Shown: one piece after another, positions 1-64,000 of the stretch | How positions within the stretch are numbered: position 1 is the first letter of the stretch | Layout: every line of letters begins with the position of its first letter | DNA from: Brevibacillus laterosporus | GTDB lineage: Bacteria; Bacillota; Bacilli; Brevibacillales; Brevibacillaceae | Direction: 5' to 3' | NCBI GenBank assembly: GCA_007833815.1 | Contig: CP033464.1 | Span: forward strand, 492,501-556,500 | DNA length: 64,000 nt | The notes under the pieces: generated by a model | The model's input: only the letters and a program-made list of their open reading frames with translations | Databases searched by the model: none | Told to the model about the DNA's origin: nothing | Position numbers and translations under genes: made by a program

Positions 1-129
1 ACCCTCCTGACAGTATTTTGTTGCAAGTTCAACGGGATCTCCTGCATCGCGTAAGCCTACAAACTGAACACCTTTCACCACACGCCCCTCTTTAACATCC
101 AGACAAGGAATGATTCTCTTGGTTAACAT
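1..129 (-). CDS. hisF: Imidazole glycerol phosphate synthase cyclase subunit (5' end only)
   Basis: Only the first 43 codons lie in the window; the rest runs off the left edge. The N-terminus [20 protein letters not shown] is the hallmark start of HisF, including the catalytic Asp of the CLDV segment. HisF uses ammonia passed from HisH to turn PRFAR into imidazole glycerol phosphate and AICAR. The start codon overlaps the last 7 bases of hisA, which implies tight translational coupling inside the his operon. Identification is by motif and operon position and is very secure despite the truncation. Confidence 0.95.
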
Positions 130-869
130 GTTTGCTCGGCCTCCCCAATTTTAATGAAAGCATCGGTGAGGGAAATAGCTTCCGTGTAAAGAGCCTTTCC
201 AACAATAGCTCCCTCCACACCACTCTTTCTCTGTTTTGCCAACGCAAGCAAATCATCTAAATGACTAACTCCTCCTGAAGCTATAACTTTTTTGCCAGTA
301 GTCACTGCTATTTGGACAATCTCTTCTATATTAGGACCTGTTAATGTTCCATCACGTGCAATATCTGTATAAATGAACAATTCAGCGCCAAACTCTACCA
401 ATTGCTTGGCTAATTCTGTTGCCTTCATTTCCGTTGTGTTTAACCACCCTCTAGTTGCGACATACCCATCACGGCAATCCAGACCAATAGCAATTTGAGC
501 CCCATAGCGACGTAATGCCTCCTCTGTAAAGAAAGAGTCCTCCATTGCCGCTGTCCCTAGGATAATCCTCGCTATCCCACGCTCCACATACGCTTCGATA
601 TCCTGTAGGGTACGAATACCGCCACCTATTTGGATAGGCACAGATACCGTTTTAGCCAGTTCTCCAATTAAATCAAGATGTACAGGGGTGCCTTCTTTTG
701 CTCCATCTAGATCTACCACATGCAACCAAGATGCTCCTGCACTCGACCACATTCGTGCAATATCAACTGGCGAATCCCCGTATACTGTCTCTTGATTGTA
801 ATCCCCTTGGAATAAACGAACACATTTTCCTCCACGAATATCAATAGCAGGATAGATAGTAAAATTCAT
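123..869 (-). CDS. hisA: ProFAR isomerase (phosphoribosylformimino-5-aminoimidazole carboxamide ribotide isomerase)
   Basis: A 248-residue TIM barrel that performs the Amadori-type isomerisation of ProFAR to PRFAR in histidine synthesis. The N-terminal YPAIDIRGG carries the general-base Asp; GLDCRDG near residue 130 carries the acid Asp; IQIGGGIR and VIASGGV form phosphate-binding loops. A longer reading frame opens at 887, but the ATG at 869 is preferred: it follows a GAGGGGG ribosome binding site by 7 bases and shares an ATGA overlap with the hisH stop. Fourth-from-last his gene seen here, between hisH and hisF. Confidence 0.96.
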
Positions 870-1483
870 TGCAGAACCCCCTCGCATTGCTTTACGAAAT
901 TAGCTAGTAAGCGAATGCCTGTTAACCCGCTCTTCTCCGGATGAAACTGCATGCCGGCAATTTTTCCAGACGAAACGATCGCTGCTACATCATGATGGTA
1001 GTCTGTAGTAGCTAGCAAATGATTATGATTTTGTACCTGTACATAATAGGAGTGCACGAAATATGCATATTCCCCTTCCATTAAACCCTCTATTAAAGGA
1101 TGATGATTACTTAGAGAAAGTTCATTCCACCCCATATGAGGGATTTTAAAATCTCCTTGAAACCGAACGACCCGACCTGGTAGTATATCTAAGCCTTTAT
1201 GCACCCCATTCTCTTCACTCTCACTAAATAAAAGTTGCATACCTAAACATATCCCCAATAGCGGGCGATCTGTCCGTACGTATTCTCGGATCCCTTGATC
1301 TAGATTTGTTGCCCTTATATATTTCATGGCATCTCCAAAAGCACCCACACCTGGTAATAACAATCCACTATAGTTATTTAACCGTTCTGGTTGACTGACG
1401 ATCTCATGTGCGTACCCTAAACGTTCCAAGGCTTTGCGTAAACTAAACAAGTTACCCATCCCATAGTCAATAATTCCAATCAT
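866..1483 (-). CDS. hisH: Imidazole glycerol phosphate synthase glutamine amidotransferase subunit
   Basis: A 205-residue class I glutamine amidotransferase that supplies ammonia to HisF. The start MIGIIDYGMGNL is typical; the nucleophile Cys is in GICLGMQLL and the catalytic His/Glu pair in MQFHPEKSG. Length matches the family (about 200 residues). The stop overlaps the hisA start by 4 bases and the start lies 2 bases after hisB ends, so translation is likely coupled along the operon. Confidence 0.96.
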   Translation of the reverse strand: MIGIIDYGMGNLFSLRKALERLGYAHEIVSQPERLNNYSGLLLPGVGAFGDAMKYIRATNLDQGIREYVRTDRPLLGICLGMQLLFSESEENGVHKGLDILPGRVVRFQGDFKIPHMGWNELSLSNHHPLIEGLMEGEYAYFVHSYYVQVQNHNHLLATTDYHHDVAAIVSSGKIAGMQFHPEKSGLTGIRLLANFVKQCEGVLQ

Positions 1484-1485
1484 GC

Positions 1486-2085
1486 CTACAGCATTCCTTT
1501 CGTAGAGGGGACTCCTTTTACTCGTGGGTCAAGTTGTGTAGCTTCATCAAGCGCACGTCCAAATGCTTTAAAGATCCCTTCAATCATGTGATGGGTATTT
1601 TGGCCATAATGCAAAATGACATGCACGTTCATCCGTGATTCTAGTGCAAATTTCCACAAAAATTCATGAACCAATTCAGTAGGAAATTGTCCGACTTGTT
1701 GAGAAGGATAAGTGGCCCGGTATTCCAAGTGTGGCCGATTACTTACATCAATCACCACTTGAGCCAAAGCATCATCCATGGGAACAAATGCATTCCCATA
1801 TCGTTTTATCCCCTTTTTATCACCCAGCGCTTTACGGACGGCTTGCCCCAAACAAATCCCGATATCCTCAACCGTATGATGGTAATCAATCTCGATGTCT
1901 CCTACCGCTTCCACCTGTAATTGAAAATGGCCATGGCGTGTAAATAAATCAAGCATATGGGACAAAAAAGGAACGCCTGTGTTCAGCTTGCTCTCTCCAT
2001 CTCCGTCTACTACAAATTGCAAAGATACATTTGTCTCGTTGGTTTTGCGCTTTATAGATGCTGTTCGATTCATTACCTGTTCCAT
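1486..2085 (-). CDS. hisB: Imidazoleglycerol-phosphate dehydratase
   Basis: Monofunctional IGP dehydratase of about 199 residues, without the phosphatase domain of the enterobacterial fusion. The two duplicated metal-binding motifs are visible: HHTVEDIGICLGQA and HHMIEGIFKAFGRA. The frame opens at 2124, where ATG overlaps the hisD stop (TGATG), but an AAGGAG site 6 bases before the ATG at 2085 makes that the better start; a third ATG at 2073 is also possible. It converts IGP to imidazole acetol phosphate. Confidence 0.95.
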   Translation of the reverse strand: MEQVMNRTASIKRKTNETNVSLQFVVDGDGESKLNTGVPFLSHMLDLFTRHGHFQLQVEAVGDIEIDYHHTVEDIGICLGQAVRKALGDKKGIKRYGNAFVPMDDALAQVVIDVSNRPHLEYRATYPSQQVGQFPTELVHEFLWKFALESRMNVHVILHYGQNTHHMIEGIFKAFGRALDEATQLDPRVKGVPSTKGML

Positions 2086-2123
2086 CTCTTTCTCCTTTTC
2101 GGGTAGTTGATCACATTCTGTCA

Positions 2124-3407
2124 TCAGGATTTATCATTATCACTAGCTAGTCTTACTTGGATGGCTCTGGCATGCGCCGTTAACCCCTCTGCCTCTGCCA
2201 ACCTCACAATTTTTTCTCCATGCTCCATTAAATCAGCCTTACTATATGAGATAACGCTCATCTTTTTGATAAAATCATCCACAGACAAAGGCGAGGAGAA
2301 ACGTGCCGTTCCATTTGTCGGTAAGACATGATTGGTTCCCGCAAAATAATCTCCTACAGGCTCGGAGCTGTAGCTACCTAAAAAAACAGCTCCTGCATTT
2401 TTTACTTTTCCTAAATGGCTAAAGGCGTCTTCCACAAGTAACTCCAAGTGCTCAGGAGCTAAACGATTGACTACTGCAAAACCTTCTTCCAGATCATTTA
2501 CCACACAGATAGCTCCATAAGAGAGTAGGGAGGCTTCAGCAATCTTTTTTCGTGGCAAGCTCGCTACTTGCCGCTCCAATTCAAAAGCTACTTCCTCAGC
2601 TATTTTTTGAGATGTTGTGACCAAGATAGCTGATGCTAGTGGATCATGTTCCGCTTGTGACAAAAGATCAGCTGCAATGTAGCTGGGTGGAGCTGTTTCA
2701 TCTGCTAACACTACAATCTCACTAGGACCTGCTATCATATCAATACTCACCACTCCAAAAACTTCACGTTTGGCTAACGCTACATAGATATTACCCGGCC
2801 CCACAATCTTATCTACGGAAGGAATGGTCTTGGTTCCATACGTAAGCGCCCCGATTGCTTGTGCTCCTCCAACTTTATAAATCTCCGTCACACCTGCGAT
2901 CTCGGCAGCTACTACTACGGCTGGAGCGATATTCCCTTCTCGATCCGGCGGTGTGACCATAACAATTCTCTCAACCCCTGCGATTTGGGCCGGAATGGCA
3001 TTCATTAGGACAGAGGAAGGATAGGAAGCTGAACCACCCGGAACATAAAGCCCTACGCTGTGCAAAGGACGTATCATTTGACCTAACATGGTTCCTGACT
3101 CCTTTGTGGTAAACCAAGACGTACGAGCCTGATGCTGATGGTATGCACGAATATTCTCGGCTGCTTCTCGCAAGGCTTCCTGAACTTCCTGTGAGACTAA
3201 AGCCTTTGCGGTTACATACTCTGCTTCTGTTACTCGAAGCTCATCTACTACTACCCCATCAAACTTTTGCGTACATGCACGAACAGCTTCATCTCCAAAC
3301 TCTTTAACCGCTTGTAAAATCTCCCGTACTGCACATTGCTGTTCATTTGTGCCACTGTCGATACTGCGTTTCATTTTTAGTTCGTGAGCATTTGTGATCG
3401 TTAGCAT
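2124..3407 (-). CDS. hisD: Histidinol dehydrogenase
   Basis: A 427-residue zinc- and NAD-dependent enzyme that carries out the last two oxidations, L-histidinol to L-histidine. Diagnostic segments are VPGGSASYPSSVLMNAIPA, GGAQAIGALTYGT, the zinc/catalytic region AEHDPLAS and APEHLEL with its conserved His. Full family length. The ATG at 3407 follows a GGAGG site, and the stop touches the alternative upstream hisB start. Position after hisG fits the Bacillales his order. Confidence 0.97.
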   Translation of the reverse strand: MLTITNAHELKMKRSIDSGTNEQQCAVREILQAVKEFGDEAVRACTQKFDGVVVDELRVTEAEYVTAKALVSQEVQEALREAAENIRAYHQHQARTSWFTTKESGTMLGQMIRPLHSVGLYVPGGSASYPSSVLMNAIPAQIAGVERIVMVTPPDREGNIAPAVVVAAEIAGVTEIYKVGGAQAIGALTYGTKTIPSVDKIVGPGNIYVALAKREVFGVVSIDMIAGPSEIVVLADETAPPSYIAADLLSQAEHDPLASAILVTTSQKIAEEVAFELERQVASLPRKKIAEASLLSYGAICVVNDLEEGFAVVNRLAPEHLELLVEDAFSHLGKVKNAGAVFLGSYSSEPVGDYFAGTNHVLPTNGTARFSSPLSVDDFIKKMSVISYSKADLMEHGEKIVRLAEAEGLTAHARAIQVRLASDNDKS

Positions 3408-3431
3408 CGTGCCTAGTTCCTCCTCTCCTTA

Positions 3432-4070
3432 TCATCCTGGTACTCCTGTTTTTGGAATCACCTGCATAAATTTTTGGGCAATGTTGTCTACCGCTTCACT
3501 TTTCATCCGATAACTAGAACGGTTGGCGATTAATCTCGTGGTAATATCGCATATATGTTCAAGCTCCACGAGACCATTCTCTCGCAACGTCTGACCAGTA
3601 GAGACAATATCAACAATTCGTTCTGCCAATCCGATCAAGGGAGCCAATTCTACGGAACCATTTAACTTAATGACTTCGACCTGTTGGCCTTGCTTTCGAA
3701 AATAGCGAGATGCGATCGCTGGATACTTTGTAGCTACTCTTGGATGAACTGCTGGCTGATATTCAGCTAAACCAGCGACCACCATACGACATCTTCCAAT
3801 CTCAAGATCAAGCAATTCATAAACGTCCCTATCTTCTTCTAATAAAACGTCTTTTCCTACCACGCCAACATCTGCTACACCATACTCCACATAAGTCGGT
3901 ACATCTGCTGGTTTTGCTAAAATAAATTCCATCTGAAAATGAGGCACAGGGATAATTAACTTGCGGGAATCTTTCGAATTTTCTTCGATCACGACTCCTG
4001 CTTCTCGTAAAAAGACTAATGACTCTTCAAATATGCGACCTTTCGGCATCGCTATTGTTAATTTTTGCAA
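3432..4070 (-). CDS. hisG: ATP phosphoribosyltransferase, short form (HisG-S)
   Basis: First committed step of histidine synthesis, ATP plus PRPP to PR-ATP. The open frame extends back to 4163, but the extra 31 residues overlap hisZ and look non-native. A TTG at 4070 follows a GAGGGGGG site by about 8 bases and begins a 212-residue protein ([13 protein letters not shown]), the expected length of the short form lacking the C-terminal ACT-like regulatory domain. Short HisG needs HisZ, which lies immediately upstream. Segments [13 protein letters not shown] and [16 protein letters not shown] mark the bilobed fold and PRPP loop. Confidence 0.94.
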
Positions 4071-4084
4071 TGATTCTGCCCCCC

Positions 4085-5260
4085 TCAAGCTGTCCCACCT
4101 CCCCAGATGACAACATGATTTTGTTGGCAATTTACAAAAGCACACTCTACCTCTACTGACCATCTAGCTGTAATAACGATATATTGTTCATTGCGTTTTT
4201 CCTGCGCATATCGAAGAGCCTCTTCTCGATTATGTTGCTCATATAAAATCACATATCGTTTTTGTTTAGACGGAGTTACTATGTTAGCTACCTGTAATAG
4301 ACGATCAATCTCGAGTGCAAACCCTGTTGCAGCTGACGGTCGTCCAAATCTCTCTAACAACCGATCATATCGCCCCCCACTTAATAAAGGCGATCCCAGG
4401 TCTGCTGCATACCCTTCAAAAACAATGCCTGTATAGTAATCAAAGTGGCCAATAAGAGTAAAATCCAACAAGATATGCTCTTCCACACCATAAGCTTCCA
4501 ACGCATCCCACAAATGTAAGATGGTTTGCATAGCTGCTATGGCTTTTGGAGTATGGGTGAGCTGTATTCCTTCCTCAATCATCTCCCTACCTCCACGTAA
4601 TTGAAGTAAGTGGAGCAATCTATCCTTCTCTTCCGCGTTGAGAGATAATGTACTCACAACTTGACGATACCCCACATAATCTCTATGTTGTAGACATTTC
4701 CCTAACATAAGCCTCTCTTGCTTATCCATCACGATTTCTTCTAACAAACCTGATACCACATCCACATGGCCAACTGTTATTTTAAAAGCAGGTACACCCG
4801 CTGCTTGCAAACAGGAAATTGCTAGAGCGATCACCTCAGCATCAGCATCTACACTAGCCTCCCCAATTAGTTCCACTCCTGTTTGATAAAATTCAGCATG
4901 GCGTCCAGCCTCTTTCTCTTGCGCACGAAATACATTGGCTTGATAAAATAACCGGATGGGATACGGAACGTGCTTATACAAGGAAGATACGACACGTGCT
5001 ATAGGTGCCGTTAGCTCAGGACGTAAAATGACAGTATGTCCTTGTTTATCCAGCAGCTTAAACATATGGTCGGTCAGGGTCGCACTCGCTGCTCCAACTG
5101 TTTCAAAGTACTCCAGTGAAGGCGTGGCAATTTCGTCATAGCCCCACCTAGATATGCATTGGCGCAAAATCCGTTCAATTCCACGTTGTTTTTGCAACAG
5201 CTCGGGCAATACATCTCGCATGCCCAATGGTTTTTCAAAAACCAAAGGTGTAGCCATCAT
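4085..5260 (-). CDS. hisZ: ATP phosphoribosyltransferase regulatory subunit (HisRS-like)
   Basis: A 391-residue histidyl-tRNA synthetase paralogue that forms the hetero-octameric ATP-PRT with short HisG and confers histidine feedback inhibition. Class II synthetase-like motifs are present ([24 protein letters not shown]), while the anticodon-binding domain of true HisRS is not. First gene of the his operon; it begins ATGATG behind AGGAGGG, so either Met may be used. It ends 14 bases before the hisG TTG start. Confidence 0.94.
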
Positions 5261-5313
5261 CAGTCCCTCCTGCTCGCCTAAACACTTTACTCTGCTAATA
5301 AACTAAAGCGTTT

Positions 5314-5354
5314 GAATTAGTAGAAAATATACTACTAATTCACGGAGAGGTCAA
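5314..5354 (-). promoter_or_regulatory. Promoter of the his operon with an inverted repeat around the -10 box
   Basis: On the minus strand TTGACC (5349-5354), a 17-base spacer and TATATT (5326-5331) form a good SigA promoter about 55 bases before hisZ. The -10 box lies between the arms of a perfect 10-bp inverted repeat, GAATTAGTAG / CTACTAATTC (5314-5323 and 5332-5341, 8-base centre). A protein bound there would block RNA polymerase. I saw no T-box or attenuator between this promoter and hisZ, so repressor control is the likely mode (inference). Confidence 0.75.
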
Positions 5355-5474
5355 CATTTTTTTGCAACATCTTGTCTTTGTAGCATAATCTTTGCTTACT
5401 GGTTTAATGAAAAGTATTTCGCTCAAGCCTTTGACACAAGCAGACTCTCTGTTGCATTTTTATTAACTCTGATT

Positions 5475-5512
5475 AAAAAGCAAAAACCTTCGTCTCTATA
5501 CGAGACAAAGGT
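5475..5512 (-). terminator. Rho-independent terminator after the yvoF-like gene
   Basis: On the minus strand an 11-bp stem with one G-U pair (arms 5486-5496 and 5502-5512) is followed by a TTTTTGCTTTT tract. It lies just after the stop of the acyltransferase gene and upstream of the his promoter, separating the two units. Confidence 0.8.
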
Positions 5513-5520
5513 CCTCTATT

Positions 5521-6003
5521 TCACTCTCGAATGGTTTGTAGCGGATTTCCACCAACAAATGCTCCTGCTGGCACATCACGGTGAACAACACTACCTGCTG
5601 CAATCACTGCATTATCACCAATAACTACCCCCGGTAAAATTGTAGTGTTTGCACCAATTAATACACGGTCACCAATGATAACTTCCCCTAGTCGATATTC
5701 ATCAACTAAATATTCATGGGCTAAAATTGTAGTATTATAGCCAATTACACAATTGCGTCCAATCGTAATTAGTTCAGGAAACATAATATCCATCATGACC
5801 ATCAATGCTACAGCAGATTGATCGCCTACTTTTATGCCAAGAAAGGTACGGTACATCCAATTCTTCACAAATACAAACGGACAATAACGCGCCAGTTGGA
5901 TAACAGAAAAGTTTCTGCACACTTTCCAAAAACTCACGGTTTTATACATATGCCATAACGGATTTACTCCTCCCGCTACGGGATATCGCTTAGTGTTACG
6001 CAT
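5521..6003 (-). CDS. Hexapeptide-repeat acyltransferase, YvoF-like
   Basis: A 160-residue protein whose C-terminal two thirds is a left-handed beta helix of hexapeptide repeats (ITIGRNCVIGYN, VIIGDRVLIGAN, VVIGDNAVIAAGSVV) ending in the VGGNPLQ cap typical of LbetaH acetyltransferases. The N-terminal 55 residues are basic and aromatic (KTVSFWKVCRNF). In B. subtilis the gene yvoF occupies this place between hprK and hisZ, which supports orthology; the acceptor is unknown. Here lgt, yvoD and ppaX, which separate hprK and yvoF in B. subtilis, are absent. Confidence 0.8.
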   Translation of the reverse strand: MRNTKRYPVAGGVNPLWHMYKTVSFWKVCRNFSVIQLARYCPFVFVKNWMYRTFLGIKVGDQSAVALMVMMDIMFPELITIGRNCVIGYNTTILAHEYLVDEYRLGEVIIGDRVLIGANTTILPGVVIGDNAVIAAGSVVHRDVPAGAFVGGNPLQTIRE

Positions 6004-6052
6004 ACGCGTCAGATTGCTCCTTTACCTCTCTCCATGGAGATACATCGACTTC

Positions 6053-6985
6053 TTAGATAAATGAATCATGATCTTCAATTGTATCCGTCAAACGCTTCGA
6101 GAAATGTACGGCCGCATTGTAGCCCATACGCTTCAAGCGATAGTTCATCGCTGCTACCTCGATGATAACAGCTAAATTTCGGCCCGGACGCACAGGGACG
6201 GTAATAACTGGCACATCTGTATCCATTACTTTCATTTTTTCTTCGTCTAGACCCAGACGCTCATAGTGCTTATGCTGATCCCATAGCTCCAGCTTTACTA
6301 CCATATCAATGTTCTTCGTATTACGCACAGCTCCCGCACCGAACATCGTCATAACATTGATAATACCTACTCCACGGATTTCCAGTAGATGTTGAATTAA
6401 ATCAGGTGCCATTCCTGTTAAATGACCTTCTTGTGTTTGACGAATCTCTACAGCATCATCGGCTACGAGACGATGTCCACGCTTAACCAGCTCTAGGGCT
6501 GTCTCACTTTTTCCAATTCCACTTGCACCCAGAATAAAAACACCCACTCCATACACATCCGTAAGAACCCCATGAATAGTAGCAGTTGGAGCAAGGCGAT
6601 CTTCTAAATAATTGGTTAGTTTACTTACCAAACTCGTCGTTGGAAGAGGAGACTGAATCACAGGTACCCCTCTGTGATTAGACACATCTAAAACCTCTTG
6701 GGGTAGCTCCAGATTACGTGCTACACATAAGCAAGGCGTCTCCTCACTCATCAAGAAGCTGAGTCTATCAACTATGGCTTCTTTAGGCAATGTATGTAAA
6801 AATTCCATCTCTGTCATTCCAAGAATTTGGATGCGTTCCCCAGGATAATGGGATTTATAACCCGCTAGCTGTAATCCAGGACGACTTAAATCAGTAACGC
6901 TAATCGGGCGACTTAACCCTTGCTCACCACTTACTATTTTTAGTTGAAAATGTTCGACAAGATGACTGACATTAACCATTTGCAT
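6053..6985 (-). CDS. hprK: HPr kinase/phosphorylase
   Basis: Bifunctional enzyme that phosphorylates HPr (and Crh) on Ser46 and removes the phosphate, the master switch of CcpA-dependent carbon catabolite repression. Motifs: Walker [15 protein letters not shown], the conserved [11 protein letters not shown] signature and a C-terminal [15 protein letters not shown] segment. The open frame starts at 7066, but the family N-terminus matches from [13 protein letters not shown], so 6985 (or ATG 6979) is preferred, giving about 310 residues. It precedes the yvoF-like gene and may be cotranscribed with it. Confidence 0.95.
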
Positions 6986-7149
6986 CAAACACCACTTTCC
7001 CAGCCGAGATTGCTGTTTTCCGTAATTTCTTATCCCTATTGTAACGAACCCATCTTGTGCAAACAACTCTCTTAGTGAAACGTCTTTTATTTTTCAGGTA
7101 TGATATAAATCAAAAGCTAGAGCTAAGTCTGGTCTCTGTTATTGAATGC

Positions 7150-7191
7150 GGAAAAGGAAGAGAAAAGACACCCTCTGAAAAGGATGCCTTT
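7150..7191 (-). terminator. Terminator after uvrA
   Basis: Minus-strand stem AAAGGCATCC / GGGTGTCTTT (10 bp with two G-U pairs) followed by a pyrimidine-rich TTCTCTTCCTTTTCC stretch, starting 27 bases after the uvrA stop. Confidence 0.7.
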
Positions 7192-7217
7192 ACATTGTTG
7201 CACGTTACTTTTTTTGT

Positions 7218-10106
7218 TTACGTCTGATTAACTAGTTCTTGAATCCGTTCTTGTGTCCGCTTACGATCACGTTCAAGGACAGGTCCCAAGAATTCACCCG
7301 TATACGACCCTTTAACCTTAGCTACCTCTTCTGGAGTGCCAGTGGCTACAATATTCCCTCCACGTGTACCCCCCTCAGGACCGAGGTCGATTATATGGTC
7401 TGCTGTCTTAATAACATCTAGATTATGTTCAATAACCAAAACAGTGTCCCCATTCTCTACTAATCGCTGCAATACTTTTAACAAACGATCAATGTCGTAG
7501 GTATGCAATCCTGTCGTAGGCTCATCTAGGATGTACATGGTGCGCCCCGTACTTCGGCGATGTAGTTCAGATGCTAATTTAACACGTTGAGCTTCCCCGC
7601 CTGATAACGTGGTAGCCGGTTGCCCTAACTTCATGTAGCCTAAACCAACATCAAGCAAGGTTTGAACCTTACGTTGGATTTTCGGTACATTTTTGAAAAA
7701 CTCCACCGCATCTTCCACTGTTGTTTCCAGAATATCAGAAATGCTTTTGCCTTTATATTTAACCTCTAAGGTTTCACGATTGTATCGTTTACCATGACAA
7801 ACCTCACAAGGAACATATACATCAGGTAGGAAATGCATTTCGATCTTGATAATGCCGTCTCCTGTGCAAGCCTCGCAACGCCCGCCCTTTACGTTAAAGC
7901 TAAATCGCCCTTTTTTATATCCACGTACTTTTGCTTCATTGGTGGAGGCAAACAGGTCACGAATATCATCAAACACACCTGTATACGTAGCTGGGTTAGA
8001 GCGTGGTGTACGTCCAATTGGTGACTGGTCAATATCAATTACCTTGTCCAAATACTCCAGGCCATTAATTCGTTTAAAATCACCAGGCTTGGCTTTTGCT
8101 CGATTTAGTTCACGTGCCAAAGCTTTTTGTAGAATCTCATTGATTAAGGTACTTTTTCCTGAACCAGAGACACCCGTCACAGCAACGAACACACCTAAAG
8201 GAATCTTGACGTTTACATTTTTTAAGTTGTTTTCTTTTGCCCCTTCAATAACCACCCATTTGTCGCAAGCCTCTCCATTTTGAGCAGGCTGACGTCTTTC
8301 AAGAGGAACAGGGATGAATTTGCGCCCACTTAAATAAGCTCCTGTTAGAGAATCAGGGTTTTCCATCACCTCTTGCGGGGTTCCTTCCGCCACAATCTGC
8401 CCACCATGAATCCCAGCTCCAGGACCAATATCAATAATGTAATCGCAGGCTAGCATCGTATCCTCGTCATGCTCTACTACGATAAGTGTATTTCCGAGGC
8501 TTGTCATATGCTCCAGCGTTTTGATCAAGCGAGCATTGTCACGCTGATGTAGACCAATACTTGGCTCGTCCAAGATATACAATACTCCCATTAGACTAGA
8601 ACCAATTTGTGTAGCTAATCGTATCCGTTGAGCTTCTCCACCTGATAAAGTTCCTGCGGCTCGACTTAATGTCAAATAGTCAAGACCTACATCAATGAGG
8701 AAATTCAGTCTTGCTTTAATCTCTTTTAGGATCATATGAGCGATCTTTACATCCTTCTCGCTTAATTCAACTTGATCAAAAAATTGATGAGCATCGACAA
8801 TAGATAGACCGGTTAGCTCTGATATATTACGTTTTCCGATCAAAACAGCAAGACTTTCTTGGCGCAATCGTTGACCCCTACATACTGGACAAGCCTTTTG
8901 CCCCATGAACTCTTCAATTTGTTCTCGTATATAATCAGAGCTAGTTTCTAGATGACGTCTCTGTAAGTTAGGAATCACACCTTCAAATGCCACTGTTGCC
9001 TCACGCACTTGACCAAATTCATTCTCATAGCGAAATTGAATTTTTTCACCTTTGCTACCATATAAAACGATCTGCATTTGTTCTTCTGGCAACTCTTCCA
9101 CTGGCACATCTGTAGGAATGCTAAAGTGGCGGCAAGCTGATTCTAACAATTGCGGGTAATAGGTGGAAGACTTAGGCTCCCATGCTGCTATAGCACCCTC
9201 TGATAATGTTTTAGTAGAATCGGGAACGACGAGATCAGAATCAACTTCCATCCGCACTCCCAATCCATCACATTCCGAGCAGGCTCCATACGGACTATTA
9301 AAAGAGAAAATTCGTGGTTCCAACTCGCCAATAGAGAATCCACAGATTGGGCAAGCATGCTTCTCACTAAACAATAGTTCTTCCTGATCAATTACATCGA
9401 CAATTACCTTGCCGTCCGCCAAACGCAAAGCTGTTTCCAAGGAATCAGCAATACGTGTCTGTGAGTCAGGTTTAACAACAATCCGATCTATTACAACTTC
9501 AATACTATGCTTCTTGTTTTTTTCCAAACTAATCTCTTCTGATAAATCTCGAACTTCCCCATCTACACGCACGCGTACATACCCTTGTTTGCGGATATCT
9601 TCTAATAGCTTTACATGCTCTCCTTTACGTCCTTGAACTAAAGGAGCGAGAATTTGCATACGTGTTCGTTCCGGAAATTCCATCACACGATCTACCATTT
9701 GTTCGATCGTTTGTGAACTGATTTCTATTCCGTGAGTAGGGCAAACGGCTTTACCAATACGTGCATATAACAGACGCAAATAATCATAGATCTCCGTCAC
9801 TGTTCCTACAGTAGAACGTGGATTGCGACTTGTGGTCTTCTGATCAATAGAAATAGCCGGTGAAAGACCATCGATTGAATCTACATCAGGCTTATCCATT
9901 TGTCCTAAGAATTGACGAGCATAAGCAGACAATGACTCGACATAGCGACGTTGTCCTTCTGCGTAGATCGTATCAAAAGCAAGTGACGATTTTCCAGAAC
10001 CAGATAGTCCCGTTAAAACAACAAATTTATCTCGTGGGATGACGACATCTATGTTTTTTAAATTATGAGCGCGTGCACCTTTCACCACGATCCGATCTAA
10101 TGGCAT
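7218..10106 (-). CDS. uvrA: Excinuclease ABC subunit A
   Basis: DNA-damage sensor ATPase of nucleotide excision repair, 962 residues. Two ABC modules are visible: [14 protein letters not shown] near residue 35 and [13 protein letters not shown] in the second half, two LSGGEAQR signatures, and zinc modules CPICG...CSEC and CEAC...CEVC. A GTG at 10115 opens the frame, but the ATG at 10106 sits 8 bases after AGGGAG and gives the standard [18 protein letters not shown] start. It follows uvrB by 12 bases and shares its SOS-type promoter. Confidence 0.98.
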
Positions 10107-10118
10107 GTATTTCACTCC

Positions 10119-12095
10119 CTACAGGTCTGCTTTCAGCTCCAATATCAAATCACGAAGCTCTGCTGCACGTTCGAACATAAGATTGCGTGCCGCTTCCTTC
10201 ATTTCCTCTTCCATTCGTTCGATGACTAAAATGCGATCTTTTTTCGGCATCTTCTTTACATCCAAGTGTGGTAGATAATCAGCTTTCTCCTCTGCCACTC
10301 TTGTTGCTTCAATAACTCCTCGAACCGCTTTTTGAATCGTTTGTGGCGTGATACCGTGTTTTTCGTTATAAGCAATCTGGATGTTACGACGACGTTCTGT
10401 TTCTTGAATGGCTTTCGTCATAGAATCAGTCATTTTGTCAGCGTACATAATAACGCGACCCTCTGAATTCCGCGCAGCACGCCCAATTGTTTGAATTAAT
10501 GACCGTTCATTGCGCAGAAAGCCTTCTTTATCAGCGTCTAAAATCGTAACTAACGAGACTTCCGGTAAATCCAACCCTTCCCGCAACAAGTTAATACCCA
10601 CCAACACATCAAATTCACCCAATCGTAAGGAGCGTAAAATCTGCATGCGCTCAATCGTCTTGATATCAGAGTGAAGGTAACGGACTTTAATACCAATCTC
10701 CTTCAAGTAATCGGTTAGGTCTTCTGACATTTTCTTCGTAAGCGTCGTTACCAAAACACGCTCGTCTTTAGCAATGGTTGCCTGAATTTCACCGATTAAA
10801 TCATCAATTTGACCTTTTATCGGACGAACTGTAATAGTTGGGTCAACTAGACCCGTCGGACGAATGACTTGCTCCGCCATTTTAGGTGTATGTTCCAGTT
10901 CATATACTCCCGGTGTAGCCGAAATATAGACGGCTTGCGTTAGTTTCTTTTCAAATTCCTCGAACTTAAGTGGGCGGTTATCACGTGCTGACGGCAAGCG
11001 GAAACCATGCTCCACCAGTACGTCTTTGCGCGCTCTATCGCCATTGTACATCCCGCGTATTTGCGGCAGAGTCATATGCGACTCATCTATAACCATCAAG
11101 AAATCGTCTGGGAAGTAATCAAGCAATGTATATGGGGGATGACCTTCTGGTAACCCAGTCAAATGACGGGAATAGTTTTCAATTCCTGAGCAAAAGCCCA
11201 TTTCAAGCATCATCTCTATATCGTATCTCGTACGCTGTTCTAGCCGTTGGGCTTCCAACAGTTTGCCTGCTGCCTGAAATTCTAGCAAGCGTAATTCTAG
11301 CTCCTGTTCAATATTCTCAACAGCCTTCTTCAATTTTTCCTCACGGGTAACAAAGTGGGAGGCAGGAAAAATCGCTACGTGATCTCGATTGCCCATAATC
11401 TCACCAGTTAATACATCAATCTCCGTAATGCGCTCAATTTCATCACCAAAAAACTCTACTCGTATTGCCTGTTCACTGCGCGACGCCGGGAATATCTCCA
11501 GCACGTCTCCTCGAACACGAAACGTCCCACGAGTAAAGTTAATATCATTGCGATCATATTGAATATCTACCAAACGATGCAAAACCTCATCTCTGCTTTT
11601 TTCCATGCCCGCACGCAGAGAAAGCACCATTTCTCTATATTCAATCGGGGAACCTAAACCATATATGCAAGAAACGGAAGCTACAATGATAACATCCCGT
11701 CTCTCTAATAACGAACTAGTTGCTGAGTGACGTAATTTATCGATCTCATCATTTACACTTGAATCCTTTTCAATGTACGTATCCGAATGAGGAATGTAGG
11801 CTTCCGGTTGATAGTAATCGTAGTAACTAACGAAGTATTCTACCGCATTATTTGGGAAAAATTCACGAAATTCTGCTGCCAGCTGAGCAGCCAACGTTTT
11901 ATTATGAGCCATGACTAGCGTAGGTTTGTTCACCTGAGCAATCATATGAGCAGCTGTAAAAGTTTTACCTGTTCCGGTAGCACCCAGCAGGGTTTGATGG
12001 CGCTTGCCTGCCTTTATCCCTTCCACCAACTCCGCAATAGCAACAGGCTGATCACCTGATGGCGTATACTCCGAAACTAACTCAAAACGATCCAC
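10119..12095 (-). CDS. uvrB: Excinuclease ABC subunit B
   Basis: Damage-verification helicase, 658 residues. Walker [14 protein letters not shown], the DNA-clamping hairpin [12 protein letters not shown], Walker [12 protein letters not shown], helicase motif [15 protein letters not shown] and a C-terminal UvrC-binding coiled coil with [11 protein letters not shown]. The start is GTG, 11 bases after AAAGGAGG. First gene of the uvrBA unit. Confidence 0.98.
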
Positions 12096-12130
12096 GGTCC
12101 CCTCATCCTCCTTTATATATCCTATCCTTC

Positions 12131-12180
12131 ATTATAGCACAATCATTTAACATCCAAGCAAAAAATCGAACGTTTGTTTG
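12131..12180 (-). promoter_or_regulatory. uvrBA promoter with LexA (DinR) type box
   Basis: On the minus strand an extended -10 (TGCTATAAT, with TATAAT at 12131-12136) lies about 35 bases before the uvrB GTG. Upstream of it at 12167-12180, CGAACGTTTGTTTG on the plus strand resembles the Firmicutes LexA consensus CGAACrnryGTTYc with two departures. The box would cover the -35 region, as expected for an SOS-repressed promoter. uvrBA is LexA-controlled in B. subtilis (established); here it is a motif match only. Confidence 0.65.
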
Positions 12181-12269
12181 TCTATTCGTTATAAGTGATT
12201 TTACCGATAATAAAGAAAGATAGCAAGTCTATCTATCTGATAATTTTTACCCATTTGGGAGGAAAATGA

Positions 12270-13055
12270 ATGCCGACCAACAACATACAAAACGCGACAC
12301 CTAAGTCCTCAGTACAACAGGAATATAGTTATGGCGATAAACGTGAATTCTCTACTGGTTTAGATAGCGAGGCTTTTATGAAGCTGATGATTGCCCAGCT
12401 AAAAAATCAGGACCCGATGTCACCAATGGACAACTCACAATTCATGATGCAAACCGCTATGATGACGATGGTAGAAAAAGTGTCGAATATAGAAAAGCTC
12501 ATGAAGGAATCAAATAGTAGCTTATTAAACGTAAAAGAGTACGAGCAAATAATCGGTAAAAAAGCGACCTATGAAGTGGCTCGTAAAGATCCGGATACTG
12601 GAAGACAGTACGTAACAACAGCTTCTGGTGTAATTGACGGTGTAAAAATGGTTGATGGTAAAATTCGGTTCTTGGTGGGCGACGATATTATCTCCCAACA
12701 GCAAATTCACGGCTTAGAATCGCTAGTTTCTCAATCTGGCGTTGACCAAACTCTAAAATATGCCAATATGATCGGTTATAAAGCTACTTATATGGAACAG
12801 GTAAAAGACGAAGACGGCAAAGAAACGTCAAAAGAAGCAACAGGCGTCATTCAAGCAATCAGCATGAAAAATGGCTTAGTTGAATTTATTTTAACTGACG
12901 GCAAAAAGATTAAGTCTACGGATATCGTTGGGCTTGAAGTAGTAAAACCAGAACTAGAACCAGAACCAGAGGAAGAAGTAAAACCGCCTTCTGAGCCAGG
13001 GGATACAGATGGTACTGGTGAAACAGATGGAAGCGGCGAAACGGATGGCTCCTAA
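12270..13055 (+). CDS. Flagellar hook-capping protein FlgD-like, with acidic repeat tail
   Basis: A 261-residue protein. Residues 28-75 match the FlgD N-terminal domain (AFMKLMIAQLKNQDPMSPMDN, then a Met-rich helix), which builds the cap for hook assembly. Two tandem beta-rich modules follow (from IGKKATYEV and IGYKATYME), each with a GVI...G.V.F motif like the C-terminal YlzI/FlgD unit. The tail is a PEPE- and TDGSGE-rich linker. It lies alone on the plus strand, away from any fla/che operon. The reading frame continues 16 codons beyond its TAA to a second TAA, suggesting a recent nonsense change in the tail. Confidence 0.72.
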   Translation: MPTNNIQNATPKSSVQQEYSYGDKREFSTGLDSEAFMKLMIAQLKNQDPMSPMDNSQFMMQTAMMTMVEKVSNIEKLMKESNSSLLNVKEYEQIIGKKATYEVARKDPDTGRQYVTTASGVIDGVKMVDGKIRFLVGDDIISQQQIHGLESLVSQSGVDQTLKYANMIGYKATYMEQVKDEDGKETSKEATGVIQAISMKNGLVEFILTDGKKIKSTDIVGLEVVKPELEPEPEEEVKPPSEPGDTDGTGETDGSGETDGS

Positions 13056-13145
13056 AATCCTGATGGTTCTGAAACTCCTGATGAACAAGAAAAACTCACT
13101 ACCTAAGAATTGATAAGAACAACAAAAAACTTCTTTTCAAAAGAC

Positions 13146-13190
13146 AAAGATGACCTCACTAAGTAGCTTGAGGTCATCTTTTGTTTTTCA
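13146..13190 (+). terminator. Terminator after the FlgD-like gene
   Basis: A perfect 12-bp stem AAAGATGACCTC / GAGGTCATCTTT (13146-13157, 13170-13181) followed by TGTTTTT. It may also stop transcription arriving on the minus strand from the 181-residue gene at 13.2-13.8 kb, which converges on it. Confidence 0.88.
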
Positions 13191-13229
13191 TGCTTGCTTC
13201 AATGAAGTCTTATCTATCCCAATAGTCTT

Positions 13230-13775
13230 CTATACATGTTCTGCGGTTAGTCGCTGCTCCATACTAAGAACACCATTAATTTTGTAATAAGGAATCTGAT
13301 CTGGGTGTTCCATGCTTCTGGCCAGCTCTTCCTGCTCCCATTTTCTTAATATCTGCGCAGCCTCTTCCATTCTAATTCCTGCCCCGTAAGCAAATTCATG
13401 TATGGTCAACGCTCCGCCCTTTTGCTCTGCTACCTGAAAGCCCATTCTCTCCATTCGTTCTGACTCGGTCGATACTCGAGAAGCGATCGTGCCAAGAGCA
13501 AGTAAGAAAATGATCCCCCATGCAATTCCAAACATCCACATACCATACCTATCAGCAACATAACCTCCCACCCCACTTAGTAGACAGGCTAGCCTGGTGT
13601 ATTGCATAAATTGAATGATCAGTTTATTACTGTGTTCCATAGGTGAGAAAAAGGAATGATTCTGATTAATAACCGATTGATCTGTTATCTCTGGAAAATA
13701 ATATAGTATAGAGCCATCATCTAACGTATGAATAGATGCATATCTATTTTTGATAAAGATATCCTTCTTTTTCAA
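13230..13775 (-). CDS. Uncharacterised membrane protein with winged-helix-like C-terminus
   Basis: 181 residues with no family I recognise. After a roughly 50-residue polar N-terminus come two probable membrane segments (about 60-76, LACLLSGVGGYV, and 81-100, FGIAWGIIFLLALGTIA). The C-terminal 75 residues look like a small wing-helix domain: ALTIHEFAYGAGIRMEEAAQILRKW followed by a polar hairpin YYKING. The frame opens with TTG at 13775 and a weak binding site, so the start is uncertain. The same layout, membrane part plus small helical DNA-binding-like domain, recurs in the two neighbours at 13.8 and 16.5 kb. Confidence 0.55.
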   Translation of the reverse strand: MKKKDIFIKNRYASIHTLDDGSILYYFPEITDQSVINQNHSFFSPMEHSNKLIIQFMQYTRLACLLSGVGGYVADRYGMWMFGIAWGIIFLLALGTIASRVSTESERMERMGFQVAEQKGGALTIHEFAYGAGIRMEEAAQILRKWEQEELARSMEHPDQIPYYKINGVLSMEQRLTAEHV

Positions 13776-13806
13776 AAATGTAACCCATGATATCTATCTC
13801 TCTCAT

Positions 13807-14574
13807 TCACTTCATGGTCTTGTTACTCTGAACATAGCTAGAAATGCCCAGCAGAATAAAAAAGCTAAGGGAAACAGACGTAGCTACAATATATATTTTT
13901 GCATGTTCAAGGATATAATGTTTATCTACAAGATCAAATAGTACAATGAGCAACACAAGTAATACCTTAACAAGAATATTTCCTGCTGTAAAAAAACGAA
14001 CCACTTTGTTTTCACGTATAGATTCAGGTACTATGACGTTTAACAGCTGAGCATGATTCTTTTTAGTCATCTGCTTCTGATTTTCGTTCCAGTTATCTTC
14101 ATCATCCCAATCATCGTCTTCGTCTTCATCTTCTTCATCCCATTCATTGTCACATTCATCATCATTCTCCTGATCACTATCCTGATTAGATCGCTCCAAC
14201 GATTGTAATATGTAAGGGTCTAAATGATATATAGTTCCACTCTCAGTATTAATAACACTCATAAATACTCCCTTTTCCTCTAAATCCCTTACTATTCTGT
14301 CACATTCATCTAGACGTAACGAAGATTCTAAAGAAAATAACGGGATAGATAATCTCCCATTATGCCTACCTGCAATAGACAAGGCTAATGCTTCACAACT
14401 AGATCGATATTCTCTTTTAAGTAAACGTTTTTTTCGAATAGAGAAAGCTAGGAAAACTATGGTTATTATACCGATAAGGACGGCGATAAAAATAGCATTT
14501 TCTTGGATTTTTCTAAACGTATAGACAATTGCTAGTATGGTAGAAAGATTTGAACCTCTCACGGCTGAAGCCAC
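13807..14574 (-). CDS. Uncharacterised membrane protein with acidic linker, 5' end disrupted by IS element
   Basis: A 255-codon frame whose first 8-10 codons (GTG start, MASAVRGSN) lie inside the terminal hairpin of the adjacent IS200/IS605-type element, so the native N-terminus is probably lost. The rest has one membrane segment (AIFIAVLIGIITIVFLAF), a winged-helix-like region with LDECDRIVRDLEEKGVFMSV and a hairpin TIYHLDPYI, an extreme acidic linker of Asp/Glu/Trp/Asn (about residues 130-165), then two C-terminal membrane segments. No ATG occurs for about 100 codons after the IS boundary, so it may be a pseudogene or be expressed from the element. Confidence 0.5.
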   Translation of the reverse strand: MASAVRGSNLSTILAIVYTFRKIQENAIFIAVLIGIITIVFLAFSIRKKRLLKREYRSSCEALALSIAGRHNGRLSIPLFSLESSLRLDECDRIVRDLEEKGVFMSVINTESGTIYHLDPYILQSLERSNQDSDQENDDECDNEWDEEDEDEDDDWDDEDNWNENQKQMTKKNHAQLLNVIVPESIRENKVVRFFTAGNILVKVLLVLLIVLFDLVDKHYILEHAKIYIVATSVSLSFFILLGISSYVQSNKTMK

Positions 14575-14660
14575 GAGATTCCTAAGTACGGAAACCTAAC
14601 GGTTTCTAATTGATTAGGCGATCCCCACAGTTCCTGTGGTTAATGCGATTATGCAGTCAA
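14554..14660 (-). ncRNA. Probable omega RNA (reRNA) scaffold of TnpB
   Basis: TnpB nucleases are guided by an RNA made from the 3' end of tnpB and the right end of the element, with the guide read from flanking host DNA (established for ISDra2-like systems). Here the segment after tnpB folds into three successive hairpins: CCACAG-GAA-CTGTGG, GAAACC-GTTA-GGTTTC and CTCGTGGCT-TC-AGCCGTGAG. The guide would therefore be host sequence just past about 14553, descending. The exact 5' end is not visible. Confidence 0.5.
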
Positions 14661-15752
14661 TAGTCTTTTGCCTTCGGCTAGAATGTTCAAACTTGCGTTT
14701 ACGTCTCTGTCCCATTCGCTGTGGCAACTTGGGCACGTCCATTTACGCAAATTCAGGTTTTTAACCTCTTTGTTTTGGTATCCACAGCACGAACAAATCT
14801 GAGAGGAAGCAAATGTTTTTCCTACTGCAACGACAGTGCGACCATACCAGGATGCTTTGTATTCAAGCATGGTTCTGAACTGATACCAAGACACTTCGCT
14901 AATGGCTTTGGCTAACTTGTGATTCTTCATCATGTTTGATACCTGCAAATCTTCAATCGCAATGATGTCGTGGTTTTTGACAATATGCGTTGAAATCTTT
15001 TGCAAATAGTCTGTTCGTGCATTTGCAATCCGTTCATGGATTCGAGAAACCTTAATCCGTTGCTTATTCCAATTTGAGGAACCTTTCACACGTCTGGAAA
15101 GGATGCGTTGTTCACGAATTAGTTTTTGTTCCATATTCCGCAGGAATTTTGGATTTTTAAATACTTCTCCATTGGATAGAATAGCGAAATCTTTAAGTCC
15201 AACGTCAATCCCGACTTCTTTGTTTGTTTTCGGCAATTGTTGTACATCTGTTTCTACTAACAACGAAACAAAGTATTTGCCAGAAGGATTACGTCTGATT
15301 GTAGCGTTTAAAATACGCCCTTCCACTTCTCTTGATTTTGCAAAGCGAACAAGACCAAGTTTTGGGAGTTTGATTTTATTTTCTACAATCGCCATATTTC
15401 CGTTCGTGTGTTTGGTTGTATAGGATTGAACCTTGTTCTTTTTGCTTTTGAAACATGGTGCATCATTTTGTTTTTTGAAAAATCGTGAAAAGGCGTCTGC
15501 AAGATTCTTTAAAGACGATTGAATAGCTATGCTATCTACTTCTTTGAGCCAAGTTAATTCTTTTTTCAGATTAGGTAGTTCGGAAGAACACGTTCCATAT
15601 GACAATCTATTACCTGTCTCATTGTACGTATCGTTCCACTTAGCCAAAAAGTGATTGAAAACGAATCGACTACATCCAATCGTTTTAGCAATGAGAACTT
15701 CTTGTGCCTTGTTGGGAAATATACGGAATTTGTATGCTTTGTTCACTACCAT
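14649..15752 (-). CDS. tnpB: TnpB, RNA-guided nuclease of an IS605-type element
   Basis: 367 residues and apparently intact. The split RuvC nuclease shows Asp183 in [13 protein letters not shown], Glu267 in [10 protein letters not shown] and Asp350 in the DRDVNAS motif. A zinc ribbon CSCCG...CPSC lies between the last two, and the N-terminus [14 protein letters not shown] is typical. The ATG at 15752 follows GAGGTG; the frame also opens at a GTG 9 bases upstream. TnpB proteins cut DNA next to a short target-adjacent motif and help retain the element. All catalytic residues are present, so activity is plausible. Confidence 0.92.
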
Positions 15753-15757
15753 TGATC

Positions 15758-16159
15758 TCACCTCACTTTCTGATTTTGAATGTATTGTCGTATTTGTGCT
15801 TCTGTGTGTTCGCTAACCGTTGCCACAAAATAAGAAGGATTCCAAAGATTCCCACCCCATAGCTTCTTTTTAAGCTGGGGAAACTCTTTAAATAGCAACC
15901 TTGCCGAAACGCCTTTTAACGCTTTGATGATACTCGGAATTGAATGTTGCGGACTACAATCAATCATGAGATGAACATGATCACAATCACTTTCGATTTC
16001 TGAAATCGTGAAATCATTGTCTGTAGCAAGCTGATTCAGTATTTCTTTTAATCTTGTATCTACATCTCCAAGCAACACTTTATGGCGATATTTTACACAC
16101 CATACAATATGGTATTGGATAGAGTACACATTTCCCCTACCATGTTTAACTTCTGCCAT
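15758..16159 (-). CDS. tnpA: TnpA, Y1 HUH transposase of an IS200/IS605-type element
   Basis: 133 residues, full length for the family. The HUH motif appears as HVHLMI and the catalytic Tyr in [26 protein letters not shown] is the conserved N-terminal strand. The enzyme mobilises single-stranded DNA by recognising hairpins at the two ends. The frame opens at 16189, but ATG 16159 follows GAGGTG by 6 bases and begins [10 protein letters not shown]. It ends 5 bases before tnpB. Confidence 0.93.
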
Positions 16160-16339
16160 GTTATTCACCTCAATGATAGGATAGCACATGTCAAAATTTT
16201 TTCAAATTATTCTGTTTAAATATCAGCGTTTTTATTGATCACCAAGTCAACATATGTCGGACAATTAACATGTCAGAAGACACGCTTTGCCCGAAGCCGA
16301 TTCATCTCATGATTAAAATCACGAGTGTTCTCAGCTAAT

Positions 16340-16435
16340 TCATAAAAATATAAAACCAAGTACAAATAAATCCTCTCTCTGTTGCTTCGTTCTTTCTGAT
16401 TCTACGTCTCTTGTATAGATCGCCAATGATCCCAT
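16340..16435 (-). other. Short reading frame with a ribosome binding site, possible relic
   Basis: A 31-codon frame, beginning MGSLAIYTRDVESERTK and ending in a hydrophobic FVLGFIFL, starts at ATG 16435 close behind AAAGAGGTGA and overlaps no other gene. It sits between the 126-residue gene and the left end of the IS element. It could be the orphaned 5' end of the gene continued at 13.8-14.5 kb, cut by the insertion, or simply a chance frame. I see no homology to decide. Confidence 0.25.
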
Positions 16436-16450
16436 TCACCTCTTTATTAT

Positions 16451-16831
16451 TCAAACCCAGGAAAATAAAAAAATAATATCTCCTGTCTGAGCCACACTTA
16501 GTTCTGCATATCCTTGCTTTTGTAGTTTCTGTAACGCTTCTATTGCCTGTTTAATAGTTAATTCAGTTTGGGCCGCTATATCAGATGGTGTGATATAACC
16601 TTTTCTGTTTTCAGCTATTGCTAGAATTTGTAGAATCATAGTGGATTCCGTATTCCAAAAAGGCTTTCTTTCCATGAACCCCTCATATCTTTGCTCCTCC
16701 CTTTCTAATTGCCACGGAATAATTGCAAGAAAACAAATGAGATAAGAAACCAACCAAACTGTAAAAGGGTCACTTTCAAATCCAATTAATGGAACTGACC
16801 AATACAAAAAAACCGAGTAAAGGACTGCCAT
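16451..16831 (-). CDS. Uncharacterised membrane/winged-helix-like protein
   Basis: 126 codons, no family recognised. Residues 1-45 are strongly hydrophobic (VFLYWSVPLIGF and VWLVSYLICFLAIIPW, two membrane passes). After a charged linker (LEREEQRYEGFMERK) residues 60-120 look like a winged helix: STMILQILAIAENRKGYITP, then DIAAQTELTIKQAIEALQKLQKQGYAEL and a short hairpin. The start codon lies inside the terminator hairpin of minJ, so an internal TTG start (residue 9) or 5' truncation is possible. Shares its layout with the two hypothetical proteins at 13.2-14.6 kb. Confidence 0.55.
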   Translation of the reverse strand: MAVLYSVFLYWSVPLIGFESDPFTVWLVSYLICFLAIIPWQLEREEQRYEGFMERKPFWNTESTMILQILAIAENRKGYITPSDIAAQTELTIKQAIEALQKLQKQGYAELSVAQTGDIIFLFSWV

Positions 16832-16848
16832 ACTTGTCCTTTACTCGG
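16806..16848 (-). terminator. Terminator after minJ
   Basis: A perfect 13-bp stem CCGAGTAAAGGAC / GTCCTTTACTCGG (16813-16825, 16836-16848) followed on the minus strand by TTTTTTT. It begins 29 bases after the minJ stop and overlaps the first codons of the downstream 126-codon frame. Confidence 0.92.
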
Positions 16849-16877
16849 GTAATACATGATGTTCTAACTTCTATCTT

Positions 16878-18161
16878 CTAAATTCCAAGCTCGTGCTCTC
16901 CTTTAGACTTATTCTTCTTACCTCCATGTAAACCAATCTCTTGCATTGAAACAAAATGTGTTGTCCGCTCATCTGGTACCACAATAATGCCAAGCTGATG
17001 GTGTTGTCCAGCATAGATGGCACTCTGCGTAAATTTGATTTCATTATCTAGCGTCAGTACTTCCATTTTACAAAAGGCAGGATTGGCCTGTAGCGCTGGA
17101 TATAAATCTTCCTTACTAGAGATTGGATGCCCATTTACCTTGATGATCACTTCGCCAATCCTGATGCCCATTACCTCTGCTGGTGTCCCTGGAAGAACAG
17201 CCATCACTTTCAATCCTTTACTAGCAGGAACATAGTAAGGAGGTAGCTTTTCTTCTTGCCGTGAACTTAACCATCCCAACCATTCATGTCCAAAAAACGC
17301 GAATAAAGCAGCTCCATAAACAAGAGGAGGTACGACTACAGCTGCATAGCTTATTCCAAGCAAAATGAATGAGTAGAGAAGTAAATGCTTGGATAGAGAG
17401 TCCGCTTTTGCTTGAGGTGTTCTCGTTTTAGTAATGGCAGAAAAGCCCGTAACTGCTGGCAAAAGTAGCATCCCTAGTGAAGCCATTGCCCAATCTAGGG
17501 AAAATAAGGGCCAACCTGAAAATAAAGCAGGTATAGTATATACCCCTTCTGTCACAGGGGTCAGTACAATCACAGGTGTTAACCAAAAAGAGTGAAGTTG
17601 ATAGGCACCTACAACTCGTCCGCGTTTACCTTCTACAAACAGCGGAGATGCATGTCTACCTCCATGGCTTCTAATAAACCATGCTTCTACGATATGTAAT
17701 AGGGCTACTAAAGCTAAGATCGGTGCTGGATTAGCGTGAGCGAACCATCCCCAAACTTTGTCAACACCGGAAATCTCACCTGCGATAGGAAATAATTTTG
17801 CAATCCCATGTAAACCAGTAAAAATAGCTGTTCCATATGCCAAACAGAGAAATCGAAATCTAACAAAGGCAAGTAATAGGGCAATACCCCAGACGATCCA
17901 CATATCAGATACCTGAATGAAAATCCCTAGTAATCCAGCTACTACACTCACAAATAAACCACCTATAACCCCCAGGCCAACGGAACGAAGGGTCTGTGCT
18001 AATGGCGATTGAATTCGTACGGAAAACAGTTGACGCTCCCATAGCATTTGTTTGCGATAATGCAAATAGATAAATATGAGAAACGCATATAAGAGCGGAT
18101 TTAACAGAAAATGTACCAATGCGTACAAATAGTTACTTATAAGGTCCCAGAGCACAGTCAA
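16878..18161 (-). CDS. minJ: Division topology protein MinJ-like (multi-pass membrane protein with PDZ domain)
   Basis: 427 residues. About eight hydrophobic segments fill residues 5-310 (YALVHFLLNPLLYAFLIFIYL, GVIGGLFVSVVAGLLGIFI, and so on), followed by a cytoplasmic PDZ domain at about 310-395 with MAVLPGTPAEVMGIRIGEVIIKVNG. In B. subtilis MinJ (YvjD) has this layout and lies next to ctpB and ftsEX, linking DivIVA to MinD at division sites. Orthology is inferred from architecture and synteny. The start is TTG 18161 or GTG 18155; spacing from GGGGGGAG favours the GTG. Confidence 0.78.
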   Translation of the reverse strand: MTVLWDLISNYLYALVHFLLNPLLYAFLIFIYLHYRKQMLWERQLFSVRIQSPLAQTLRSVGLGVIGGLFVSVVAGLLGIFIQVSDMWIVWGIALLLAFVRFRFLCLAYGTAIFTGLHGIAKLFPIAGEISGVDKVWGWFAHANPAPILALVALLHIVEAWFIRSHGGRHASPLFVEGKRGRVVGAYQLHSFWLTPVIVLTPVTEGVYTIPALFSGWPLFSLDWAMASLGMLLLPAVTGFSAITKTRTPQAKADSLSKHLLLYSFILLGISYAAVVVPPLVYGAALFAFFGHEWLGWLSSRQEEKLPPYYVPASKGLKVMAVLPGTPAEVMGIRIGEVIIKVNGHPISSKEDLYPALQANPAFCKMEVLTLDNEIKFTQSAIYAGQHHQLGIIVVPDERTTHFVSMQEIGLHGGKKNKSKGEHELGI

Positions 18162-18238
18162 TTTTCTCCCCCCTCAAAAAATATATAGAGCTCTCGGCGA
18201 CTCCCAAGCCTCTAGTGCCGGCAAGTGCTATAACCACG

Positions 18239-18274
18239 TAAAAAAGAACCACGACCGTTTTGTTCGTGGTTCTT
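18239..18274 (-). terminator. Terminator after ctpB
   Basis: Perfect 11-bp stem AAGAACCACGA / TCGTGGTTCTT (18244-18254, 18264-18274) followed by TTTTTTACG on the minus strand, about 45 bases past the ctpB stop. Confidence 0.9.
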
Positions 18275-18318
18275 ACTTTCTACAGAATAGAAAGGTTTCC
18301 CTGCTTTTCTTATGTGGA

Positions 18319-19800
18319 TTATTTTCCCTTAGACTGTGAAGTTATTTCCATTGCTTGTTGCAATTGGCGATCATTTTTCGGATCTTTCATCACTTTAATT
18401 AAAGCTGTTTGCATCACAACACCGGTGTTTTGATCCACTTTTCCTGTAGCTTCTAGATTGTGCGTCTGTTGGAACTTTTTCACAGCTGTTTCTGTTGAAG
18501 CGTCATAGTAGCCATCCATGCGATCTGGTTTTAATTGCAAACCTTCAAGAATTAACTGTAGGTTCTTGACTTCCAAACCGTTCATATCCCGTGATAATAC
18601 CTTATCATGCGGAAGCTGTGTTGCTTTGAAATAATCTGGCTGAGTGACAGCTACATTTGGTTGAATTCCTTTTTTATGAATCCATTCCCCTTTTGGTGTT
18701 AGCCATTTAGCAATAGTGAGCTTTAATTGGCTCTTATCGTTCATTTCCATTGTGTTCTGAACGGTACCTTTACCAAACGTTTTTTCACCCACCAATTTTG
18801 CATCTGCACTCTCAGAAAGAGCACCCGCTAAAATTTCAGAAGCACTAGCTGACCCTCCATCAATTAAAACAGTAATAGGATATGGTTTTCCTTTATCTGC
18901 TTTGGAGTAGAACGTTTCTACTTGCTCATTATTGTTTCCATAAGAGATTTCAACAATTTTTCCCTTGTTAGGAATCAAGCCTTCACTGATACTTGTTGTC
19001 GCCTTTAGATAGCCACCTGGGTTACCACGAACATCAATAATTAGTCCTTGAATTCCCTTTTTCTCTAGTTCAGCCAATTCTCTATTAAAATCGTCAGCTG
19101 TAGCACTAGCGAAGGAGGTAATCTCCAATTTACCGATCTTTTTACCGTTGCTCTCTAGCATAGAGCTATAGACTGTCTCGATTGGAATATCATCTCGAAC
19201 AATCACGACAGTAATCGGCTCTGGATGCCCTGCACGGAAGATTTTAAGGGTAGCCTTCGTACCTTTAGGACCACGAATTTTGCTAACCGCTTTATGCAAA
19301 TCTAAGCCTTCCAAAGATTCGCCATTAACACTAAGCACCTGATCGTTTGGACGTAGTCCCGCCTTTTCCGCCGGGGAGGTTTTTATAGGTGACACAATGG
19401 TAAGCTTACCATCTTTCATTGTTACTTCTGCACCAATTCCTTCAAAAGAGGAATTGAGAGAGGCATTGAATTCTTCTGCTGCCTTAGGATCCATATAGTC
19501 TGAATACGGATCATCCAACGCAGAGATCATGCCATTGATGGCACCCTCCATGAGTTTGTCATCAGCTACCTCATGCACGTAACGCGATTTAATTATTTTA
19601 TATACTTCCTGTAGCTTGGCAAAGTCTTTTGATGAACCTTGTCCATTACCAAGGGAGAAAAGACCGTTGCTTCCGCCGGCCACCGCTGCATTTGTTGCAG
19701 AGCTTAACGGAACTGTCTTCACAGCAATTACAGTTAAGAGACTGCTGGTCAACATACCAGCTAGCACAAGAGCAAGCACCTTGCGTCCGTTCCATTTCAT
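18319..19800 (-). CDS. ctpB: Carboxyl-terminal processing protease (S41) with peptidoglycan-binding domain
   Basis: 493 residues: N-terminal signal anchor (VLALVLAGMLTSSLLTVIAV), PDZ domain about 110-190 (IVSPIKTSPAEKAGLRPNDQVLSVNG), S41 protease core with Ser in GGSASASEILAGAL and Lys in GEKTFGKGTVQ, and a C-terminal PG_binding_1 repeat (LEVKNLQLILEGLQL). CtpB cleaves SpoIVFA during sporulation in B. subtilis; the orthologue lies in the same ftsEX-ctpB-minJ context. ATG 19800 is preferred over 19812 because it lies 6 bases behind GGATGGTG. Confidence 0.9.
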   Translation of the reverse strand: MKWNGRKVLALVLAGMLTSSLLTVIAVKTVPLSSATNAAVAGGSNGLFSLGNGQGSSKDFAKLQEVYKIIKSRYVHEVADDKLMEGAINGMISALDDPYSDYMDPKAAEEFNASLNSSFEGIGAEVTMKDGKLTIVSPIKTSPAEKAGLRPNDQVLSVNGESLEGLDLHKAVSKIRGPKGTKATLKIFRAGHPEPITVVIVRDDIPIETVYSSMLESNGKKIGKLEITSFASATADDFNRELAELEKKGIQGLIIDVRGNPGGYLKATTSISEGLIPNKGKIVEISYGNNNEQVETFYSKADKGKPYPITVLIDGGSASASEILAGALSESADAKLVGEKTFGKGTVQNTMEMNDKSQLKLTIAKWLTPKGEWIHKKGIQPNVAVTQPDYFKATQLPHDKVLSRDMNGLEVKNLQLILEGLQLKPDRMDGYYDASTETAVKKFQQTHNLEATGKVDQNTGVVMQTALIKVMKDPKNDRQLQQAMEITSQSKGK

Positions 19801-19883
19801 ACTATACACCATCCTTTTTGTCTGCCATGGAAAAGCTATGCAACTAGTGTATGCAAAGTGGACCTACAATATTTGTGGGAATC

Positions 19884-21071
19884 CTAGCGGATGTAAGGTG
19901 CTGGATCAACCGGTCGGTTATTTTTGTACACAGTGAAATGCAAATGGTTACCAGTTGAACGTCCAGTGGAGCCTACTTCTGCAATCTTTTCACCACGTTT
20001 TACCGCCTGACCAAGCCTAACCATAATTCCGCCCTCACGAATATGTCCATATAACGTACTGATTTCATTATTGTGCTGAATAACGACTGCATTACCATAT
20101 CCACGCATGGTTCCAGCAACAATAACGATGCCATCTTCGGCCGCTTTAATCGTTGTTCCTCTCGGCGCCGCCATGTCTAATCCATCGTGTCCCGCGGTTT
20201 TACCTGTGAATGGATCTGCTCGATAACCAAACGAGGAAGTAAGAACAAACGAATCAAGCGGAACTCCCAATTTTCCACCTGTGTAATTACTTACACTGCT
20301 TAAGTTGCTCTTTTCTAATAGTTTAGCAGATTCTGCTTGAATCATCGCTCTCATTTCTTCCTGTGCTTCCGCTTCGATTTCCAAGAGAGTCGATTCTTTC
20401 TTCTTAAGTTCTGCTTTAACGACGACACTGCGATTATATTGTCGATCCAGTTCCTCTTTTAAATCTTCGCTTTTTGAAAACATATTTTTATAGGAAGCAA
20501 GTAAATTATCCACGTCTTTCTTCCGTTTTTCAATGGTTTGTTTATCCTTTTTGTTCTCTTCCAAAATACGGTTATCCTGTTCCACGATTAACTTCATTCC
20601 ATGCATACGTGTTAACAAATCACCAAAATCAGAAGAACCCATCAAAACGTCCAGATAGGATACTTTCCCTCGCTTATACATCGCTTTGACACGTGTCTTT
20701 AATAAATCATCACGCTTTGCCACCCGATCTACAGCAGAATCTAAGTCTTCCTGTGCTACCACTGCTTTCTTAGCGGTCACGTTGATATCTTTATCCAGCT
20801 TGTCCAGCTTTTGTTGTGTTTCTTCCCGCTTCAGATCGATGGAGAATAACTCATGATCTAAATTTTTCTGCTCGCTTCTCACTGTATTAATTTGACTCTT
20901 AATATTATTGACCTGATTTTGTTGTTTCTTTTTCTCTGATCTGATTTGTTCTAGCTCACGATTAATCGTTTGTAAAGATTTCTTGCTGGCATACCCCGCA
21001 GGAGCAGGCGATAATCCCCATGCCAGCATACTGGTCGCTAAAACAGTAAGAATGAGGTTATTCTTTTTCAT
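19884..21071 (-). CDS. Murein hydrolase / activator with coiled coil and M23 (LytM) domain
   Basis: 395 residues: signal peptide (LILTVLATSMLAWGLSPAPAGYA), a long coiled coil (about 35-250, rich in Lys/Glu/Gln heptads) and a C-terminal M23 domain with HDGLDMA and HLHFTVY metal-binding motifs, so the catalytic residues look intact. This layout matches EnvC/PcsB-type partners that FtsEX activates at the septum; ftsX and ftsE lie directly upstream, supporting that pairing. The start at 21071 (MKKNNLIL) follows GGAGG by 10 bases. Confidence 0.88.
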   Translation of the reverse strand: MKKNNLILTVLATSMLAWGLSPAPAGYASKKSLQTINRELEQIRSEKKKQQNQVNNIKSQINTVRSEQKNLDHELFSIDLKREETQQKLDKLDKDINVTAKKAVVAQEDLDSAVDRVAKRDDLLKTRVKAMYKRGKVSYLDVLMGSSDFGDLLTRMHGMKLIVEQDNRILEENKKDKQTIEKRKKDVDNLLASYKNMFSKSEDLKEELDRQYNRSVVVKAELKKKESTLLEIEAEAQEEMRAMIQAESAKLLEKSNLSSVSNYTGGKLGVPLDSFVLTSSFGYRADPFTGKTAGHDGLDMAAPRGTTIKAAEDGIVIVAGTMRGYGNAVVIQHNNEISTLYGHIREGGIMVRLGQAVKRGEKIAEVGSTGRSTGNHLHFTVYKNNRPVDPAPYIR

Positions 21072-21117
21072 TCCATTGTGACCTCCCATAGCCTTATTCT
21101 ATCAATTGCTCTAACAT

Positions 21118-22011
21118 TTACACTTTCAAGAATTTGCGAACGGAAAGCATACTTCCCCAAATTCCAATGAAGGCACCAATTCCCATCAACAGCAATCCTA
21201 CCTGATAAGCAAACGGGTCCATTGGCAATAACGGAAGCATCGAGCTATACATACTGGCATGTATTTCTTGCAACAGATAGTAGTAACCTATTGAAAGTAT
21301 GGTAATAGGAATAATCGCTCCCATCACACCCATAAACAGACCTTCAACAAAGAAAGGCCAACGAATAAACCAGTTGGTTGCTCCAACTAACTTCATAATC
21401 TCAATTTCGCGACGACGTGCAACAATCGTTAATTTAATGGTATTAGCAATGAGGAACATTGCTGTGAAAGCTAACCCAATAATAAAGAAAATCCCCACGT
21501 TGCGCATAATATTGGTAGCAACAAACAAATTGTTGACCGTATCTGCCCCATAGTCGACATCTTCAATATGTTCCATCTCTTTGACTTGTTGAGCGACAAA
21601 ATCTACATCTTTTGGTTCTTTGGTTTTAACAACCAGTGTATCTGGTAGTGGGTTTTCTTTTTCCAAGCCATCCAGAAGCTTGCCATTCTCACCTAGTTGT
21701 TCCCGTAAATCCTTTAACCCCTGATCTTTAGGAACATATGTAACGGTATCTACAGCAGGTAGTACCTTCACTTGTTTTTGTAAGTTCTCTGCTACCGCTT
21801 TATCAGAAGTAACATCCATGAATACACGTATTTCAACTTGATTTTCAACCAATTTTGCCATGTGGTTTACGTTTAAAGCGAGTAATAAGAATACACCTAA
21901 TATCAATAAAGTAATGGTTACGGCACTGACCGAAGCAAAAGTCATCCAACCATTCCGCCCCAGATTCTTTACCCCTTCACGCACATGGCGACCATATGTA
22001 CTAATCTTCAT
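21118..22011 (-). CDS. ftsX: Cell division ABC transporter permease FtsX
   Basis: 297 residues: a cytoplasmic N-terminus (MKISTYGRHVREGVKNLGRN), TM1 about 25-45, a large extracellular domain with DTVTYVPKDQGLKDLREQLG, then three more membrane segments. FtsX relays FtsE ATP hydrolysis to peptidoglycan hydrolases outside the cell. The frame opens at 22098, but the ATG at 22011 follows GAGGGG by 9 bases and overlaps the end of ftsE by 11 bases, as in other Firmicutes. Confidence 0.95.
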   Translation of the reverse strand: MKISTYGRHVREGVKNLGRNGWMTFASVSAVTITLLILGVFLLLALNVNHMAKLVENQVEIRVFMDVTSDKAVAENLQKQVKVLPAVDTVTYVPKDQGLKDLREQLGENGKLLDGLEKENPLPDTLVVKTKEPKDVDFVAQQVKEMEHIEDVDYGADTVNNLFVATNIMRNVGIFFIIGLAFTAMFLIANTIKLTIVARRREIEIMKLVGATNWFIRWPFFVEGLFMGVMGAIIPITILSIGYYYLLQEIHASMYSSMLPLLPMDPFAYQVGLLLMGIGAFIGIWGSMLSVRKFLKV

Positions 22012-22687
22012 AACCGTATTCCCCTCTCTGTTCATCGCGGGCAATTTCACCAGCTTCAATCGCGATGACACGGCGGCGAATCGTATTAACAATCTCACGG
22101 TTATGTGTTGCCATTACAACGGTAGTTCCACGCTGATTGATCTCTTCAAACAAACGCATAATATCCCAAGAGGTCTCGGGATCAAGGTTACCAGTAGGCT
22201 CGTCCGCAATAATAATACTTGGATTGTTAACGATAGCCCGCGCCAATGCCACACGTTGTTGCTCCCCACCCGATAATTCTCCTGGTAGCATTTTTGCTTT
22301 ATGCTTTAATTTCACAAGACCAAGCACATCTAGAACGCGAGGCTTGATAGCTTTCTTATTCGCCTCTATTACTTCCATCGCAAATGCAACATTTTCAAAT
22401 ACCGTTAAAGTTGGCAATAGTTTAAAATCCTGAAAAACAACACCGATACTTCGGCGCACATTTGGTATCTGTTTCTCTTTAATACGACTTACATTAAATC
22501 CGTTTAAAAAGATTTGCCCTTTTGTCGGCCGCTCTTCGCGATACATTAATTTAATAAAGGTAGATTTACCTGCACCACTCGGTCCTACAACATAGACAAA
22601 TTCACCCTTATCAATTTTTACATTAATCCCCTTTAGCGCATTAGTGCCATTGGGATATGTTTTCCAGACATCATACATCTCGATCAT
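22001..22687 (-). CDS. ftsE: Cell division ATP-binding protein FtsE
   Basis: 228-residue ABC ATPase: Walker A GPSGAGKSTF, signature LSGGEQQRVALARA, Walker B IIIADEPTGNLD and the H-loop ATHNREIV. The start MIEMYDVWKTYPNG is characteristic of FtsE. First gene of a probable ftsE-ftsX-M23-ctpB transcription unit ending at the terminator near 18.25 kb. Confidence 0.97.
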   Translation of the reverse strand: MIEMYDVWKTYPNGTNALKGINVKIDKGEFVYVVGPSGAGKSTFIKLMYREERPTKGQIFLNGFNVSRIKEKQIPNVRRSIGVVFQDFKLLPTLTVFENVAFAMEVIEANKKAIKPRVLDVLGLVKLKHKAKMLPGELSGGEQQRVALARAIVNNPSIIIADEPTGNLDPETSWDIMRLFEEINQRGTTVVMATHNREIVNTIRRRVIAIEAGEIARDEQRGEYGYED

Positions 22688-23000
22688 CTAAATCACACCC
22701 TACTATCGGTTATGTTCTTGAGGCATCAGAAAAAGACAAAAAATACTAGCATCTGATCACTTTTTCTATTATACCACTGAGTTTCTTTGTTGTTATCCCC
22801 TAATTATCGCATTTCTTGTCGTCAAAATGGAAAAAAACAACAAAAAAATGTGAGCTTGTACCCACATTTTTATATTGACATCTATTTTTTTACTTTTTTG
22901 ACATATGGTAGTGTTAAGTGAAAACTAGTCCTCTCTCCTCCATTTCTGTAGAATAAGAATGTATAACACTTTGCCACTTATGTAAGGAGGCTTTTGCTAC
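22688..23000. other. Divergent intergenic region ftsE / alcohol dehydrogenase
   Basis: 313 bases. On the minus strand ATAACA (22791-22796), a 17-base gap and TATAAT (22768-22773) form a probable ftsE promoter. An AT-rich hairpin AAAAATGTG / CACATTTTT (about 22844-22871) lies further upstream; two TTGACA hexamers (22875-22880 and 22898-22903, plus strand) could serve the dehydrogenase, but neither has a convincing -10 at the right distance. A ribosome binding site AAGGAGG precedes the dehydrogenase ATG. Confidence 0.5.
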
Positions 23001-24158
23001 ATGAATAATTTTGTGTATCACAATCCCACTCAGCTTATTTTTGGAAAAGGTCAACTAAGCCAATTATCTAAGAAGATTGAGACACTAGGAAAAAATATTC
23101 TGCTGGTATACGGTGGCGGGAGCATTAAAAAGACGGGTTTATACGATAAGATTATAGCCATCTGTGCCGAGCAAGGTAGTAACGTCACGGAGTTATTCGG
23201 CGTTGAGCCAAATCCTCGACTCCATACCGTCAAAAAGGGTATTGATCTTTGTCACAGTAATCAAATTGATTGGATTTTAGCAGTAGGCGGCGGAAGCGTG
23301 ATTGATGCTGCCAAAGCAATAGCAGTAGGTGCTGTCTATGATGGCGATGTCTGGGATTTCTATACGCAAAAAGCCAGAGCAAAGAAGGCCCTTCCTCTTG
23401 GTACGGTCCTCACCTTAGCTGCTACCGGCTCTGAAATGAACATGGGTAGCGTCATCACCAATTGGGACACAAAAGAGAAGCACGGGGCAGGTACAACGTT
23501 CCCACACTTCTCTATTTTAGATCCTGAGCATACCTTTAGCGTTCCGCGTGATCAAACTATTTACGGCATATGCGATATCATGTCACATGTATTTGAACAG
23601 TATTTCTCACATACGCCTGAAATTCCATTGCAAACACGCATTGCTGAATCCATTTTAAAGACAGTCATCGAAAATGCAGAACGTGTCTTACAGCATCCTG
23701 AAGATTTTGATGCCAGATCACAATTACTTTACGCTGGTACCATGGCTTTAAATGGTACGTTAGCGATGGGCGTTACAACTGACTGGGCTACACATGGCAT
23801 CGAGCATGCCGTCAGTGCCGTGTATGATATTCCACACGGTGGGGGACTTGCAATCATCTTCCCTAACTGGATGAGATATGTATATAAAGAAAATCTAGAC
23901 CGATTCAAGCGTTTCGCAACAGAAGTATGGGACGTAAATCCGTCAGGAAAAACAGACGAGGAGATTGCCTTAGAGGGTATCTCGAAATTAGAAGCCTTCT
24001 TTACTCAAATCGGAGCACCTCGTCGCTTGGCTGATTATAAGATTACCGATGAACTCCTTGATCTCATGGCAGAAAAAGCTGTGCCTTTTGGACCAATTGG
24101 CGCTTTTAAACCACTTCAAAAAGAGGACGTGCGGGAAATTTTGCGCATGAGTTTGTAA
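23001..24158 (+). CDS. Iron-containing alcohol dehydrogenase, YugJ/BdhA-type
   Basis: 385-residue group III dehydrogenase. The nucleotide-binding segments [14 protein letters not shown] and [15 protein letters not shown] are followed by metal-ligand regions [34 protein letters not shown]. The closest characterised relatives are NAD(P)H-dependent butanol dehydrogenases (B. subtilis YugJ/YugK, clostridial BdhA), which reduce short aldehydes; the physiological substrate cannot be read from sequence. Single plus-strand gene among minus-strand operons; ATG 11 bases after AAGGAGG. Confidence 0.88.
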
Positions 24159-24168
24159 AGATGAAATA

Positions 24169-24208
24169 AGTCCCCTGCTTCCGCTCATTCGTTGGAAAGC
24201 AGGGGACT
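24169..24208. terminator. Hairpin between convergent alcohol dehydrogenase and argH
   Basis: A perfect 12-bp stem AGTCCCCTGCTT / AAGCAGGGGACT with a 16-base loop. The U-tract is weak on both strands (TATTTC on the minus side), so termination in either direction is likely but not certain. Confidence 0.6.
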
Positions 24209-24215
24209 ATCTCAA

Positions 24216-25664
24216 CTACACTACAGGTGATTTAATGTCCACCAGGGCTTCCACCATAACCTTCTGACTATGTGTTGCCACCCAAGCTTTGTTTTCTTTT
24301 CCTTGCTGCTGATAATATTGAATCTGCTGTTCGACCTGTTGCTTGGCAGTTCCACCTAATACATTACGTGCATTTACTACCGTATCAATATCTAGTGCTT
24401 GGTACACATCCTGCTCGATAAGTGGGGAAAATTCCTGAAATTCCTCTAAGGAAAGATCGAGCAGATACTTTTGACGCTCGATGCAATAGAGAACCGCATT
24501 CCCCACAATCTCATGTGCCTGTCTGAACGGAATTTGTTTCGTTACCAGATAATCTGCCAAGTCAGTCGCATTGGAGAAATCCTGCGTGACCGCCTTTCGC
24601 ATCTTCTCTGTTTTTACCTGCATGCTGGCAATCATCGGCGTTAACAGAGCCAATGCACCGTGTAAAGTCTCCACTGTATCAAACATGCCCTCTTTATCTT
24701 CTTGCATGTCTTTGTTATAAGCGAGTGGTAATCCTTTTAGTACCGTTAACATTCCCATTAGATTACCATAGACACGTCCAGTCTTTCCGCGGACAAGCTC
24801 TGCTACATCAGGGTTCTTCTTTTGCGGCATAATGCTTGAACCAGTGCAAAACGCATCATCTAATTCAATGAAGGAAAACTCCTGACTGCTCCAAATAACT
24901 AGTTCTTCGCACAACCGAGAGAGATGCGTCATTAATAAGGAGGCATTCGCTAAAAACTCTACAATAAAATCTCGGTCGCTTACTGCATCCATGCTATTTT
25001 GATAAATCCCGTCAAACTGAAGCATAGAAGCAACAAATTGTCGATCTATCGGGAAGGTAGTTCCAGCAAGTGCCCCTGCTCCAAGGGGTAATATATTTAC
25101 CCTTTTAAATGAATCCTGCATCCGTTCTAAATCACGTTGTAGCATGGACACGTATGCCATCAAATGGTAGCCAAACAGCACAGGCTGCGCACGCTGCAAA
25201 TGAGTGTACCCAGGCATAACGGTCTCCAAATGATTCTGAGCCTGTTCCAATAAAGCTTCTTGTAAATACATGCTTAGCTCGATTATTTCCATCAATCTTT
25301 CGCGTAGATACAAATGCATATCTAGCGCTACCTGATCATTACGGCTTCTACCTGTGTGCAACTTGCCACCTAAAGGACCAATTTCTTCAATTAATAGTTT
25401 CTCAATATTCATATGAATATCTTCATGCACTATTTCAAATTGAACCTGCTTCCGCTCGATTTTTTCTTTTACCTGCTTCAGTCCAGCAATAATCTGACGT
25501 ACCTCATCCATAGAAAGAATGCCACATTTCCCAAGCATCGCTACATGCGCCGAGCTACCTACAATGTCCTGACGCCATAGCTTTTGATCGAAAGAAATAG
25601 AGGCTGTATATTCATCTACAAGTTGATTGGTTGGTTTAGTAAAACGTCCTCCCCAGAGCTTCAT
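24216..25664 (-). CDS. argH: Argininosuccinate lyase
   Basis: 482 residues of the fumarase/aspartase superfamily; cleaves argininosuccinate to arginine and fumarate. The superfamily signature [12 protein letters not shown] and the N-terminal [11 protein letters not shown] are clear. Somewhat longer than B. subtilis ArgH (about 460) through a C-terminal extension. The ATG overlaps the argG stop (ATGA), so the two are translationally coupled. Last gene of the arginine group. Confidence 0.97.
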
Positions 25665-26950
25665 GGCATGATCGCTTCCTTTGCTGTTTTCGTCGTAGAC
25701 GTAGAAGCGTCATTAACAGAGTGACTTTCAAGCTCGGTATTGCTCAGGTTTATAGAAGTACCATTAATCTGTGAATATACTTTTGTTGGCAATCCCCACA
25801 ATTTGATAAATCCAAGTGCTGCCTTATGATCGAATTGATCCCCAGAATTATAGGTAGCCAATTCGTGACTGTACAGTGACGCCTCTGATTTACGTCCGAC
25901 GACGATAGCATGGCCTTTATGCAACTTGACACGAACAACGCCTGTTACATTTTGCTGGGTTTCTTTAATGAACGCTTGCAAAGCGGGACGGATCGGTGAA
26001 TACCAGAGGCCCTCATAAATCACCTGAGCCATTTTTTGCTCCACGATTGGTTTGAATTGAGCCACTTCACGCGGTTGCGTCAAAAATTCCAGTTCCCGAT
26101 GTGCTAAAATTAGCGTAGTAGCAGCAGGCGTCTCATACACCTCACGAGATTTAATACCTACTAAGCGATTTTCCACGTGATCAATCCGGCCGACTCCATG
26201 TTTGCCTGCGATCTTATTTAAAGCTAGAATGAGCTCAGCTAACGTCATTGCTTCCCCATTTAAAGCAGTTGGAACACCTTTTGTAAAACTGATCTCAATC
26301 TCTTCCGCTTGATCTGGCGCATTGTCAATCGAGGCAGTTAATTCATAAGCTCCCTCAGGTGGTGCAGCCCACGGATCTTCTAGAACACCGCATTCGCAGC
26401 TTCTACCCCAAAGGTTTTGATCGATTGAATAGGGATTATCCAGATTGATCGGGATTGGAATGTTATTCTTCTGTGCATACTCAATTTCTTCATCACGTGT
26501 CCAGCCCCATTCACGAACCGGAGCAACAATTTGAATATTTGGATTCAAAGCAGTAAAGGAAATATCGAAACGCACTTGATCGTTTCCTTTACCGGTGCAA
26601 CCATGAGCCACAGCTACTGCACCTTCCTGTTCAGCAATCTCAATCAATATTTTAGAAATCAAGTACCGAGATAGAGCCGAAACCAGCGGATATTTGCCTT
26701 CATACATTGCATTTGCTTGTAAGGCTGGTAAAACATATTCATTTGCGAAAGCTTCCTTCGCGTCTACTACAATGGATTTATATGCACCGACTTGCATCGC
26801 TTTTTTTTGGACAAACTCTAGATCTTTTCCTTCTCCTACATCGAGGGCTACCGCGATTACGTCATAGTTATAAGTATCTTGCAACCATTTTATTGCTACA
26901 GAAGTGTCTAAACCACCAGAATACGCTAATACAATTTTCTCGTTTGCCAT
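25661..26950 (-). CDS. argG: Argininosuccinate synthase
   Basis: 429 residues; joins citrulline and aspartate using ATP. The P-loop-like pyrophosphatase motif [14 protein letters not shown] and GKGNDQVRF are diagnostic. A start at 26950 ([13 protein letters not shown]), 7 bases after GGAGAG, is preferred over the frame start at 26995. The protein carries about 30 extra C-terminal residues rich in Ser, Thr and Asn after the usual end ([12 protein letters not shown]). A modest ArgR-like site (26981-26994) and a possible promoter lie upstream. Confidence 0.96.
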
Positions 26951-27040
26951 CGTATGTCTCTCCATTTCGTAGTGATTTTCTGGGTAATTATACATATTGT
27001 ACTATATAATTACAGTATTTTCATATTAATTACAAACAAT

Positions 27041-28012
27041 CTACATCACAGATGCTAGTAATGCTTTTTGTGCATGAAGACGATTTTCCGCTTCCTCAAA
27101 CACAACAGAATGAGGGCCATCAATAATCTCTGCTGTCACCTCTTCACCTCGGTGCACAGGTAGGCAGTGCATAAAGATATAGGCAGAATCAGCTTTGGCT
27201 ACCAGTGCTTTATTTACCTGATATGCCGCAAAATCTTTTAATCGTTGCTCATTTTCTTCTTCAAAACCCATACTGGTCCATACATCTGTGTAAATAACGT
27301 CAGCCTGATCAACAGCCACACTTGCATCATGAGTCATTAAAAATTTTCCACCATACTGTACAGCATATTCTTGTGCCTTTTGAACAATAGCTTCTTGCAT
27401 CTCGTAGCCTGGAGGAGTAGCGACACGTACATCTAATCCAAGGATAACCGCTGCTAATACAAGTGAATTCGCCACATTATTTCCGTCCCCGATGAAAGCC
27501 AGTTTCATTCCCTGCAACTTGCCTTTGTGTTCTTGTATAGTTAAAAGATCAGCCAAAGCCTGACAAGGATGATACAGGTCGGTTAGCCCATTAATAACAG
27601 GTACGCTGGCGTGCTTTGCCAGTTCTATCACATCTTCGTGGGCATGGGTTCGAATCATGATACCATCTACATAACTAGATAAAATCTTAGCTGTATCTGA
27701 AATCGTTTCACCACGGCCTAACTGTAGATCTTTATCAGTCAAAAATAGACTGCTCCCTCCTAATTGATACATACCAACTTCAAAAGAGACACGAGTACGC
27801 GTGGAGGATTTAGTAAAAATCATCGCTAACGTTTTCCCAGCTAATGGCTGATATACCTTACCGCTTTTTTGCATGGCCTTGATTTGGCTGGCATAATGTA
27901 GTAGGCCAAGTATCTCTTCTCTATTCCACTCATCAATCTGTAGCGTACTTTTTCCTTTATAGTGAGATAGCTGAATGTCTGCATAGAGATCCAAGGTCTT
28001 CACAGGCTTCAT
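27041..28012 (-). CDS. argF: Ornithine carbamoyltransferase
   Basis: 323 residues; makes citrulline from ornithine and carbamoyl phosphate. Signature motifs: carbamoyl phosphate binding SSTRTRVSFE, HPCQ and the ornithine-binding MHCLPVHRGEEV. The ATG at 28012 follows GGGGAG by 9 bases and lies 56 bases inside the annotated end of carB, an unusually long overlap. Completes the carAB-argF module that channels carbamoyl phosphate to arginine. Confidence 0.96.
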   Translation of the reverse strand: MKPVKTLDLYADIQLSHYKGKSTLQIDEWNREEILGLLHYASQIKAMQKSGKVYQPLAGKTLAMIFTKSSTRTRVSFEVGMYQLGGSSLFLTDKDLQLGRGETISDTAKILSSYVDGIMIRTHAHEDVIELAKHASVPVINGLTDLYHPCQALADLLTIQEHKGKLQGMKLAFIGDGNNVANSLVLAAVILGLDVRVATPPGYEMQEAIVQKAQEYAVQYGGKFLMTHDASVAVDQADVIYTDVWTSMGFEEENEQRLKDFAAYQVNKALVAKADSAYIFMHCLPVHRGEEVTAEIIDGPHSVVFEEAENRLHAQKALLASVM

Positions 28013-31000
28013 TACTTTCGCTCCCCTTTTCTTGGCTTATTTGTAGATAGGCCACAAACGTCTCAACAACCGTGAACAACGTAATGCTATGTTGAACAGA
28101 TAAGCTACGCAATTGAAACCCTTTGCGCTCTGCTTGATTTCCTTTTGTGGCGGTGATTAATGCCGTCTGGATTAGTCCTGCTTTCACCAATGCCGTATAA
28201 TCACGTACTCCTTCACTTATTTGTGTAATTTCAATGCCATGGTTGGTCAAATAATGTGCCGTTCCTTCTGTGGCATAGATGTGAATGCCCATCTCTTTTC
28301 GTTCCTTGAGATAAGGTAGTACGCTTGCTTTGTCAGCATCGTTAAGCGAAAGAAATATCCCATCCCCACTAGTTAGCCATTTATTTGTTTGTTCCTTGTA
28401 GGCAAAGGCCTTGCCAAATGCTTCTGATAATGTTCTACCAAGACCTAGTATCTCACCTGTTGATTTCATTTCAGGTCCAAGTGAAGGATCTACACCAACT
28501 AGCTTAGTAGAGGAAAATACAGGTGCTTTGACAACAAAAAAGTCAATGTCTTGTGAAAGTCCTAGCAGATACCCCATCTCTGCCAAACGCTCCCCAAGAG
28601 AAGCTCTCACCGCCAGTTCCACCATCGGAATGTTGGTCACCTTGCTCGTAATCGGCACTGTCCGTGATGCACGCGGATTTACTTCTAATACATAAATGGT
28701 GGAATCCTTTAGTACGAATTGGATATTGATTAATCCAATGGCTTGCATTTCCTTAGCGATCCTCTTGGTATAATGCACCATAATCCGCTTCTGTTGGTCT
28801 GTGAGATGCTGAGCAGGAAACAACGCAATACTATCTCCAGAATGTACCCCTGCTTTCTCAACGTGTTCAAAAATTCCTGGGATTAACACGTCATAGCCAT
28901 CACATACCGCATCAAGCTCCACTTCCATACCCGAGATAAATTGATCTATCAACAACGGAAAGCAACTTCTATCAACTTGTTCATGAATCCAGCTTTGCAT
29001 AGCTGCACGTAGCTCGTTCTCATTATGCACAACCGTCATTCCCTGACCGCCAATGACATACGAAGGACGAAGTAGCACAGGATAGCCGATGCCATTAGCT
29101 ACATGAATCGCCTCTTCAGTGGAATAGACACCTTTCCCCGGTATGTGAGGAATGTTTAGCGTTTGAAGCATCTGATAAAATAGCTCTCGATCCTCAACTC
29201 GCTTCATTTGTTCCAAAGAAGTTCCCAAAACTATCAGCCCCGCTTCTTCCAAAGCACCAGCCAAATTAATAGCAGTCTGCCCACCAAATTGAACAAGTAC
29301 ACCAGCTACTGCTTCTTGCTTAGCTACATGTAGCACATCTTCTACATGCAAAGGTTCAAAGTAAAGATGATCGGCAGTCTCGTAATCGGTACTCACTGTC
29401 TCTGGATTATTGTTGACTACGATGGCTTTCAGTTGCTGTTTTTGCAAAGCCTTAGCTGCATGAACAGAGCAATAATCAAATTCGATGCCTTGCCCGATAC
29501 GGATGGGGCCAGAGCCTAGCACCAATAATTTTTTAGAGGGTAACGGTGCCACTTCATTCTTGCCTTGCCAGGTGGAATAATAATAAGCTGTCTCTGCCTC
29601 AAATTCTCCCGCACACGTATCAACCATGTTATAGACAGGCATGAGGCCCCATTTCTCACGTTTTTTCCAGATTTCACTTACAGGAACATTCATCATCCAA
29701 GCGATAGTCTGATCCGTGAATCCAAGCGCCTTACAATCGCTCAATTCCTCTATGCTCAACGTTTCAAAGCATGATTTCTCCAATCTTTTCTCCCAATGAA
29801 TAATGTGCTCGATATGATCTAAAAAGAAAGAGTCAATCTCTGTTTTAGTGTGAATCTCCTGTACACTCATACCTCGGCGCATGGCTTCTGCTAAAGCAAA
29901 TAAACGAATATCAGTAGCGGTATCCAGAGCCTTCTCCAACTCTTTTGCGGATAGGGACGCAACATCTTTTCTGTACAGGTAGTGACAGCCAATCTCTAAA
30001 GAACGAACGGCCTTTAACAAAGCGGCTTCAAAGGTTCGAGCGATTGCCATCACCTCGCCCGTTGCCTTCATTTGTGTTCCTAGATTACGATCAGCTAATG
30101 GGAATTTATCAAACGGCCAACGTGGAATTTTGACCACCACATAGTCCAGTGCTGGTTCAAAGCTAGCATAGGTATAGCCGGTGATTGGGTTTAGCACCTC
30201 ATCCAAGTGATAGCCTAACGCCAATTTTGCGGCAATTCTCGCAATCGGATAGCCAGTCGCTTTAGAAGCCAAGGCAGAGGAACGGCTGACCCGTGGATTT
30301 ACTTCAATCAAATAATAACGATCTGAATACGGATCCAACGCAAATTGAATATTGCAACCACCCACTACGCCTAACGCCCGAATCACCTTAGTTGAAACAC
30401 TACGCAACATTTGATACTGACGATCTGTTAAGGTTTGAGAAGGTGCTACAACGATACTGTCTCCCGTATGTACACCAACTGGGTCCATATTTTCCATATT
30501 ACAAACGATAATGCAGGTATCATTCTCATCTCGCATGACTTCATATTCAATTTCTTTCCATCCCTTTACACTTCGTTCCACTAACACCTGTTGGATAGGA
30601 CTTGCCGCTAGTCCTTGCTCGGCAATCTGTCCTAGAGCCTGTTGATCAGCAGCAATTCCGCCCCCAGCACCTCCGAGTGTGTAGGCAGGACGTACAATCA
30701 CTGGATAGCCAATCTGATTAGCAAAATGTAAGGCTTCCTCCACAGTACTCACTGTTATACTTTCAGGAACAGGTTCATTAATTTGTTGCATCATGCGTTT
30801 AAATAACTCGCGATCTTCACCATTTTGAATAGCAGTCAAGGGTGTCCCTAGTAAAGCCACCCCATAACGATCTAATACACCTGCCTCGGCCAATTCCACA
30901 GCTAGATTGAGTCCAGTCTGACCGCCTAGTGTTGGCAACAATCCATCTGGTTGTTCCTGTTGAATGATTTTCGTTACAGAAGCCACTGTTAACGGCTCCA

Positions 31001-31196
31001 GAAAGACTTTATCTGCAATCTGTTCATCGGTCATGATGGTAGCTGGATTATTATTCACCAGCACAACTTCCACGCCCTCTTCCTTTAGAGAAAGACACGC
31101 CTGTGCACCTGAATAATCAAACTCTGCTGCCTGCCCAATCACAATCGGCCCTGAACCGATGACTAGTACTTTATGAATGTGTTTCTGCTTAGGCAT
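27957..31196 (-). CDS. carB: Carbamoyl-phosphate synthase large subunit, arginine-linked
   Basis: 1079 residues with two homologous ATP-grasp halves: first VLVIGSGPIVIGQAAEFDYSG, second LLVLGSGPIRIGQGIEFDYC, each followed by GGQT and an allosteric-type C-terminus. Linked with carA, argF and argG, so this is the arginine-specific enzyme rather than PyrAB. The last 18 residues (NEACEDLGSL...) read through the start of argF in another frame; the native end may be slightly earlier. The ATG follows AGGAGCG and overlaps carA by 8 bases. Confidence 0.96.
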   Translation of the reverse strand: MPKQKHIHKVLVIGSGPIVIGQAAEFDYSGAQACLSLKEEGVEVVLVNNNPATIMTDEQIADKVFLEPLTVASVTKIIQQEQPDGLLPTLGGQTGLNLAVELAEAGVLDRYGVALLGTPLTAIQNGEDRELFKRMMQQINEPVPESITVSTVEEALHFANQIGYPVIVRPAYTLGGAGGGIAADQQALGQIAEQGLAASPIQQVLVERSVKGWKEIEYEVMRDENDTCIIVCNMENMDPVGVHTGDSIVVAPSQTLTDRQYQMLRSVSTKVIRALGVVGGCNIQFALDPYSDRYYLIEVNPRVSRSSALASKATGYPIARIAAKLALGYHLDEVLNPITGYTYASFEPALDYVVVKIPRWPFDKFPLADRNLGTQMKATGEVMAIARTFEAALLKAVRSLEIGCHYLYRKDVASLSAKELEKALDTATDIRLFALAEAMRRGMSVQEIHTKTEIDSFFLDHIEHIIHWEKRLEKSCFETLSIEELSDCKALGFTDQTIAWMMNVPVSEIWKKREKWGLMPVYNMVDTCAGEFEAETAYYYSTWQGKNEVAPLPSKKLLVLGSGPIRIGQGIEFDYCSVHAAKALQKQQLKAIVVNNNPETVSTDYETADHLYFEPLHVEDVLHVAKQEAVAGVLVQFGGQTAINLAGALEEAGLIVLGTSLEQMKRVEDRELFYQMLQTLNIPHIPGKGVYSTEEAIHVANGIGYPVLLRPSYVIGGQGMTVVHNENELRAAMQSWIHEQVDRSCFPLLIDQFISGMEVELDAVCDGYDVLIPGIFEHVEKAGVHSGDSIALFPAQHLTDQQKRIMVHYTKRIAKEMQAIGLINIQFVLKDSTIYVLEVNPRASRTVPITSKVTNIPMVELAVRASLGERLAEMGYLLGLSQDIDFFVVKAPVFSSTKLVGVDPSLGPEMKSTGEILGLGRTLSEAFGKAFAYKEQTNKWLTSGDGIFLSLNDADKASVLPYLKERKEMGIHIYATEGTAHYLTNHGIEITQISEGVRDYTALVKAGLIQTALITATKGNQAERKGFQLRSLSVQHSITLFTVVETFVAYLQISQEKGSESNEACEDLGSLCRHSAISL

Positions 31197-32304
31197 AATG
31201 CTTCGCTCCTATCGATTGTACGGACTCCACGAAGGACGTAATAATATGCGAGGTATCATCTGGTCCCGGATGAGCTTCTGGATGGAATTGGACACTCATT
31301 ATTGGCAGGTAAGTATGTCGCATACCTTCCACACTGCCATCATTAACATTGCGGTAGGTTACAATTAGGTTTTGTTTATCTAACCCCTCTTCCTTCACCA
31401 CATAGCCGTGATTCTGAGAAGTCATATATACTTTGCCACTTAACAGTTCTTTCACAGGGTGATTACTTCCTCGATGGCCAAAGGTAAGCCGTTCCGTCTG
31501 TCCACCAAACATCAGCGACAACACTTGATGGCCCAAGCAAATACCTAGCGTCGGCAATGTTCCCGCTAGTTTACGCCATTGCGGACAGTATTGTCGCAAT
31601 TGCTCTGGATTACCAGGACCATTGGAGAAGACGATGCCATCTGGTTGCATTGTTTTAATCTCCTCGACACAAGTCTGATATGGTACCACCGTTACCTTGC
31701 AACCAAGCTTTAGCAGGGATTGCAGGATGGAGTGTTTCATGCCCAAATCAATGACAACAATATGCTCACCTTCTCCTCGATAGGTAATGGAGCGGGTTCT
31801 GGAAACATTAGCTACCGAGATTCGTTCCTCATGACGAAGCTTGTGCTGGACAATTTCTTCCGTTGTCATAGGTTGATCAGCGAGCACTCCATAAAGTAGG
31901 CCACCCTGACGCACCTTTTGTGTAATAGATCTGGTGTCCACTCCAGCTAAAATAGGAAAACCAAACTGTTTAGCAGCAGCATCTAAAGATAGCTGTGAAC
32001 GGAAATGACTAGGCTTTTGACAAAGTTGGCTGACAACCATGCCTGACAGAGCAGGCTGAATGGACTCATGATCTAATTCATTAACCCCATAATTGCCAAT
32101 CAATGGATAGGTAAAGGTGACGATCTGACCACAAAAGGAAGGGTCGCTCATCACTTCCTGATAACCGGTCATTCCTGTATGAAAAACCACTTCTCCGTAT
32201 GAAGCGAGTGGGGCTCCGTATAATTGTCCCGTGTATACTTCTCCGTTCTCTAACGTAAGAAACCCTTTATTATTACTCTGTAAACACTTATCCACCACAG
32301 TCAT
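31189..32304 (-). CDS. carA: Carbamoyl-phosphate synthase small subunit, arginine-linked
   Basis: 371 residues. N-terminal CPSase small domain (FLTLENGEVYTGQLYGA, TGYQEVMSDPSF) and a C-terminal class I amidotransferase with Cys in LGICLGHQVLSLMFGG and His-Glu in VQFHPEAHPGPDD. It supplies ammonia to CarB. The ATG at 32304 is very close to AGGAG; a GTG two codons on (32298) has better spacing. Preceded by its own ArgR-box promoter, so it starts a second arginine unit. Confidence 0.95.
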   Translation of the reverse strand: MTVVDKCLQSNNKGFLTLENGEVYTGQLYGAPLASYGEVVFHTGMTGYQEVMSDPSFCGQIVTFTYPLIGNYGVNELDHESIQPALSGMVVSQLCQKPSHFRSQLSLDAAAKQFGFPILAGVDTRSITQKVRQGGLLYGVLADQPMTTEEIVQHKLRHEERISVANVSRTRSITYRGEGEHIVVIDLGMKHSILQSLLKLGCKVTVVPYQTCVEEIKTMQPDGIVFSNGPGNPEQLRQYCPQWRKLAGTLPTLGICLGHQVLSLMFGGQTERLTFGHRGSNHPVKELLSGKVYMTSQNHGYVVKEEGLDKQNLIVTYRNVNDGSVEGMRHTYLPIMSVQFHPEAHPGPDDTSHIITSFVESVQSIGAKHYA

Positions 32305-32339
32305 CTCCTATCCTGATTAAATTCCGATCAATCTATTTT

Positions 32340-32397
32340 CATGAATATATATTCGTTATTTTTGTATAATAATACATTCACTCCAAAAAAAATGCAA
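32340..32397 (-). promoter_or_regulatory. carA promoter with two ArgR-type (ARG) boxes
   Basis: On the minus strand TTGCAT (32392-32397), 17 bases, and TATTAT (32369-32374) form a promoter. Two palindromes overlap or follow the -10: TGTATAATAATACA (32363-32376, plus-strand reading) and an 18-base site CATGAATATATATTCGTT (32340-32357) close to the ArgR consensus wNTGAATwwwwATTCANw. Paired boxes suit a hexameric ArgR/AhrC repressor. The regulator gene itself is not in the window. Confidence 0.75.
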
Positions 32398-32433
32398 CGA
32401 CTTTTCTGAATTAAATCAAAAATCATTGCATTT
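32385..32433 (-). terminator. Terminator after argD
   Basis: Minus-strand stem AAATGCAATGA / TCGTTGCATTT (11 bp, one G-U) with a long loop that can pair further, followed by eight T. The T-run is also the spacer start of the carA promoter, so the argCBD and carAB units abut with no wasted sequence. Confidence 0.8.
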
Positions 32434-32455
32434 GCGTTTCTAATATGCGATTGTA

Positions 32456-33643
32456 TCAAGCTTTTGTTAATTCCAGAATCTCTTTCAGCACGATAATTAA
32501 TTGATCGATTTCTGCTTTTTGTATGACAAGCGCTGGCAATAACCGTATGACATTTGGACCCGCTTGTAATAGTAATACTCCTTTTTGCTGAGCCGTTTTT
32601 AAATAAGTGCCTACCTCACCATTCATTTCTATACCAACCATCAATCCTAGCCCGCGTACCCCTTTTATTTGATCGGAATATTGCTTTGCTAATTCTCCAA
32701 GAGCACCAAGCAAATACTGGCTCAGCTCTTTTACGTGGGGTAAAATATTCTGTTGTTCCATCTCCAAAAGTGTTGCCATTCCAGCTGTTGTAGCTAGCTG
32801 ATTGCCACCAAAAGTAGTTCCATGCGAGCCCGGAGAAAAGGCAGCTGCTACCGCTTCCGTTGCTATCATTGCCCCAATAGGAAATCCACTCCCTAAACCT
32901 TTAGCCAATGTAACCACATCAGGGATGATTCCATAATGCTGATAGCTAAACCATTCCCCGGTTCGACCAATACCTGTTTGTACTTCATCTATCATGAACA
33001 AGATCTCATTCTGCTTGCACCAATCGTATAATTCAGTCACAAAGTCCGCTGATGCTGGATGTACACCACCTTCCCCTTGTACCAGTTCTAGCAATACCGC
33101 ACACGTCCGGTTTGTAGCTGCTTTTTTCACTGCCTCTACATCCCCATATGGCACAGTGATAAAACCAGCGGGTAAAGGGGAGAAGCCCTCTTTCACCTTT
33201 TGCTGACCAGTAGCCGTTAATGTGGCTAGCGTTCTGCCATGAAAGGACTGTCCAAACGTAATGATTTCAAAACGATCCTCACCCTTACTTTTTTGTGCAT
33301 AACGTCGAGCCACTTTAATCGCTGCTTCATTTGCTTCCGCACCGCTATTACAAAAGAAGACTTGATCCAATCCAGACAGCTCAGCTAGTTTTTGCCCTAA
33401 CTCTTCTTGCAACGGCTGTTGCGTTAAATTAGAACTATGCCATAAGGTATCTAGCTGTTGATGTAATTTGGCTGTTACTGCGGGAGGACAATGCCCCAAC
33501 GATGTTACGCCGATGCCTGAGGTACAATCTAAGTACATTTTACCTGTATGATCCCAGACCGTGGTACCGCTTCCTTTAGCAATCGTGACATCCCAACGTG
33601 CATAAGTATTCATAACATGCGTTTTTTCTGTATAAACTGTCAT
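32456..33643 (-). CDS. argD: Acetylornithine aminotransferase
   Basis: 395-residue class III PLP enzyme that makes N-acetylornithine from the semialdehyde. The Schiff-base Lys lies in LAKGLGSGFPIGAM, the cofactor Asp in LFMIDEVQTGIGRTGE, and FCNSGAEANEAAIKVAR binds PLP phosphate. Starts at ATG 33643 after AAGGAGAG. Last gene of the argC-argB-argD unit. Confidence 0.95.
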   Translation of the reverse strand: MTVYTEKTHVMNTYARWDVTIAKGSGTTVWDHTGKMYLDCTSGIGVTSLGHCPPAVTAKLHQQLDTLWHSSNLTQQPLQEELGQKLAELSGLDQVFFCNSGAEANEAAIKVARRYAQKSKGEDRFEIITFGQSFHGRTLATLTATGQQKVKEGFSPLPAGFITVPYGDVEAVKKAATNRTCAVLLELVQGEGGVHPASADFVTELYDWCKQNEILFMIDEVQTGIGRTGEWFSYQHYGIIPDVVTLAKGLGSGFPIGAMIATEAVAAAFSPGSHGTTFGGNQLATTAGMATLLEMEQQNILPHVKELSQYLLGALGELAKQYSDQIKGVRGLGLMVGIEMNGEVGTYLKTAQQKGVLLLQAGPNVIRLLPALVIQKAEIDQLIIVLKEILELTKA

Positions 33644-33665
33644 AACTCATCTCTCTCCTTTTTAT

Positions 33666-34502
33666 CTATAAAAATTCTTCTGAAGCTAGGTTCTGTGAAT
33701 CCTTTCCTCGTGAATTTTCTTCTGAAATGGAAGTACCCACTACCATTCCGTTTGCCAAACCATCTAGTGTCTCTACCTCTCCCTTACAAATCACAACTTC
33801 CTGGACTCCCTGTGCAAGTGCATCCAAAGCTGCTTGAACTTTCGGAATCATTCCACCTGTAATGATTTGGTTCTTCATCATTACATGGATATCCTCAGTC
33901 GTGACGGTTGGCATCAGTTGTTTTTCTCCTAGCTCATTCTCTGCCCAAATTCCTGGAACATCCGTTAACATCAGTAATTGTTTCGCACCTAGAGCAGATG
34001 CGATTGCCCCTGCCACTGTATCTGCATTGCAGTTATATCGCGTTCCACCATCCTCTGATACAGCAATTGGTGACACCACTGGGATATACCCGTTTGAAAG
34101 TAACAGTTGAAGTGGGGCTTGGTTTACCTCTGTAATTTTGCCTACCAATCCTAATCCATCAGCTTTCTGTTCGGCTTGCAACAAGGAACCATCTACCCCA
34201 CTCAATCCCCACGCTTTTCCACCTGCATGCAATAGCTTCCGAACCACCGCTTTATTCGTTATACCACTTAGCACCATTTCGGCCGCTATCATGGTAGGTT
34301 CATCGGTAACTCGTAATCCGTTAGAAAAGATAGCTTCAATCTGCAATTGGTCTAGCAACTGATTTATCGCAGGGCCACCCCCATGTACAATCACAATAGA
34401 CCTGCCTTCAGCTTGCATTCTAGCAAGCTTGTTGTAGAAAGATTCAGGCAATTGCTCCAGCATACTTCCACCACATTTGATTACCATAACCTCATTTAGC
34501 AT
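33666..34502 (-). CDS. argB: N-acetylglutamate kinase
   Basis: 278 residues of the amino-acid kinase fold: VIKCGGSML at the N-terminus, IVHGGGPAINQLL for N-acetylglutamate and ATP, NCNADTVAGAIASAL and ITGGMIPKVQAAL. About 20 residues longer at the C-terminus than B. subtilis ArgB. In B. subtilis argJ separates argC and argB; here argB follows argC after only 68 bases. Confidence 0.95.
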   Translation of the reverse strand: MLNEVMVIKCGGSMLEQLPESFYNKLARMQAEGRSIVIVHGGGPAINQLLDQLQIEAIFSNGLRVTDEPTMIAAEMVLSGITNKAVVRKLLHAGGKAWGLSGVDGSLLQAEQKADGLGLVGKITEVNQAPLQLLLSNGYIPVVSPIAVSEDGGTRYNCNADTVAGAIASALGAKQLLMLTDVPGIWAENELGEKQLMPTVTTEDIHVMMKNQIITGGMIPKVQAALDALAQGVQEVVICKGEVETLDGLANGMVVGTSISEENSRGKDSQNLASEEFL

Positions 34503-34570
34503 CTAATAGTCTCCTATTCATATGTAGTCGACCTAGAATGCCTTACTTCATTCAAGGTCATTGATCATCA

Positions 34571-35623
34571 TTACGGATATAGAGCATGTACAGGTAAACC
34601 CAACGTCTCTTCAAACCCAAACAACAAATTCATATTCTGGACTGCCTGCCCTGCGGCACCTTTAACCATGTTATCTATAACAGATAAAATGACAATGCGC
34701 CCCGTTCTTTCATCCAAATGAAGGGCTACATCGCAGTAATTTGTCCCAAGTACCTCTTTCGTACGTGGATAGGAACCAAAAGGTCTAACCCGAACAAAAG
34801 GGGCATGCTGATATGCATTTTCATAAAGCTCTTGCAAGCTTTCCACTATGTGAGCGACATCCTTACTTTTATCTAAACTAACATAACTAGTAGCTAAAAT
34901 CCCTCTTGTCATCGGTACAAGATGCGGGGTAAATTGAATGGTTATTTCCTTCTTCGTCATATGCAAAATTTCCTGTTCGATCTCTGGCGTATGCTGATGC
35001 TGTCCTACTTTATAAGCATGAAAGCTATCGTTTAATTCACTGAAATGTACACCTAGTGAAGCCCCACGCCCAGCACCCGATACTCCTGATTTAGCATCAA
35101 CAATAATGCTGTCGGGTTTAATCCACTCCGTTTGAAGAATGGGTAGAAGTGCAAGTAAGGTAGCAGTAGGATAGCAGCCTGGATTAGCAACTACCGAAGC
35201 TTCCCTCAATTTTGATTTGTTCCATTCTGGCAAACCATAGACAGCCTGTTGTAAAACACTTTCCGCTGCTGGCGATTTTTTATACCACTCTTTGTAAGCT
35301 TGAGGAGAGTGTAGCCTGAGATCACCAGATAAATCGATAACCTTCACTCCTTCCTTAATTAAAGCAGGTGTTATTTCAGCACTAACCCCAGCAGGCGTCG
35401 CTAAAAACACTAAATCATTCTCCTGAGCAATTTCCTCTGGTTGAATGCCCTTTAAAGCAGGTAAATCTGCACCCTGCAAATGAGGAAAATAATCCGTTAA
35501 CGACTTTCCTTCTGCTGAACTAGAATATAGACTATGTATGTTTATCTCAGGATGTTGCAATAAGATACGAATGAGTTCAATACCACTATATCCAGTAGCT
35601 CCAATAATCCCAATACGTTTCAT
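34571..35623 (-). CDS. argC: N-acetyl-gamma-glutamyl-phosphate reductase
   Basis: 350 residues. Rossmann start IGIIGATGYSGIELIR and the catalytic Cys motif VVANPGCYPTATLLALLP. The ATG at 35623 sits 8 bases after AGGAG; a GTG at 35632 opens the same frame. First gene of the argCBD unit behind an ArgR-box promoter. Confidence 0.96.
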   Translation of the reverse strand: MKRIGIIGATGYSGIELIRILLQHPEINIHSLYSSSAEGKSLTDYFPHLQGADLPALKGIQPEEIAQENDLVFLATPAGVSAEITPALIKEGVKVIDLSGDLRLHSPQAYKEWYKKSPAAESVLQQAVYGLPEWNKSKLREASVVANPGCYPTATLLALLPILQTEWIKPDSIIVDAKSGVSGAGRGASLGVHFSELNDSFHAYKVGQHQHTPEIEQEILHMTKKEITIQFTPHLVPMTRGILATSYVSLDKSKDVAHIVESLQELYENAYQHAPFVRVRPFGSYPRTKEVLGTNYCDVALHLDERTGRIVILSVIDNMVKGAAGQAVQNMNLLFGFEETLGLPVHALYP

Positions 35624-35644
35624 CGCTCTCACTCCTAGATTTTA

Positions 35645-35679
35645 TGTATAAATATACATTTATAATAATAAAAGTTCAA
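35645..35679 (-). promoter_or_regulatory. argC promoter with ArgR-type box on the -10
   Basis: Minus-strand TTGAAC (35674-35679), a 17-base spacer and TATATT (35651-35656). The -10 is embedded in the palindrome TGTATAAATATACA (35645-35658), a good half-match to ArgR operators. Repression by arginine through ArgR is the expected mode (inference from motif). Confidence 0.72.
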
Positions 35680-35702
35680 ACAGATTACAAATATTTTTTT
35701 GT

Positions 35703-35734
35703 ATAAAAAGGATGAGACCCACAGGACCTCATCC
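35703..35734 (-). terminator. Terminator after the cytochrome c551 gene
   Basis: Minus-strand stem GGATGAG / CTCATCC (arms 35728-35734 and 35710-35716) with partial inner pairing, then TTTTTATAC; 12 bases after the stop. Confidence 0.75.
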
Positions 35735-35745
35735 AATTCTTCTGT

Positions 35746-36093
35746 CTATTTCTTTTCTGCTAACCAAGCTGCAATACTTTCTGCATCTTCACCTTTAGCC
35801 ATATTGGCTGGCATGCTACCTTTTCCACTTTTAATGATCTCCAAAATTTCATCTTTACTGTATATACTACCTATTGTTTCCAAGGAAGGACCAGTTGCCC
35901 CTTTTAAGTCCACACCATGGCAGCCAATACAGCTACTTTGTTTAAATTTTTCTTCTCCTGCTGATGCTGTCGCTGTGTCTCCACTTGCCTGCTCTGCTGG
36001 TTTGTCAGGTGCTGGTTGCGACTGTTGTCCACCACAGGCGGTTAAGCCAACAGCAAGTGCTCCTACCATCAATACAGTTACTAAACGTTTCAT
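35746..36093 (-). CDS. cccB: Membrane-anchored cytochrome c551 lipoprotein
   Basis: 115 residues. A lipoprotein signal (VLMVGALAVGLTAC, lipobox LTAC) anchors the protein outside the membrane; a Gln/Pro/Ala/Ser-rich linker precedes a small c-type haem domain with CIGCH and a distal Met in GSMPANM. Electron carrier for terminal oxidases. B. subtilis cccB lies in the same neighbourhood, between prfB and ftsE, supporting the name. The ATG follows GGGAGGC. Confidence 0.9.
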   Translation of the reverse strand: MKRLVTVLMVGALAVGLTACGGQQSQPAPDKPAEQASGDTATASAGEEKFKQSSCIGCHGVDLKGATGPSLETIGSIYSKDEILEIIKSGKGSMPANMAKGEDAESIAAWLAEKK

Positions 36094-36417
36094 TTTTTTG
36101 ATTGCCTCCCTTTCTTTGCAACTAAAAATAGGTACAAACGATCAGCAGACTATATAGTCATTACCGTTTGTACCTGTGTTACTTCACTTGCATCTCTGTT
36201 TTTACCATTAGCTAAGCTACATCCAATTGGTGTAATTTGCTAAATGTAGTATATCATAGTAGTATGCGTTTTCTAAGAATTCTATATCAGTGTTCATAAG
36301 ATTGTAAAACATTTTAGAAAAGAGCAATATATCAAAACTGTCAAATTAAAAAGAATCTACAAAAAGACATGAAAAAACGCTTTTGCATATTTGCAAAAGC
36401 GTTCGCTGTTCTTATAT
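36094..36417. other. Leader region of cccB and 3' flank of the tRNA genes
   Basis: 324 bases. Contains a perfect 11-bp inverted repeat AGGTACAAACG / CGTTTGTACCT (36130-36140, 36165-36175) enclosing the 12-base palindrome GACTATATAGTC (36148-36159), ending 36 bases before the cccB ATG. On the minus strand it is followed by ATTTTTAG, so it may be an attenuator or operator. At the right end is the tRNA terminator. The remaining AT-rich part shows no gene. Confidence 0.5.
36370..36403 (-). terminator. Terminator of the tRNA-Leu pair
   Basis: Perfect 12-bp stem AACGCTTTTGCA / TGCAAAAGCGTT (36376-36387, 36392-36403) followed by TTTTC on the minus strand, 14 bases after the last tRNA. Confidence 0.88.
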
Positions 36418-36503
36418 GGTGCCGAAGACCGGACTTGAACCGGTACGGGAATGCTCCCGACAGATTTTAAGTCTGTTGCGTCTGCCTATTCCGCCACTCC
36501 GGC
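36418..36503 (-). tRNA. tRNA-Leu (anticodon UAA)
   Basis: 86 bases with encoded CCA. Acceptor GCCGGAG pairs with CTTCGGC; T-arm ACCGG-TTCAAGT-CCGGT; the anticodon stem CAGA/TCTG presents CTTAAAA, anticodon UAA reading UUA. A long variable arm (CGGGAGCATTCCCG) is typical of class II tRNA-Leu. Confidence 0.97.
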
Positions 36504-36520
36504 ACAAAAGTAAGAATAAT

Positions 36521-36603
36521 TGGTGCGGGTGGAGGGACTTGAACCCCCACGGTCGCCCGCCAGAACCTAAATCTGGTGCGTCTGCCAATTCCGCCACACC
36601 CGC
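36521..36603 (-). tRNA. tRNA-Leu (anticodon UAG)
   Basis: 83 bases with encoded CCA. Acceptor GCGGGTG; anticodon stem CCAGA/TCTGG with loop TTTAGGT, anticodon UAG reading CUA/CUN; variable arm CGGGCGACCG. It lies 17 bases upstream of the UAA tRNA, so the two are likely cotranscribed. Confidence 0.97.
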
Positions 36604-36751
36604 ATCGTATGACTTCTATAGTCTAACATAGCAATCTAGGAAATGCAATACTTTTTCTGTTTTCTTTTTTATTCTGCTTATCTAGTAAGAGAGAGGCTGA
36701 AAAAATCTAGCATTCTTCAGCCCTCTCTGCTGATAACCTAGTAACTATTTT

Positions 36752-37862
36752 TTATTGTAATTGCGAGCGAAGATAGGCATCTATAAACGAATCAAGTTCT
36801 CCATCCATCACTGCTTGCACATTTCCTATCTCCATATTGGTGCGATGATCCTTCACCATGCTATACGGATGGAAGACATATGAGCGAATTTGACTGCCCC
36901 AAGCAATATCTTTTTGTTCGCCCTGAATCGAAGCAAGTGTCTTCTCTTGTTCCTGCTTTTGCAGTTCGAACAACTTCCCTAATAACATCTTCATAGCACG
37001 ATCACGGTTTTTAATCTGCGAACGCTCTGCTTGACATGTTACAACCACACCAGTAGGCAAATGAGTAATTCGCACCGCTGAATCCGTAGTGTTGATATGC
37101 TGTCCGCCTGCACCACTAGCACGATAGGTATCAATTTTTAAATCTTCAGTTCGGATATCGACTTCTTTATCGTTCTCAATCTCTGGTAACACATTACACG
37201 AAACAAAAGAGGTATGGCGACGCCCTGAAGAGTCAAACGGCGAGATACGCACTAATCGGTGTACCCCTTTCTCCGCCTTTAAATATCCGTACGCATTATG
37301 TCCTTTAATTAACAGCGTCACACTCTTAATCCCTGCCTCATCACCCGGCAGATAATCCAATGTTTCTACTTTGAAGCCTTTACGTTCTGCCCAACGAGTG
37401 TACATACGCAATAGCATAGAACCCCAATCCTGAGACTCTGTTCCACCGGCTCCTGGATGCAATTCCAAAATGGCATTATTTTTATCATATTGATCGCTCA
37501 ACAGCAATTCTAGTTCAAAATCCTCAAAGCTCTTTCTTAACTCCTGTGTACTCTCATACAGATCTGATACCAAGGACAAATCGCCTTCTTCAATCACTAG
37601 CTCTAGCATCATCTGTAAATCGTCATAGGAGGCATCCAGACGGGCCATCGTATCTGTCAGGCTTTTGATTCCATTTAGTTCTCCAATCGTTTTTTGAGCA
37701 GTATCATTATCGTCCCAAAAATCAGGGGCCAGCATCCGCTCTTCCAATTCACCAATACGTTCTAGCTTTTCTGGGAGGTCAAAGAGACCCCCTAATATCC
37801 GCCAGTCGTTTGGACAGACTAGCCATTTCTTGCTTTACATCAGCCACGTCGATCAATGCCAT
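36752..37862 (-). CDS. prfB: Peptide chain release factor 2, with programmed +1 frameshift
   Basis: About 369 residues made by joining two frames. Starting at ATG 37862 (after AAAGGAG) the first 27 codons ([11 protein letters not shown]...) end at an in-frame UGA at 37779-37781. The site AGGGGGTCTCTTTGAC is the canonical RF2 autoregulatory slippery sequence with its internal Shine-Dalgarno; a +1 shift at CTT continues into [15 protein letters not shown]. The body carries the stop-codon reading motif SPF (RISPFDSSG) and the hydrolysis motif GGQ ([14 protein letters not shown]). Low RF2 raises shifting and so its own synthesis. Confidence 0.97.
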
Positions 37863-38050
37863 TCTATCTACTCCTTTAAAACTAATTTTCTTATTGTTTA
37901 TTGTAGCTGAAAATAAGACAGGTGCAAACTTCCCGGGTTTCGCTAAGGGTAAAATTTTTATCTAATTCCTAAAAGTATCACCACGATTTTCCAAAACGTG
38001 TAGAATAGTGAGTAGTGTTTTACTTATAGATTTAGCGGAGGGAAAACAGA

Positions 38051-38800
38051 ATGAATCGGACAATCTTGATTGCCGATGATGAACAAGAGATAGTCGAATT
38101 ACTACGACTATATTTAGAAAAAGAAAACTTGCGAGTCATTGGAGCCTCAGACGGAGAAGAAGCCCTTCTCTGTATTCAGAATCAATCAATAGACCTAGCC
38201 TTAATTGATATCATGATGCCTAAGCTTAACGGCTTGCATGTCCTTACCCAAATACGTCAGGATCACACACTCCCTGTAATTTTCTTGTCAGCTCGCAGTC
38301 AAGATCACGATATTATTTTAGGGCTGGGTATGGGTGCAGATGATTATATCACAAAGCCTTTTAATCCCTTAGAGGTCGTAGCTCGAATCAAAGCCCAGCT
38401 ACGTCGTTCCTATCATCTGAATCCATGGAACGATGAAATGACTCAAGCTTTGTCAACGCTCACCGTGGGAGACTTAACCTTGCATAAACAGCAATGCGTG
38501 CTATGTCGGAATCAGATCGAGATTCCTCTGACATCAACGGAGTATAAAATGCTTCAAATGTTTATGGAACAGCCAAATCGCGTGTTTACCAAACGCCAAA
38601 TTTTCGAAAAAGTGTGGGGCGATCCCTTTTACAGCGACGATAACACCATTATGGTCCATATGAGCAAATTGCGGGATAAAATAGAGCCAGATCCCAAAAA
38701 ACCACTTTATTTAAAGACAGTACGAGGTCTAGGCTACAAACTGGTTAATTCTACTTCCCTCTCATCCAAACAAAGAGGATCGAACAACAATGAAACATAA
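38051..38800 (+). CDS. OmpR/PhoB-family response regulator
   Basis: 249 residues: receiver domain with acidic DDE at 9-11, phospho-acceptor Asp53 in LALIDIMMPK, and Lys in YITKPFNP; a C-terminal winged helix with TSTEYKMLQMFMEQPNR and LRDKIEPDPKKPLYLKTVRGLGYKL. Most like VanR-type regulators. Overlaps its kinase by 11 bases. The pair is inserted between prfB and secA on the opposite strand and lacks an obvious target operon nearby. Confidence 0.9.
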   Translation: MNRTILIADDEQEIVELLRLYLEKENLRVIGASDGEEALLCIQNQSIDLALIDIMMPKLNGLHVLTQIRQDHTLPVIFLSARSQDHDIILGLGMGADDYITKPFNPLEVVARIKAQLRRSYHLNPWNDEMTQALSTLTVGDLTLHKQQCVLCRNQIEIPLTSTEYKMLQMFMEQPNRVFTKRQIFEKVWGDPFYSDDNTIMVHMSKLRDKIEPDPKKPLYLKTVRGLGYKLVNSTSLSSKQRGSNNNET

Positions 38801-40208
38801 AAAAATTCATTCTACCTTATTATGGAATTATAGCATATTCATTTTTATTATTAGCTCCATTTTAATAATAGCTCTAGGTTATTTAGTCTATCAAATAAAC
38901 TCAAGTGTTGAACAAGGCTTATCTCCCATATATCGGGCAAAGGACATCGTATCGGATGATTATGAAAATATCAGAGCTAATGCTATTTTGGAAAACGGGG
39001 GTTGGGTAGAAATCCTCAATGCTAATCGACAGATCATCCATGTAATCGGCCTGAAAACGGATGCCGTCTACAATTATTCAGAAGAGGATCTCTATCAGTA
39101 TTTAGATAATGCTGAGGACCAACCCTATTATTACTCTATTTCACCATTTACTACCGATAGTAATAAGAAATACATATGTCTAGTAAAAATTCCACGAGAT
39201 AGCATTAATATTGATATCCAGTATTTCAAAAATTTTGATCACACTGTATCTCAAGTCAGCAAGATCATTCTAAAATCTTGTTTACTTTTATTTGTGCCTA
39301 TCATCATCATCATTTTTCTATATAGTCGATGGACAGCTAGAAAAATCAGCGTTCCTCTTCATGTCATCACCATTGCAATAAAAAAAATGATCGACGGTGA
39401 TTATCAAGCTCGTATTCATTTAAAGGCTGAAAGTGAATTTGGAAAAATCCGTGATGCGTTTAACTTTTTGGCAGATAAACTTGAAGCAACCCGTGCTGAA
39501 AAGGAAAAGTTGGAAGAAAGCAAACAGCGTATGCTCGTGGATATTTCACATGATCTAAAAACACCTATTACTAGCATTCAGGGATATGCCTCAGCCTTAC
39601 AGGATGATATGGTGGTGGATGAAGAGAAAAAAAGACGTTATTTACAGCTCATTTATAACAAGTCACAAAGCGTAACATCTTTGATTAATTCATTATTTGA
39701 ATTTCTGACTCTGGATGATTGCCAATATCCTCTTTCAATTCGTACCTATGATCTGTGTGAGTTCATCAGAGAGATTATTGTGGATTTTTTGGATGACATG
39801 GAAGATAAACAATTTCAATTGCATGTTCAGGTTCCCGAAGACGAAATTAAGTACGATTTTGATTATCGTCACATGAGTAGAGTAATCAGCAACCTACTCT
39901 CTAATACGATTAAATATAACCCTGTAGGCACAAACGTTCGAATTTCTGTTCAGGAGCAAAGTGATTGCATTATCATTGAGATTGCTGACAATGGTACAGG
40001 TATTCCCCCTCATGTTCAACGTCATATTTTTGATCCCTTCGTGAGAGGAGATCGCTCGCGCCAAACTGATGGGGGTACAGGCTTAGGCTTGTCAATCGCT
40101 CATAAGATTGTCAAATTACATGGCGGTCTACTGGAACTCGATGAAACCCCTTTAGAAAAAACTGTTTTTCGCATTACTCTGCACAAACAGAAAAGGAGCC
40201 CAAAGTAG
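38790..40208 (+). CDS. Sensor histidine kinase
   Basis: 472 residues: TM1 about 14-36, an extracytoplasmic sensor of about 120 residues with no family I recognise, TM2 about 160-178, HAMP (IKKMIDGDYQARI), the phospho-acceptor His254 in DISHDLKTPITS, then HATPase_c with N-box NLLSNTIKYNP, DNGTGIP and GGTGLGLSIAHKI. Cognate of the regulator just upstream. The stimulus is unknown. Confidence 0.9.
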   Translation: MKHKKIHSTLLWNYSIFIFIISSILIIALGYLVYQINSSVEQGLSPIYRAKDIVSDDYENIRANAILENGGWVEILNANRQIIHVIGLKTDAVYNYSEEDLYQYLDNAEDQPYYYSISPFTTDSNKKYICLVKIPRDSINIDIQYFKNFDHTVSQVSKIILKSCLLLFVPIIIIIFLYSRWTARKISVPLHVITIAIKKMIDGDYQARIHLKAESEFGKIRDAFNFLADKLEATRAEKEKLEESKQRMLVDISHDLKTPITSIQGYASALQDDMVVDEEKKRRYLQLIYNKSQSVTSLINSLFEFLTLDDCQYPLSIRTYDLCEFIREIIVDFLDDMEDKQFQLHVQVPEDEIKYDFDYRHMSRVISNLLSNTIKYNPVGTNVRISVQEQSDCIIIEIADNGTGIPPHVQRHIFDPFVRGDRSRQTDGGTGLGLSIAHKIVKLHGGLLELDETPLEKTVFRITLHKQKRSPK

Positions 40209-40220
40209 CAAATGGGCTCC
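40191..40220 (-). terminator. Terminator between the kinase and cardiolipin synthase genes
   Basis: Stem GGAGCCCA / TGGGCTCC overlapping both stop codons. On the minus strand it is followed by TTTTCTG, suiting the cardiolipin synthase gene; the plus-strand tail is weaker. The two convergent genes share it. Confidence 0.7.
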
Positions 40221-41674
40221 TATAAAATAGCGGACAGCAACCGCGACACGGATTCTTTTAATCGAATGGATAGTGGACGTTGTTTGTATTTTTCGAGGGT
40301 TAACTCAGTGGATAGCTCCATGTCAGCTATGAAATGATTAGCCAGTTGTATAGCCGTAGGGGGATGATAGAGAAAGGCATTTACTTCGAAATTTAGACGG
40401 AAACTTCTCACGTCTATATTAGCAGTTCCTACAGTGGAAAGCTTATCATCCACAACAATGGTTTTAGCGTGCAGAAAGCCATTCTCATAGGTATACACCT
40501 TGGCCCCAGCTCGTAGCAACTCACCCGCATTTGAATAAGTAGCCCAATAAACAAAGGGATGGTCCGGTTTATTTGGAATCATAATGCGGACATCGACTCC
40601 AGATAAGGCAGCAATGCGCAAGGCATCCAAAATACTATCATCAGGAATTAAATATGGGGTCTGAATATACACGTATTCTTTCGCTGTTAGAATTAGTTTC
40701 ATATATCCATTTTTAATTTGCTCCCACTGCGAATCAGGACCACTTGAAACAATCTGCAGCGGAACATCACCACGTGGAGCAGACAGAATTTGATAATAAT
40801 TTCGAAAGGCCATATCTCGACCAGATGCTTGCGTCCAGTCTAACATAAAGCGTGATTGCAAATCATCGACAGCAGATCCTTCTATTCTTAGATGTGTATC
40901 CCGCCAATAGCCGAAACCAGGATTTTTGCCCAAATATTCGTCCCCAATGTTAAAACCCCCAATGTAGCCAATCTCACCGTCAATGACAGCAATCTTACGG
41001 TGATTACGGTTATTAGCGCGCAGATTTAATAGAGGAATTTTTGCAGGAAAGAAAGGCTCAATCTGTCCACCTGCATGCCTGATTCGACGCACAAATCTCT
41101 TAGACAGCCATCGCGACCCACTCTCATCGTATAGGACACGTACCTCTATTCCCTCTCGTATCTTTTCGCATAATATATTAGCTAAGCGATTGCCAAGCTC
41201 ATCACTTTTTAAAATGTAATAGAGCAAATGAATATGTTTTTTGGCTTGGCGAATATCTTCAAACAAGCAATCAAATTTATGTACACCATCCGTAATAATT
41301 TGCACCTGATTATCTTGGGTCAGTAGCGCTTCATCGTTATTTAGATGCAAATACACTACATCCTGATATTCTTTACCGACAGGATCAAGAAAGAGAAGCT
41401 TCTTGGCTTTTAGCTGTTCCATCTGTTTGACGACTTCCCGTTTTACATAAGCATAGACATGTTTATCCCACTTAAAAATTTTCTTTCGGCTTAAATTTTG
41501 ACCTAACACGATGTATAAGACAAATCCAAGAACAGGAATAAACCATAAAATCATTAACCATGCCCATGTGGATACAGGGGTACGCCTCTCTAAAAAAACA
41601 ACAACGATGGCAAACAGAAAGTTTAATAAAAATAAAATTTTTAGGAACCAAGACGTTACCTCTACTGTTTCCAC
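40220..41674 (-). CDS. cls: Cardiolipin synthase-like phospholipase D enzyme
   Basis: 484 residues. Two N-terminal membrane segments (LKILFLLNFLFAIVVVFL and WAWLMILWFIPVLGFVLYIVL), then two HKD motifs: NHRKIAVIDG in the first half and GFLHAKTIVVDD in the second. Length and layout match bacterial ClsA-type synthases that join two phosphatidylglycerols. GTG start at 41674 behind GGGGGGAG. Monocistronic between terminators. Confidence 0.92.
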   Translation of the reverse strand: METVEVTSWFLKILFLLNFLFAIVVVFLERRTPVSTWAWLMILWFIPVLGFVLYIVLGQNLSRKKIFKWDKHVYAYVKREVVKQMEQLKAKKLLFLDPVGKEYQDVVYLHLNNDEALLTQDNQVQIITDGVHKFDCLFEDIRQAKKHIHLLYYILKSDELGNRLANILCEKIREGIEVRVLYDESGSRWLSKRFVRRIRHAGGQIEPFFPAKIPLLNLRANNRNHRKIAVIDGEIGYIGGFNIGDEYLGKNPGFGYWRDTHLRIEGSAVDDLQSRFMLDWTQASGRDMAFRNYYQILSAPRGDVPLQIVSSGPDSQWEQIKNGYMKLILTAKEYVYIQTPYLIPDDSILDALRIAALSGVDVRIMIPNKPDHPFVYWATYSNAGELLRAGAKVYTYENGFLHAKTIVVDDKLSTVGTANIDVRSFRLNFEVNAFLYHPPTAIQLANHFIADMELSTELTLEKYKQRPLSIRLKESVSRLLSAIL

Positions 41675-41713
41675 TGTCTCCCCCCTTTCCTATCTTTATT
41701 GCTCTTATTATAT

Positions 41714-41749
41714 GCGAAAAAAGCCGCCATTCAACTGAACGGCAGCTTT
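41714..41749 (-). terminator. Terminator after secA
   Basis: Minus-strand stem AAAGCTGCC / GGCGGCTTT with partial inner pairing, followed by TTTCG; it starts 16 bases past the secA stop. Confidence 0.8.
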
Positions 41750-41765
41750 CGTCTCAGGTTACTGC

Positions 41766-44240
41766 TTATTTTTTCTTTTTGTTCGCACGGCGTTGCGCTC
41801 TGTTTTTTTGTTCATTATCAGATGCTACAGCCTCATCAGACGGCCCAGACGTTTTTAATTTTTCTGCGTCAATAACTTCCTGACGCTCCAGGTTTTGTCC
41901 TACTTCTGATTTCATGATGTACAAGGATACTTCTTCTTCAATGCTTGCAACCATTCCTTGGAACATCTCATAACCTTCAAACTGATACTCGCGTAATGGA
42001 TCTGTTTGTGCATAAGCACGTAGGTGAATACCTTGACGCAATTGTTCCATTGCATCGATGTGATCCATCCATTTGCTATCAACAGCACGTAGAACGACTA
42101 CTTTTTCGAACTCAGCCATCATATCGCCAATTTCTTCCTGGCGTTGTTTCAATTGCTTATCAGCAACCTCTTTCAACATTTCCTCAATCTCTTCCGCTTC
42201 TTTTCCTTTCAGATTAGAAAGCGTAATAGCATCTTCGAACATGAATGTATTTAGGCATGTTTCCAATAGTCCTTCTAGATCCCATTCTTCAGGAATCTGT
42301 TCTTTTGGGCAATAAGCAAGAACCGTACGTTCAATTATACTGTTTACCATGCCCTCGACAATATCATGCAGGTTATCGCGTTCCAGAATCTCTTTACGTT
42401 GCTTATAAATAACTTCACGCTGTTTATTCATTACGTCATCATATTGCAAGACAACTTTACGAGCGTCAAAGTTGCTACCCTCTACTCGTTTTTGGGCAGA
42501 TTCAACCGCACGGGATACCAGACCGCTTTCAATTGGCATATCCTCTTCCATTCCTAGCTTGTCCATCATATTCATGATGTTATCAGCCCCGAAACGGCGC
42601 ATTAGCTCATCCTGTAGGGACAAGAAGAACTGAGAAGAACCCGGGTCCCCTTGACGACCTGCACGACCACGTAGCTGGTTATCAATACGACGGCTCTCAT
42701 GGCGTTCTGTACCAATAATGTGAAGACCACCTACTTCAGATACTCCTTCGCCCAATTGAATGTCTGTACCACGACCAGCCATGTTTGTAGCGATGGTTAC
42801 CGCTCCATATTGACCTGCACGCGCTACAATCTCTGCCTCGCGTTCATGTTGTTTTGCGTTTAGTACGTTATGTGGTACACCTTTTTGGCGTAATAAGTTA
42901 GACAATTTTTCTGAGTTTTCGATGGAGATGGTTCCGACCAGGATAGGTTGTCCTTTTTTATGCCGCTCCACGATCTCTTTTACAACCGCACGATATTTAG
43001 CATCCTCGGATTTATATATCGCATCTGCCATATCTATACGCTGGATTGGGCGGTTCGTAGGAATAACCACAACATCCAGTCCATAGATCTTTTTGAATTC
43101 TTCTTCCTCTGTCTTGGCTGTACCAGTCATACCACTCAGTTTTTGATACATACGGAAGTAGTTTTGTAGCGTAATTGTTGCCAAGGTCATGCTCTCGCTC
43201 TGTACCTTTAGCCCTTCCTTCGCTTCAATCGCTTGGTGCAAACCATCACTGTAACGACGACCCACCATCAGACGCCCTGTGAACTCGTCTACGATTACAA
43301 CCTCGCCATCCTGCACAACATAGTCAACATCGCGTTTAAACAGAACCTGGGCCTTCAGAGCGGATGTAACATGGTGATTCAACGTAACATGGTTGGTGTC
43401 GTACAAATTATCCACGTTAAACGCTTTTTCAACCTTAACTACACCCTCATCTGTTAAGGTAGCAATTTTTAATTTTTCATCAATGCTAAAATCCGTTTCC
43501 GGCTCTAAACGTTTCACAAAATGGGAGCAAATATAATATAGTTCGGTAGATTTATTTGCTGATCCAGAGATAATCAATGGAGTACGCGCTTCGTCGACCA
43601 AAATACTATCCACTTCATCAATGATGGCAAAGTGCAGGGGACGTTGCGTCATTTGTTCTTTGTATAGCACCATGTTGTCACGCAGGTAGTCAAATCCAAA
43701 TTCGTTGTTTGTGCCATACGTGATATCACAGTAGTAAGCTTCACGCTTTTGCTCAGCACTCATGCCATTTATGTTCAAACCTACCGTCATCCCAAGAAAT
43801 TGATAGAGTTCACCCATAATCTTGGAGTCACGATCTGCTAAGTATTCGTTTACCGTTACGATGTGAACGCCTTTACCTGCCAAAGCATTCAAGTACGTAG
43901 CTAGGGTTGCTACAAGGGTTTTACCCTCCCCAGTCTTCATTTCAGCAATACGGCCTTCTTGTAGGACCATCCCACCGATTAGCTGTACATCGAAGTGACG
44001 CATACCCAATACACGCTTGGACGCTTCACGCACTACAGCAAAAGCTTCGGTTAATATATCATCCAGCGTTTCTCCCTTTTCCAAACGCGCACGGAATTCC
44101 GTCGTCTTTTCCTTTAATTGGTCATCGCTGAGTCCTGCTACTTGGGGTTCTAACGCATTAATTTTTTCTACACGCTTAATTAATTTCTTTATTTCACGCT
44201 CATTCGTATCGCCAAAAAGCTTTTTCACAAGCCCTAACAT
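41766..44240 (-). CDS. secA: Preprotein translocase ATPase SecA
   Basis: 824 residues; drives secretion through SecYEG. Walker [14 protein letters not shown], Walker B-like [21 protein letters not shown], crosslinking and scaffold domains in order, and motif [15 protein letters not shown]. The C-terminus ends in a basic [13 protein letters not shown] and lacks the CxCxSG...CH zinc tail found in many SecA proteins, including that of B. subtilis. ATG after AAGGGGTG. Downstream of hpf, as in other Bacillales. Confidence 0.97.
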
Positions 44241-44317
44241 AGGGACACCCCTTCCACCGTTCCCCTAAGGGTACTTTCTAACAACCTATTTTACCAAATC
44301 TATGTCAGTAAACACAA

Positions 44318-44349
44318 GTAAAGGAGTTGCCAATCGACAACCCCTTTAC
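44318..44349. terminator. Hairpin between hpf and secA
   Basis: Stem GTAAAGGAGTTG / CAACCCCTTTAC, with a run of seven T directly after it on the plus strand but only TTGTGTTT on the minus strand. Both flanking genes are on the minus strand, so the stronger U-tract faces the wrong way; it may act weakly in both directions or block antisense transcription. Confidence 0.55.
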
Positions 44350-44392
44350 CATTTTTTTGTATATTTTTTTAATTTTTAATGGTTTTATACGT

Positions 44393-44944
44393 TTATTTTG
44401 GCTCTATTAAACCGTATCGTCCATCATTACGACGATAGACTACACTTACATCATTGCTTTCACTGTTTTCAAAGACGAAGAAGTTGTGACCCAGAAGTTC
44501 CATTTGCATTACGGCCTCTTCTGAATCCATCGGTTTTAAGTTGAATCGCTTGGTTCTTACGATATCAAACTGTACATCATCCTCTTCATCCGCTACAGCC
44601 ACAGAGGAAGTTTCCATATTTGGCATGGTTTTATTCCCTGTTTCATGACGCTGTTTACGGTTGATTTTTGTTTTGTACTTACGCATTTGACGTTCTAATT
44701 TTTCGACCACCAAATCAATTGCTGCGTACATGTCATCGTGGGTTTCCTCTGCTCGAAGAATAACTCCGGTCATCGGGATGGTTACCTCAATGGTTCCTTC
44801 ACCACGAAGCACGCGCATCGTTACATGTACATCTACATGACTGAGATTGTCAAAATAGCGGTCGAGACGGCTTATCTTTTTCTCTACATACTCCCGCAGA
44901 GCTTCTGTAACTTGAATGTTTTCGCCACGAATATTGTAGTTCAT
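44393..44944 (-). CDS. hpf: Ribosome hibernation promotion factor, long form
   Basis: 183 residues. The N-terminal S30AE domain (NIRGENIQVTEALREYVEKKI) blocks the decoding site; a linker is followed by a C-terminal domain (VRTKRFNLKPMDSEEAVMQMELLGHNFFVF) that dimerises ribosomes into 100S particles. ATG 44944 lies 8 bases after AAGGAGG; a GTG two codons earlier opens the frame. A 9-bp inverted repeat sits immediately upstream of the ribosome binding site. Neighbour of secA as in B. subtilis (yvyD). Confidence 0.95.
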   Translation of the reverse strand: MNYNIRGENIQVTEALREYVEKKISRLDRYFDNLSHVDVHVTMRVLRGEGTIEVTIPMTGVILRAEETHDDMYAAIDLVVEKLERQMRKYKTKINRKQRHETGNKTMPNMETSSVAVADEEDDVQFDIVRTKRFNLKPMDSEEAVMQMELLGHNFFVFENSESNDVSVVYRRNDGRYGLIEPK

Positions 44945-44960
44945 GGACACAACCTCCTTC

Positions 44961-44990
44961 CGTCTATGCTATTTGTATTCTGCATAGACG
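44961..44990 (-). repeat. Inverted repeat in the hpf leader
   Basis: Perfect 9-bp arms CGTCTATGC / GCATAGACG separated by 12 bases, ending just before the hpf ribosome binding site. In mRNA it would form a hairpin abutting the site; it may stabilise the message or tune translation. Confidence 0.55.
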
Positions 44991-45163
44991 TAAATAAAAC
45001 CTGCTGTTGCTTCTTTTTGTTTCAACAAAAAGCGTGAAAAACAAACAAAAATTTTAAAAACTTTCACTTGCTTTTAATCCTTTATCAACATAGCAGTAAG
45101 GCTTGTCTCTATTTTAAACCTATTTCGATTTTTTGGAAACAGGAGATTTTAAGGGAATATACA

Positions 45164-45193
45164 CCAAAAACCCCCTAAGTTGCCCTAGGGGGT
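45164..45193 (-). terminator. Terminator after the cold-shock gene
   Basis: Minus-strand stem CCCCCTA / TTAGGGGG with a short loop followed by TTTTTGG, 18 bases after the stop. Confidence 0.85.
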
Positions 45194-45210
45194 ATTGATT
45201 ATAGAATCAA

Positions 45211-45408
45211 TTAGATTTTAGATACGTTAGCCGCTTGAGGACCACGATCTCCTTCAACGATGTCAAACTCTACAGTTTGACCTTCATCCAAGCTTTTGAA
45301 ACCATCAGTTTGGATAGCGGAGAAATGTACGAATACATCGTCGCCTCCGTCGCGCTCGATAAAACCAAAACCTTTTTCTGCATTAAACCATTTAACTTTT
45401 CCTTGCAT
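45211..45408 (-). CDS. cspB: Cold-shock protein, CspB-like RNA chaperone
   Basis: 65 residues, a single cold-shock domain with RNP1 (KGFGFIE) and RNP2 (VFVHFSAI). Binds single-stranded nucleic acids and melts mRNA structure. Own promoter and terminator; ATG after AAAGGAA. Which Csp paralogue it is cannot be said from this window. Confidence 0.93.
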
Positions 45409-45464
45409 GTATTAAACATTCCTTTCATAAGAAAACTGTGGACTATTTGTTAATCCATGATCTG

Positions 45465-45493
45465 ACTATACACCTTGCCTATGGTAAAGTCAA
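45465..45493 (-). promoter_or_regulatory. Promoter of the cold-shock gene
   Basis: Minus-strand TTGACT (45488-45493), 17-base spacer, TATAGT (45465-45470). Leaves a 5' leader of about 50 bases, shorter than many cold-shock leaders. Confidence 0.7.
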
Positions 45494-45514
45494 ATGCTGG
45501 ATTATCGACAAATT

Positions 45515-45760
45515 TCAACTTGGGCTATATTTTTTTTCTAAACTTCTAACAACGACCTTAGAAAGCAACGATGTTAGTAGCAAGTAAGCCATTACTACCG
45601 TAGTAAAAGCAGGAAAGCGCTCCCACTTATTTTTACCAATACTCACCCCTGCATAATCGAGCTCTGAAGTAGCAATAACCGCTACAGGAAAGGAATCTAG
45701 CATTAAAACAATGAACTCATTTCTATGCGGAGAGCGGCTTTCTGGTAACTTCTTGAGGCA
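45515..45760 (-). pseudogene. Relic of an amino-acid ABC transporter permease (C-terminal end)
   Basis: About 80 codons without an intact start read NEFIVLMLDS...SELDYAG and then a final membrane helix with a basic end (LLTSLLSKVVVRSLEKKY). This matches the C-terminus of polar amino-acid permeases of the HisM/GlnP type, where NEFIVLLKDSS...SVI and ELTYAG follow the EAA loop. The frame is closed upstream by TAA near 45767 and no ATPase or binding-protein gene is present. Two ATG codons exist, but the product could not fold as a permease. It is a decayed remnant. Confidence 0.65.
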
Positions 45761-46165
45761 AAATTACTAGTCTCATAATAAAGAGAATTGCTCCTCTCCA
45801 AAGAATGTGCTACTTCCATTTATCCCTTGTCGATTAATCGTATTCTAGCTCGAAAAATTTCTTCAATAAAATAAATAAAATTACGACACATTTTGGACAC
45901 ATATATTAATCTCCAAATAATCCCAGATAAATAGGCTCAGGCATACTAAAATAAATGCTCTTTCAGACTTTATTTTAGTTCTAAGAAGAGCCTCAAAATG
46001 GTACCTTTCCCATAATAACTTGACCTGCACCTATCTTAGCTCTATCCTCATGAATTTGTTCTTACCGTCATGCCTGTCCACAGCTAACTACACGAAACTA
46101 TGTCCGATCGTGACCGCTCATGTAGGAAATGTCTTTTTGTATAAATCCTTAGGTTTTTTGTTGTC
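45761..46165. other. Gene-free region upstream of the DnaA-box cluster
   Basis: About 400 AT-rich bases with stop codons in all frames. The only structure seen is a perfect 10-bp inverted repeat CTAAAATAAA / TTTATTTTAG (45946-45955, 45969-45978) and an isolated DnaA-like 9-mer CTGTCCACA at 46074-46082. Confidence 0.5.
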
Positions 46166-46259
46166 TGTGGATAACTTATACCCATAATTGCGCATTTCCA
46201 CAGAGTTGTCCACATTATACACAGGAAGTTGTGCACAAGCCCATCATTTTTGTGTATAA
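46166..46259. other. Cluster of DnaA-box-like sites
   Basis: Within 94 bases: TGTGGATAA at 46166-46174 (perfect TTATCCACA on the minus strand), ATTTCCACA 46194-46202 (two differences), TTGTCCACA 46206-46214 (one), TTATACACA 46215-46223 (one, directly abutting), TTGTGCACA 46229-46237 (two) and TGTGTATAA 46251-46259 (minus strand, one difference). Such density outside oriC recalls DnaA-titration or regulatory clusters. The sites lie in the gap between motB and the permease relic; they precede no gene in a promoter-like way. Confidence 0.65.
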
Positions 46260-46307
46260 CTCTAAATAAGCGCTTCCATCTTTTTCACATCATTTTGCTG
46301 TCTGACA

Positions 46308-46355
46308 GTACAAATAAAAGACCCCACAATATTGAGCAATTGAGGAGGTCCTTTT
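46308..46355 (-). terminator. Probable terminator downstream of motB
   Basis: Minus-strand arms AAAAGGACC and GGGGTCTTTT with inner pairing CAATTG/CAATATTG, ending in TTTTATTTG. It lies about 110 bases after the motB stop. Confidence 0.6.
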
Positions 46356-46465
46356 CAGAATGTGTGAAAGTATTACTATAGCTATGTCAGTAAAATTAAA
46401 ATGGGGTGATTGAAAAAATAGAGAAGGGACAGCTCCCCTCCCTACTCAAACAAGCTCTTCATCTG

Positions 46466-47224
46466 TTATTCTGTCTGTTCACTTAATACAGTAATTTCCA
46501 CACGGCGATTTTGAGCACGATTCTTTTCTGATGTATTCGCTACAAGAGGCTTTGTTTCTCCATAACCTGCGACAGTGAAGCGTGATGGGGATAATCCCCG
46601 TTCTTGTACAAACTCCTGCATAACAGCCTTTGCACGCGTCAGAGATAGATCCCAGTTTGCTACATACTGACTTCTGGTAATTGGGGTGTCATCTGTGTGT
46701 CCCTCGATTCGTACTTGATGAGGAAATTTCTGCAATACATCAGCCAGCTTGTCCACGATTTTTAAACCGTCTGGAGCTAACTCAGCTGATCCACTAGCAA
46801 ACAGCAAATTTTCCGGCAAACGTATCATCACCCCATCGCTCTCTTCTGCAAAAGGGATATGGAACTCTTGCAAGGCTTCCCCTACTTTTTCCTTCACCAC
46901 CTGCATATTACTATCCACATCTTGTTCAGGTTGCTGCCCAGCACCGATAGCTACTACATCTCGTTTTGCAGACAACTCACGAATTTCTGCTTCCAACGTT
47001 TTCTTTTTCATTTCTGCTACGGCTTGCTCGGCTTTTGCTATCTCAGCTTTTTCCGTGGTTTGAGTTGCCTTTTGCTGTAGCTCTTGTTGTTGTTGTTTGA
47101 CCTGAGCTGTGTACATAGCTGCAACGATTATGACGATAATAAACAACAAGGTAATTAAATCGCTATAGCTTAATAGCCAACTCTTCTCAAGCTCCTTTTC
47201 ATCATACAGACGATCATCCTGCAT
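46466..47224 (-). CDS. motB: Flagellar motor stator protein MotB
   Basis: 252 residues: a short cytoplasmic start, one membrane helix with the proton-path Asp in WLLSYSDLITLLF, a coiled linker rich in Gln/Lys/Glu, then an OmpA-type peptidoglycan-binding domain (RIEGHTDDTPITRSQYVANWDLSLTRAKAV). Starts at ATG 47224 inside the end of motA (11-base overlap); a TTG at 47242 opens the frame. The ion used (H+ or Na+) cannot be assigned. Confidence 0.9.
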   Translation of the reverse strand: MQDDRLYDEKELEKSWLLSYSDLITLLFIIVIIVAAMYTAQVKQQQQELQQKATQTTEKAEIAKAEQAVAEMKKKTLEAEIRELSAKRDVVAIGAGQQPEQDVDSNMQVVKEKVGEALQEFHIPFAEESDGVMIRLPENLLFASGSAELAPDGLKIVDKLADVLQKFPHQVRIEGHTDDTPITRSQYVANWDLSLTRAKAVMQEFVQERGLSPSRFTVAGYGETKPLVANTSEKNRAQNRRVEITVLSEQTE

Positions 47225-48044
47225 ACTCGCTCTGCCTTTCAATAATTCCTTTCATGCTACCTGGCACTTTTAAGAGCACTAGCTTTTGGTCGGCAGGTAA
47301 AAAGGAATTTAGTTTTTCAAACAATATTCGCGGAGTCTCCATACGTTGTAACCCTACGCATCCTTCTATATAAAGCCGCTTCTCGAACATTTCCTGGTCA
47401 TGGATATCCATCAATCGATAATAACAAGGCAATGCCAACAAATTAGCTAACAAGGCCCCGTACAAGGTAGCTACCACTGCAGTGCTCAGACTTTGTCCTG
47501 TCTGCGTAAAATCAGATAAGGTTTGTAATACCCCTGTCATACCCAATAATGTACCAACAAGCCCCATTCCAGGTGCTAGTAATGCAACCAGTCGAAACAT
47601 TCCGCCCATCTGCTGATAGCGATGCTGCTCACCCTTGCACTCATTCTCTAAAATCATGCGCAGTTCTTCTTCCGATACACCTTCAATTGCCAGCAAGGCT
47701 CCCCTCTGAACAAATGAATCTGGCTCGTCCATTAACTCTTTCTCCAAGGGCAGATAGCCTTTCTCTTTTAAAACAAGCGAGTATTGATAGAAACGCTTGA
47801 TCGTCTCTTCAATGTTATTTTCTCTACCATGAACCAATAGCCGAATTAAATGTTTGATTTTAATATGTTTGCGCTTAATGGCGTACGAGATAATAACAGA
47901 TAATCCCACTAATTCAATAGCCGCCGGATGAAGCAATTGACTTACACTTCCATGTAAATAAATAGTATGTATTAAAATCAACATAACAAGTAGAACAAGT
48001 AACAGCGAACGATTTCTTCCCGAAAAAAATGTTTTTACATTCAT
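47214..48044 (-). CDS. motA: Flagellar motor stator protein MotA
   Basis: 276 residues with four membrane helices; conserved segments FRLVALLAPGMGLVGTLLGMTGVLQTL and LSTAVVATLYGALLANLLALP match MotA helices 3-4, and the cytoplasmic loop is charged (RQ, EEELRMILENE). Forms the stator with MotB. ATG 48044 after GAGG. Two-gene unit separated from the other flagellar genes. Confidence 0.88.
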   Translation of the reverse strand: MNVKTFFSGRNRSLLLVLLVMLILIHTIYLHGSVSQLLHPAAIELVGLSVIISYAIKRKHIKIKHLIRLLVHGRENNIEETIKRFYQYSLVLKEKGYLPLEKELMDEPDSFVQRGALLAIEGVSEEELRMILENECKGEQHRYQQMGGMFRLVALLAPGMGLVGTLLGMTGVLQTLSDFTQTGQSLSTAVVATLYGALLANLLALPCYYRLMDIHDQEMFEKRLYIEGCVGLQRMETPRILFEKLNSFLPADQKLVLLKVPGSMKGIIERQSEYAG

Positions 48045-48090
48045 TTTAGTATAACCTCACTTGCTAAAGCATGTATTTCTGAACGAATTC

Positions 48091-48099
48091 ATTATAGCA
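48091..48099 (-). promoter_or_regulatory. Extended -10 promoter before motA
   Basis: On the minus strand TGCTATAAT (TATAAT at 48091-48096) lies about 47 bases before the motA ATG; no good -35 is present, consistent with an extended -10. No SigD-type GCCGATAT sequence was seen here. Confidence 0.55.
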
Positions 48100-48159
48100 A
48101 ATGAATATCCAGAGTTTGATGAAAAAGAAAAAAATATTTGCGGGCCCAAAAAGTGGAAA

Positions 48160-48199
48160 AGAAAAAAGCGAATCCCTGCTATCACCAGCAAGTTTCGCC
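48160..48199 (-). terminator. Terminator after the DegT-family aminotransferase
   Basis: Minus-strand GCGAA...TTCGC stem with inner GCTG/CAG pairing, followed by TTTTTTC, just after the stop at 48208. Confidence 0.7.
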
Positions 48200-48207
48200 C
48201 CTTTGCC

Positions 48208-49326
48208 CTACACCACTTTGGCCATGAAGGACTGAATCGCATGCACAACCTTCTGTTGCTTCTCTAAGGTAATGCGTGGCCACATAGGCAGACTCAACGC
48301 CTCAGTTGCCATCTGCTCCGTAATAGCTAACGTGGTTTGTTGAATTGTCTGATACACCGGCAGCTGATGTACAGGAGTCGGATAGTACAGCATAGCACCA
48401 ATCCCTTCTTGCTGTAGATAACGGTGCAAATCATCCCTTTGACCGTGTTCCACTCGAATGGTGTATTGATGGTACACATGTTTGGCATATCCTGCGACCT
48501 TTGGCGTAATAATGCCTGGTACGTCTTTTAACATCTGATTGTACTGCTGGGCGGCTTCTCGTCTTGCTTCATTCCATTGAGTAACATAAGGCAGCTTTAC
48601 ACGCAAAATACAGGCCTGCAACTCATCTAAACGCGAATTGTAACCTGTTAGTTCATTCTGGTAAGGGATCAATGAGCCGTGGGTGCGTAATTTGCGAGCT
48701 AGCTCTGCCAGTTCGTCGTTATCAGTGGTTAACATACCTGCATCGCCGTATGCTCCTAGATTCTTGGTTGGATAAAAAGAAAAACATCCAAAATGTCCAA
48801 AGGTCCCTAGTTTTTTACCACAGTACTCTCCACCAAATGCCTGTGCTGTGTCCTCAATAAGCCCTAACCCATATTTTTGGGCGATCTGAATCATCGGCTC
48901 TATTTTTGCCGCATGTCCATATAGATGAACAGGGATAATCGCTTTGGTCCGCTCCGTAATTTTCGATTCTATATCGGCTGGCTCTACGTTAAAGGTATCT
49001 TGATTAATCTCAGCAAACACAGGCTTAGCTCCAACTAGTTCCACCGCTTCAGCCGTTGCATAAAAAGTAAAAGAGGGAACAATCACTTCATCTCCTGCTC
49101 CAATCCCCAAGGCCCTCATCGCAATAAATAAGGCATCTGTACCCGAATTTAGCGCAATAGCATGTTTGCAGCCCAAATAAGCAGCTGCCTCTTCCTCAAA
49201 CGCTTTTCCCTCGGCTCCAAGTACGAAATGGCCCGAACGTAGCACTTCCTGGACAGCACTGTTGATCTCATCCCAGAGTAATTCCACTTCATCCGTCAAG
49301 TCAATTATAGGTATCCTCACGTTCAT
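48208..49326 (-). CDS. DegT/DnrJ/EryC1 family sugar aminotransferase
   Basis: 372 residues of the PLP-dependent sugar aminotransferase family. The Schiff-base Lys is in FSFYPTKNLGAYGDAGM; the N-terminal LRSGHFVLGAEGKAFEEE and SGTDALFIAMRALGIGAGDEV are typical. The closest functional types are WbpE/QdtB enzymes that aminate 3-keto nucleotide sugars. A WbpD-like acyltransferase lies divergently 136 bases away, suggesting both act on one amino sugar. ATG 49326 is very near the binding site; a GTG two codons in is an alternative start. Confidence 0.87.
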   Translation of the reverse strand: MNVRIPIIDLTDEVELLWDEINSAVQEVLRSGHFVLGAEGKAFEEEAAAYLGCKHAIALNSGTDALFIAMRALGIGAGDEVIVPSFTFYATAEAVELVGAKPVFAEINQDTFNVEPADIESKITERTKAIIPVHLYGHAAKIEPMIQIAQKYGLGLIEDTAQAFGGEYCGKKLGTFGHFGCFSFYPTKNLGAYGDAGMLTTDNDELAELARKLRTHGSLIPYQNELTGYNSRLDELQACILRVKLPYVTQWNEARREAAQQYNQMLKDVPGIITPKVAGYAKHVYHQYTIRVEHGQRDDLHRYLQQEGIGAMLYYPTPVHQLPVYQTIQQTTLAITEQMATEALSLPMWPRITLEKQQKVVHAIQSFMAKVV

Positions 49327-49462
49327 TCCCCCTCGTATCCGTAATTAAATCCCTCCATTAGTAATACGTTAAGAAGAGAAGCATCGTGCAACATCTGAGT
49401 AATTTGGGAAAGAAAAAGTGATCCTTTACACAAGATGAGCAAAATAACGAGGGGGGCAAACT

Positions 49463-50023
49463 ATGTCTCACCAGACAAACGAAAGTGTCTTTATTCATCC
49501 AACAGCTGAAGTGTCTAAGCAAGCCTGTATTGGGGCCGGAACAAAAATCTGGAACAACGCACAGGTTCGGGAGCAAAGTAACATTGGTAGCCAATGTATC
49601 ATAAGCAAGGATGTTTATATTGATCAAGGAGTAAAAATCGGAAATAACGTCAAAATTCAGAATGGTGTTTCTGTTTATCACGGGGTCGAGATTGACGATA
49701 ACGTGTTTCTCGGACCCCACATGACATTTACCAATGATTTGTTTCCACGAGCCTTTACTAATGCATGGAAGGTGGTACCGACCAAAGTAGAGATGGGGGC
49801 TTCCATAGGGGCACATGCTACCATCGTATGTGGAACGACTATAGGTGCCTATTCCATGGTAGGAGCTGGCTCTGTAGTCATCCACAACGTGGGGGCGCAT
49901 CAGCTAGTAGTAGGAAACCCTGCTCGGATGATTGGTCTTGTTTGTTATTGTGGTGAGAGGATCGAACACCGAAAGCCTTGTCATGCTTGTGGTCAAAGTA
50001 TTCCTGAAGATGTACTGCTATAA
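49463..50023 (+). CDS. WbpD-like sugar N-acyltransferase (hexapeptide repeat)
   Basis: 186 residues almost wholly a left-handed beta helix (ACIGAGTKIWNNAQV, SNIGSQCIISKDVYI, VKIGNNVKIQNGVSV). The segment FLGPHMTFTNDLFPRAF and the catalytic-type His are characteristic of WbpD/QdtC acetyltransferases of UDP-3-amino sugars. A C-terminal Cys cluster (CYCGERIEHRKPCHACG) may bind zinc, as in related proteins. Divergent from the aminotransferase; GAGGGGGG precedes the ATG. Confidence 0.87.
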   Translation: MSHQTNESVFIHPTAEVSKQACIGAGTKIWNNAQVREQSNIGSQCIISKDVYIDQGVKIGNNVKIQNGVSVYHGVEIDDNVFLGPHMTFTNDLFPRAFTNAWKVVPTKVEMGASIGAHATIVCGTTIGAYSMVGAGSVVIHNVGAHQLVVGNPARMIGLVCYCGERIEHRKPCHACGQSIPEDVLL

Positions 50024-50025
50024 AT

Positions 50026-50056
50026 AAAATGGTCGATTGCTCGACCATTTTTTCTC
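50026..50056. terminator. Shared terminator of the acyltransferase and fliT-like genes
   Basis: Perfect 11-bp stem AAAATGGTCGA / TCGACCATTTT with a 4-base loop; TTCTCTTG follows on the plus strand and TTTAT on the minus strand. Sits between convergent genes. Confidence 0.85.
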
Positions 50057-50077
50057 TTGCAAAAGTATAGAGTATAC

Positions 50078-50449
50078 TTACTTTTTTTTATCAAAGAAAG
50101 CTCCATAGGCAACCTGAGTCGTTTCACCAGCGTACTGTTTGCTTGCTGTTTTCGCTTTGTTTACCTGTTGTAACTGCTCTTCGACATGAGACTGCTGTTG
50201 TTTCATCAGGGAAAGGATTTCTTGATCAAGCTGATGGCTCTTTTTCAATAATTCCTTTTCCTGTTCATTTAATTTTGCTCCTAGTGCTTGCAGTTTGCTG
50301 AGTTGTGTAATTTGTTCTTCTCTTTGCGCAAGGACGGAATTCCACTCATCAGGATTAGGATCGGCTTCATCACATTTCAAAATCTCTATTAATTTTTCAG
50401 TTAGGATAAGGATATTGGTCGCTACATCCATCGCAGAAACATTCAGCAT
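50078..50449 (-). CDS. fliT: FliT-like flagellar export chaperone
   Basis: 123 residues, all-helical, rich in Gln/Glu/Lys (LAQREEQITQLSKLQALGAKLNEQE). Identity rests on position directly after fliS, size and composition, because FliT-like proteins diverge strongly. The ATG at 50449 forms a TAATG overlap with the fliS stop, preceded by GGAAGGA; the frame opens further upstream inside fliS. Probably chaperones FliD. Confidence 0.7.
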   Translation of the reverse strand: MLNVSAMDVATNILILTEKLIEILKCDEADPNPDEWNSVLAQREEQITQLSKLQALGAKLNEQEKELLKKSHQLDQEILSLMKQQQSHVEEQLQQVNKAKTASKQYAGETTQVAYGAFFDKKK

Positions 50450-50841
50450 TACGATTGTGTTCCTTCCGGTTGCCTTTTCGCGATCAACATCGCCTGTTTC
50501 CAAGTATCACGGAATTGAACAAAAAACTCCTCTACTTCCGCAATAATGGTGCCGTCCTTTTTCAAATTAGCTTCGATGGTACGATTATGCATATAGTCAT
50601 ACATCAGCATAAACTGCTCAGAAATTGGTACATTTTGATCTAACGTGACCATTAGCTCTCGAATGATATCCTGTATCTTAATAATGCTTAGATGAGCTTT
50701 TTGAACATCCTGTTTTTCCAAAGCCATCTTGGCTTCTTTACTAAAACGGATGCCTCCGTTGTACAGCATTAACGTCAAATCCCCTGGCGAGGCAGTCTTC
50801 ACTTGGTTCTGTTGATAGATCTGTGCAGCCGTCTGATTCAT
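50449..50841 (-). CDS. fliS: Flagellin export chaperone FliS
   Basis: 130 residues, four-helix bundle. The N-terminal AAQIYQQNQVKTASPGDLTLMLYNGGIRF is the FliS signature that cups the flagellin C-terminus. Lies between fliD and fliT as in Bacillus. Its presumed client, flagellin, is not encoded in the window. Confidence 0.95.
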   Translation of the reverse strand: MNQTAAQIYQQNQVKTASPGDLTLMLYNGGIRFSKEAKMALEKQDVQKAHLSIIKIQDIIRELMVTLDQNVPISEQFMLMYDYMHNRTIEANLKKDGTIIAEVEEFFVQFRDTWKQAMLIAKRQPEGTQS

Positions 50842-50869
50842 GCATTCCCCTCCTCATTCCTCGAAACCA

Positions 50870-52468
50870 TTACCCACCGAAATTTGATAAAATACTGGAG
50901 CTTTGAGCATTTAGCTTATTAATCGCTTGCTCCATTGCGGAGAACTTCTTCCAAAGACTAGTTTCTTTATCCTTTAGTTTCCTCTCCCAATCTTTAATAC
51001 GAGTGTTGAGGTCGCGGATATCTCTTGCAATAAAACTGTTATCACTTGTTGTACCTGTCTTACCCGCTTTGTCCGCAATCTTTTTCATAGCAGCATTCGT
51101 CTGACTATAGATACGTTGAGCAAGACCTTGGGATTTGAACTCATCGGATCCCGTGCTAATCCCACTTCCACTTGTAAAGAGATTAATCACCTTATCCTGA
51201 TCATTTAGCAATGCGTCTTTCAGCTTTTCTTCATCAAGATATATCTTACCGTTTTCCATATAATCAAATTTACTTCCAGTACCGTCTGACTTCTTCGGAC
51301 CAATTCCAATGCTAGCCAGTGTATTTTTAGGAGGTTCTATTCCTTCTACAGGAGTGGAGAACGCACTACGCATCTGTGTGAGCACATTAGATAAAATACT
51401 GTCACTCTTTAATAGACCACTCTTCGCTTTCTCTTCCCAATTCTCGATTTGTTTTTCTTTCATTGCGTCTTTTTCTTCATCAAGAAGTGGATGGAAATCT
51501 CGGTACACCTTTTCAGTCATCTTTTGGTTAAATTGATCAATTACCTTGTTGTAGGTTTCAACGAAGTCTTTGATGGCAGACATAACATGTTCCGTGTCAT
51601 TCGATGCAGATATGACCACCTTTTTATCACTCATGGTAATATTATCCTTAAAAGTAAAATTGATACCATCAAAATCAAGGGTGTTTTTAGAATCTAAAGT
51701 AAACTCTACACCGTTTACTGTTGCCTTTCCGGCCTGTTTTACGATGCCTTCAAAAATTTTTGCCCCATCAAAATTATCAGTTTGTGCTCCAGCATCAACA
51801 CTTTGTTTAACCTCCCCATCAGTAATATTAAGGTTATTACTTCCTGAATCGTTAACAGTAATTTTAATTGCTGATTCCTGTGAAGGATTTTCCTGACTTG
51901 GAGGCACTTGAGATGTAAAAATGATGGAATTATCAGTACTGGAATAAAAAGCTTTAACACCAGTTTTGCTTGATTCATTATTAATTTTAGACAAAATAGA
52001 ATCAATTGTATCTGTTTCTTTTACCTCAATACTAACCTCTTCTGATCCATCATTACCTTTTAATGTAAAATTAAAAGCACTTTTAATTTCCGTATTTTTG
52101 TCTTTAATCTCATCACTCATCGTAAATTTTACGGAGACCCCAGAGCCTGGTTTCGCCAGTTGTACATTCGTTACATCATATTGAGTATTAGAGTTTTTAC
52201 CTTTAATATCAGCTGTTACTTTAGAATCATCGGAAGAAGATAGTTTTTGCTTTGTAAAGGCAGAAGTCAAGCGTAATTTATCTATCTTTGTATTCAATTC
52301 CAATAACAATGCATTCTGCTCTCGATAGCTGTCACGTACCCACTCTTCCTTTTGACGTTTACGATATAATTTCTCAAGCGGTGATCTTTCCACTTTCATC
52401 AATTTGTTAATCATTGTCTCGGTATCAATACCCGAACTCAAACCAGATAATCTTATTGGACTTGCCAT
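50870..52468 (-). CDS. fliD: Flagellar filament capping protein FliD
   Basis: 532 residues. N-terminal IRLSGLSSGIDTETMINKLMKVERSPLEKL and a C-terminal helical region (IARDIRDLNTRIKDWERKL) are the FliD_N and FliD_C domains; the middle beta-rich part (about 100-290) is variable. Forms the cap that folds flagellin at the filament tip. ATG after GGAGGG. Confidence 0.96.
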   Translation of the reverse strand: MASPIRLSGLSSGIDTETMINKLMKVERSPLEKLYRKRQKEEWVRDSYREQNALLLELNTKIDKLRLTSAFTKQKLSSSDDSKVTADIKGKNSNTQYDVTNVQLAKPGSGVSVKFTMSDEIKDKNTEIKSAFNFTLKGNDGSEEVSIEVKETDTIDSILSKINNESSKTGVKAFYSSTDNSIIFTSQVPPSQENPSQESAIKITVNDSGSNNLNITDGEVKQSVDAGAQTDNFDGAKIFEGIVKQAGKATVNGVEFTLDSKNTLDFDGINFTFKDNITMSDKKVVISASNDTEHVMSAIKDFVETYNKVIDQFNQKMTEKVYRDFHPLLDEEKDAMKEKQIENWEEKAKSGLLKSDSILSNVLTQMRSAFSTPVEGIEPPKNTLASIGIGPKKSDGTGSKFDYMENGKIYLDEEKLKDALLNDQDKVINLFTSGSGISTGSDEFKSQGLAQRIYSQTNAAMKKIADKAGKTGTTSDNSFIARDIRDLNTRIKDWERKLKDKETSLWKKFSAMEQAINKLNAQSSSILSNFGG

Positions 52469-52480
52469 ATTTAATCCCTC

Positions 52481-52837
52481 CTACATTTTTCGATCAACCA
52501 TAATACCAATTAGTTCATACATTTGAGCAACTGTATCCATCATCTTTTTAGATGGGATTTCCCTGACCACTTCATCTGTCTTGTTGTCTATAACCTGTAC
52601 ATAATACTCGCCTAATTTTTCGTGTAGATTGAATTTTAAATGTGTTTCTTTTGCTTGCATAAATTTATTTAAAGCGGCTACTTCATCTTGTAATTCTTTT
52701 TTAAAAGCATCCTTATGCTCACTAGCTTGGGGCACATCTTTTTCTTTCGAAGGCATCGGTTTAATAGTAGCATCTGATGGTGGCTTGGTTAGCTCTTGAG
52801 GATTTGAACCTGCATTTCCATTTTGACGAATTTCCAC
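52481..52837 (-). CDS. flaG: FlaG family protein
   Basis: 118 residues. A disordered polar N-terminus (NAGSNPQELTKPPSD) and a conserved C-terminal FlaG domain: LNKFMQAKETHLKFNLHEK, YYVQVIDNKTDEVVREIPSKKMMD. FlaG influences filament length. GTG start behind GGAGGG. Directly upstream of fliD, as in B. subtilis yvyC. Confidence 0.9.
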   Translation of the reverse strand: MEIRQNGNAGSNPQELTKPPSDATIKPMPSKEKDVPQASEHKDAFKKELQDEVAALNKFMQAKETHLKFNLHEKLGEYYVQVIDNKTDEVVREIPSKKMMDTVAQMYELIGIMVDRKM

Positions 52838-53186
52838 AGTAATCCCTCCGTCATCATCATCTTCTATCTAAAGTATCGGCATAATGCTGAGAGAAATTGA
52901 GTGATAGGACTCTTTTCCAATTAAAAATTAAAAAAGAGACCTCGTACAATTGGGGTCCCTTGGTTTGTGAGAAAGAGTAATCAGAAATAGTAATCAGTAG
53001 TCCTGCGTTACGGTTTGCCTCAACAGGTGGGGCGGAACCGTTAGGTGTAAGAATTGCTACAACATAATTTGATAGCAGAATAATCACTTAGGAGATCAGG
53101 TGATATTAACTCTATCGACTGTTCTAGCTGATTACATGCATTGACGCTATCTTACGTAATATGGCAAAAACAAAAAAACTTGAAGC
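52838..53186. other. Gap where flagellin (hag) would be expected
   Basis: 349 bases between csrA and flaG, the position of hag in B. subtilis. It holds no flagellin coding sequence. A minus-strand terminator-like hairpin (52922-52961) sits with no gene directly before it. A 76-codon frame (52857-53087) runs through that hairpin and looks non-coding. Confidence 0.6.
52922..52961 (-). terminator. Orphan terminator upstream of flaG
   Basis: Minus-strand arms AAGGGACC and GGTCTCTT (one G-U, inner pairing possible) followed by TTTTAATTTTTAATTGG. No intact gene ends here; csrA has its own terminator 205 bases further upstream. Confidence 0.7.
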
Positions 53187-53204
53187 TTATTCATCTTCAA
53201 GTTT
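53166..53204 (-). terminator. Terminator overlapping the end of csrA
   Basis: Perfect 10-bp stem AAACTTGAAG / CTTCAAGTTT (53195-53204, 53176-53185 on the plus strand) with the 5' arm inside the last csrA codons, then TTTTGTTTTTG. Confidence 0.85.
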
Positions 53205-53432
53205 TTCTCCTGTTCCTAACCATTGAGCCAATTGTGCCCAATCCACTTTTGTTTGTACTGCCAACTGATTCTCTTCTTGAATGGCTACATATACTTCTTT
53301 TCGATGAACGTTAATATCGCGTGGAGCCGATATGCCGATACGGACAAAGTCTTTTTCGACTGCAATCACTTTAATCTCGATCTGATCGCCAATCATGATG
53401 GACTCATCTTTTTTACGCGCTAATACCAACAT
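53187..53432 (-). CDS. csrA: Carbon storage regulator CsrA
   Basis: 81 residues. [22 protein letters not shown] and the RNA-binding [16 protein letters not shown] are canonical. In B. subtilis it represses hag translation and is antagonised by FliW, encoded just upstream. The ATG at 53432 follows AGGTGA; a GTG 9 bases earlier opens the frame. Confidence 0.96.
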
Positions 53433-53441
53433 ACTTATCAC

Positions 53442-53861
53442 CTACTTTGTCACTGGCTTCTCTTTTTGTAAAAGGAGGGGCTGCCGTAAATTATAGTGGT
53501 CCCCTTGGAGAATGAATTGTTTAGCTTTTCCGTTTTTCACATTAATGACAAGAGGTGATTTCAAATTAACTGTGATTTGGCCTTTTCCTCGTACTGTCAT
53601 GACAGACAAAATCACCACCTGAGACTCTTCCGTAATCTCCAAGGCTTCTTTTACTGAAAGGGGTAGATCGAATTCATAATCCTTAAAGAACAGAAATGGA
53701 TCTATCACCCAAAAACTAATACCCTGTTCCTCCAATGATTGAAGAGAGAAAAAGGGCATTTCCGGATTCTCTTGCGTTAATTGAAACTCATGCAAATGCG
53801 TAAAACCAATCATACCCTCTATGATATAAAGTTTTCCCATTTTTTCCTGTTGATACATCAT
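53442..53861 (-). CDS. fliW: Flagellar assembly factor FliW
   Basis: 139 residues. FliW features: MIGFTHLHEFQLT near the N-terminus, FWVIDPFLFFKDYEFDLP in the middle, and VNLKSPLVIN late in the protein. Binds CsrA and flagellin to couple flagellin secretion to synthesis. Ends 9 bases before csrA. Start ATGATG behind GAGGTG. Confidence 0.93.
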   Translation of the reverse strand: MMYQQEKMGKLYIIEGMIGFTHLHEFQLTQENPEMPFFSLQSLEEQGISFWVIDPFLFFKDYEFDLPLSVKEALEITEESQVVILSVMTVRGKGQITVNLKSPLVINVKNGKAKQFILQGDHYNLRQPLLLQKEKPVTK

Positions 53862-53874
53862 TAGACAACACCTC

Positions 53875-54453
53875 TTATCTAGCTACGTTCACATTTAAAC
53901 CAACGACTTCGATATCCAACCGATTCCACTGTTTTACGTACGCATCTACCTTGGCAGGCGTATATTTGTGAACAGGTGGTTGGATGGTTGTCTCAATTTT
54001 TGTCCCTCGCGGAGTAATATTGATCTCTACCGGCTTGGCTTCATAACGTATTTCAATACCATCTCCAATAAGAGAACCAGCGGCTACCACTCCCTCACCT
54101 GAAAACATGATACTATTCTCAAAGGCTATATCAGCAATAGCATTTCCCCCACGTTCAAATGCACGCAGCTGATCCCCTTCGATCCCTGCTTGCTCAATCG
54201 CTTCCATCACCTTGTTGTAGCCATACTCGGCGTTATCACTAGTCCGCCGTAACGGCCCTCTCATATCAATATTTTCACGTGCTTCATTAGAATCAATCTG
54301 CAATTCACCAAGAGGCTGTCTAATTTCTACTATAGCCGCTTCTTGTTTGATTTGCATGTTTGCCCTTGGCTGTTCGATCTCTTGCTCACCGCGTGGACTA
54401 CGCCAGTTTAGCAAGAGAGGAGTAGATCTTATCGATAAGGAAGCTAGTTGCAT
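53875..54453 (-). CDS. YviE-like protein (DUF6470)
   Basis: 192 residues; the homologue of B. subtilis yviE by position between flgL and fliW and by content. N-terminal LASLSIRSTPLLLNWRSPRG and repeated polar strands suggest a beta-rich scaffold. Function unknown; no signal peptide or membrane segment. ATG behind AAAGGGGAG. Confidence 0.82.
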   Translation of the reverse strand: MQLASLSIRSTPLLLNWRSPRGEQEIEQPRANMQIKQEAAIVEIRQPLGELQIDSNEARENIDMRGPLRRTSDNAEYGYNKVMEAIEQAGIEGDQLRAFERGGNAIADIAFENSIMFSGEGVVAAGSLIGDGIEIRYEAKPVEINITPRGTKIETTIQPPVHKYTPAKVDAYVKQWNRLDIEVVGLNVNVAR

Positions 54454-54474
54454 CTTGCTACTCCCCTTTCACTA

Positions 54475-55352
54475 TTATCTCAGAAAATCAAGTAAAGATG
54501 GTTGAATGATTCGTGCACCTGCTCCTAAAGCAGCTCGATGTACATTTTCTTGCATTTTCAAGTTGGTAATAACCTCTGCCTCATCTGCGTCTTCATTTTT
54601 AGACATCATGGATGTAATGCTTACGCTGTCCGTATCCAGACGGCTAATCATTAAATCTAGACGGTTAGAACGCGCCCCTAAAGCAGCACGCTCGACAAGT
54701 AAATTATTAATGTGCTCGTCCATCTTATCTAAATAATCCGCTCCAGAATCTCCAGCGTTTAGAACTCCCATAATGTCTTCTAATGTTTTAAAAATATTTT
54801 CACCGGCTGGTGAATCAAAAATGTTTTTCCCACTTATATTTACTTGGAAAAAGACGCCTTGACTCATCTCCATCTCTACTTTACCTTCGTTGGATGTAAA
54901 TTTGTCATTTTGAAAGGGGGGGTATTATTGTTATCGCCTCCGTAAATATACTTGCCATTTACTGTTTGGTTAGCCAAATCTCCCAAATGCAGCTTCAGTT
55001 GATCAATCTCAGCCGCAATGCTTTTTCTCTCTTCTATACCATAAGTACCGTTACCTGAGTCCCCCAATAGCTCCCGAATACGGTGAAATACGCTCCCAAC
55101 TTCATTCATAGATGTATCATACGAATCCATCCAAGATTGAGCTTGACCAGCATTGCGTTGAAACTGCTCATTCTCCATTAGAGTTGTTCGATAATACATT
55201 CCCCTAGCAGCAATTACTGGATCATCGGACGGACGAGACACTAATCTACCCGTAGAAAGCTGTTGATAAGACTTACTCATTTGTCCCATAGAATTGTTAA
55301 TGTTGCGTACCATGGTATTGTTCATCATATTCTGTGTGATGCGAATCGCCAT
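54475..55352 (-). pseudogene. flgL: Flagellar hook-filament junction protein FlgL, frameshifted in a poly-C run
   Basis: The N-terminal frame (55352-54876) has typical FlgL sequence (MAIRITQNMMNNTMVRNINNS, QLSTGRLVSRPSDDP) up to GKYIYGGDNNNTPPF, then leaves frame and stops. The second frame (54873-54475) continues the protein (GVFFQVNISGKNIFDSPAG ... EAEVITNLKMQENVHRAALGAG). Adding one C to the run of seven (G at 54916-54922 on the plus strand) would rejoin them into 292 residues, normal for FlgL. It may be a sequencing error, a real mutation or a slippage switch. The ribosome binding site GAGGAGGG is intact. Confidence 0.88.
54916..54922 (-). repeat. Homopolymer tract at the flgL frameshift
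   Basis: Seven consecutive C on the coding strand, located after the codons for GGDNNNT. Eight would restore the FlgL frame, so tract length decides whether full FlgL is made. Confidence 0.8.
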
Positions 55353-55445
55353 TGGAATACCCTCCTCGTACAGTGACTAGCTCTATTGTTTACAATTCCT
55401 ACTGTCTTTCGTTTAAAGAGAACAGGTGTATATTTTCTTGCTATT

Positions 55446-55478
55446 TCAAAAAAAGCGCCGCAACACACGACGCTTTTC
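55446..55478 (-). terminator. Terminator after flgK
   Basis: Minus-strand AAAAGCGTCG / CGGCGCTTTTT with a 7-base loop and TTTG tail. Separates the flgM-flgN-flgK unit from flgL-yviE-fliW-csrA. Confidence 0.8.
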
Positions 55479-55487
55479 TTTAGTAAT

Positions 55488-56963
55488 CTACAAACCTACA
55501 CGTCCCATGCCATTAATGATCTTGTCCAAAAGCTCATCCATACTGGTCATGACACGAGCTGCTGCGCTGTATGCCTTCTCAAATTTGATGATGTTCACCA
55601 TTTCTTCGTCCGGTGATACACCTGAGACAGACTCACGGTTCATTAAGATCATGTCAGAAGTCGTTTCTGCATTTTTATAATTACGGATCGCTTCTTGACC
55701 ATCTACCCCTAATTGAGCAATGGTGTGACGATAAAAATCATCAATGCTTGTAGCTTGCGGGAAATCAGTTGGATTGTTACCCGCAGGGATTACTTTATTT
55801 TTAATTTTGGCGATTGCCAATGCATTTTGGTTGTTTCCGTCATTAATTTGTCCAGTTTCGTCCGCTTTAGCTGCTGCAATCTTGTCCAAGCTATTTAATA
55901 TCGCAGGATTTACTTTTATATTCGCTGCACTTGTTGGATTATCGGTTCCCCCGTCAATCACGAAGAAATTAAGACCTTCTTGTGTATTATTTTTAATATC
56001 ATCCAAGTTGTATCCCGTTTTATGAACTTCGTTGATTTCACGAGCTAAATTGACAGCGAGAGCATTAACCTTTTGTAGCATATCGGCTGTGGTTTCATCG
56101 CGTCCAACAATCGCTGCTGACAGCGTCCCCATACCTTTAAGTGGTTTAAACTCAGCTCCGCCTAACGTAATTTCATACTTTCCAGTTTCCGCATTTTTTT
56201 CTGCTTTCATTTCAGTAGATGTTGTATTGGTAACAAGCGGTTGTCCACCAATCGTAATGTTGACCATACCGCGCTCTGTTGGCGTAACATTGACATCTGT
56301 CATTAAAGAAAGCTTGTCAATTAACACATCTCGTTGGTCGTACAAATCATTAGGCTGGTAGCCATGCGGTGTGACATCACCAATTTGTTTATTAATGGAT
56401 GCGATTTGATTGGCAATTGAATTAATAGATTCAGTTTGTATAGCTACCTCATTGTTTAAATCAGACTGTAGTTGGGTCAGGCGGTTGTACACGTGATTAA
56501 ATGTATCAGCTACCGCTACCGCACGTTCCCGCAAAACAGAACGATTTGATTGGCTCTTTGGATCGCTGGATAAATCTTCCCATCCCTGCCACATCTGATC
56601 CATGACCTTCTGCAAACTGCTATCAGACGGTTCATTCATAATATCTTCTACGTTATTAATCGTTTTGAGCTTGTCGTTCCAATAACCTGTATTTATAGCA
56701 GCAGTCCGATACTGACGATCTATGTAATCTTCTCGAATACGTTGAATATCGGTCGCGTACACACCTGTTCCAAGCAAGCCAGGTGCACGATCGGCATTCA
56801 TCCCAGGTCCAGGTATAGGAGTTGTAGCCGACAAATTCACACGCTGACGAGTATAGCCAATGGTATTTGCATTTGCAACGTTGTGTCCTGTTACGTTTAG
56901 AGCGGCTTGTTGTGCGAACAGAGCCCGCTTACTTACTTCAAGAAGATGGAAGGTTGATCTCAT
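55488..56963 (-). CDS. flgK: Flagellar hook-associated protein 1
   Basis: 491 residues. N-terminal FHLLEVSKRALFAQQAALNVTGHNVANANTIGYTRQRVNL and C-terminal ESVSGVSPDEEMVNIIKFEKAYSAAARVM are the D0/D1 helices of HAP1. It joins hook to FlgL. ATG behind AAAGGGTG; ends before its own terminator. Confidence 0.96.
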   Translation of the reverse strand: MRSTFHLLEVSKRALFAQQAALNVTGHNVANANTIGYTRQRVNLSATTPIPGPGMNADRAPGLLGTGVYATDIQRIREDYIDRQYRTAAINTGYWNDKLKTINNVEDIMNEPSDSSLQKVMDQMWQGWEDLSSDPKSQSNRSVLRERAVAVADTFNHVYNRLTQLQSDLNNEVAIQTESINSIANQIASINKQIGDVTPHGYQPNDLYDQRDVLIDKLSLMTDVNVTPTERGMVNITIGGQPLVTNTTSTEMKAEKNAETGKYEITLGGAEFKPLKGMGTLSAAIVGRDETTADMLQKVNALAVNLAREINEVHKTGYNLDDIKNNTQEGLNFFVIDGGTDNPTSAANIKVNPAILNSLDKIAAAKADETGQINDGNNQNALAIAKIKNKVIPAGNNPTDFPQATSIDDFYRHTIAQLGVDGQEAIRNYKNAETTSDMILMNRESVSGVSPDEEMVNIIKFEKAYSAAARVMTSMDELLDKIINGMGRVGL

Positions 56964-56976
56964 ACAGACACCCTTT

Positions 56977-57480
56977 CTAAGCTTTATGGTTAAAAATAGA
57001 ACGATTCATTGAAGATTGTATCTGTTGATTCACTGGATTTTTATAAATAAAGTCTTCTTCCGGTCGATCTGTAAACAGGTCGAGGCTCATGTTGACAAAA
57101 TCAAGGGAATGTTGCAATAGTTGCTGGTTCTGTTCATTTTCTTCCTTCAATTGCCCAATAACACTGAGTAATTCTTCACGATACTGAGCTAACCGATTTT
57201 TCGTTTCCACGTCGGTACACAATCTAATTACATCTTGTAGGGTCCCATTCGTAACAGCTACACCCTTTTCATTAAAGATCATGCTGGTCATTTCTGCGCG
57301 TAATAGCTCGGTTTGCTGAATAGCCTTGAACAACTGCTGTTCTTTTTTGACAAGTTCAGTTAGTTGTTGCATATCGTTTTTCACCAATACTTCTCGCTTC
57401 TCCAATGCCAGTGTATATAGCGCTTGATGAAGCTTTGTCAAATTATCCAACACGGCAAAGAGTTCGTTTACATTCGTCAT
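56977..57480 (-). CDS. flgN: FlgN-family export chaperone
   Basis: 167 residues, fully helical, FlgN profile (LFAVLDNLTKLHQALYTLALEKREVLVKND ... with MNMSLDLF-like C-terminal region LDFVNMSLDLF). It chaperones FlgK and FlgL. Position between flgM and flgK matches B. subtilis yvyG. Confidence 0.88.
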   Translation of the reverse strand: MTNVNELFAVLDNLTKLHQALYTLALEKREVLVKNDMQQLTELVKKEQQLFKAIQQTELLRAEMTSMIFNEKGVAVTNGTLQDVIRLCTDVETKNRLAQYREELLSVIGQLKEENEQNQQLLQHSLDFVNMSLDLFTDRPEEDFIYKNPVNQQIQSSMNRSIFNHKA

Positions 57481-57498
57481 GAGCTCCCTGTCGCTCCT

Positions 57499-57777
57499 CT
57501 ACGATTTTTTCCAAAAAGCAATGAATTTCTCAGCGATCTGATCGCTTGGTACTTGGTATGTACCGTTTTCTACCTTGCTTTTTAGTTCGGATATTTTAGC
57601 GAGACGGGCTGAATCCATTTCTTGTTCTTCCCCTAGCTTCAGAAGTTCCCTTCCCTCCGTGGAAATCGAAACTTCATCTTTTCCCCATTTATGCTTTACT
57701 TGGCTATTCTGTTGCACTTTATTAGCCGTATTATAGGCTTGTATCATTCCTGTGCGATTCGTTTCATTAATACGCAT
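57499..57777 (-). CDS. flgM: Anti-sigma-D factor FlgM
   Basis: 92 residues. MRINETNRTGMIQAYNTANK at the start and KVENGTYQVPSDQIAEKFIAFW at the end, the conserved sigma-binding helix. Holds SigD inactive until the hook is complete. GAGGTG precedes the ATG, and a SigD-like promoter lies about 125 bases upstream. Confidence 0.93.
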   Translation of the reverse strand: MRINETNRTGMIQAYNTANKVQQNSQVKHKWGKDEVSISTEGRELLKLGEEQEMDSARLAKISELKSKVENGTYQVPSDQIAEKFIAFWKKS

Positions 57778-57900
57778 ATTTTCACCTCGATCATTGAGAC
57801 TTGCGCTGGAAAGAACTCACGGCTACCCCCATTTATTAAGCTAACCGTACCGTTCTTAGCCACAGGATGGGACACTCACCGTTTGCTTGCTCTAGTAGTA

Positions 57901-57928
57901 ACATCGGCTTTTCAAGTGAAATCGATTA
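57901..57928 (-). promoter_or_regulatory. SigD-type promoter before flgM
   Basis: Minus-strand TAAT (57925-57928), 16 bases, GCCGATGT (57901-57908); the consensus is TAAA-N15-GCCGATAT. It would drive flgM-flgN-flgK and give the SigD/FlgM feedback loop known in B. subtilis. Confidence 0.5.
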
Positions 57929-57966
57929 ATGTTTCTGACCACCTAAAAACGTTTGGTTGGATAGTC

Positions 57967-58380
57967 CTATTCTTTTTTGAACTTATAGACCTGATTTCGT
58001 TTTCGATCTTCATCTGTAAGACGACGATCTACGTCCATTTGTTGTGTAATTTCCCGTTTTAACTTACCTGAGCAATGTAAACACATAGTTCCCGATTGAA
58101 TGACTTCCCCACAGCTTTCACATGGATATCCAAGGTTCGGGTTACTTTGAATCGAAATCCGTCCCTCACGAATGAATCGGGTAATCTCTTTCGCATCGAC
58201 ACCTGTTCCATCGCTCAACTGATACATCGTAGCACCGCGATTCTCCCTTTTACGAAGAAAACTAGCGCATAGCTCGTATTGTTTTTCTTGTTCTTTATGG
58301 CATGCGGGACATACATCTCTTATTCCTTTCACAAAAAGCACTTCACAAATTGGACAGTTTGCTAAATGTCCTAATCCCAT
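57967..58380 (-). CDS. yvyF: YvyF-type zinc-ribbon flagellar operon protein (TIGR03826 family)
   Basis: 137 residues with four CxxC pairs: CPIC, CPAC, CESC and CLHC, forming two zinc ribbons around a helix-turn-helix-like segment (LSDGTGVDAKEITRFIREGRI). Known as a flagellar-operon protein in Bacillales; in B. subtilis YvyF sits in the comF-flgM region and affects motility. ATG 58380 follows GGGGGAAG; the frame opens 18 codons earlier. Confidence 0.85.
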   Translation of the reverse strand: MGLGHLANCPICEVLFVKGIRDVCPACHKEQEKQYELCASFLRKRENRGATMYQLSDGTGVDAKEITRFIREGRISIQSNPNLGYPCESCGEVIQSGTMCLHCSGKLKREITQQMDVDRRLTDEDRKRNQVYKFKKE

Positions 58381-58535
58381 AATTTCTTCCCCCTGATTCA
58401 CTTTGTTTTTGGCATGAAAAATATATGTTATCATTACTTATACTTAATGTTTATTGCTTCCATTCAGTGCCGTGTACAGTTTTCTAGTCGGCTGAATAAA
58501 CTATAGGCAAATATCAAGTACATGGAGGTCTTACC

Positions 58536-59285
58536 ATGATCGTCATTAAAACCAAAGAAGAAATCGAACTCATGCGTCAGGCGGGCATCATTTTGGCCAG
58601 TATCCACCAAAAGATTGCCACCATGATTCAACCAGGCGTAACGACCTGGGAAATCGATCAATTCGTAGAACGCTATCTGAAAGAACATGGTGCAAAACCG
58701 GAGCAAAAAGGTTACCATGGCTATCCCTATGCCACATGTGCATCCGTTAATGAAGTCATTTGCCACGGATTCCCTTCTAAAAATGAATTAAAAGATGGTG
58801 ATATCGTGACGATTGACATGGTCGTTAATCTTAATGGATGGTTGGCTGATTCCGCTTGGTCATACGGGGTAGGACAAATTTCTGAAGAAGCCGATCGTCT
58901 GTTAACCACTACCAAGGAATCTCTATATCTAGGTATTGAGCAAGCAGTTGTTGGCAACCGAATCGGCGATATCTCCCATGCCATTCAAAAATTTGCCGAA
59001 GAACGCGGGTTCTCTGTCGTCCGTGATTTTACTGGCCACGGAATTGGTCAGAGCATGCATGAAGATCCATACGTTCCGCACTATGGGCCTGCTGGTAAGG
59101 GAGTGCGTTTAAAGGAAGGCATGGTTCTCACCATTGAACCCATGCTAAATGTGGGAACTTATCATGCAGTCGTAGATGAAGAAGATGGTTGGACAGCACG
59201 TACACGCGATGGTAAATTATCAGCTCAGTACGAGCACACTCTTGCCATCACAGCAGATGGGCCACAAATCCTAACTCAATTATAA
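58536..59285 (+). CDS. map: Methionine aminopeptidase, type I
   Basis: 249 residues. Metal ligands recognisable in VTIDMVVNLNGWLADSAW (D, D), GHGIGQSMHEDPYVPHYG (H), and VLTIEPM (E), EHTLAI (E). Removes initiator Met. Single plus-strand gene between yvyF and comFC with own terminator; an insertion relative to B. subtilis. ATG 7 bases after GGAGG. Confidence 0.95.
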   Translation: MIVIKTKEEIELMRQAGIILASIHQKIATMIQPGVTTWEIDQFVERYLKEHGAKPEQKGYHGYPYATCASVNEVICHGFPSKNELKDGDIVTIDMVVNLNGWLADSAWSYGVGQISEEADRLLTTTKESLYLGIEQAVVGNRIGDISHAIQKFAEERGFSVVRDFTGHGIGQSMHEDPYVPHYGPAGKGVRLKEGMVLTIEPMLNVGTYHAVVDEEDGWTARTRDGKLSAQYEHTLAITADGPQILTQL

Positions 59286-59326
59286 TTCTTCTGTACTAGA
59301 AAATCATGATTTCTTATTATTTTCAT

Positions 59327-59368
59327 CGGCAAATTTGCGTTAACAGATTTGCCGTTTTTTCTTTTTTA
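59327..59368 (+). terminator. Terminator after map
   Basis: Stem CGGCAAAT / ATTTGCCG (59327-59334, 59347-59354) with TTTTTTCTTTTTT. It ends next to the comFC stop, which converges on it. Confidence 0.88.
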
Positions 59369-59374
59369 CATGAT

Positions 59375-60181
59375 TTAACGGGCTAATGTCAGACTGAAAA
59401 TGGATATCTGAAGATTTTGTTTTTTAGCGTAGTACGAAAGTACCTTAGCACATGCTTCAATCGTTGCCCCAGTTGTAAAAATATCATCCACTATTAATAC
59501 TCGCCATTTTATCTTGTTCTGAGGAAAAGAAAATGGATGAGAAGACAGATCAGTGCTTTGCAAACTAGAATGAATAACAAATGCATCCTGCATACTTACA
59601 AAACGTGCCGCTCTTCCTTTTTGCTTGCTCTGTTTTTTAGTTTCCTTTTGGCGCTCCCATAACGGAACACACGGAATGTGTTGATGATATCCCACGTATT
59701 CTGCCAATACCTGTGCTTGATTAAATCCCCGTTCCTGCAACCGACTCCCGTGCATCGGAACATAACTAATGACATCAATTTTTCTCCCCGGCCCATAATG
59801 AAACTGATAACCTAATAAAATAAATGCTGTACAGATGGAATTCAATCGCTCGTCCCCATGATATTTCCACTGTCTAATTAGTTCTTTTGCCCATTCGTTA
59901 TACTGGATCACACTTCGATTGCCATTCAAATCTTGCCTTTCCCGACTACAGTCTCTGCATAGACCATCCTTTCCTTCACATGATCTTCCACAAATTTTAC
60001 AAAGATATTTCATCAGAAGTATAACCTCTGGCACACATTTATCGCATAAAAGCAACTGCATCAGTTGATAAAAGCCTTTTGGATAAAAGAAGGCAGGCAC
60101 ATGTTTTGATAGATGGAGAATTAATTCCCTTGTTTTTTTACCGACTTGAATTACATTTTTACAGACCAGACATTGCTGCAT
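59375..60181 (-). CDS. comFC: Competence protein ComFC (phosphoribosyltransferase-like)
   Basis: 268 residues. Zinc-binding Cys pairs at the N-terminus (CLVC, CDKC, CKICGRSC, CRDC) and a PRPP-binding motif VLIVDDIFTTGATIEAC. Works with ComFA in taking up single-stranded DNA. Starts 14 bases after comFA ends; comFB, present in B. subtilis between them, is missing. ATG behind GAGGAGAG. Confidence 0.92.
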   Translation of the reverse strand: MQQCLVCKNVIQVGKKTRELILHLSKHVPAFFYPKGFYQLMQLLLCDKCVPEVILLMKYLCKICGRSCEGKDGLCRDCSRERQDLNGNRSVIQYNEWAKELIRQWKYHGDERLNSICTAFILLGYQFHYGPGRKIDVISYVPMHGSRLQERGFNQAQVLAEYVGYHQHIPCVPLWERQKETKKQSKQKGRAARFVSMQDAFVIHSSLQSTDLSSHPFSFPQNKIKWRVLIVDDIFTTGATIEACAKVLSYYAKKQNLQISIFSLTLAR

Positions 60182-60195
60182 TATTCACTCTCTCC

Positions 60196-62139
60196 TCATT
60201 CTACCATCGCAGCTGTCTCTTCCGCCAAGTTATTCATTCTCTTAATATGTTTGATGGCTTGGTTAGGGCTATTTGCTTTCTTATTCATCAGATAGAGAAT
60301 CTGCCCATCTGGCGAGTCACTGGAACGTCCTACTCTCCCTGCTACCTGGACAAGAGAAGCTTCATCAAAAATAGCAGCATCTGCCTCCAGCACAATACAA
60401 TCACTACGGGGGATGGTTACGCCTCGCTCTAGAATAGTAGTAGTTATTAAGATCATGTACACCTGTTCACGAAAAGCACGCACCTTATGTTCCCGGGTAG
60501 GATCAGAAGCATGTACCCCCTCTACTTTCTCTCTCATATTCGGAAAGAAGTGCTGAACATAAGCGAGCACAAAAGGAATTTGCTCAATACGCGACACAAA
60601 TATAAAGACTTGTCTTTGTGTCTGTATACTATTTCGCAAAAAAAGTAATAAAGAAGCAATCGGTTGCAATAAATGAATACTACGATGCAGTTTGTTTTTG
60701 ATAAGCTTTGTTGGAATCGGGAGTGGATGTCCATGAAATCTAGCTGGCAAAATAGCATGAGTGGATGAAGTAAGCAACAGCCTTTTAGGCGAAGGGAAAA
60801 GTCGTCTGCCCGCTTGTGCTGCCACTAACTCTTTCTGTAAATAATCTGGGGGTGTTGCACTTAGATATAAAACCTTTCCGTGAGGCGTTAGTGAGCGTTT
60901 CACAGCATGATACAGCATCTCATTGCGATGATAAGGGTAAGCGTCTACCTCGTCTACTACTATCAAAGAAAAACGCTGGTAACACCGTAGCATCTGATGT
61001 GTAGTCGAAATAATTAAACGGCTTTGCTCCCATTTTTGCTGACTGCTACCATGGATAGCTACCACTGAAATAGACGGGAATACTTTTTGTAAACGTGGTG
61101 CTAATTCCAAAACTACGTCTTTTCTAGGAGTGGCAATACAAACGGTCCCTCCACGAGCCAACTCTGCATCAATAGCAGGAAATACAAGCTCCGTTTTCCC
61201 TGCTCCACATACGGCCCAAATAAGGAACCTCCGTTCTTTGGAAAAGACGAACTCCCTTACCTTTTTGGCTACAATCGCTTGTCTTTTAGAGAATTGTCCA
61301 TTCCACCGCAAGAAGGCTTCGGAATTACCAAGTTGTTTAACGTGCGAGTCTGAGTGACTTGAAAAATCGGCAGGTACACATATAAGTGGAACACAGCACT
61401 TGCACCTTCCCATAGAGAGACAACTGTAGCAGTAGGAGCATAGTTGTTGACAGTTCTCGCAGATTGTCCGCTCAATCTCCTCTACACCATTGCATCGCTC
61501 ACAATGATAAGACAATCGGCGTTGCCACCAGGACTGCTGTAGTTCAAGAGTGATACTAGGGCGCCACTCTGCTTTTCCCTGTAGAACTAGCCATTGCAAA
61601 GACATAATAAGGATGTCTAGATCATTTCTGGTCACATTGTCTTCTTGAAAACATAGCCTCTTAACTTCATCAAATAATAACGCCCTACCTTGTAGTTTAA
61701 AAAATAGTTGGTGCGTCCACTGATTGCCTCCTACAAGGAACTCTATTGCATTCCCTTTTTCTAGCACTCTAGACTTATCAATCTGCATTGCTTCTTCTAT
61801 CTCTTCAAAGCTAAACACATAAGATCGCCCGTACGACTGGTTTCCACCCGTTTCCCTTACATATAAGCGATTTGCCTCTTTCGTGTATCCTTCAGCCAAC
61901 GAACGTACTTGTTTGAGTGTACTAGGAAGGAGCCTTCCATCAGCTAGTTGCTGTGTAATCTTTTGGTTCACCCTATCCCTTATCGCAAAAATTAAAGCAA
62001 GTGATTTACTTTTGCCAATGATGTGCAATCTTCGTCCGTTCTGCTCTTTCCAAAATTGCCTGTCTACCTGGAAACACGGAGTAATATATGCTAAGACAGA
62101 ATGTCCATCTTCTTTTAAATAAAGTACATATTCATGCAT
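60196..62139 (-). CDS. comFA: Competence helicase/translocase ComFA, N-terminally extended
   Basis: About 647 residues, against about 460 in B. subtilis. The helicase core has Walker A WAVCGAGKTEL (about 311-320), a DEVD box IVVDEVDAYPY and motif VI QVAGRVGRSSDSP. The Cys-rich zinc module (about 216-252) that normally lies near the N-terminus is preceded here by some 210 extra residues of mixed helix and strand. It powers import of transforming DNA. ATG 62139 lies 9 bases after GGGGG; the frame opens at 62148. Confidence 0.93.
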   Translation of the reverse strand: MHEYVLYLKEDGHSVLAYITPCFQVDRQFWKEQNGRRLHIIGKSKSLALIFAIRDRVNQKITQQLADGRLLPSTLKQVRSLAEGYTKEANRLYVRETGGNQSYGRSYVFSFEEIEEAMQIDKSRVLEKGNAIEFLVGGNQWTHQLFFKLQGRALLFDEVKRLCFQEDNVTRNDLDILIMSLQWLVLQGKAEWRPSITLELQQSWWQRRLSYHCERCNGVEEIERTICENCQQLCSYCYSCLSMGRCKCCVPLICVPADFSSHSDSHVKQLGNSEAFLRWNGQFSKRQAIVAKKVREFVFSKERRFLIWAVCGAGKTELVFPAIDAELARGGTVCIATPRKDVVLELAPRLQKVFPSISVVAIHGSSQQKWEQSRLIISTTHQMLRCYQRFSLIVVDEVDAYPYHRNEMLYHAVKRSLTPHGKVLYLSATPPDYLQKELVAAQAGRRLFPSPKRLLLTSSTHAILPARFHGHPLPIPTKLIKNKLHRSIHLLQPIASLLLFLRNSIQTQRQVFIFVSRIEQIPFVLAYVQHFFPNMREKVEGVHASDPTREHKVRAFREQVYMILITTTILERGVTIPRSDCIVLEADAAIFDEASLVQVAGRVGRSSDSPDGQILYLMNKKANSPNQAIKHIKRMNNLAEETAAMVE

Positions 62140-62191
62140 AATATCCATCCCCCTTTGTCCTTATTGTTAAAAAAGACAACGGGATAACGCA

Positions 62192-62227
62192 AGAAAAAAG
62201 AGACCAGCCCTTGACTCAGCTAGCCTC
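62192..62227 (-). terminator. Terminator after the small membrane protein gene
   Basis: Minus-strand GAGGCTAGC / GCTGGTCTC (two G-U pairs) followed by TTTTTTCTTGC; the 5' arm overlaps the 3' end of the gene at 62216. Confidence 0.75.
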
Positions 62228-62590
62228 CTTTTCAACTGTTCGCAAATCAATTACGACCACTCGTTCTCTCCCTGCTTGTTGTTCTGTTATGGTATCTGGA
62301 TGGACCCGGTATAAAATCTCCGTCATCCGTGGCGTATCGTCGGAAGAGCCTTCATCCACAAAACTAATAATAATTGGCTGTCCATATAAACCAGACTGAA
62401 ACATCAGGGTGCGTACAGCCTCTTCTACTCTATGCTCTGAATTATGCAAAAGTAGTTGATAATGCGTCATGGTCAAAGGCTCCATAATAGCAGTGGCTCT
62501 ACCTGACTCCATCCAGACATAGATCACTTTAAGCAAAAGAGCGGAGCAGCCGTATGCTGCAAGCAACCAGATCATAAAATCAGCTATCAC
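62216..62590 (-). CDS. Uncharacterised small membrane protein
   Basis: 124 residues. One N-terminal membrane helix (MIWLLAAYGCSALLLKVIYVWM) and a cytoplasmic or external domain with IIISFVDEGSSDDTPRMTEIL, which resembles the nucleotide-binding loop of family 2 glycosyltransferases, but the rest of such an enzyme is absent. GTG 62590 lies 8 bases after AGGAGG; an ATG two codons before it is too close to the site. Lies in the place of yviA between degU and comFA but is not a DegV protein. Confidence 0.6.
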   Translation of the reverse strand: MIADFMIWLLAAYGCSALLLKVIYVWMESGRATAIMEPLTMTHYQLLLHNSEHRVEEAVRTLMFQSGLYGQPIIISFVDEGSSDDTPRMTEILYRVHPDTITEQQAGRERVVVIDLRTVEKEAS

Positions 62591-62687
62591 GGTCATCCCC
62601 TCCTTTAATAAGGTATGCCGCACTGCTTGACTTGGTTGCTTTCTCTGCGCTCATTTTCATAAATTTTGTATGGTCCGTTTAAAAGCC

Positions 62688-63395
62688 TTACAACTTTACC
62701 CAGCCATTCTTAATCGAAATAACCACAGCTTGGGTACGATCTTGTACATTTAGCTTTTGTAAAATACTGCTAACATGATTTTTAACCGTCTTTTCACTAA
62801 TGAATAAATATTCACCAATCATTCGATTGCTTTTTCCTTCTGCCATTAATTGCAGTACTTCACGTTCACGGCGTGTCAAAGACTCAATAATACGTGGGTC
62901 CATCACCGGTGACTCTTCGAACGTAATGCTACGATCCATTGATTCTTCCTGTTCACTTAAACGACGGAATTCATCAATTAATTTGCCGGTCACTTTCGGA
63001 TGGATATAGGCCCCACCTTGGGCCACCACGCGTACTGCTTCTACCAATTCAGAAGTACCCATATCTTTTAATAAATAACCGGATGCTCCAGAACGCAGCG
63101 TGCGGTAGACATATCCTTCGTCATCATGAATGGACAAAATGATGACCTTTGTTTCTGGGCTAATTTTCACTACTTCTTCTGCAGCCGCAACACCGTTTAC
63201 ATTTGGCATATTAATATCCATCAATAAAACATCTGGTCTATATTCTGCCACTAGCTTGGGAGCCTCCATTCCATCGGAGCCCTCACCCACCACTTTGAAA
63301 CCAGATTCCATATCAAGTATTCTCTTTACGCCTTCACGAAACAATTGATGATCGTCTACTAATACGATTTTAATTTCATCCAACAATTTTTCCAC
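62688..63395 (-). CDS. degU: Response regulator DegU
   Basis: 235 residues. Receiver with phospho-acceptor Asp60 ([14 protein letters not shown]), then a LuxR/NarL-type helix-turn-helix ([26 protein letters not shown]). Controls exoenzymes, competence and motility in Bacillus. GTG start at 63395 after GGGAGG. Follows degS by 14 bases. Confidence 0.96.
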
Positions 63396-63409
63396 CGTAA
63401 TTAACCTCC

Positions 63410-64000
63410 CTATTTGCCGGTACTTTTGGATACTGACGTAGGCTGTAGCGGTATTTGAAACACCACTTTAGTCCCTTCAAGGTTATTGGACGTAATGCCG
63501 ATTCTGCCATTCAGTAATTGGCATCGTTCTTTCATTCCCATTATTCCGAACGATTGACCTTTTTTACTGACTTCACTCACATTAAATCCAATTCCATCAT
63601 CTTTTACGACAATAAACATGTTTTCCAGCTGAAACTCAACTTTTATTTGAACAAAATTAGCTTTCGCATGCTTGTACACATTGTTTAGGCATTCCTGAAC
63701 CAAGCGGAAAGCTGCCGCCTTAAATGAACTTTCCAACTTGTGTTCTTTGCCAAAAACTATTAGGTCAATATGTAATTTACTACGATCCTCAAAGGTTTGT
63801 ATATACTTTTGCAAAGTTGGAATGAGTCCTAAGTCGTCTAAAGCCATTGGCCTCAAGTCAAAAATGATTTTTCTAACATCTGCTAAACTCATTCTTACAA
63901 TCTCTTTTAAGCTAATTAACTCCTGTTGAGCATCCTGCATCGCTTCATTTTTCAACATCTTTTCTACGATTTCTGTACGCAATACTACATTAGCCATGGA
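63410..64000 (-). CDS. degS: Sensor kinase DegS (3' part only)
   Basis: The last 196 codons of the kinase; the rest lies beyond the right edge. The sequence enters just after the HisKA_3 histidine ([14 protein letters not shown]), continues through [15 protein letters not shown] and ends with HATPase motifs [15 protein letters not shown] and DDGIGF...GIMGMKER. Cytoplasmic partner of DegU. Confidence 0.95.

Follow-up and report, generated by a model that had tools for sequence, protein, structure and literature searches.

The window, i.e., the whole 64-kb stretch of Brevibacillus laterosporus DNA that was analysed, contains a dense group of DnaA boxes outside oriC, and its excess over chance is confirmed here. 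Seven 9-mers resembling the DnaA box (at most two mismatches) lie within the 94 bp from position 46166 to 46259. We consider it likely that this element is an oriC-proximal DnaA-box cluster of the Bacillus subtilis kind, which would hold DnaA away from oriC; its binding of DnaA, its nucleotide preference and its titrating action are predictions from the sequence. Such a cluster probably contributes to setting how frequently the chromosome replicates. An earlier sequence-only reading had proposed a DnaA-box cluster away from oriC, and had named two results that would speak against it, namely comparable clusters at chance frequency across the genome and loss of the boxes in close relatives with conserved flanks. 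Neither was found, and the proposal is supported. The components of the cluster and of the surrounding gap, with positions in the window, are the following.

46166..46174, minus strand: perfect DnaA box TTATCCACA; TTACCCACA at the same place in three sister species
46176..46184, plus strand: weak box-like site TTATACCCA, two mismatches
46194..46202, plus strand: box 3 of the triplet, ATTTCCACA in the window (two mismatches); TTCTCCACA in most of the family
46206..46214, plus strand: box 2 of the triplet, TTGTCCACA, one mismatch
46215..46223, plus strand: box 1 of the triplet, TTATACACA in the window (one mismatch), abutting box 2; TTATCCACA in most relatives
46229..46238, no strand assigned: palindrome TTGTGCACAA, which reads as a two-mismatch box on both strands
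46251..46259, minus strand: DnaA box TTATACACA, one mismatch; TTATGCACA or TTATACACA in sister species
46466..47242, minus strand: motB, with OmpA and MotB_plug domains
46420..46442, minus strand: hairpin resembling a terminator, located between the end of motB and the cluster and recognised by consensus match only (2 against 0.7 expected)
45521..45870, minus strand: remains of the permease gene of an amino-acid ABC transporter; most relatives have this gene intact
45211..45408, minus strand: cold-shock protein gene (csp), the next intact gene downstream, followed by hpf and secA

The density of the boxes was compared with 200 first-order Markov sequences of 64 kb each. The best 94-bp stretch of the window holds four boxes at one mismatch or fewer and seven at two or fewer; the simulated maxima per 94 bp were three (reached in 1 of 200 sequences) and five (2 of 200), respectively. 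The second line of evidence comes from the close pairs of the whole genome, defined as two TTRTNCACA boxes separated by at most 28 nt. The 5.76 Mb contain 16 of them (7 direct, 6 head-to-head, 3 tail-to-tail; reversed-pattern controls 1, 0 and 0), and the cluster between motB and csp accounts for six (3 direct, 3 head-to-head, 0 tail-to-tail), the direct and head-to-head counts not being independent since the palindrome TTGTGCACAA enters both classes. No other site in the genome has as many, so that clusters of this density do not recur at chance frequency, and together with the simulation these counts rule out a chance origin. The earlier count of six boxes was right for the perfect one and the three with a single difference; its two sites with two differences were a slight undercount, as seven sites fall within two mismatches. 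The abutting head-to-tail pair it placed at 46206-46223 is exact.

The gap that carries the cluster, said earlier to be about 1 kb long, measures 1057 bp (45409-46465) and is intergenic, with motB on one side and csp on the other. The permease relic reported in it is real, as three tblastn fragments of the intact permease of a relative map to the 45521..45870 region. The csp gene is preceded by a leader resembling the cspA thermoregulator (45165-45573, minus strand; RF01766, 65.3 bits, E 8e-16, below the curated cut-off of 78), the 5′ part of which (45419-45508) is invariant across four sister species. A conserved RNA leader was also considered as an explanation of the boxes and rejected: this sub-cut-off match was the sole one, and it does not lie over them.

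The same four species, i.e., that of the window and its sisters (G003, G004, L018), describe how the gap has changed after the loss of a transporter operon. Over 46169-46258, 83-85% of the columns are invariant, whereas the csp side (45989-46168) retains only 2-30%. On the motB side, the value is 43-52% at 46259-46378 and drops to 5-20% at 46349-46468. Other conserved islands occur in the csp leader (up to 100%) and at the end of the permease relic (45539-45658, 60-77%), and a second island of 77-78% is seen within the decayed operon at 45809-45898. Outside the csp leader, no part of the gap is thus conserved as well as the cluster. The boxes are kept better than their flanks, which is the opposite of the loss that would have spoken against the earlier reading. 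Judged by the sequences compared, the box cluster is old.

Within the family, the core of the element was searched as a triplet, TTNTCCACA-N3-TTRTCCACA-TTATCCACA (box, 3 nt, box, 0 nt, box), with up to three mismatches. This triplet of fixed spacing is present in 40 of 40 family genomes from seven genera, and the reversed control gave none. Its placement relative to hpf was covered in 37 of these genomes, in all of which it lies on the hpf contig, 1.1-5.9 kb 5′ of hpf and in one orientation. Twenty-nine motB loci were also inspected, and five (L040, L041, L042, L044, L045) were set aside as not of the Brevibacillus type; the scan after motB found no cluster in L040 and L042, and L045 has no box. 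Among the motB relatives, which point to the genus Brevibacillus, B. laterosporus is the nearest named one, its MotB being 90% identical. In 22 of the 24 remaining loci, the abutting box pair follows motB at a distance of 86-358 bp. The first box is degenerate in one locus (L037), and in another (L026) the cluster lies about 1.5 kb from motB, with a TnpB-like gene inserted between them. TnpB-like genes have been inserted on either side of the transporter substrate-binding protein (SBP) gene in L026 and L028, from two Brevibacillus species, and the box cluster is unbroken in both. Across 27 distinct family sequences, the mean frequency of the majority letter is 0.927 in the boxes, 0.711 between them and 0.525 in the flanks. 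The palindrome TTGTGCACAA is kept in most of the family, with column frequencies of 0.89-0.96, and the variable box positions are one in box 2 (majority letter 0.57) and two in box 3 (0.71 and 0.75); these column values come from 28 rows, in which one genome is entered twice (as G002 and L046) and L145 stands one box out of register.

The element extends beyond the family. The region 5′ of hpf was sampled in 40 stretches from 31 families other than that of the window, families f7 and f10 being left out of the comparison. Twelve stretches from nine families carry at least three boxes within 120 bp, with the same 9- and 12-bp steps and the same orientation; the figure is 7 of 35 without the five stretches (L140, L152, L154, L159, L172) that were picked knowing of a nearby hit, and some of the other stretches likewise come from genomes counted among the class-wide triplet matches. 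None of the 60 Markov sequences generated per stretch matched the box count of the 12 positive ones, in one of which (L155) the first box of the triplet is degenerate. The other 28 stretches show no such cluster (two boxes in L137 and L161), where a miss is no proof of absence given their limited 5′ reach, mostly about 6.5 kb (9 kb in L152, 5.8 in L159, 4.8 in L139, 2.7 in L167, 2.3 in L155 and about 0.5 in L162). Families f20 and f32 each lack the cluster in one of two genomes. On the sequences sampled, these 28 stretches indicate that many Bacilli do without the cluster. With four further loci (L111-L114) and the family of the window, twelve families carry the element 5′ of hpf. Over the 16 sequences from other families, the mean majority frequency is 0.910 in the three boxes and 0.434 in the flanks.

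At the level of the class, the triplet (two mismatches or fewer) was found in 151 of 399 genomes, a count that takes in the genomes of the family itself and oriC sites; the reversed control gave none among the matches listed. Twenty places were opened, with gene names read by eye from the translations. Fifteen lie in the neighbourhood of tsaD (gcp) and an ABC-F gene (ydiF), beside one or both of them; one (L109) lies beside oriC-type genes, and four (L111-L114) lie between flagellar genes and the hpf region. The places at tsaD/ABC-F belong to several families (L096-L108, L110, L115), mostly with one triplet per genome, and in many single-contig genomes of two genera they occur at similar coordinates, among the matches listed. 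Such recurrence in several families implies that the gcp cluster of B. subtilis may itself be old.

The position of the cluster on the chromosome is also shared. In the genome of the window, it lies 404 kb from dnaA, on a contig of 5.56 Mb. The dnaA gene was located in 20 further genomes, and in all 14 of those measured the cluster is oriC-proximal, at 0.18-0.70 Mb from dnaA. The distance is 359 kb in G004, 340 kb in G003, 357 kb in G008 and 477-590 kb in G006, G007, G013, G027 and G035; in G010 (361 kb) and G028 (696 kb), the cluster is found on the other side of dnaA and inverted. Genomes of other families gave 402, 276, 210 and 182 kb (G086, G324, G245, G308); the figures for G245, G308 and G003 hold if the contig is circular. 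Six more genomes (G011, G012, G015, G016, G029, G036) gave about 0.5-0.7 Mb, estimated from rounded sizes. The location of hpf-secA may be enough to account for this proximity to oriC.

The same genome carries several other box clusters. Boxes flank dnaA upstream (942428-942794) and downstream (944221-944295), and further clusters are located at the jag-mnmE junction (939602-939839), at a ywlC/Sua5-like gene (630213-630484) and downstream of tsaD (1474155-1474294), the names of these genes, dnaA excepted, being read by eye from translations. The last three match DnaA-bound places of B. subtilis, i.e., jag/trmE, ywlC and gcp/ydiF (PMC4447404). The full triplet at the searched spacing is absent from the oriC and gcp clusters of this genome, the gcp site matching only with three mismatches. 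The DnaA protein itself has normal N-terminal, ATPase and C-terminal helix-turn-helix domains and carries the GRDHTTVIH motif. Three other groups of boxes were noted in the genome. The first (G000:C4:475112-475144, L126) has TTGTGCACAA with two box-like sites, 12 bp apart, after it; it resembles the core of the cluster and sits just before a small open reading frame and a sigma-factor-like gene. The second (G000:C4:926359-926711, L124), near a transposase-like gene, is a loose set of box-like sites that lies about 16 kb away from dnaA. The third is a head-to-head pair of boxes with no spacer on a 60-kb contig (G000:C2:7158-7175); a further two perfect boxes lie 1.5 kb from it, and it perhaps marks a plasmid origin.

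The clusters of B. subtilis outside oriC are those at gcp/ydiF, jag/trmE, ywlC, ywcI, yqeG/sda and yydA. The element described here resembles them in holding several boxes in an intergenic stretch, and the spacing of its triplet is that of the tsaD(gcp)/ABC-F clusters of other families. It differs in its site, between flagellar or motAB genes and hpf-secA, and in the kind of evidence, which here is sequence. The table in PMC4447404 that gives the 20 strongest DnaA regions of B. subtilis in vitro does not list the motB-hpf site, as far as that source is available, and in the sources at hand it does not coincide with any of the six B. subtilis clusters, which bears on the orthology of the site and not on the kind of element. 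The literature search found no earlier report of this cluster site among the papers listed, and none of the papers covered combines "Brevibacillus" and "DnaA box", although one (PMC7566177) mentions both DnaA and Brevibacillus; the original B. subtilis cluster papers are known through later ones.

If the element acts as the B. subtilis clusters do, several DnaA molecules would assemble side by side on it. With its same-facing triplet at fixed spacing, its TTGTGCACAA palindrome and its outlying boxes, the element would lend itself to cooperative binding, probably of the ATP form of DnaA. In PMC4447404, the gcp/ydiF and sda regions strongly prefer ATP-DnaA in vitro, and this preference is ascribed to the sequence, orientation and spacing of the boxes and to the flanking sequence. 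Because it lies about 0.2-0.7 Mb from dnaA, the cluster would be copied soon after initiation. The doubled cluster would then pull DnaA away from both newly made oriC copies and make the next round start later, as the deletion of six clusters in B. subtilis suggests: according to PMC5295017, removing all six clusters outside oriC leads to early initiation, and putting one back gives partial relief. By this analogy, three boxes close together, facing the same way and not far from oriC are in keeping with a site that captures ATP-DnaA and is duplicated shortly after initiation. The same review also states that no DnaA-box cluster of significant role has been identified in B. subtilis, and PMC13220808 describes a tenfold overproduction of DnaA in this species without over-initiation; both argue against a strong titration effect. 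Further points against the preferred reading are the sampled hpf-upstream stretches that lack the cluster, the variable letters at some box positions, the missing full triplet at the oriC and gcp clusters of this genome, and the proximity to oriC that hpf-secA alone may explain.

A different role would be that of an operator, in which DnaA bound at the cluster mainly regulates the neighbouring gene (the transporter operon or else csp or hpf) and couples its expression to the replication cycle. The regulation of sda by DnaA in B. subtilis is a precedent. The sequence-only reading saw no gene whose promoter the boxes would control. This holds for the window and calls for care where the transporter operon is intact: in most Brevibacillus, a gene pair for an SBP_bac_3 lipoprotein and a BPD_transp_1 permease begins about 65-110 bp downstream of the triplet (start codons by eye), which would also suit an operator. 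In a locus with the SBP gene only (L034), the distance is about 160 bp. Further points on this side are the triplet start at 157-226 bp from the hpf match in L112, L114, L140 and L172, the TnpB-like insertion in L026, which parts the cluster from motB and not from the transporter gene, and a weak promoter-like match overlapping the triplet (46212-46184, minus strand, 9/12) in a region that had 7 such matches against 3.9 (sd 2.0) expected.

A constant place relative to one regulated gene was not found, since the downstream neighbour changes by lineage. In the 16 loci of other families, hpf is always further along on the same strand, and the next gene downstream is SBP in six (L111, L113, L152, L154, L155, L159), csp in two (L147, L150) and hpf in four (L112, L114, L140, L172). 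In the remaining four (L143, L144, L145, L149), the cluster stands after the SBP gene and before the permease gene. The hpf, csp, SBP and permease genes of these loci were confirmed by tblastn with proteins of the window and of L019; many other gene identities in other families were read by eye from translations. Within a single lineage, the downstream gene can be constant and near the start codon. In the window, the start of the next intact gene is about 760 bp from the cluster, which has nonetheless stayed so well conserved. The operon has been lost in the window and its sisters G003, G004 and L018, where only permease pieces remain, and a separate loss, placed by the MotA-MotB tree, left a 491-bp gap in L020; the cluster or its triplet is kept in both cases. 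These two losses lower the operator reading, although DnaA could act on whichever gene is next. The cluster is not tied to one gene, and we regard regulation of the neighbour as its main role as unlikely, while deserving to be kept in view.

Another alternative is that the cluster changes the nucleotide state of DnaA, by hydrolysis or reloading, and does not only hold the protein. Two systems of Escherichia coli offer the comparison. Like datA, the element is a box cluster away from oriC; like DARS1 and DARS2, it is a box-bearing non-coding site at a conserved place (PMC4585315 and PMC5010248). The spacing and orientation fixed over many families suggest a defined protein complex, beyond the needs of loose titration. 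The triplet and palindrome would then form an organised site at which DnaA is reset or inactivated, the equivalent of datA/DARS in Gram-positive bacteria, inherited at the flagellar-hpf-secA junction by at least 12 families of Bacilli and missing from the list of strong B. subtilis sites, a proposal we hold to be rather improbable. The same triplet occurs at tsaD/ABC-F and beside oriC-type genes, where titration or initiation suffices as an explanation. Sites of the datA/DARS kind work with IHF (and Fis), and it is together with IHF that datA promotes the hydrolysis of ATP (PMC5295017). A site altering the nucleotide state of DnaA appears doubtful.

The boxes could also be sites for some other protein and only resemble DnaA boxes. 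The palindrome TTGTGCACAA is two letters off the standard box, and the boxes as a whole are predicted. Against this, substitutions at the box positions often yield other accepted boxes, and the same triplet is found near tsaD, where DnaA binds in B. subtilis (PMC4447404); we therefore consider another protein very unlikely. A second or relic replication origin is rejected as scarcely credible: the triplet is oriC-like, and one genus has it in pairs with about 1.97 kb between them, at the one opened locus beside oriC-type genes (L109), in the manner of the bipartite oriC of Bacilli, but the features of oriC were not found, as there is no run of at least four trio-like triplets (TAN or NAT) within 46001-46400, the GC skew is negative in 16 of 16 blocks of the window with no switch, dnaA-dnaN is absent from this place, and dnaA with its box-rich flanks lies 404 kb away.

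The DnaA-box cluster that would hold DnaA away from oriC bears on how initiation is kept in step in species like B. subtilis, where Hda, DiaA and Dam are missing (PMC13220808). The motB-hpf locus adds a site beside the gcp-, jag/mnmE- and ywlC-type clusters of the same genome. It is a small, defined piece of DNA for testing binding, nucleotide preference and initiation timing, and the families with and without the site provide a comparative handle. That this site has retained its spacing and orientation across many families and survived the decay of its neighbours argues that box clusters away from oriC are selected as such.
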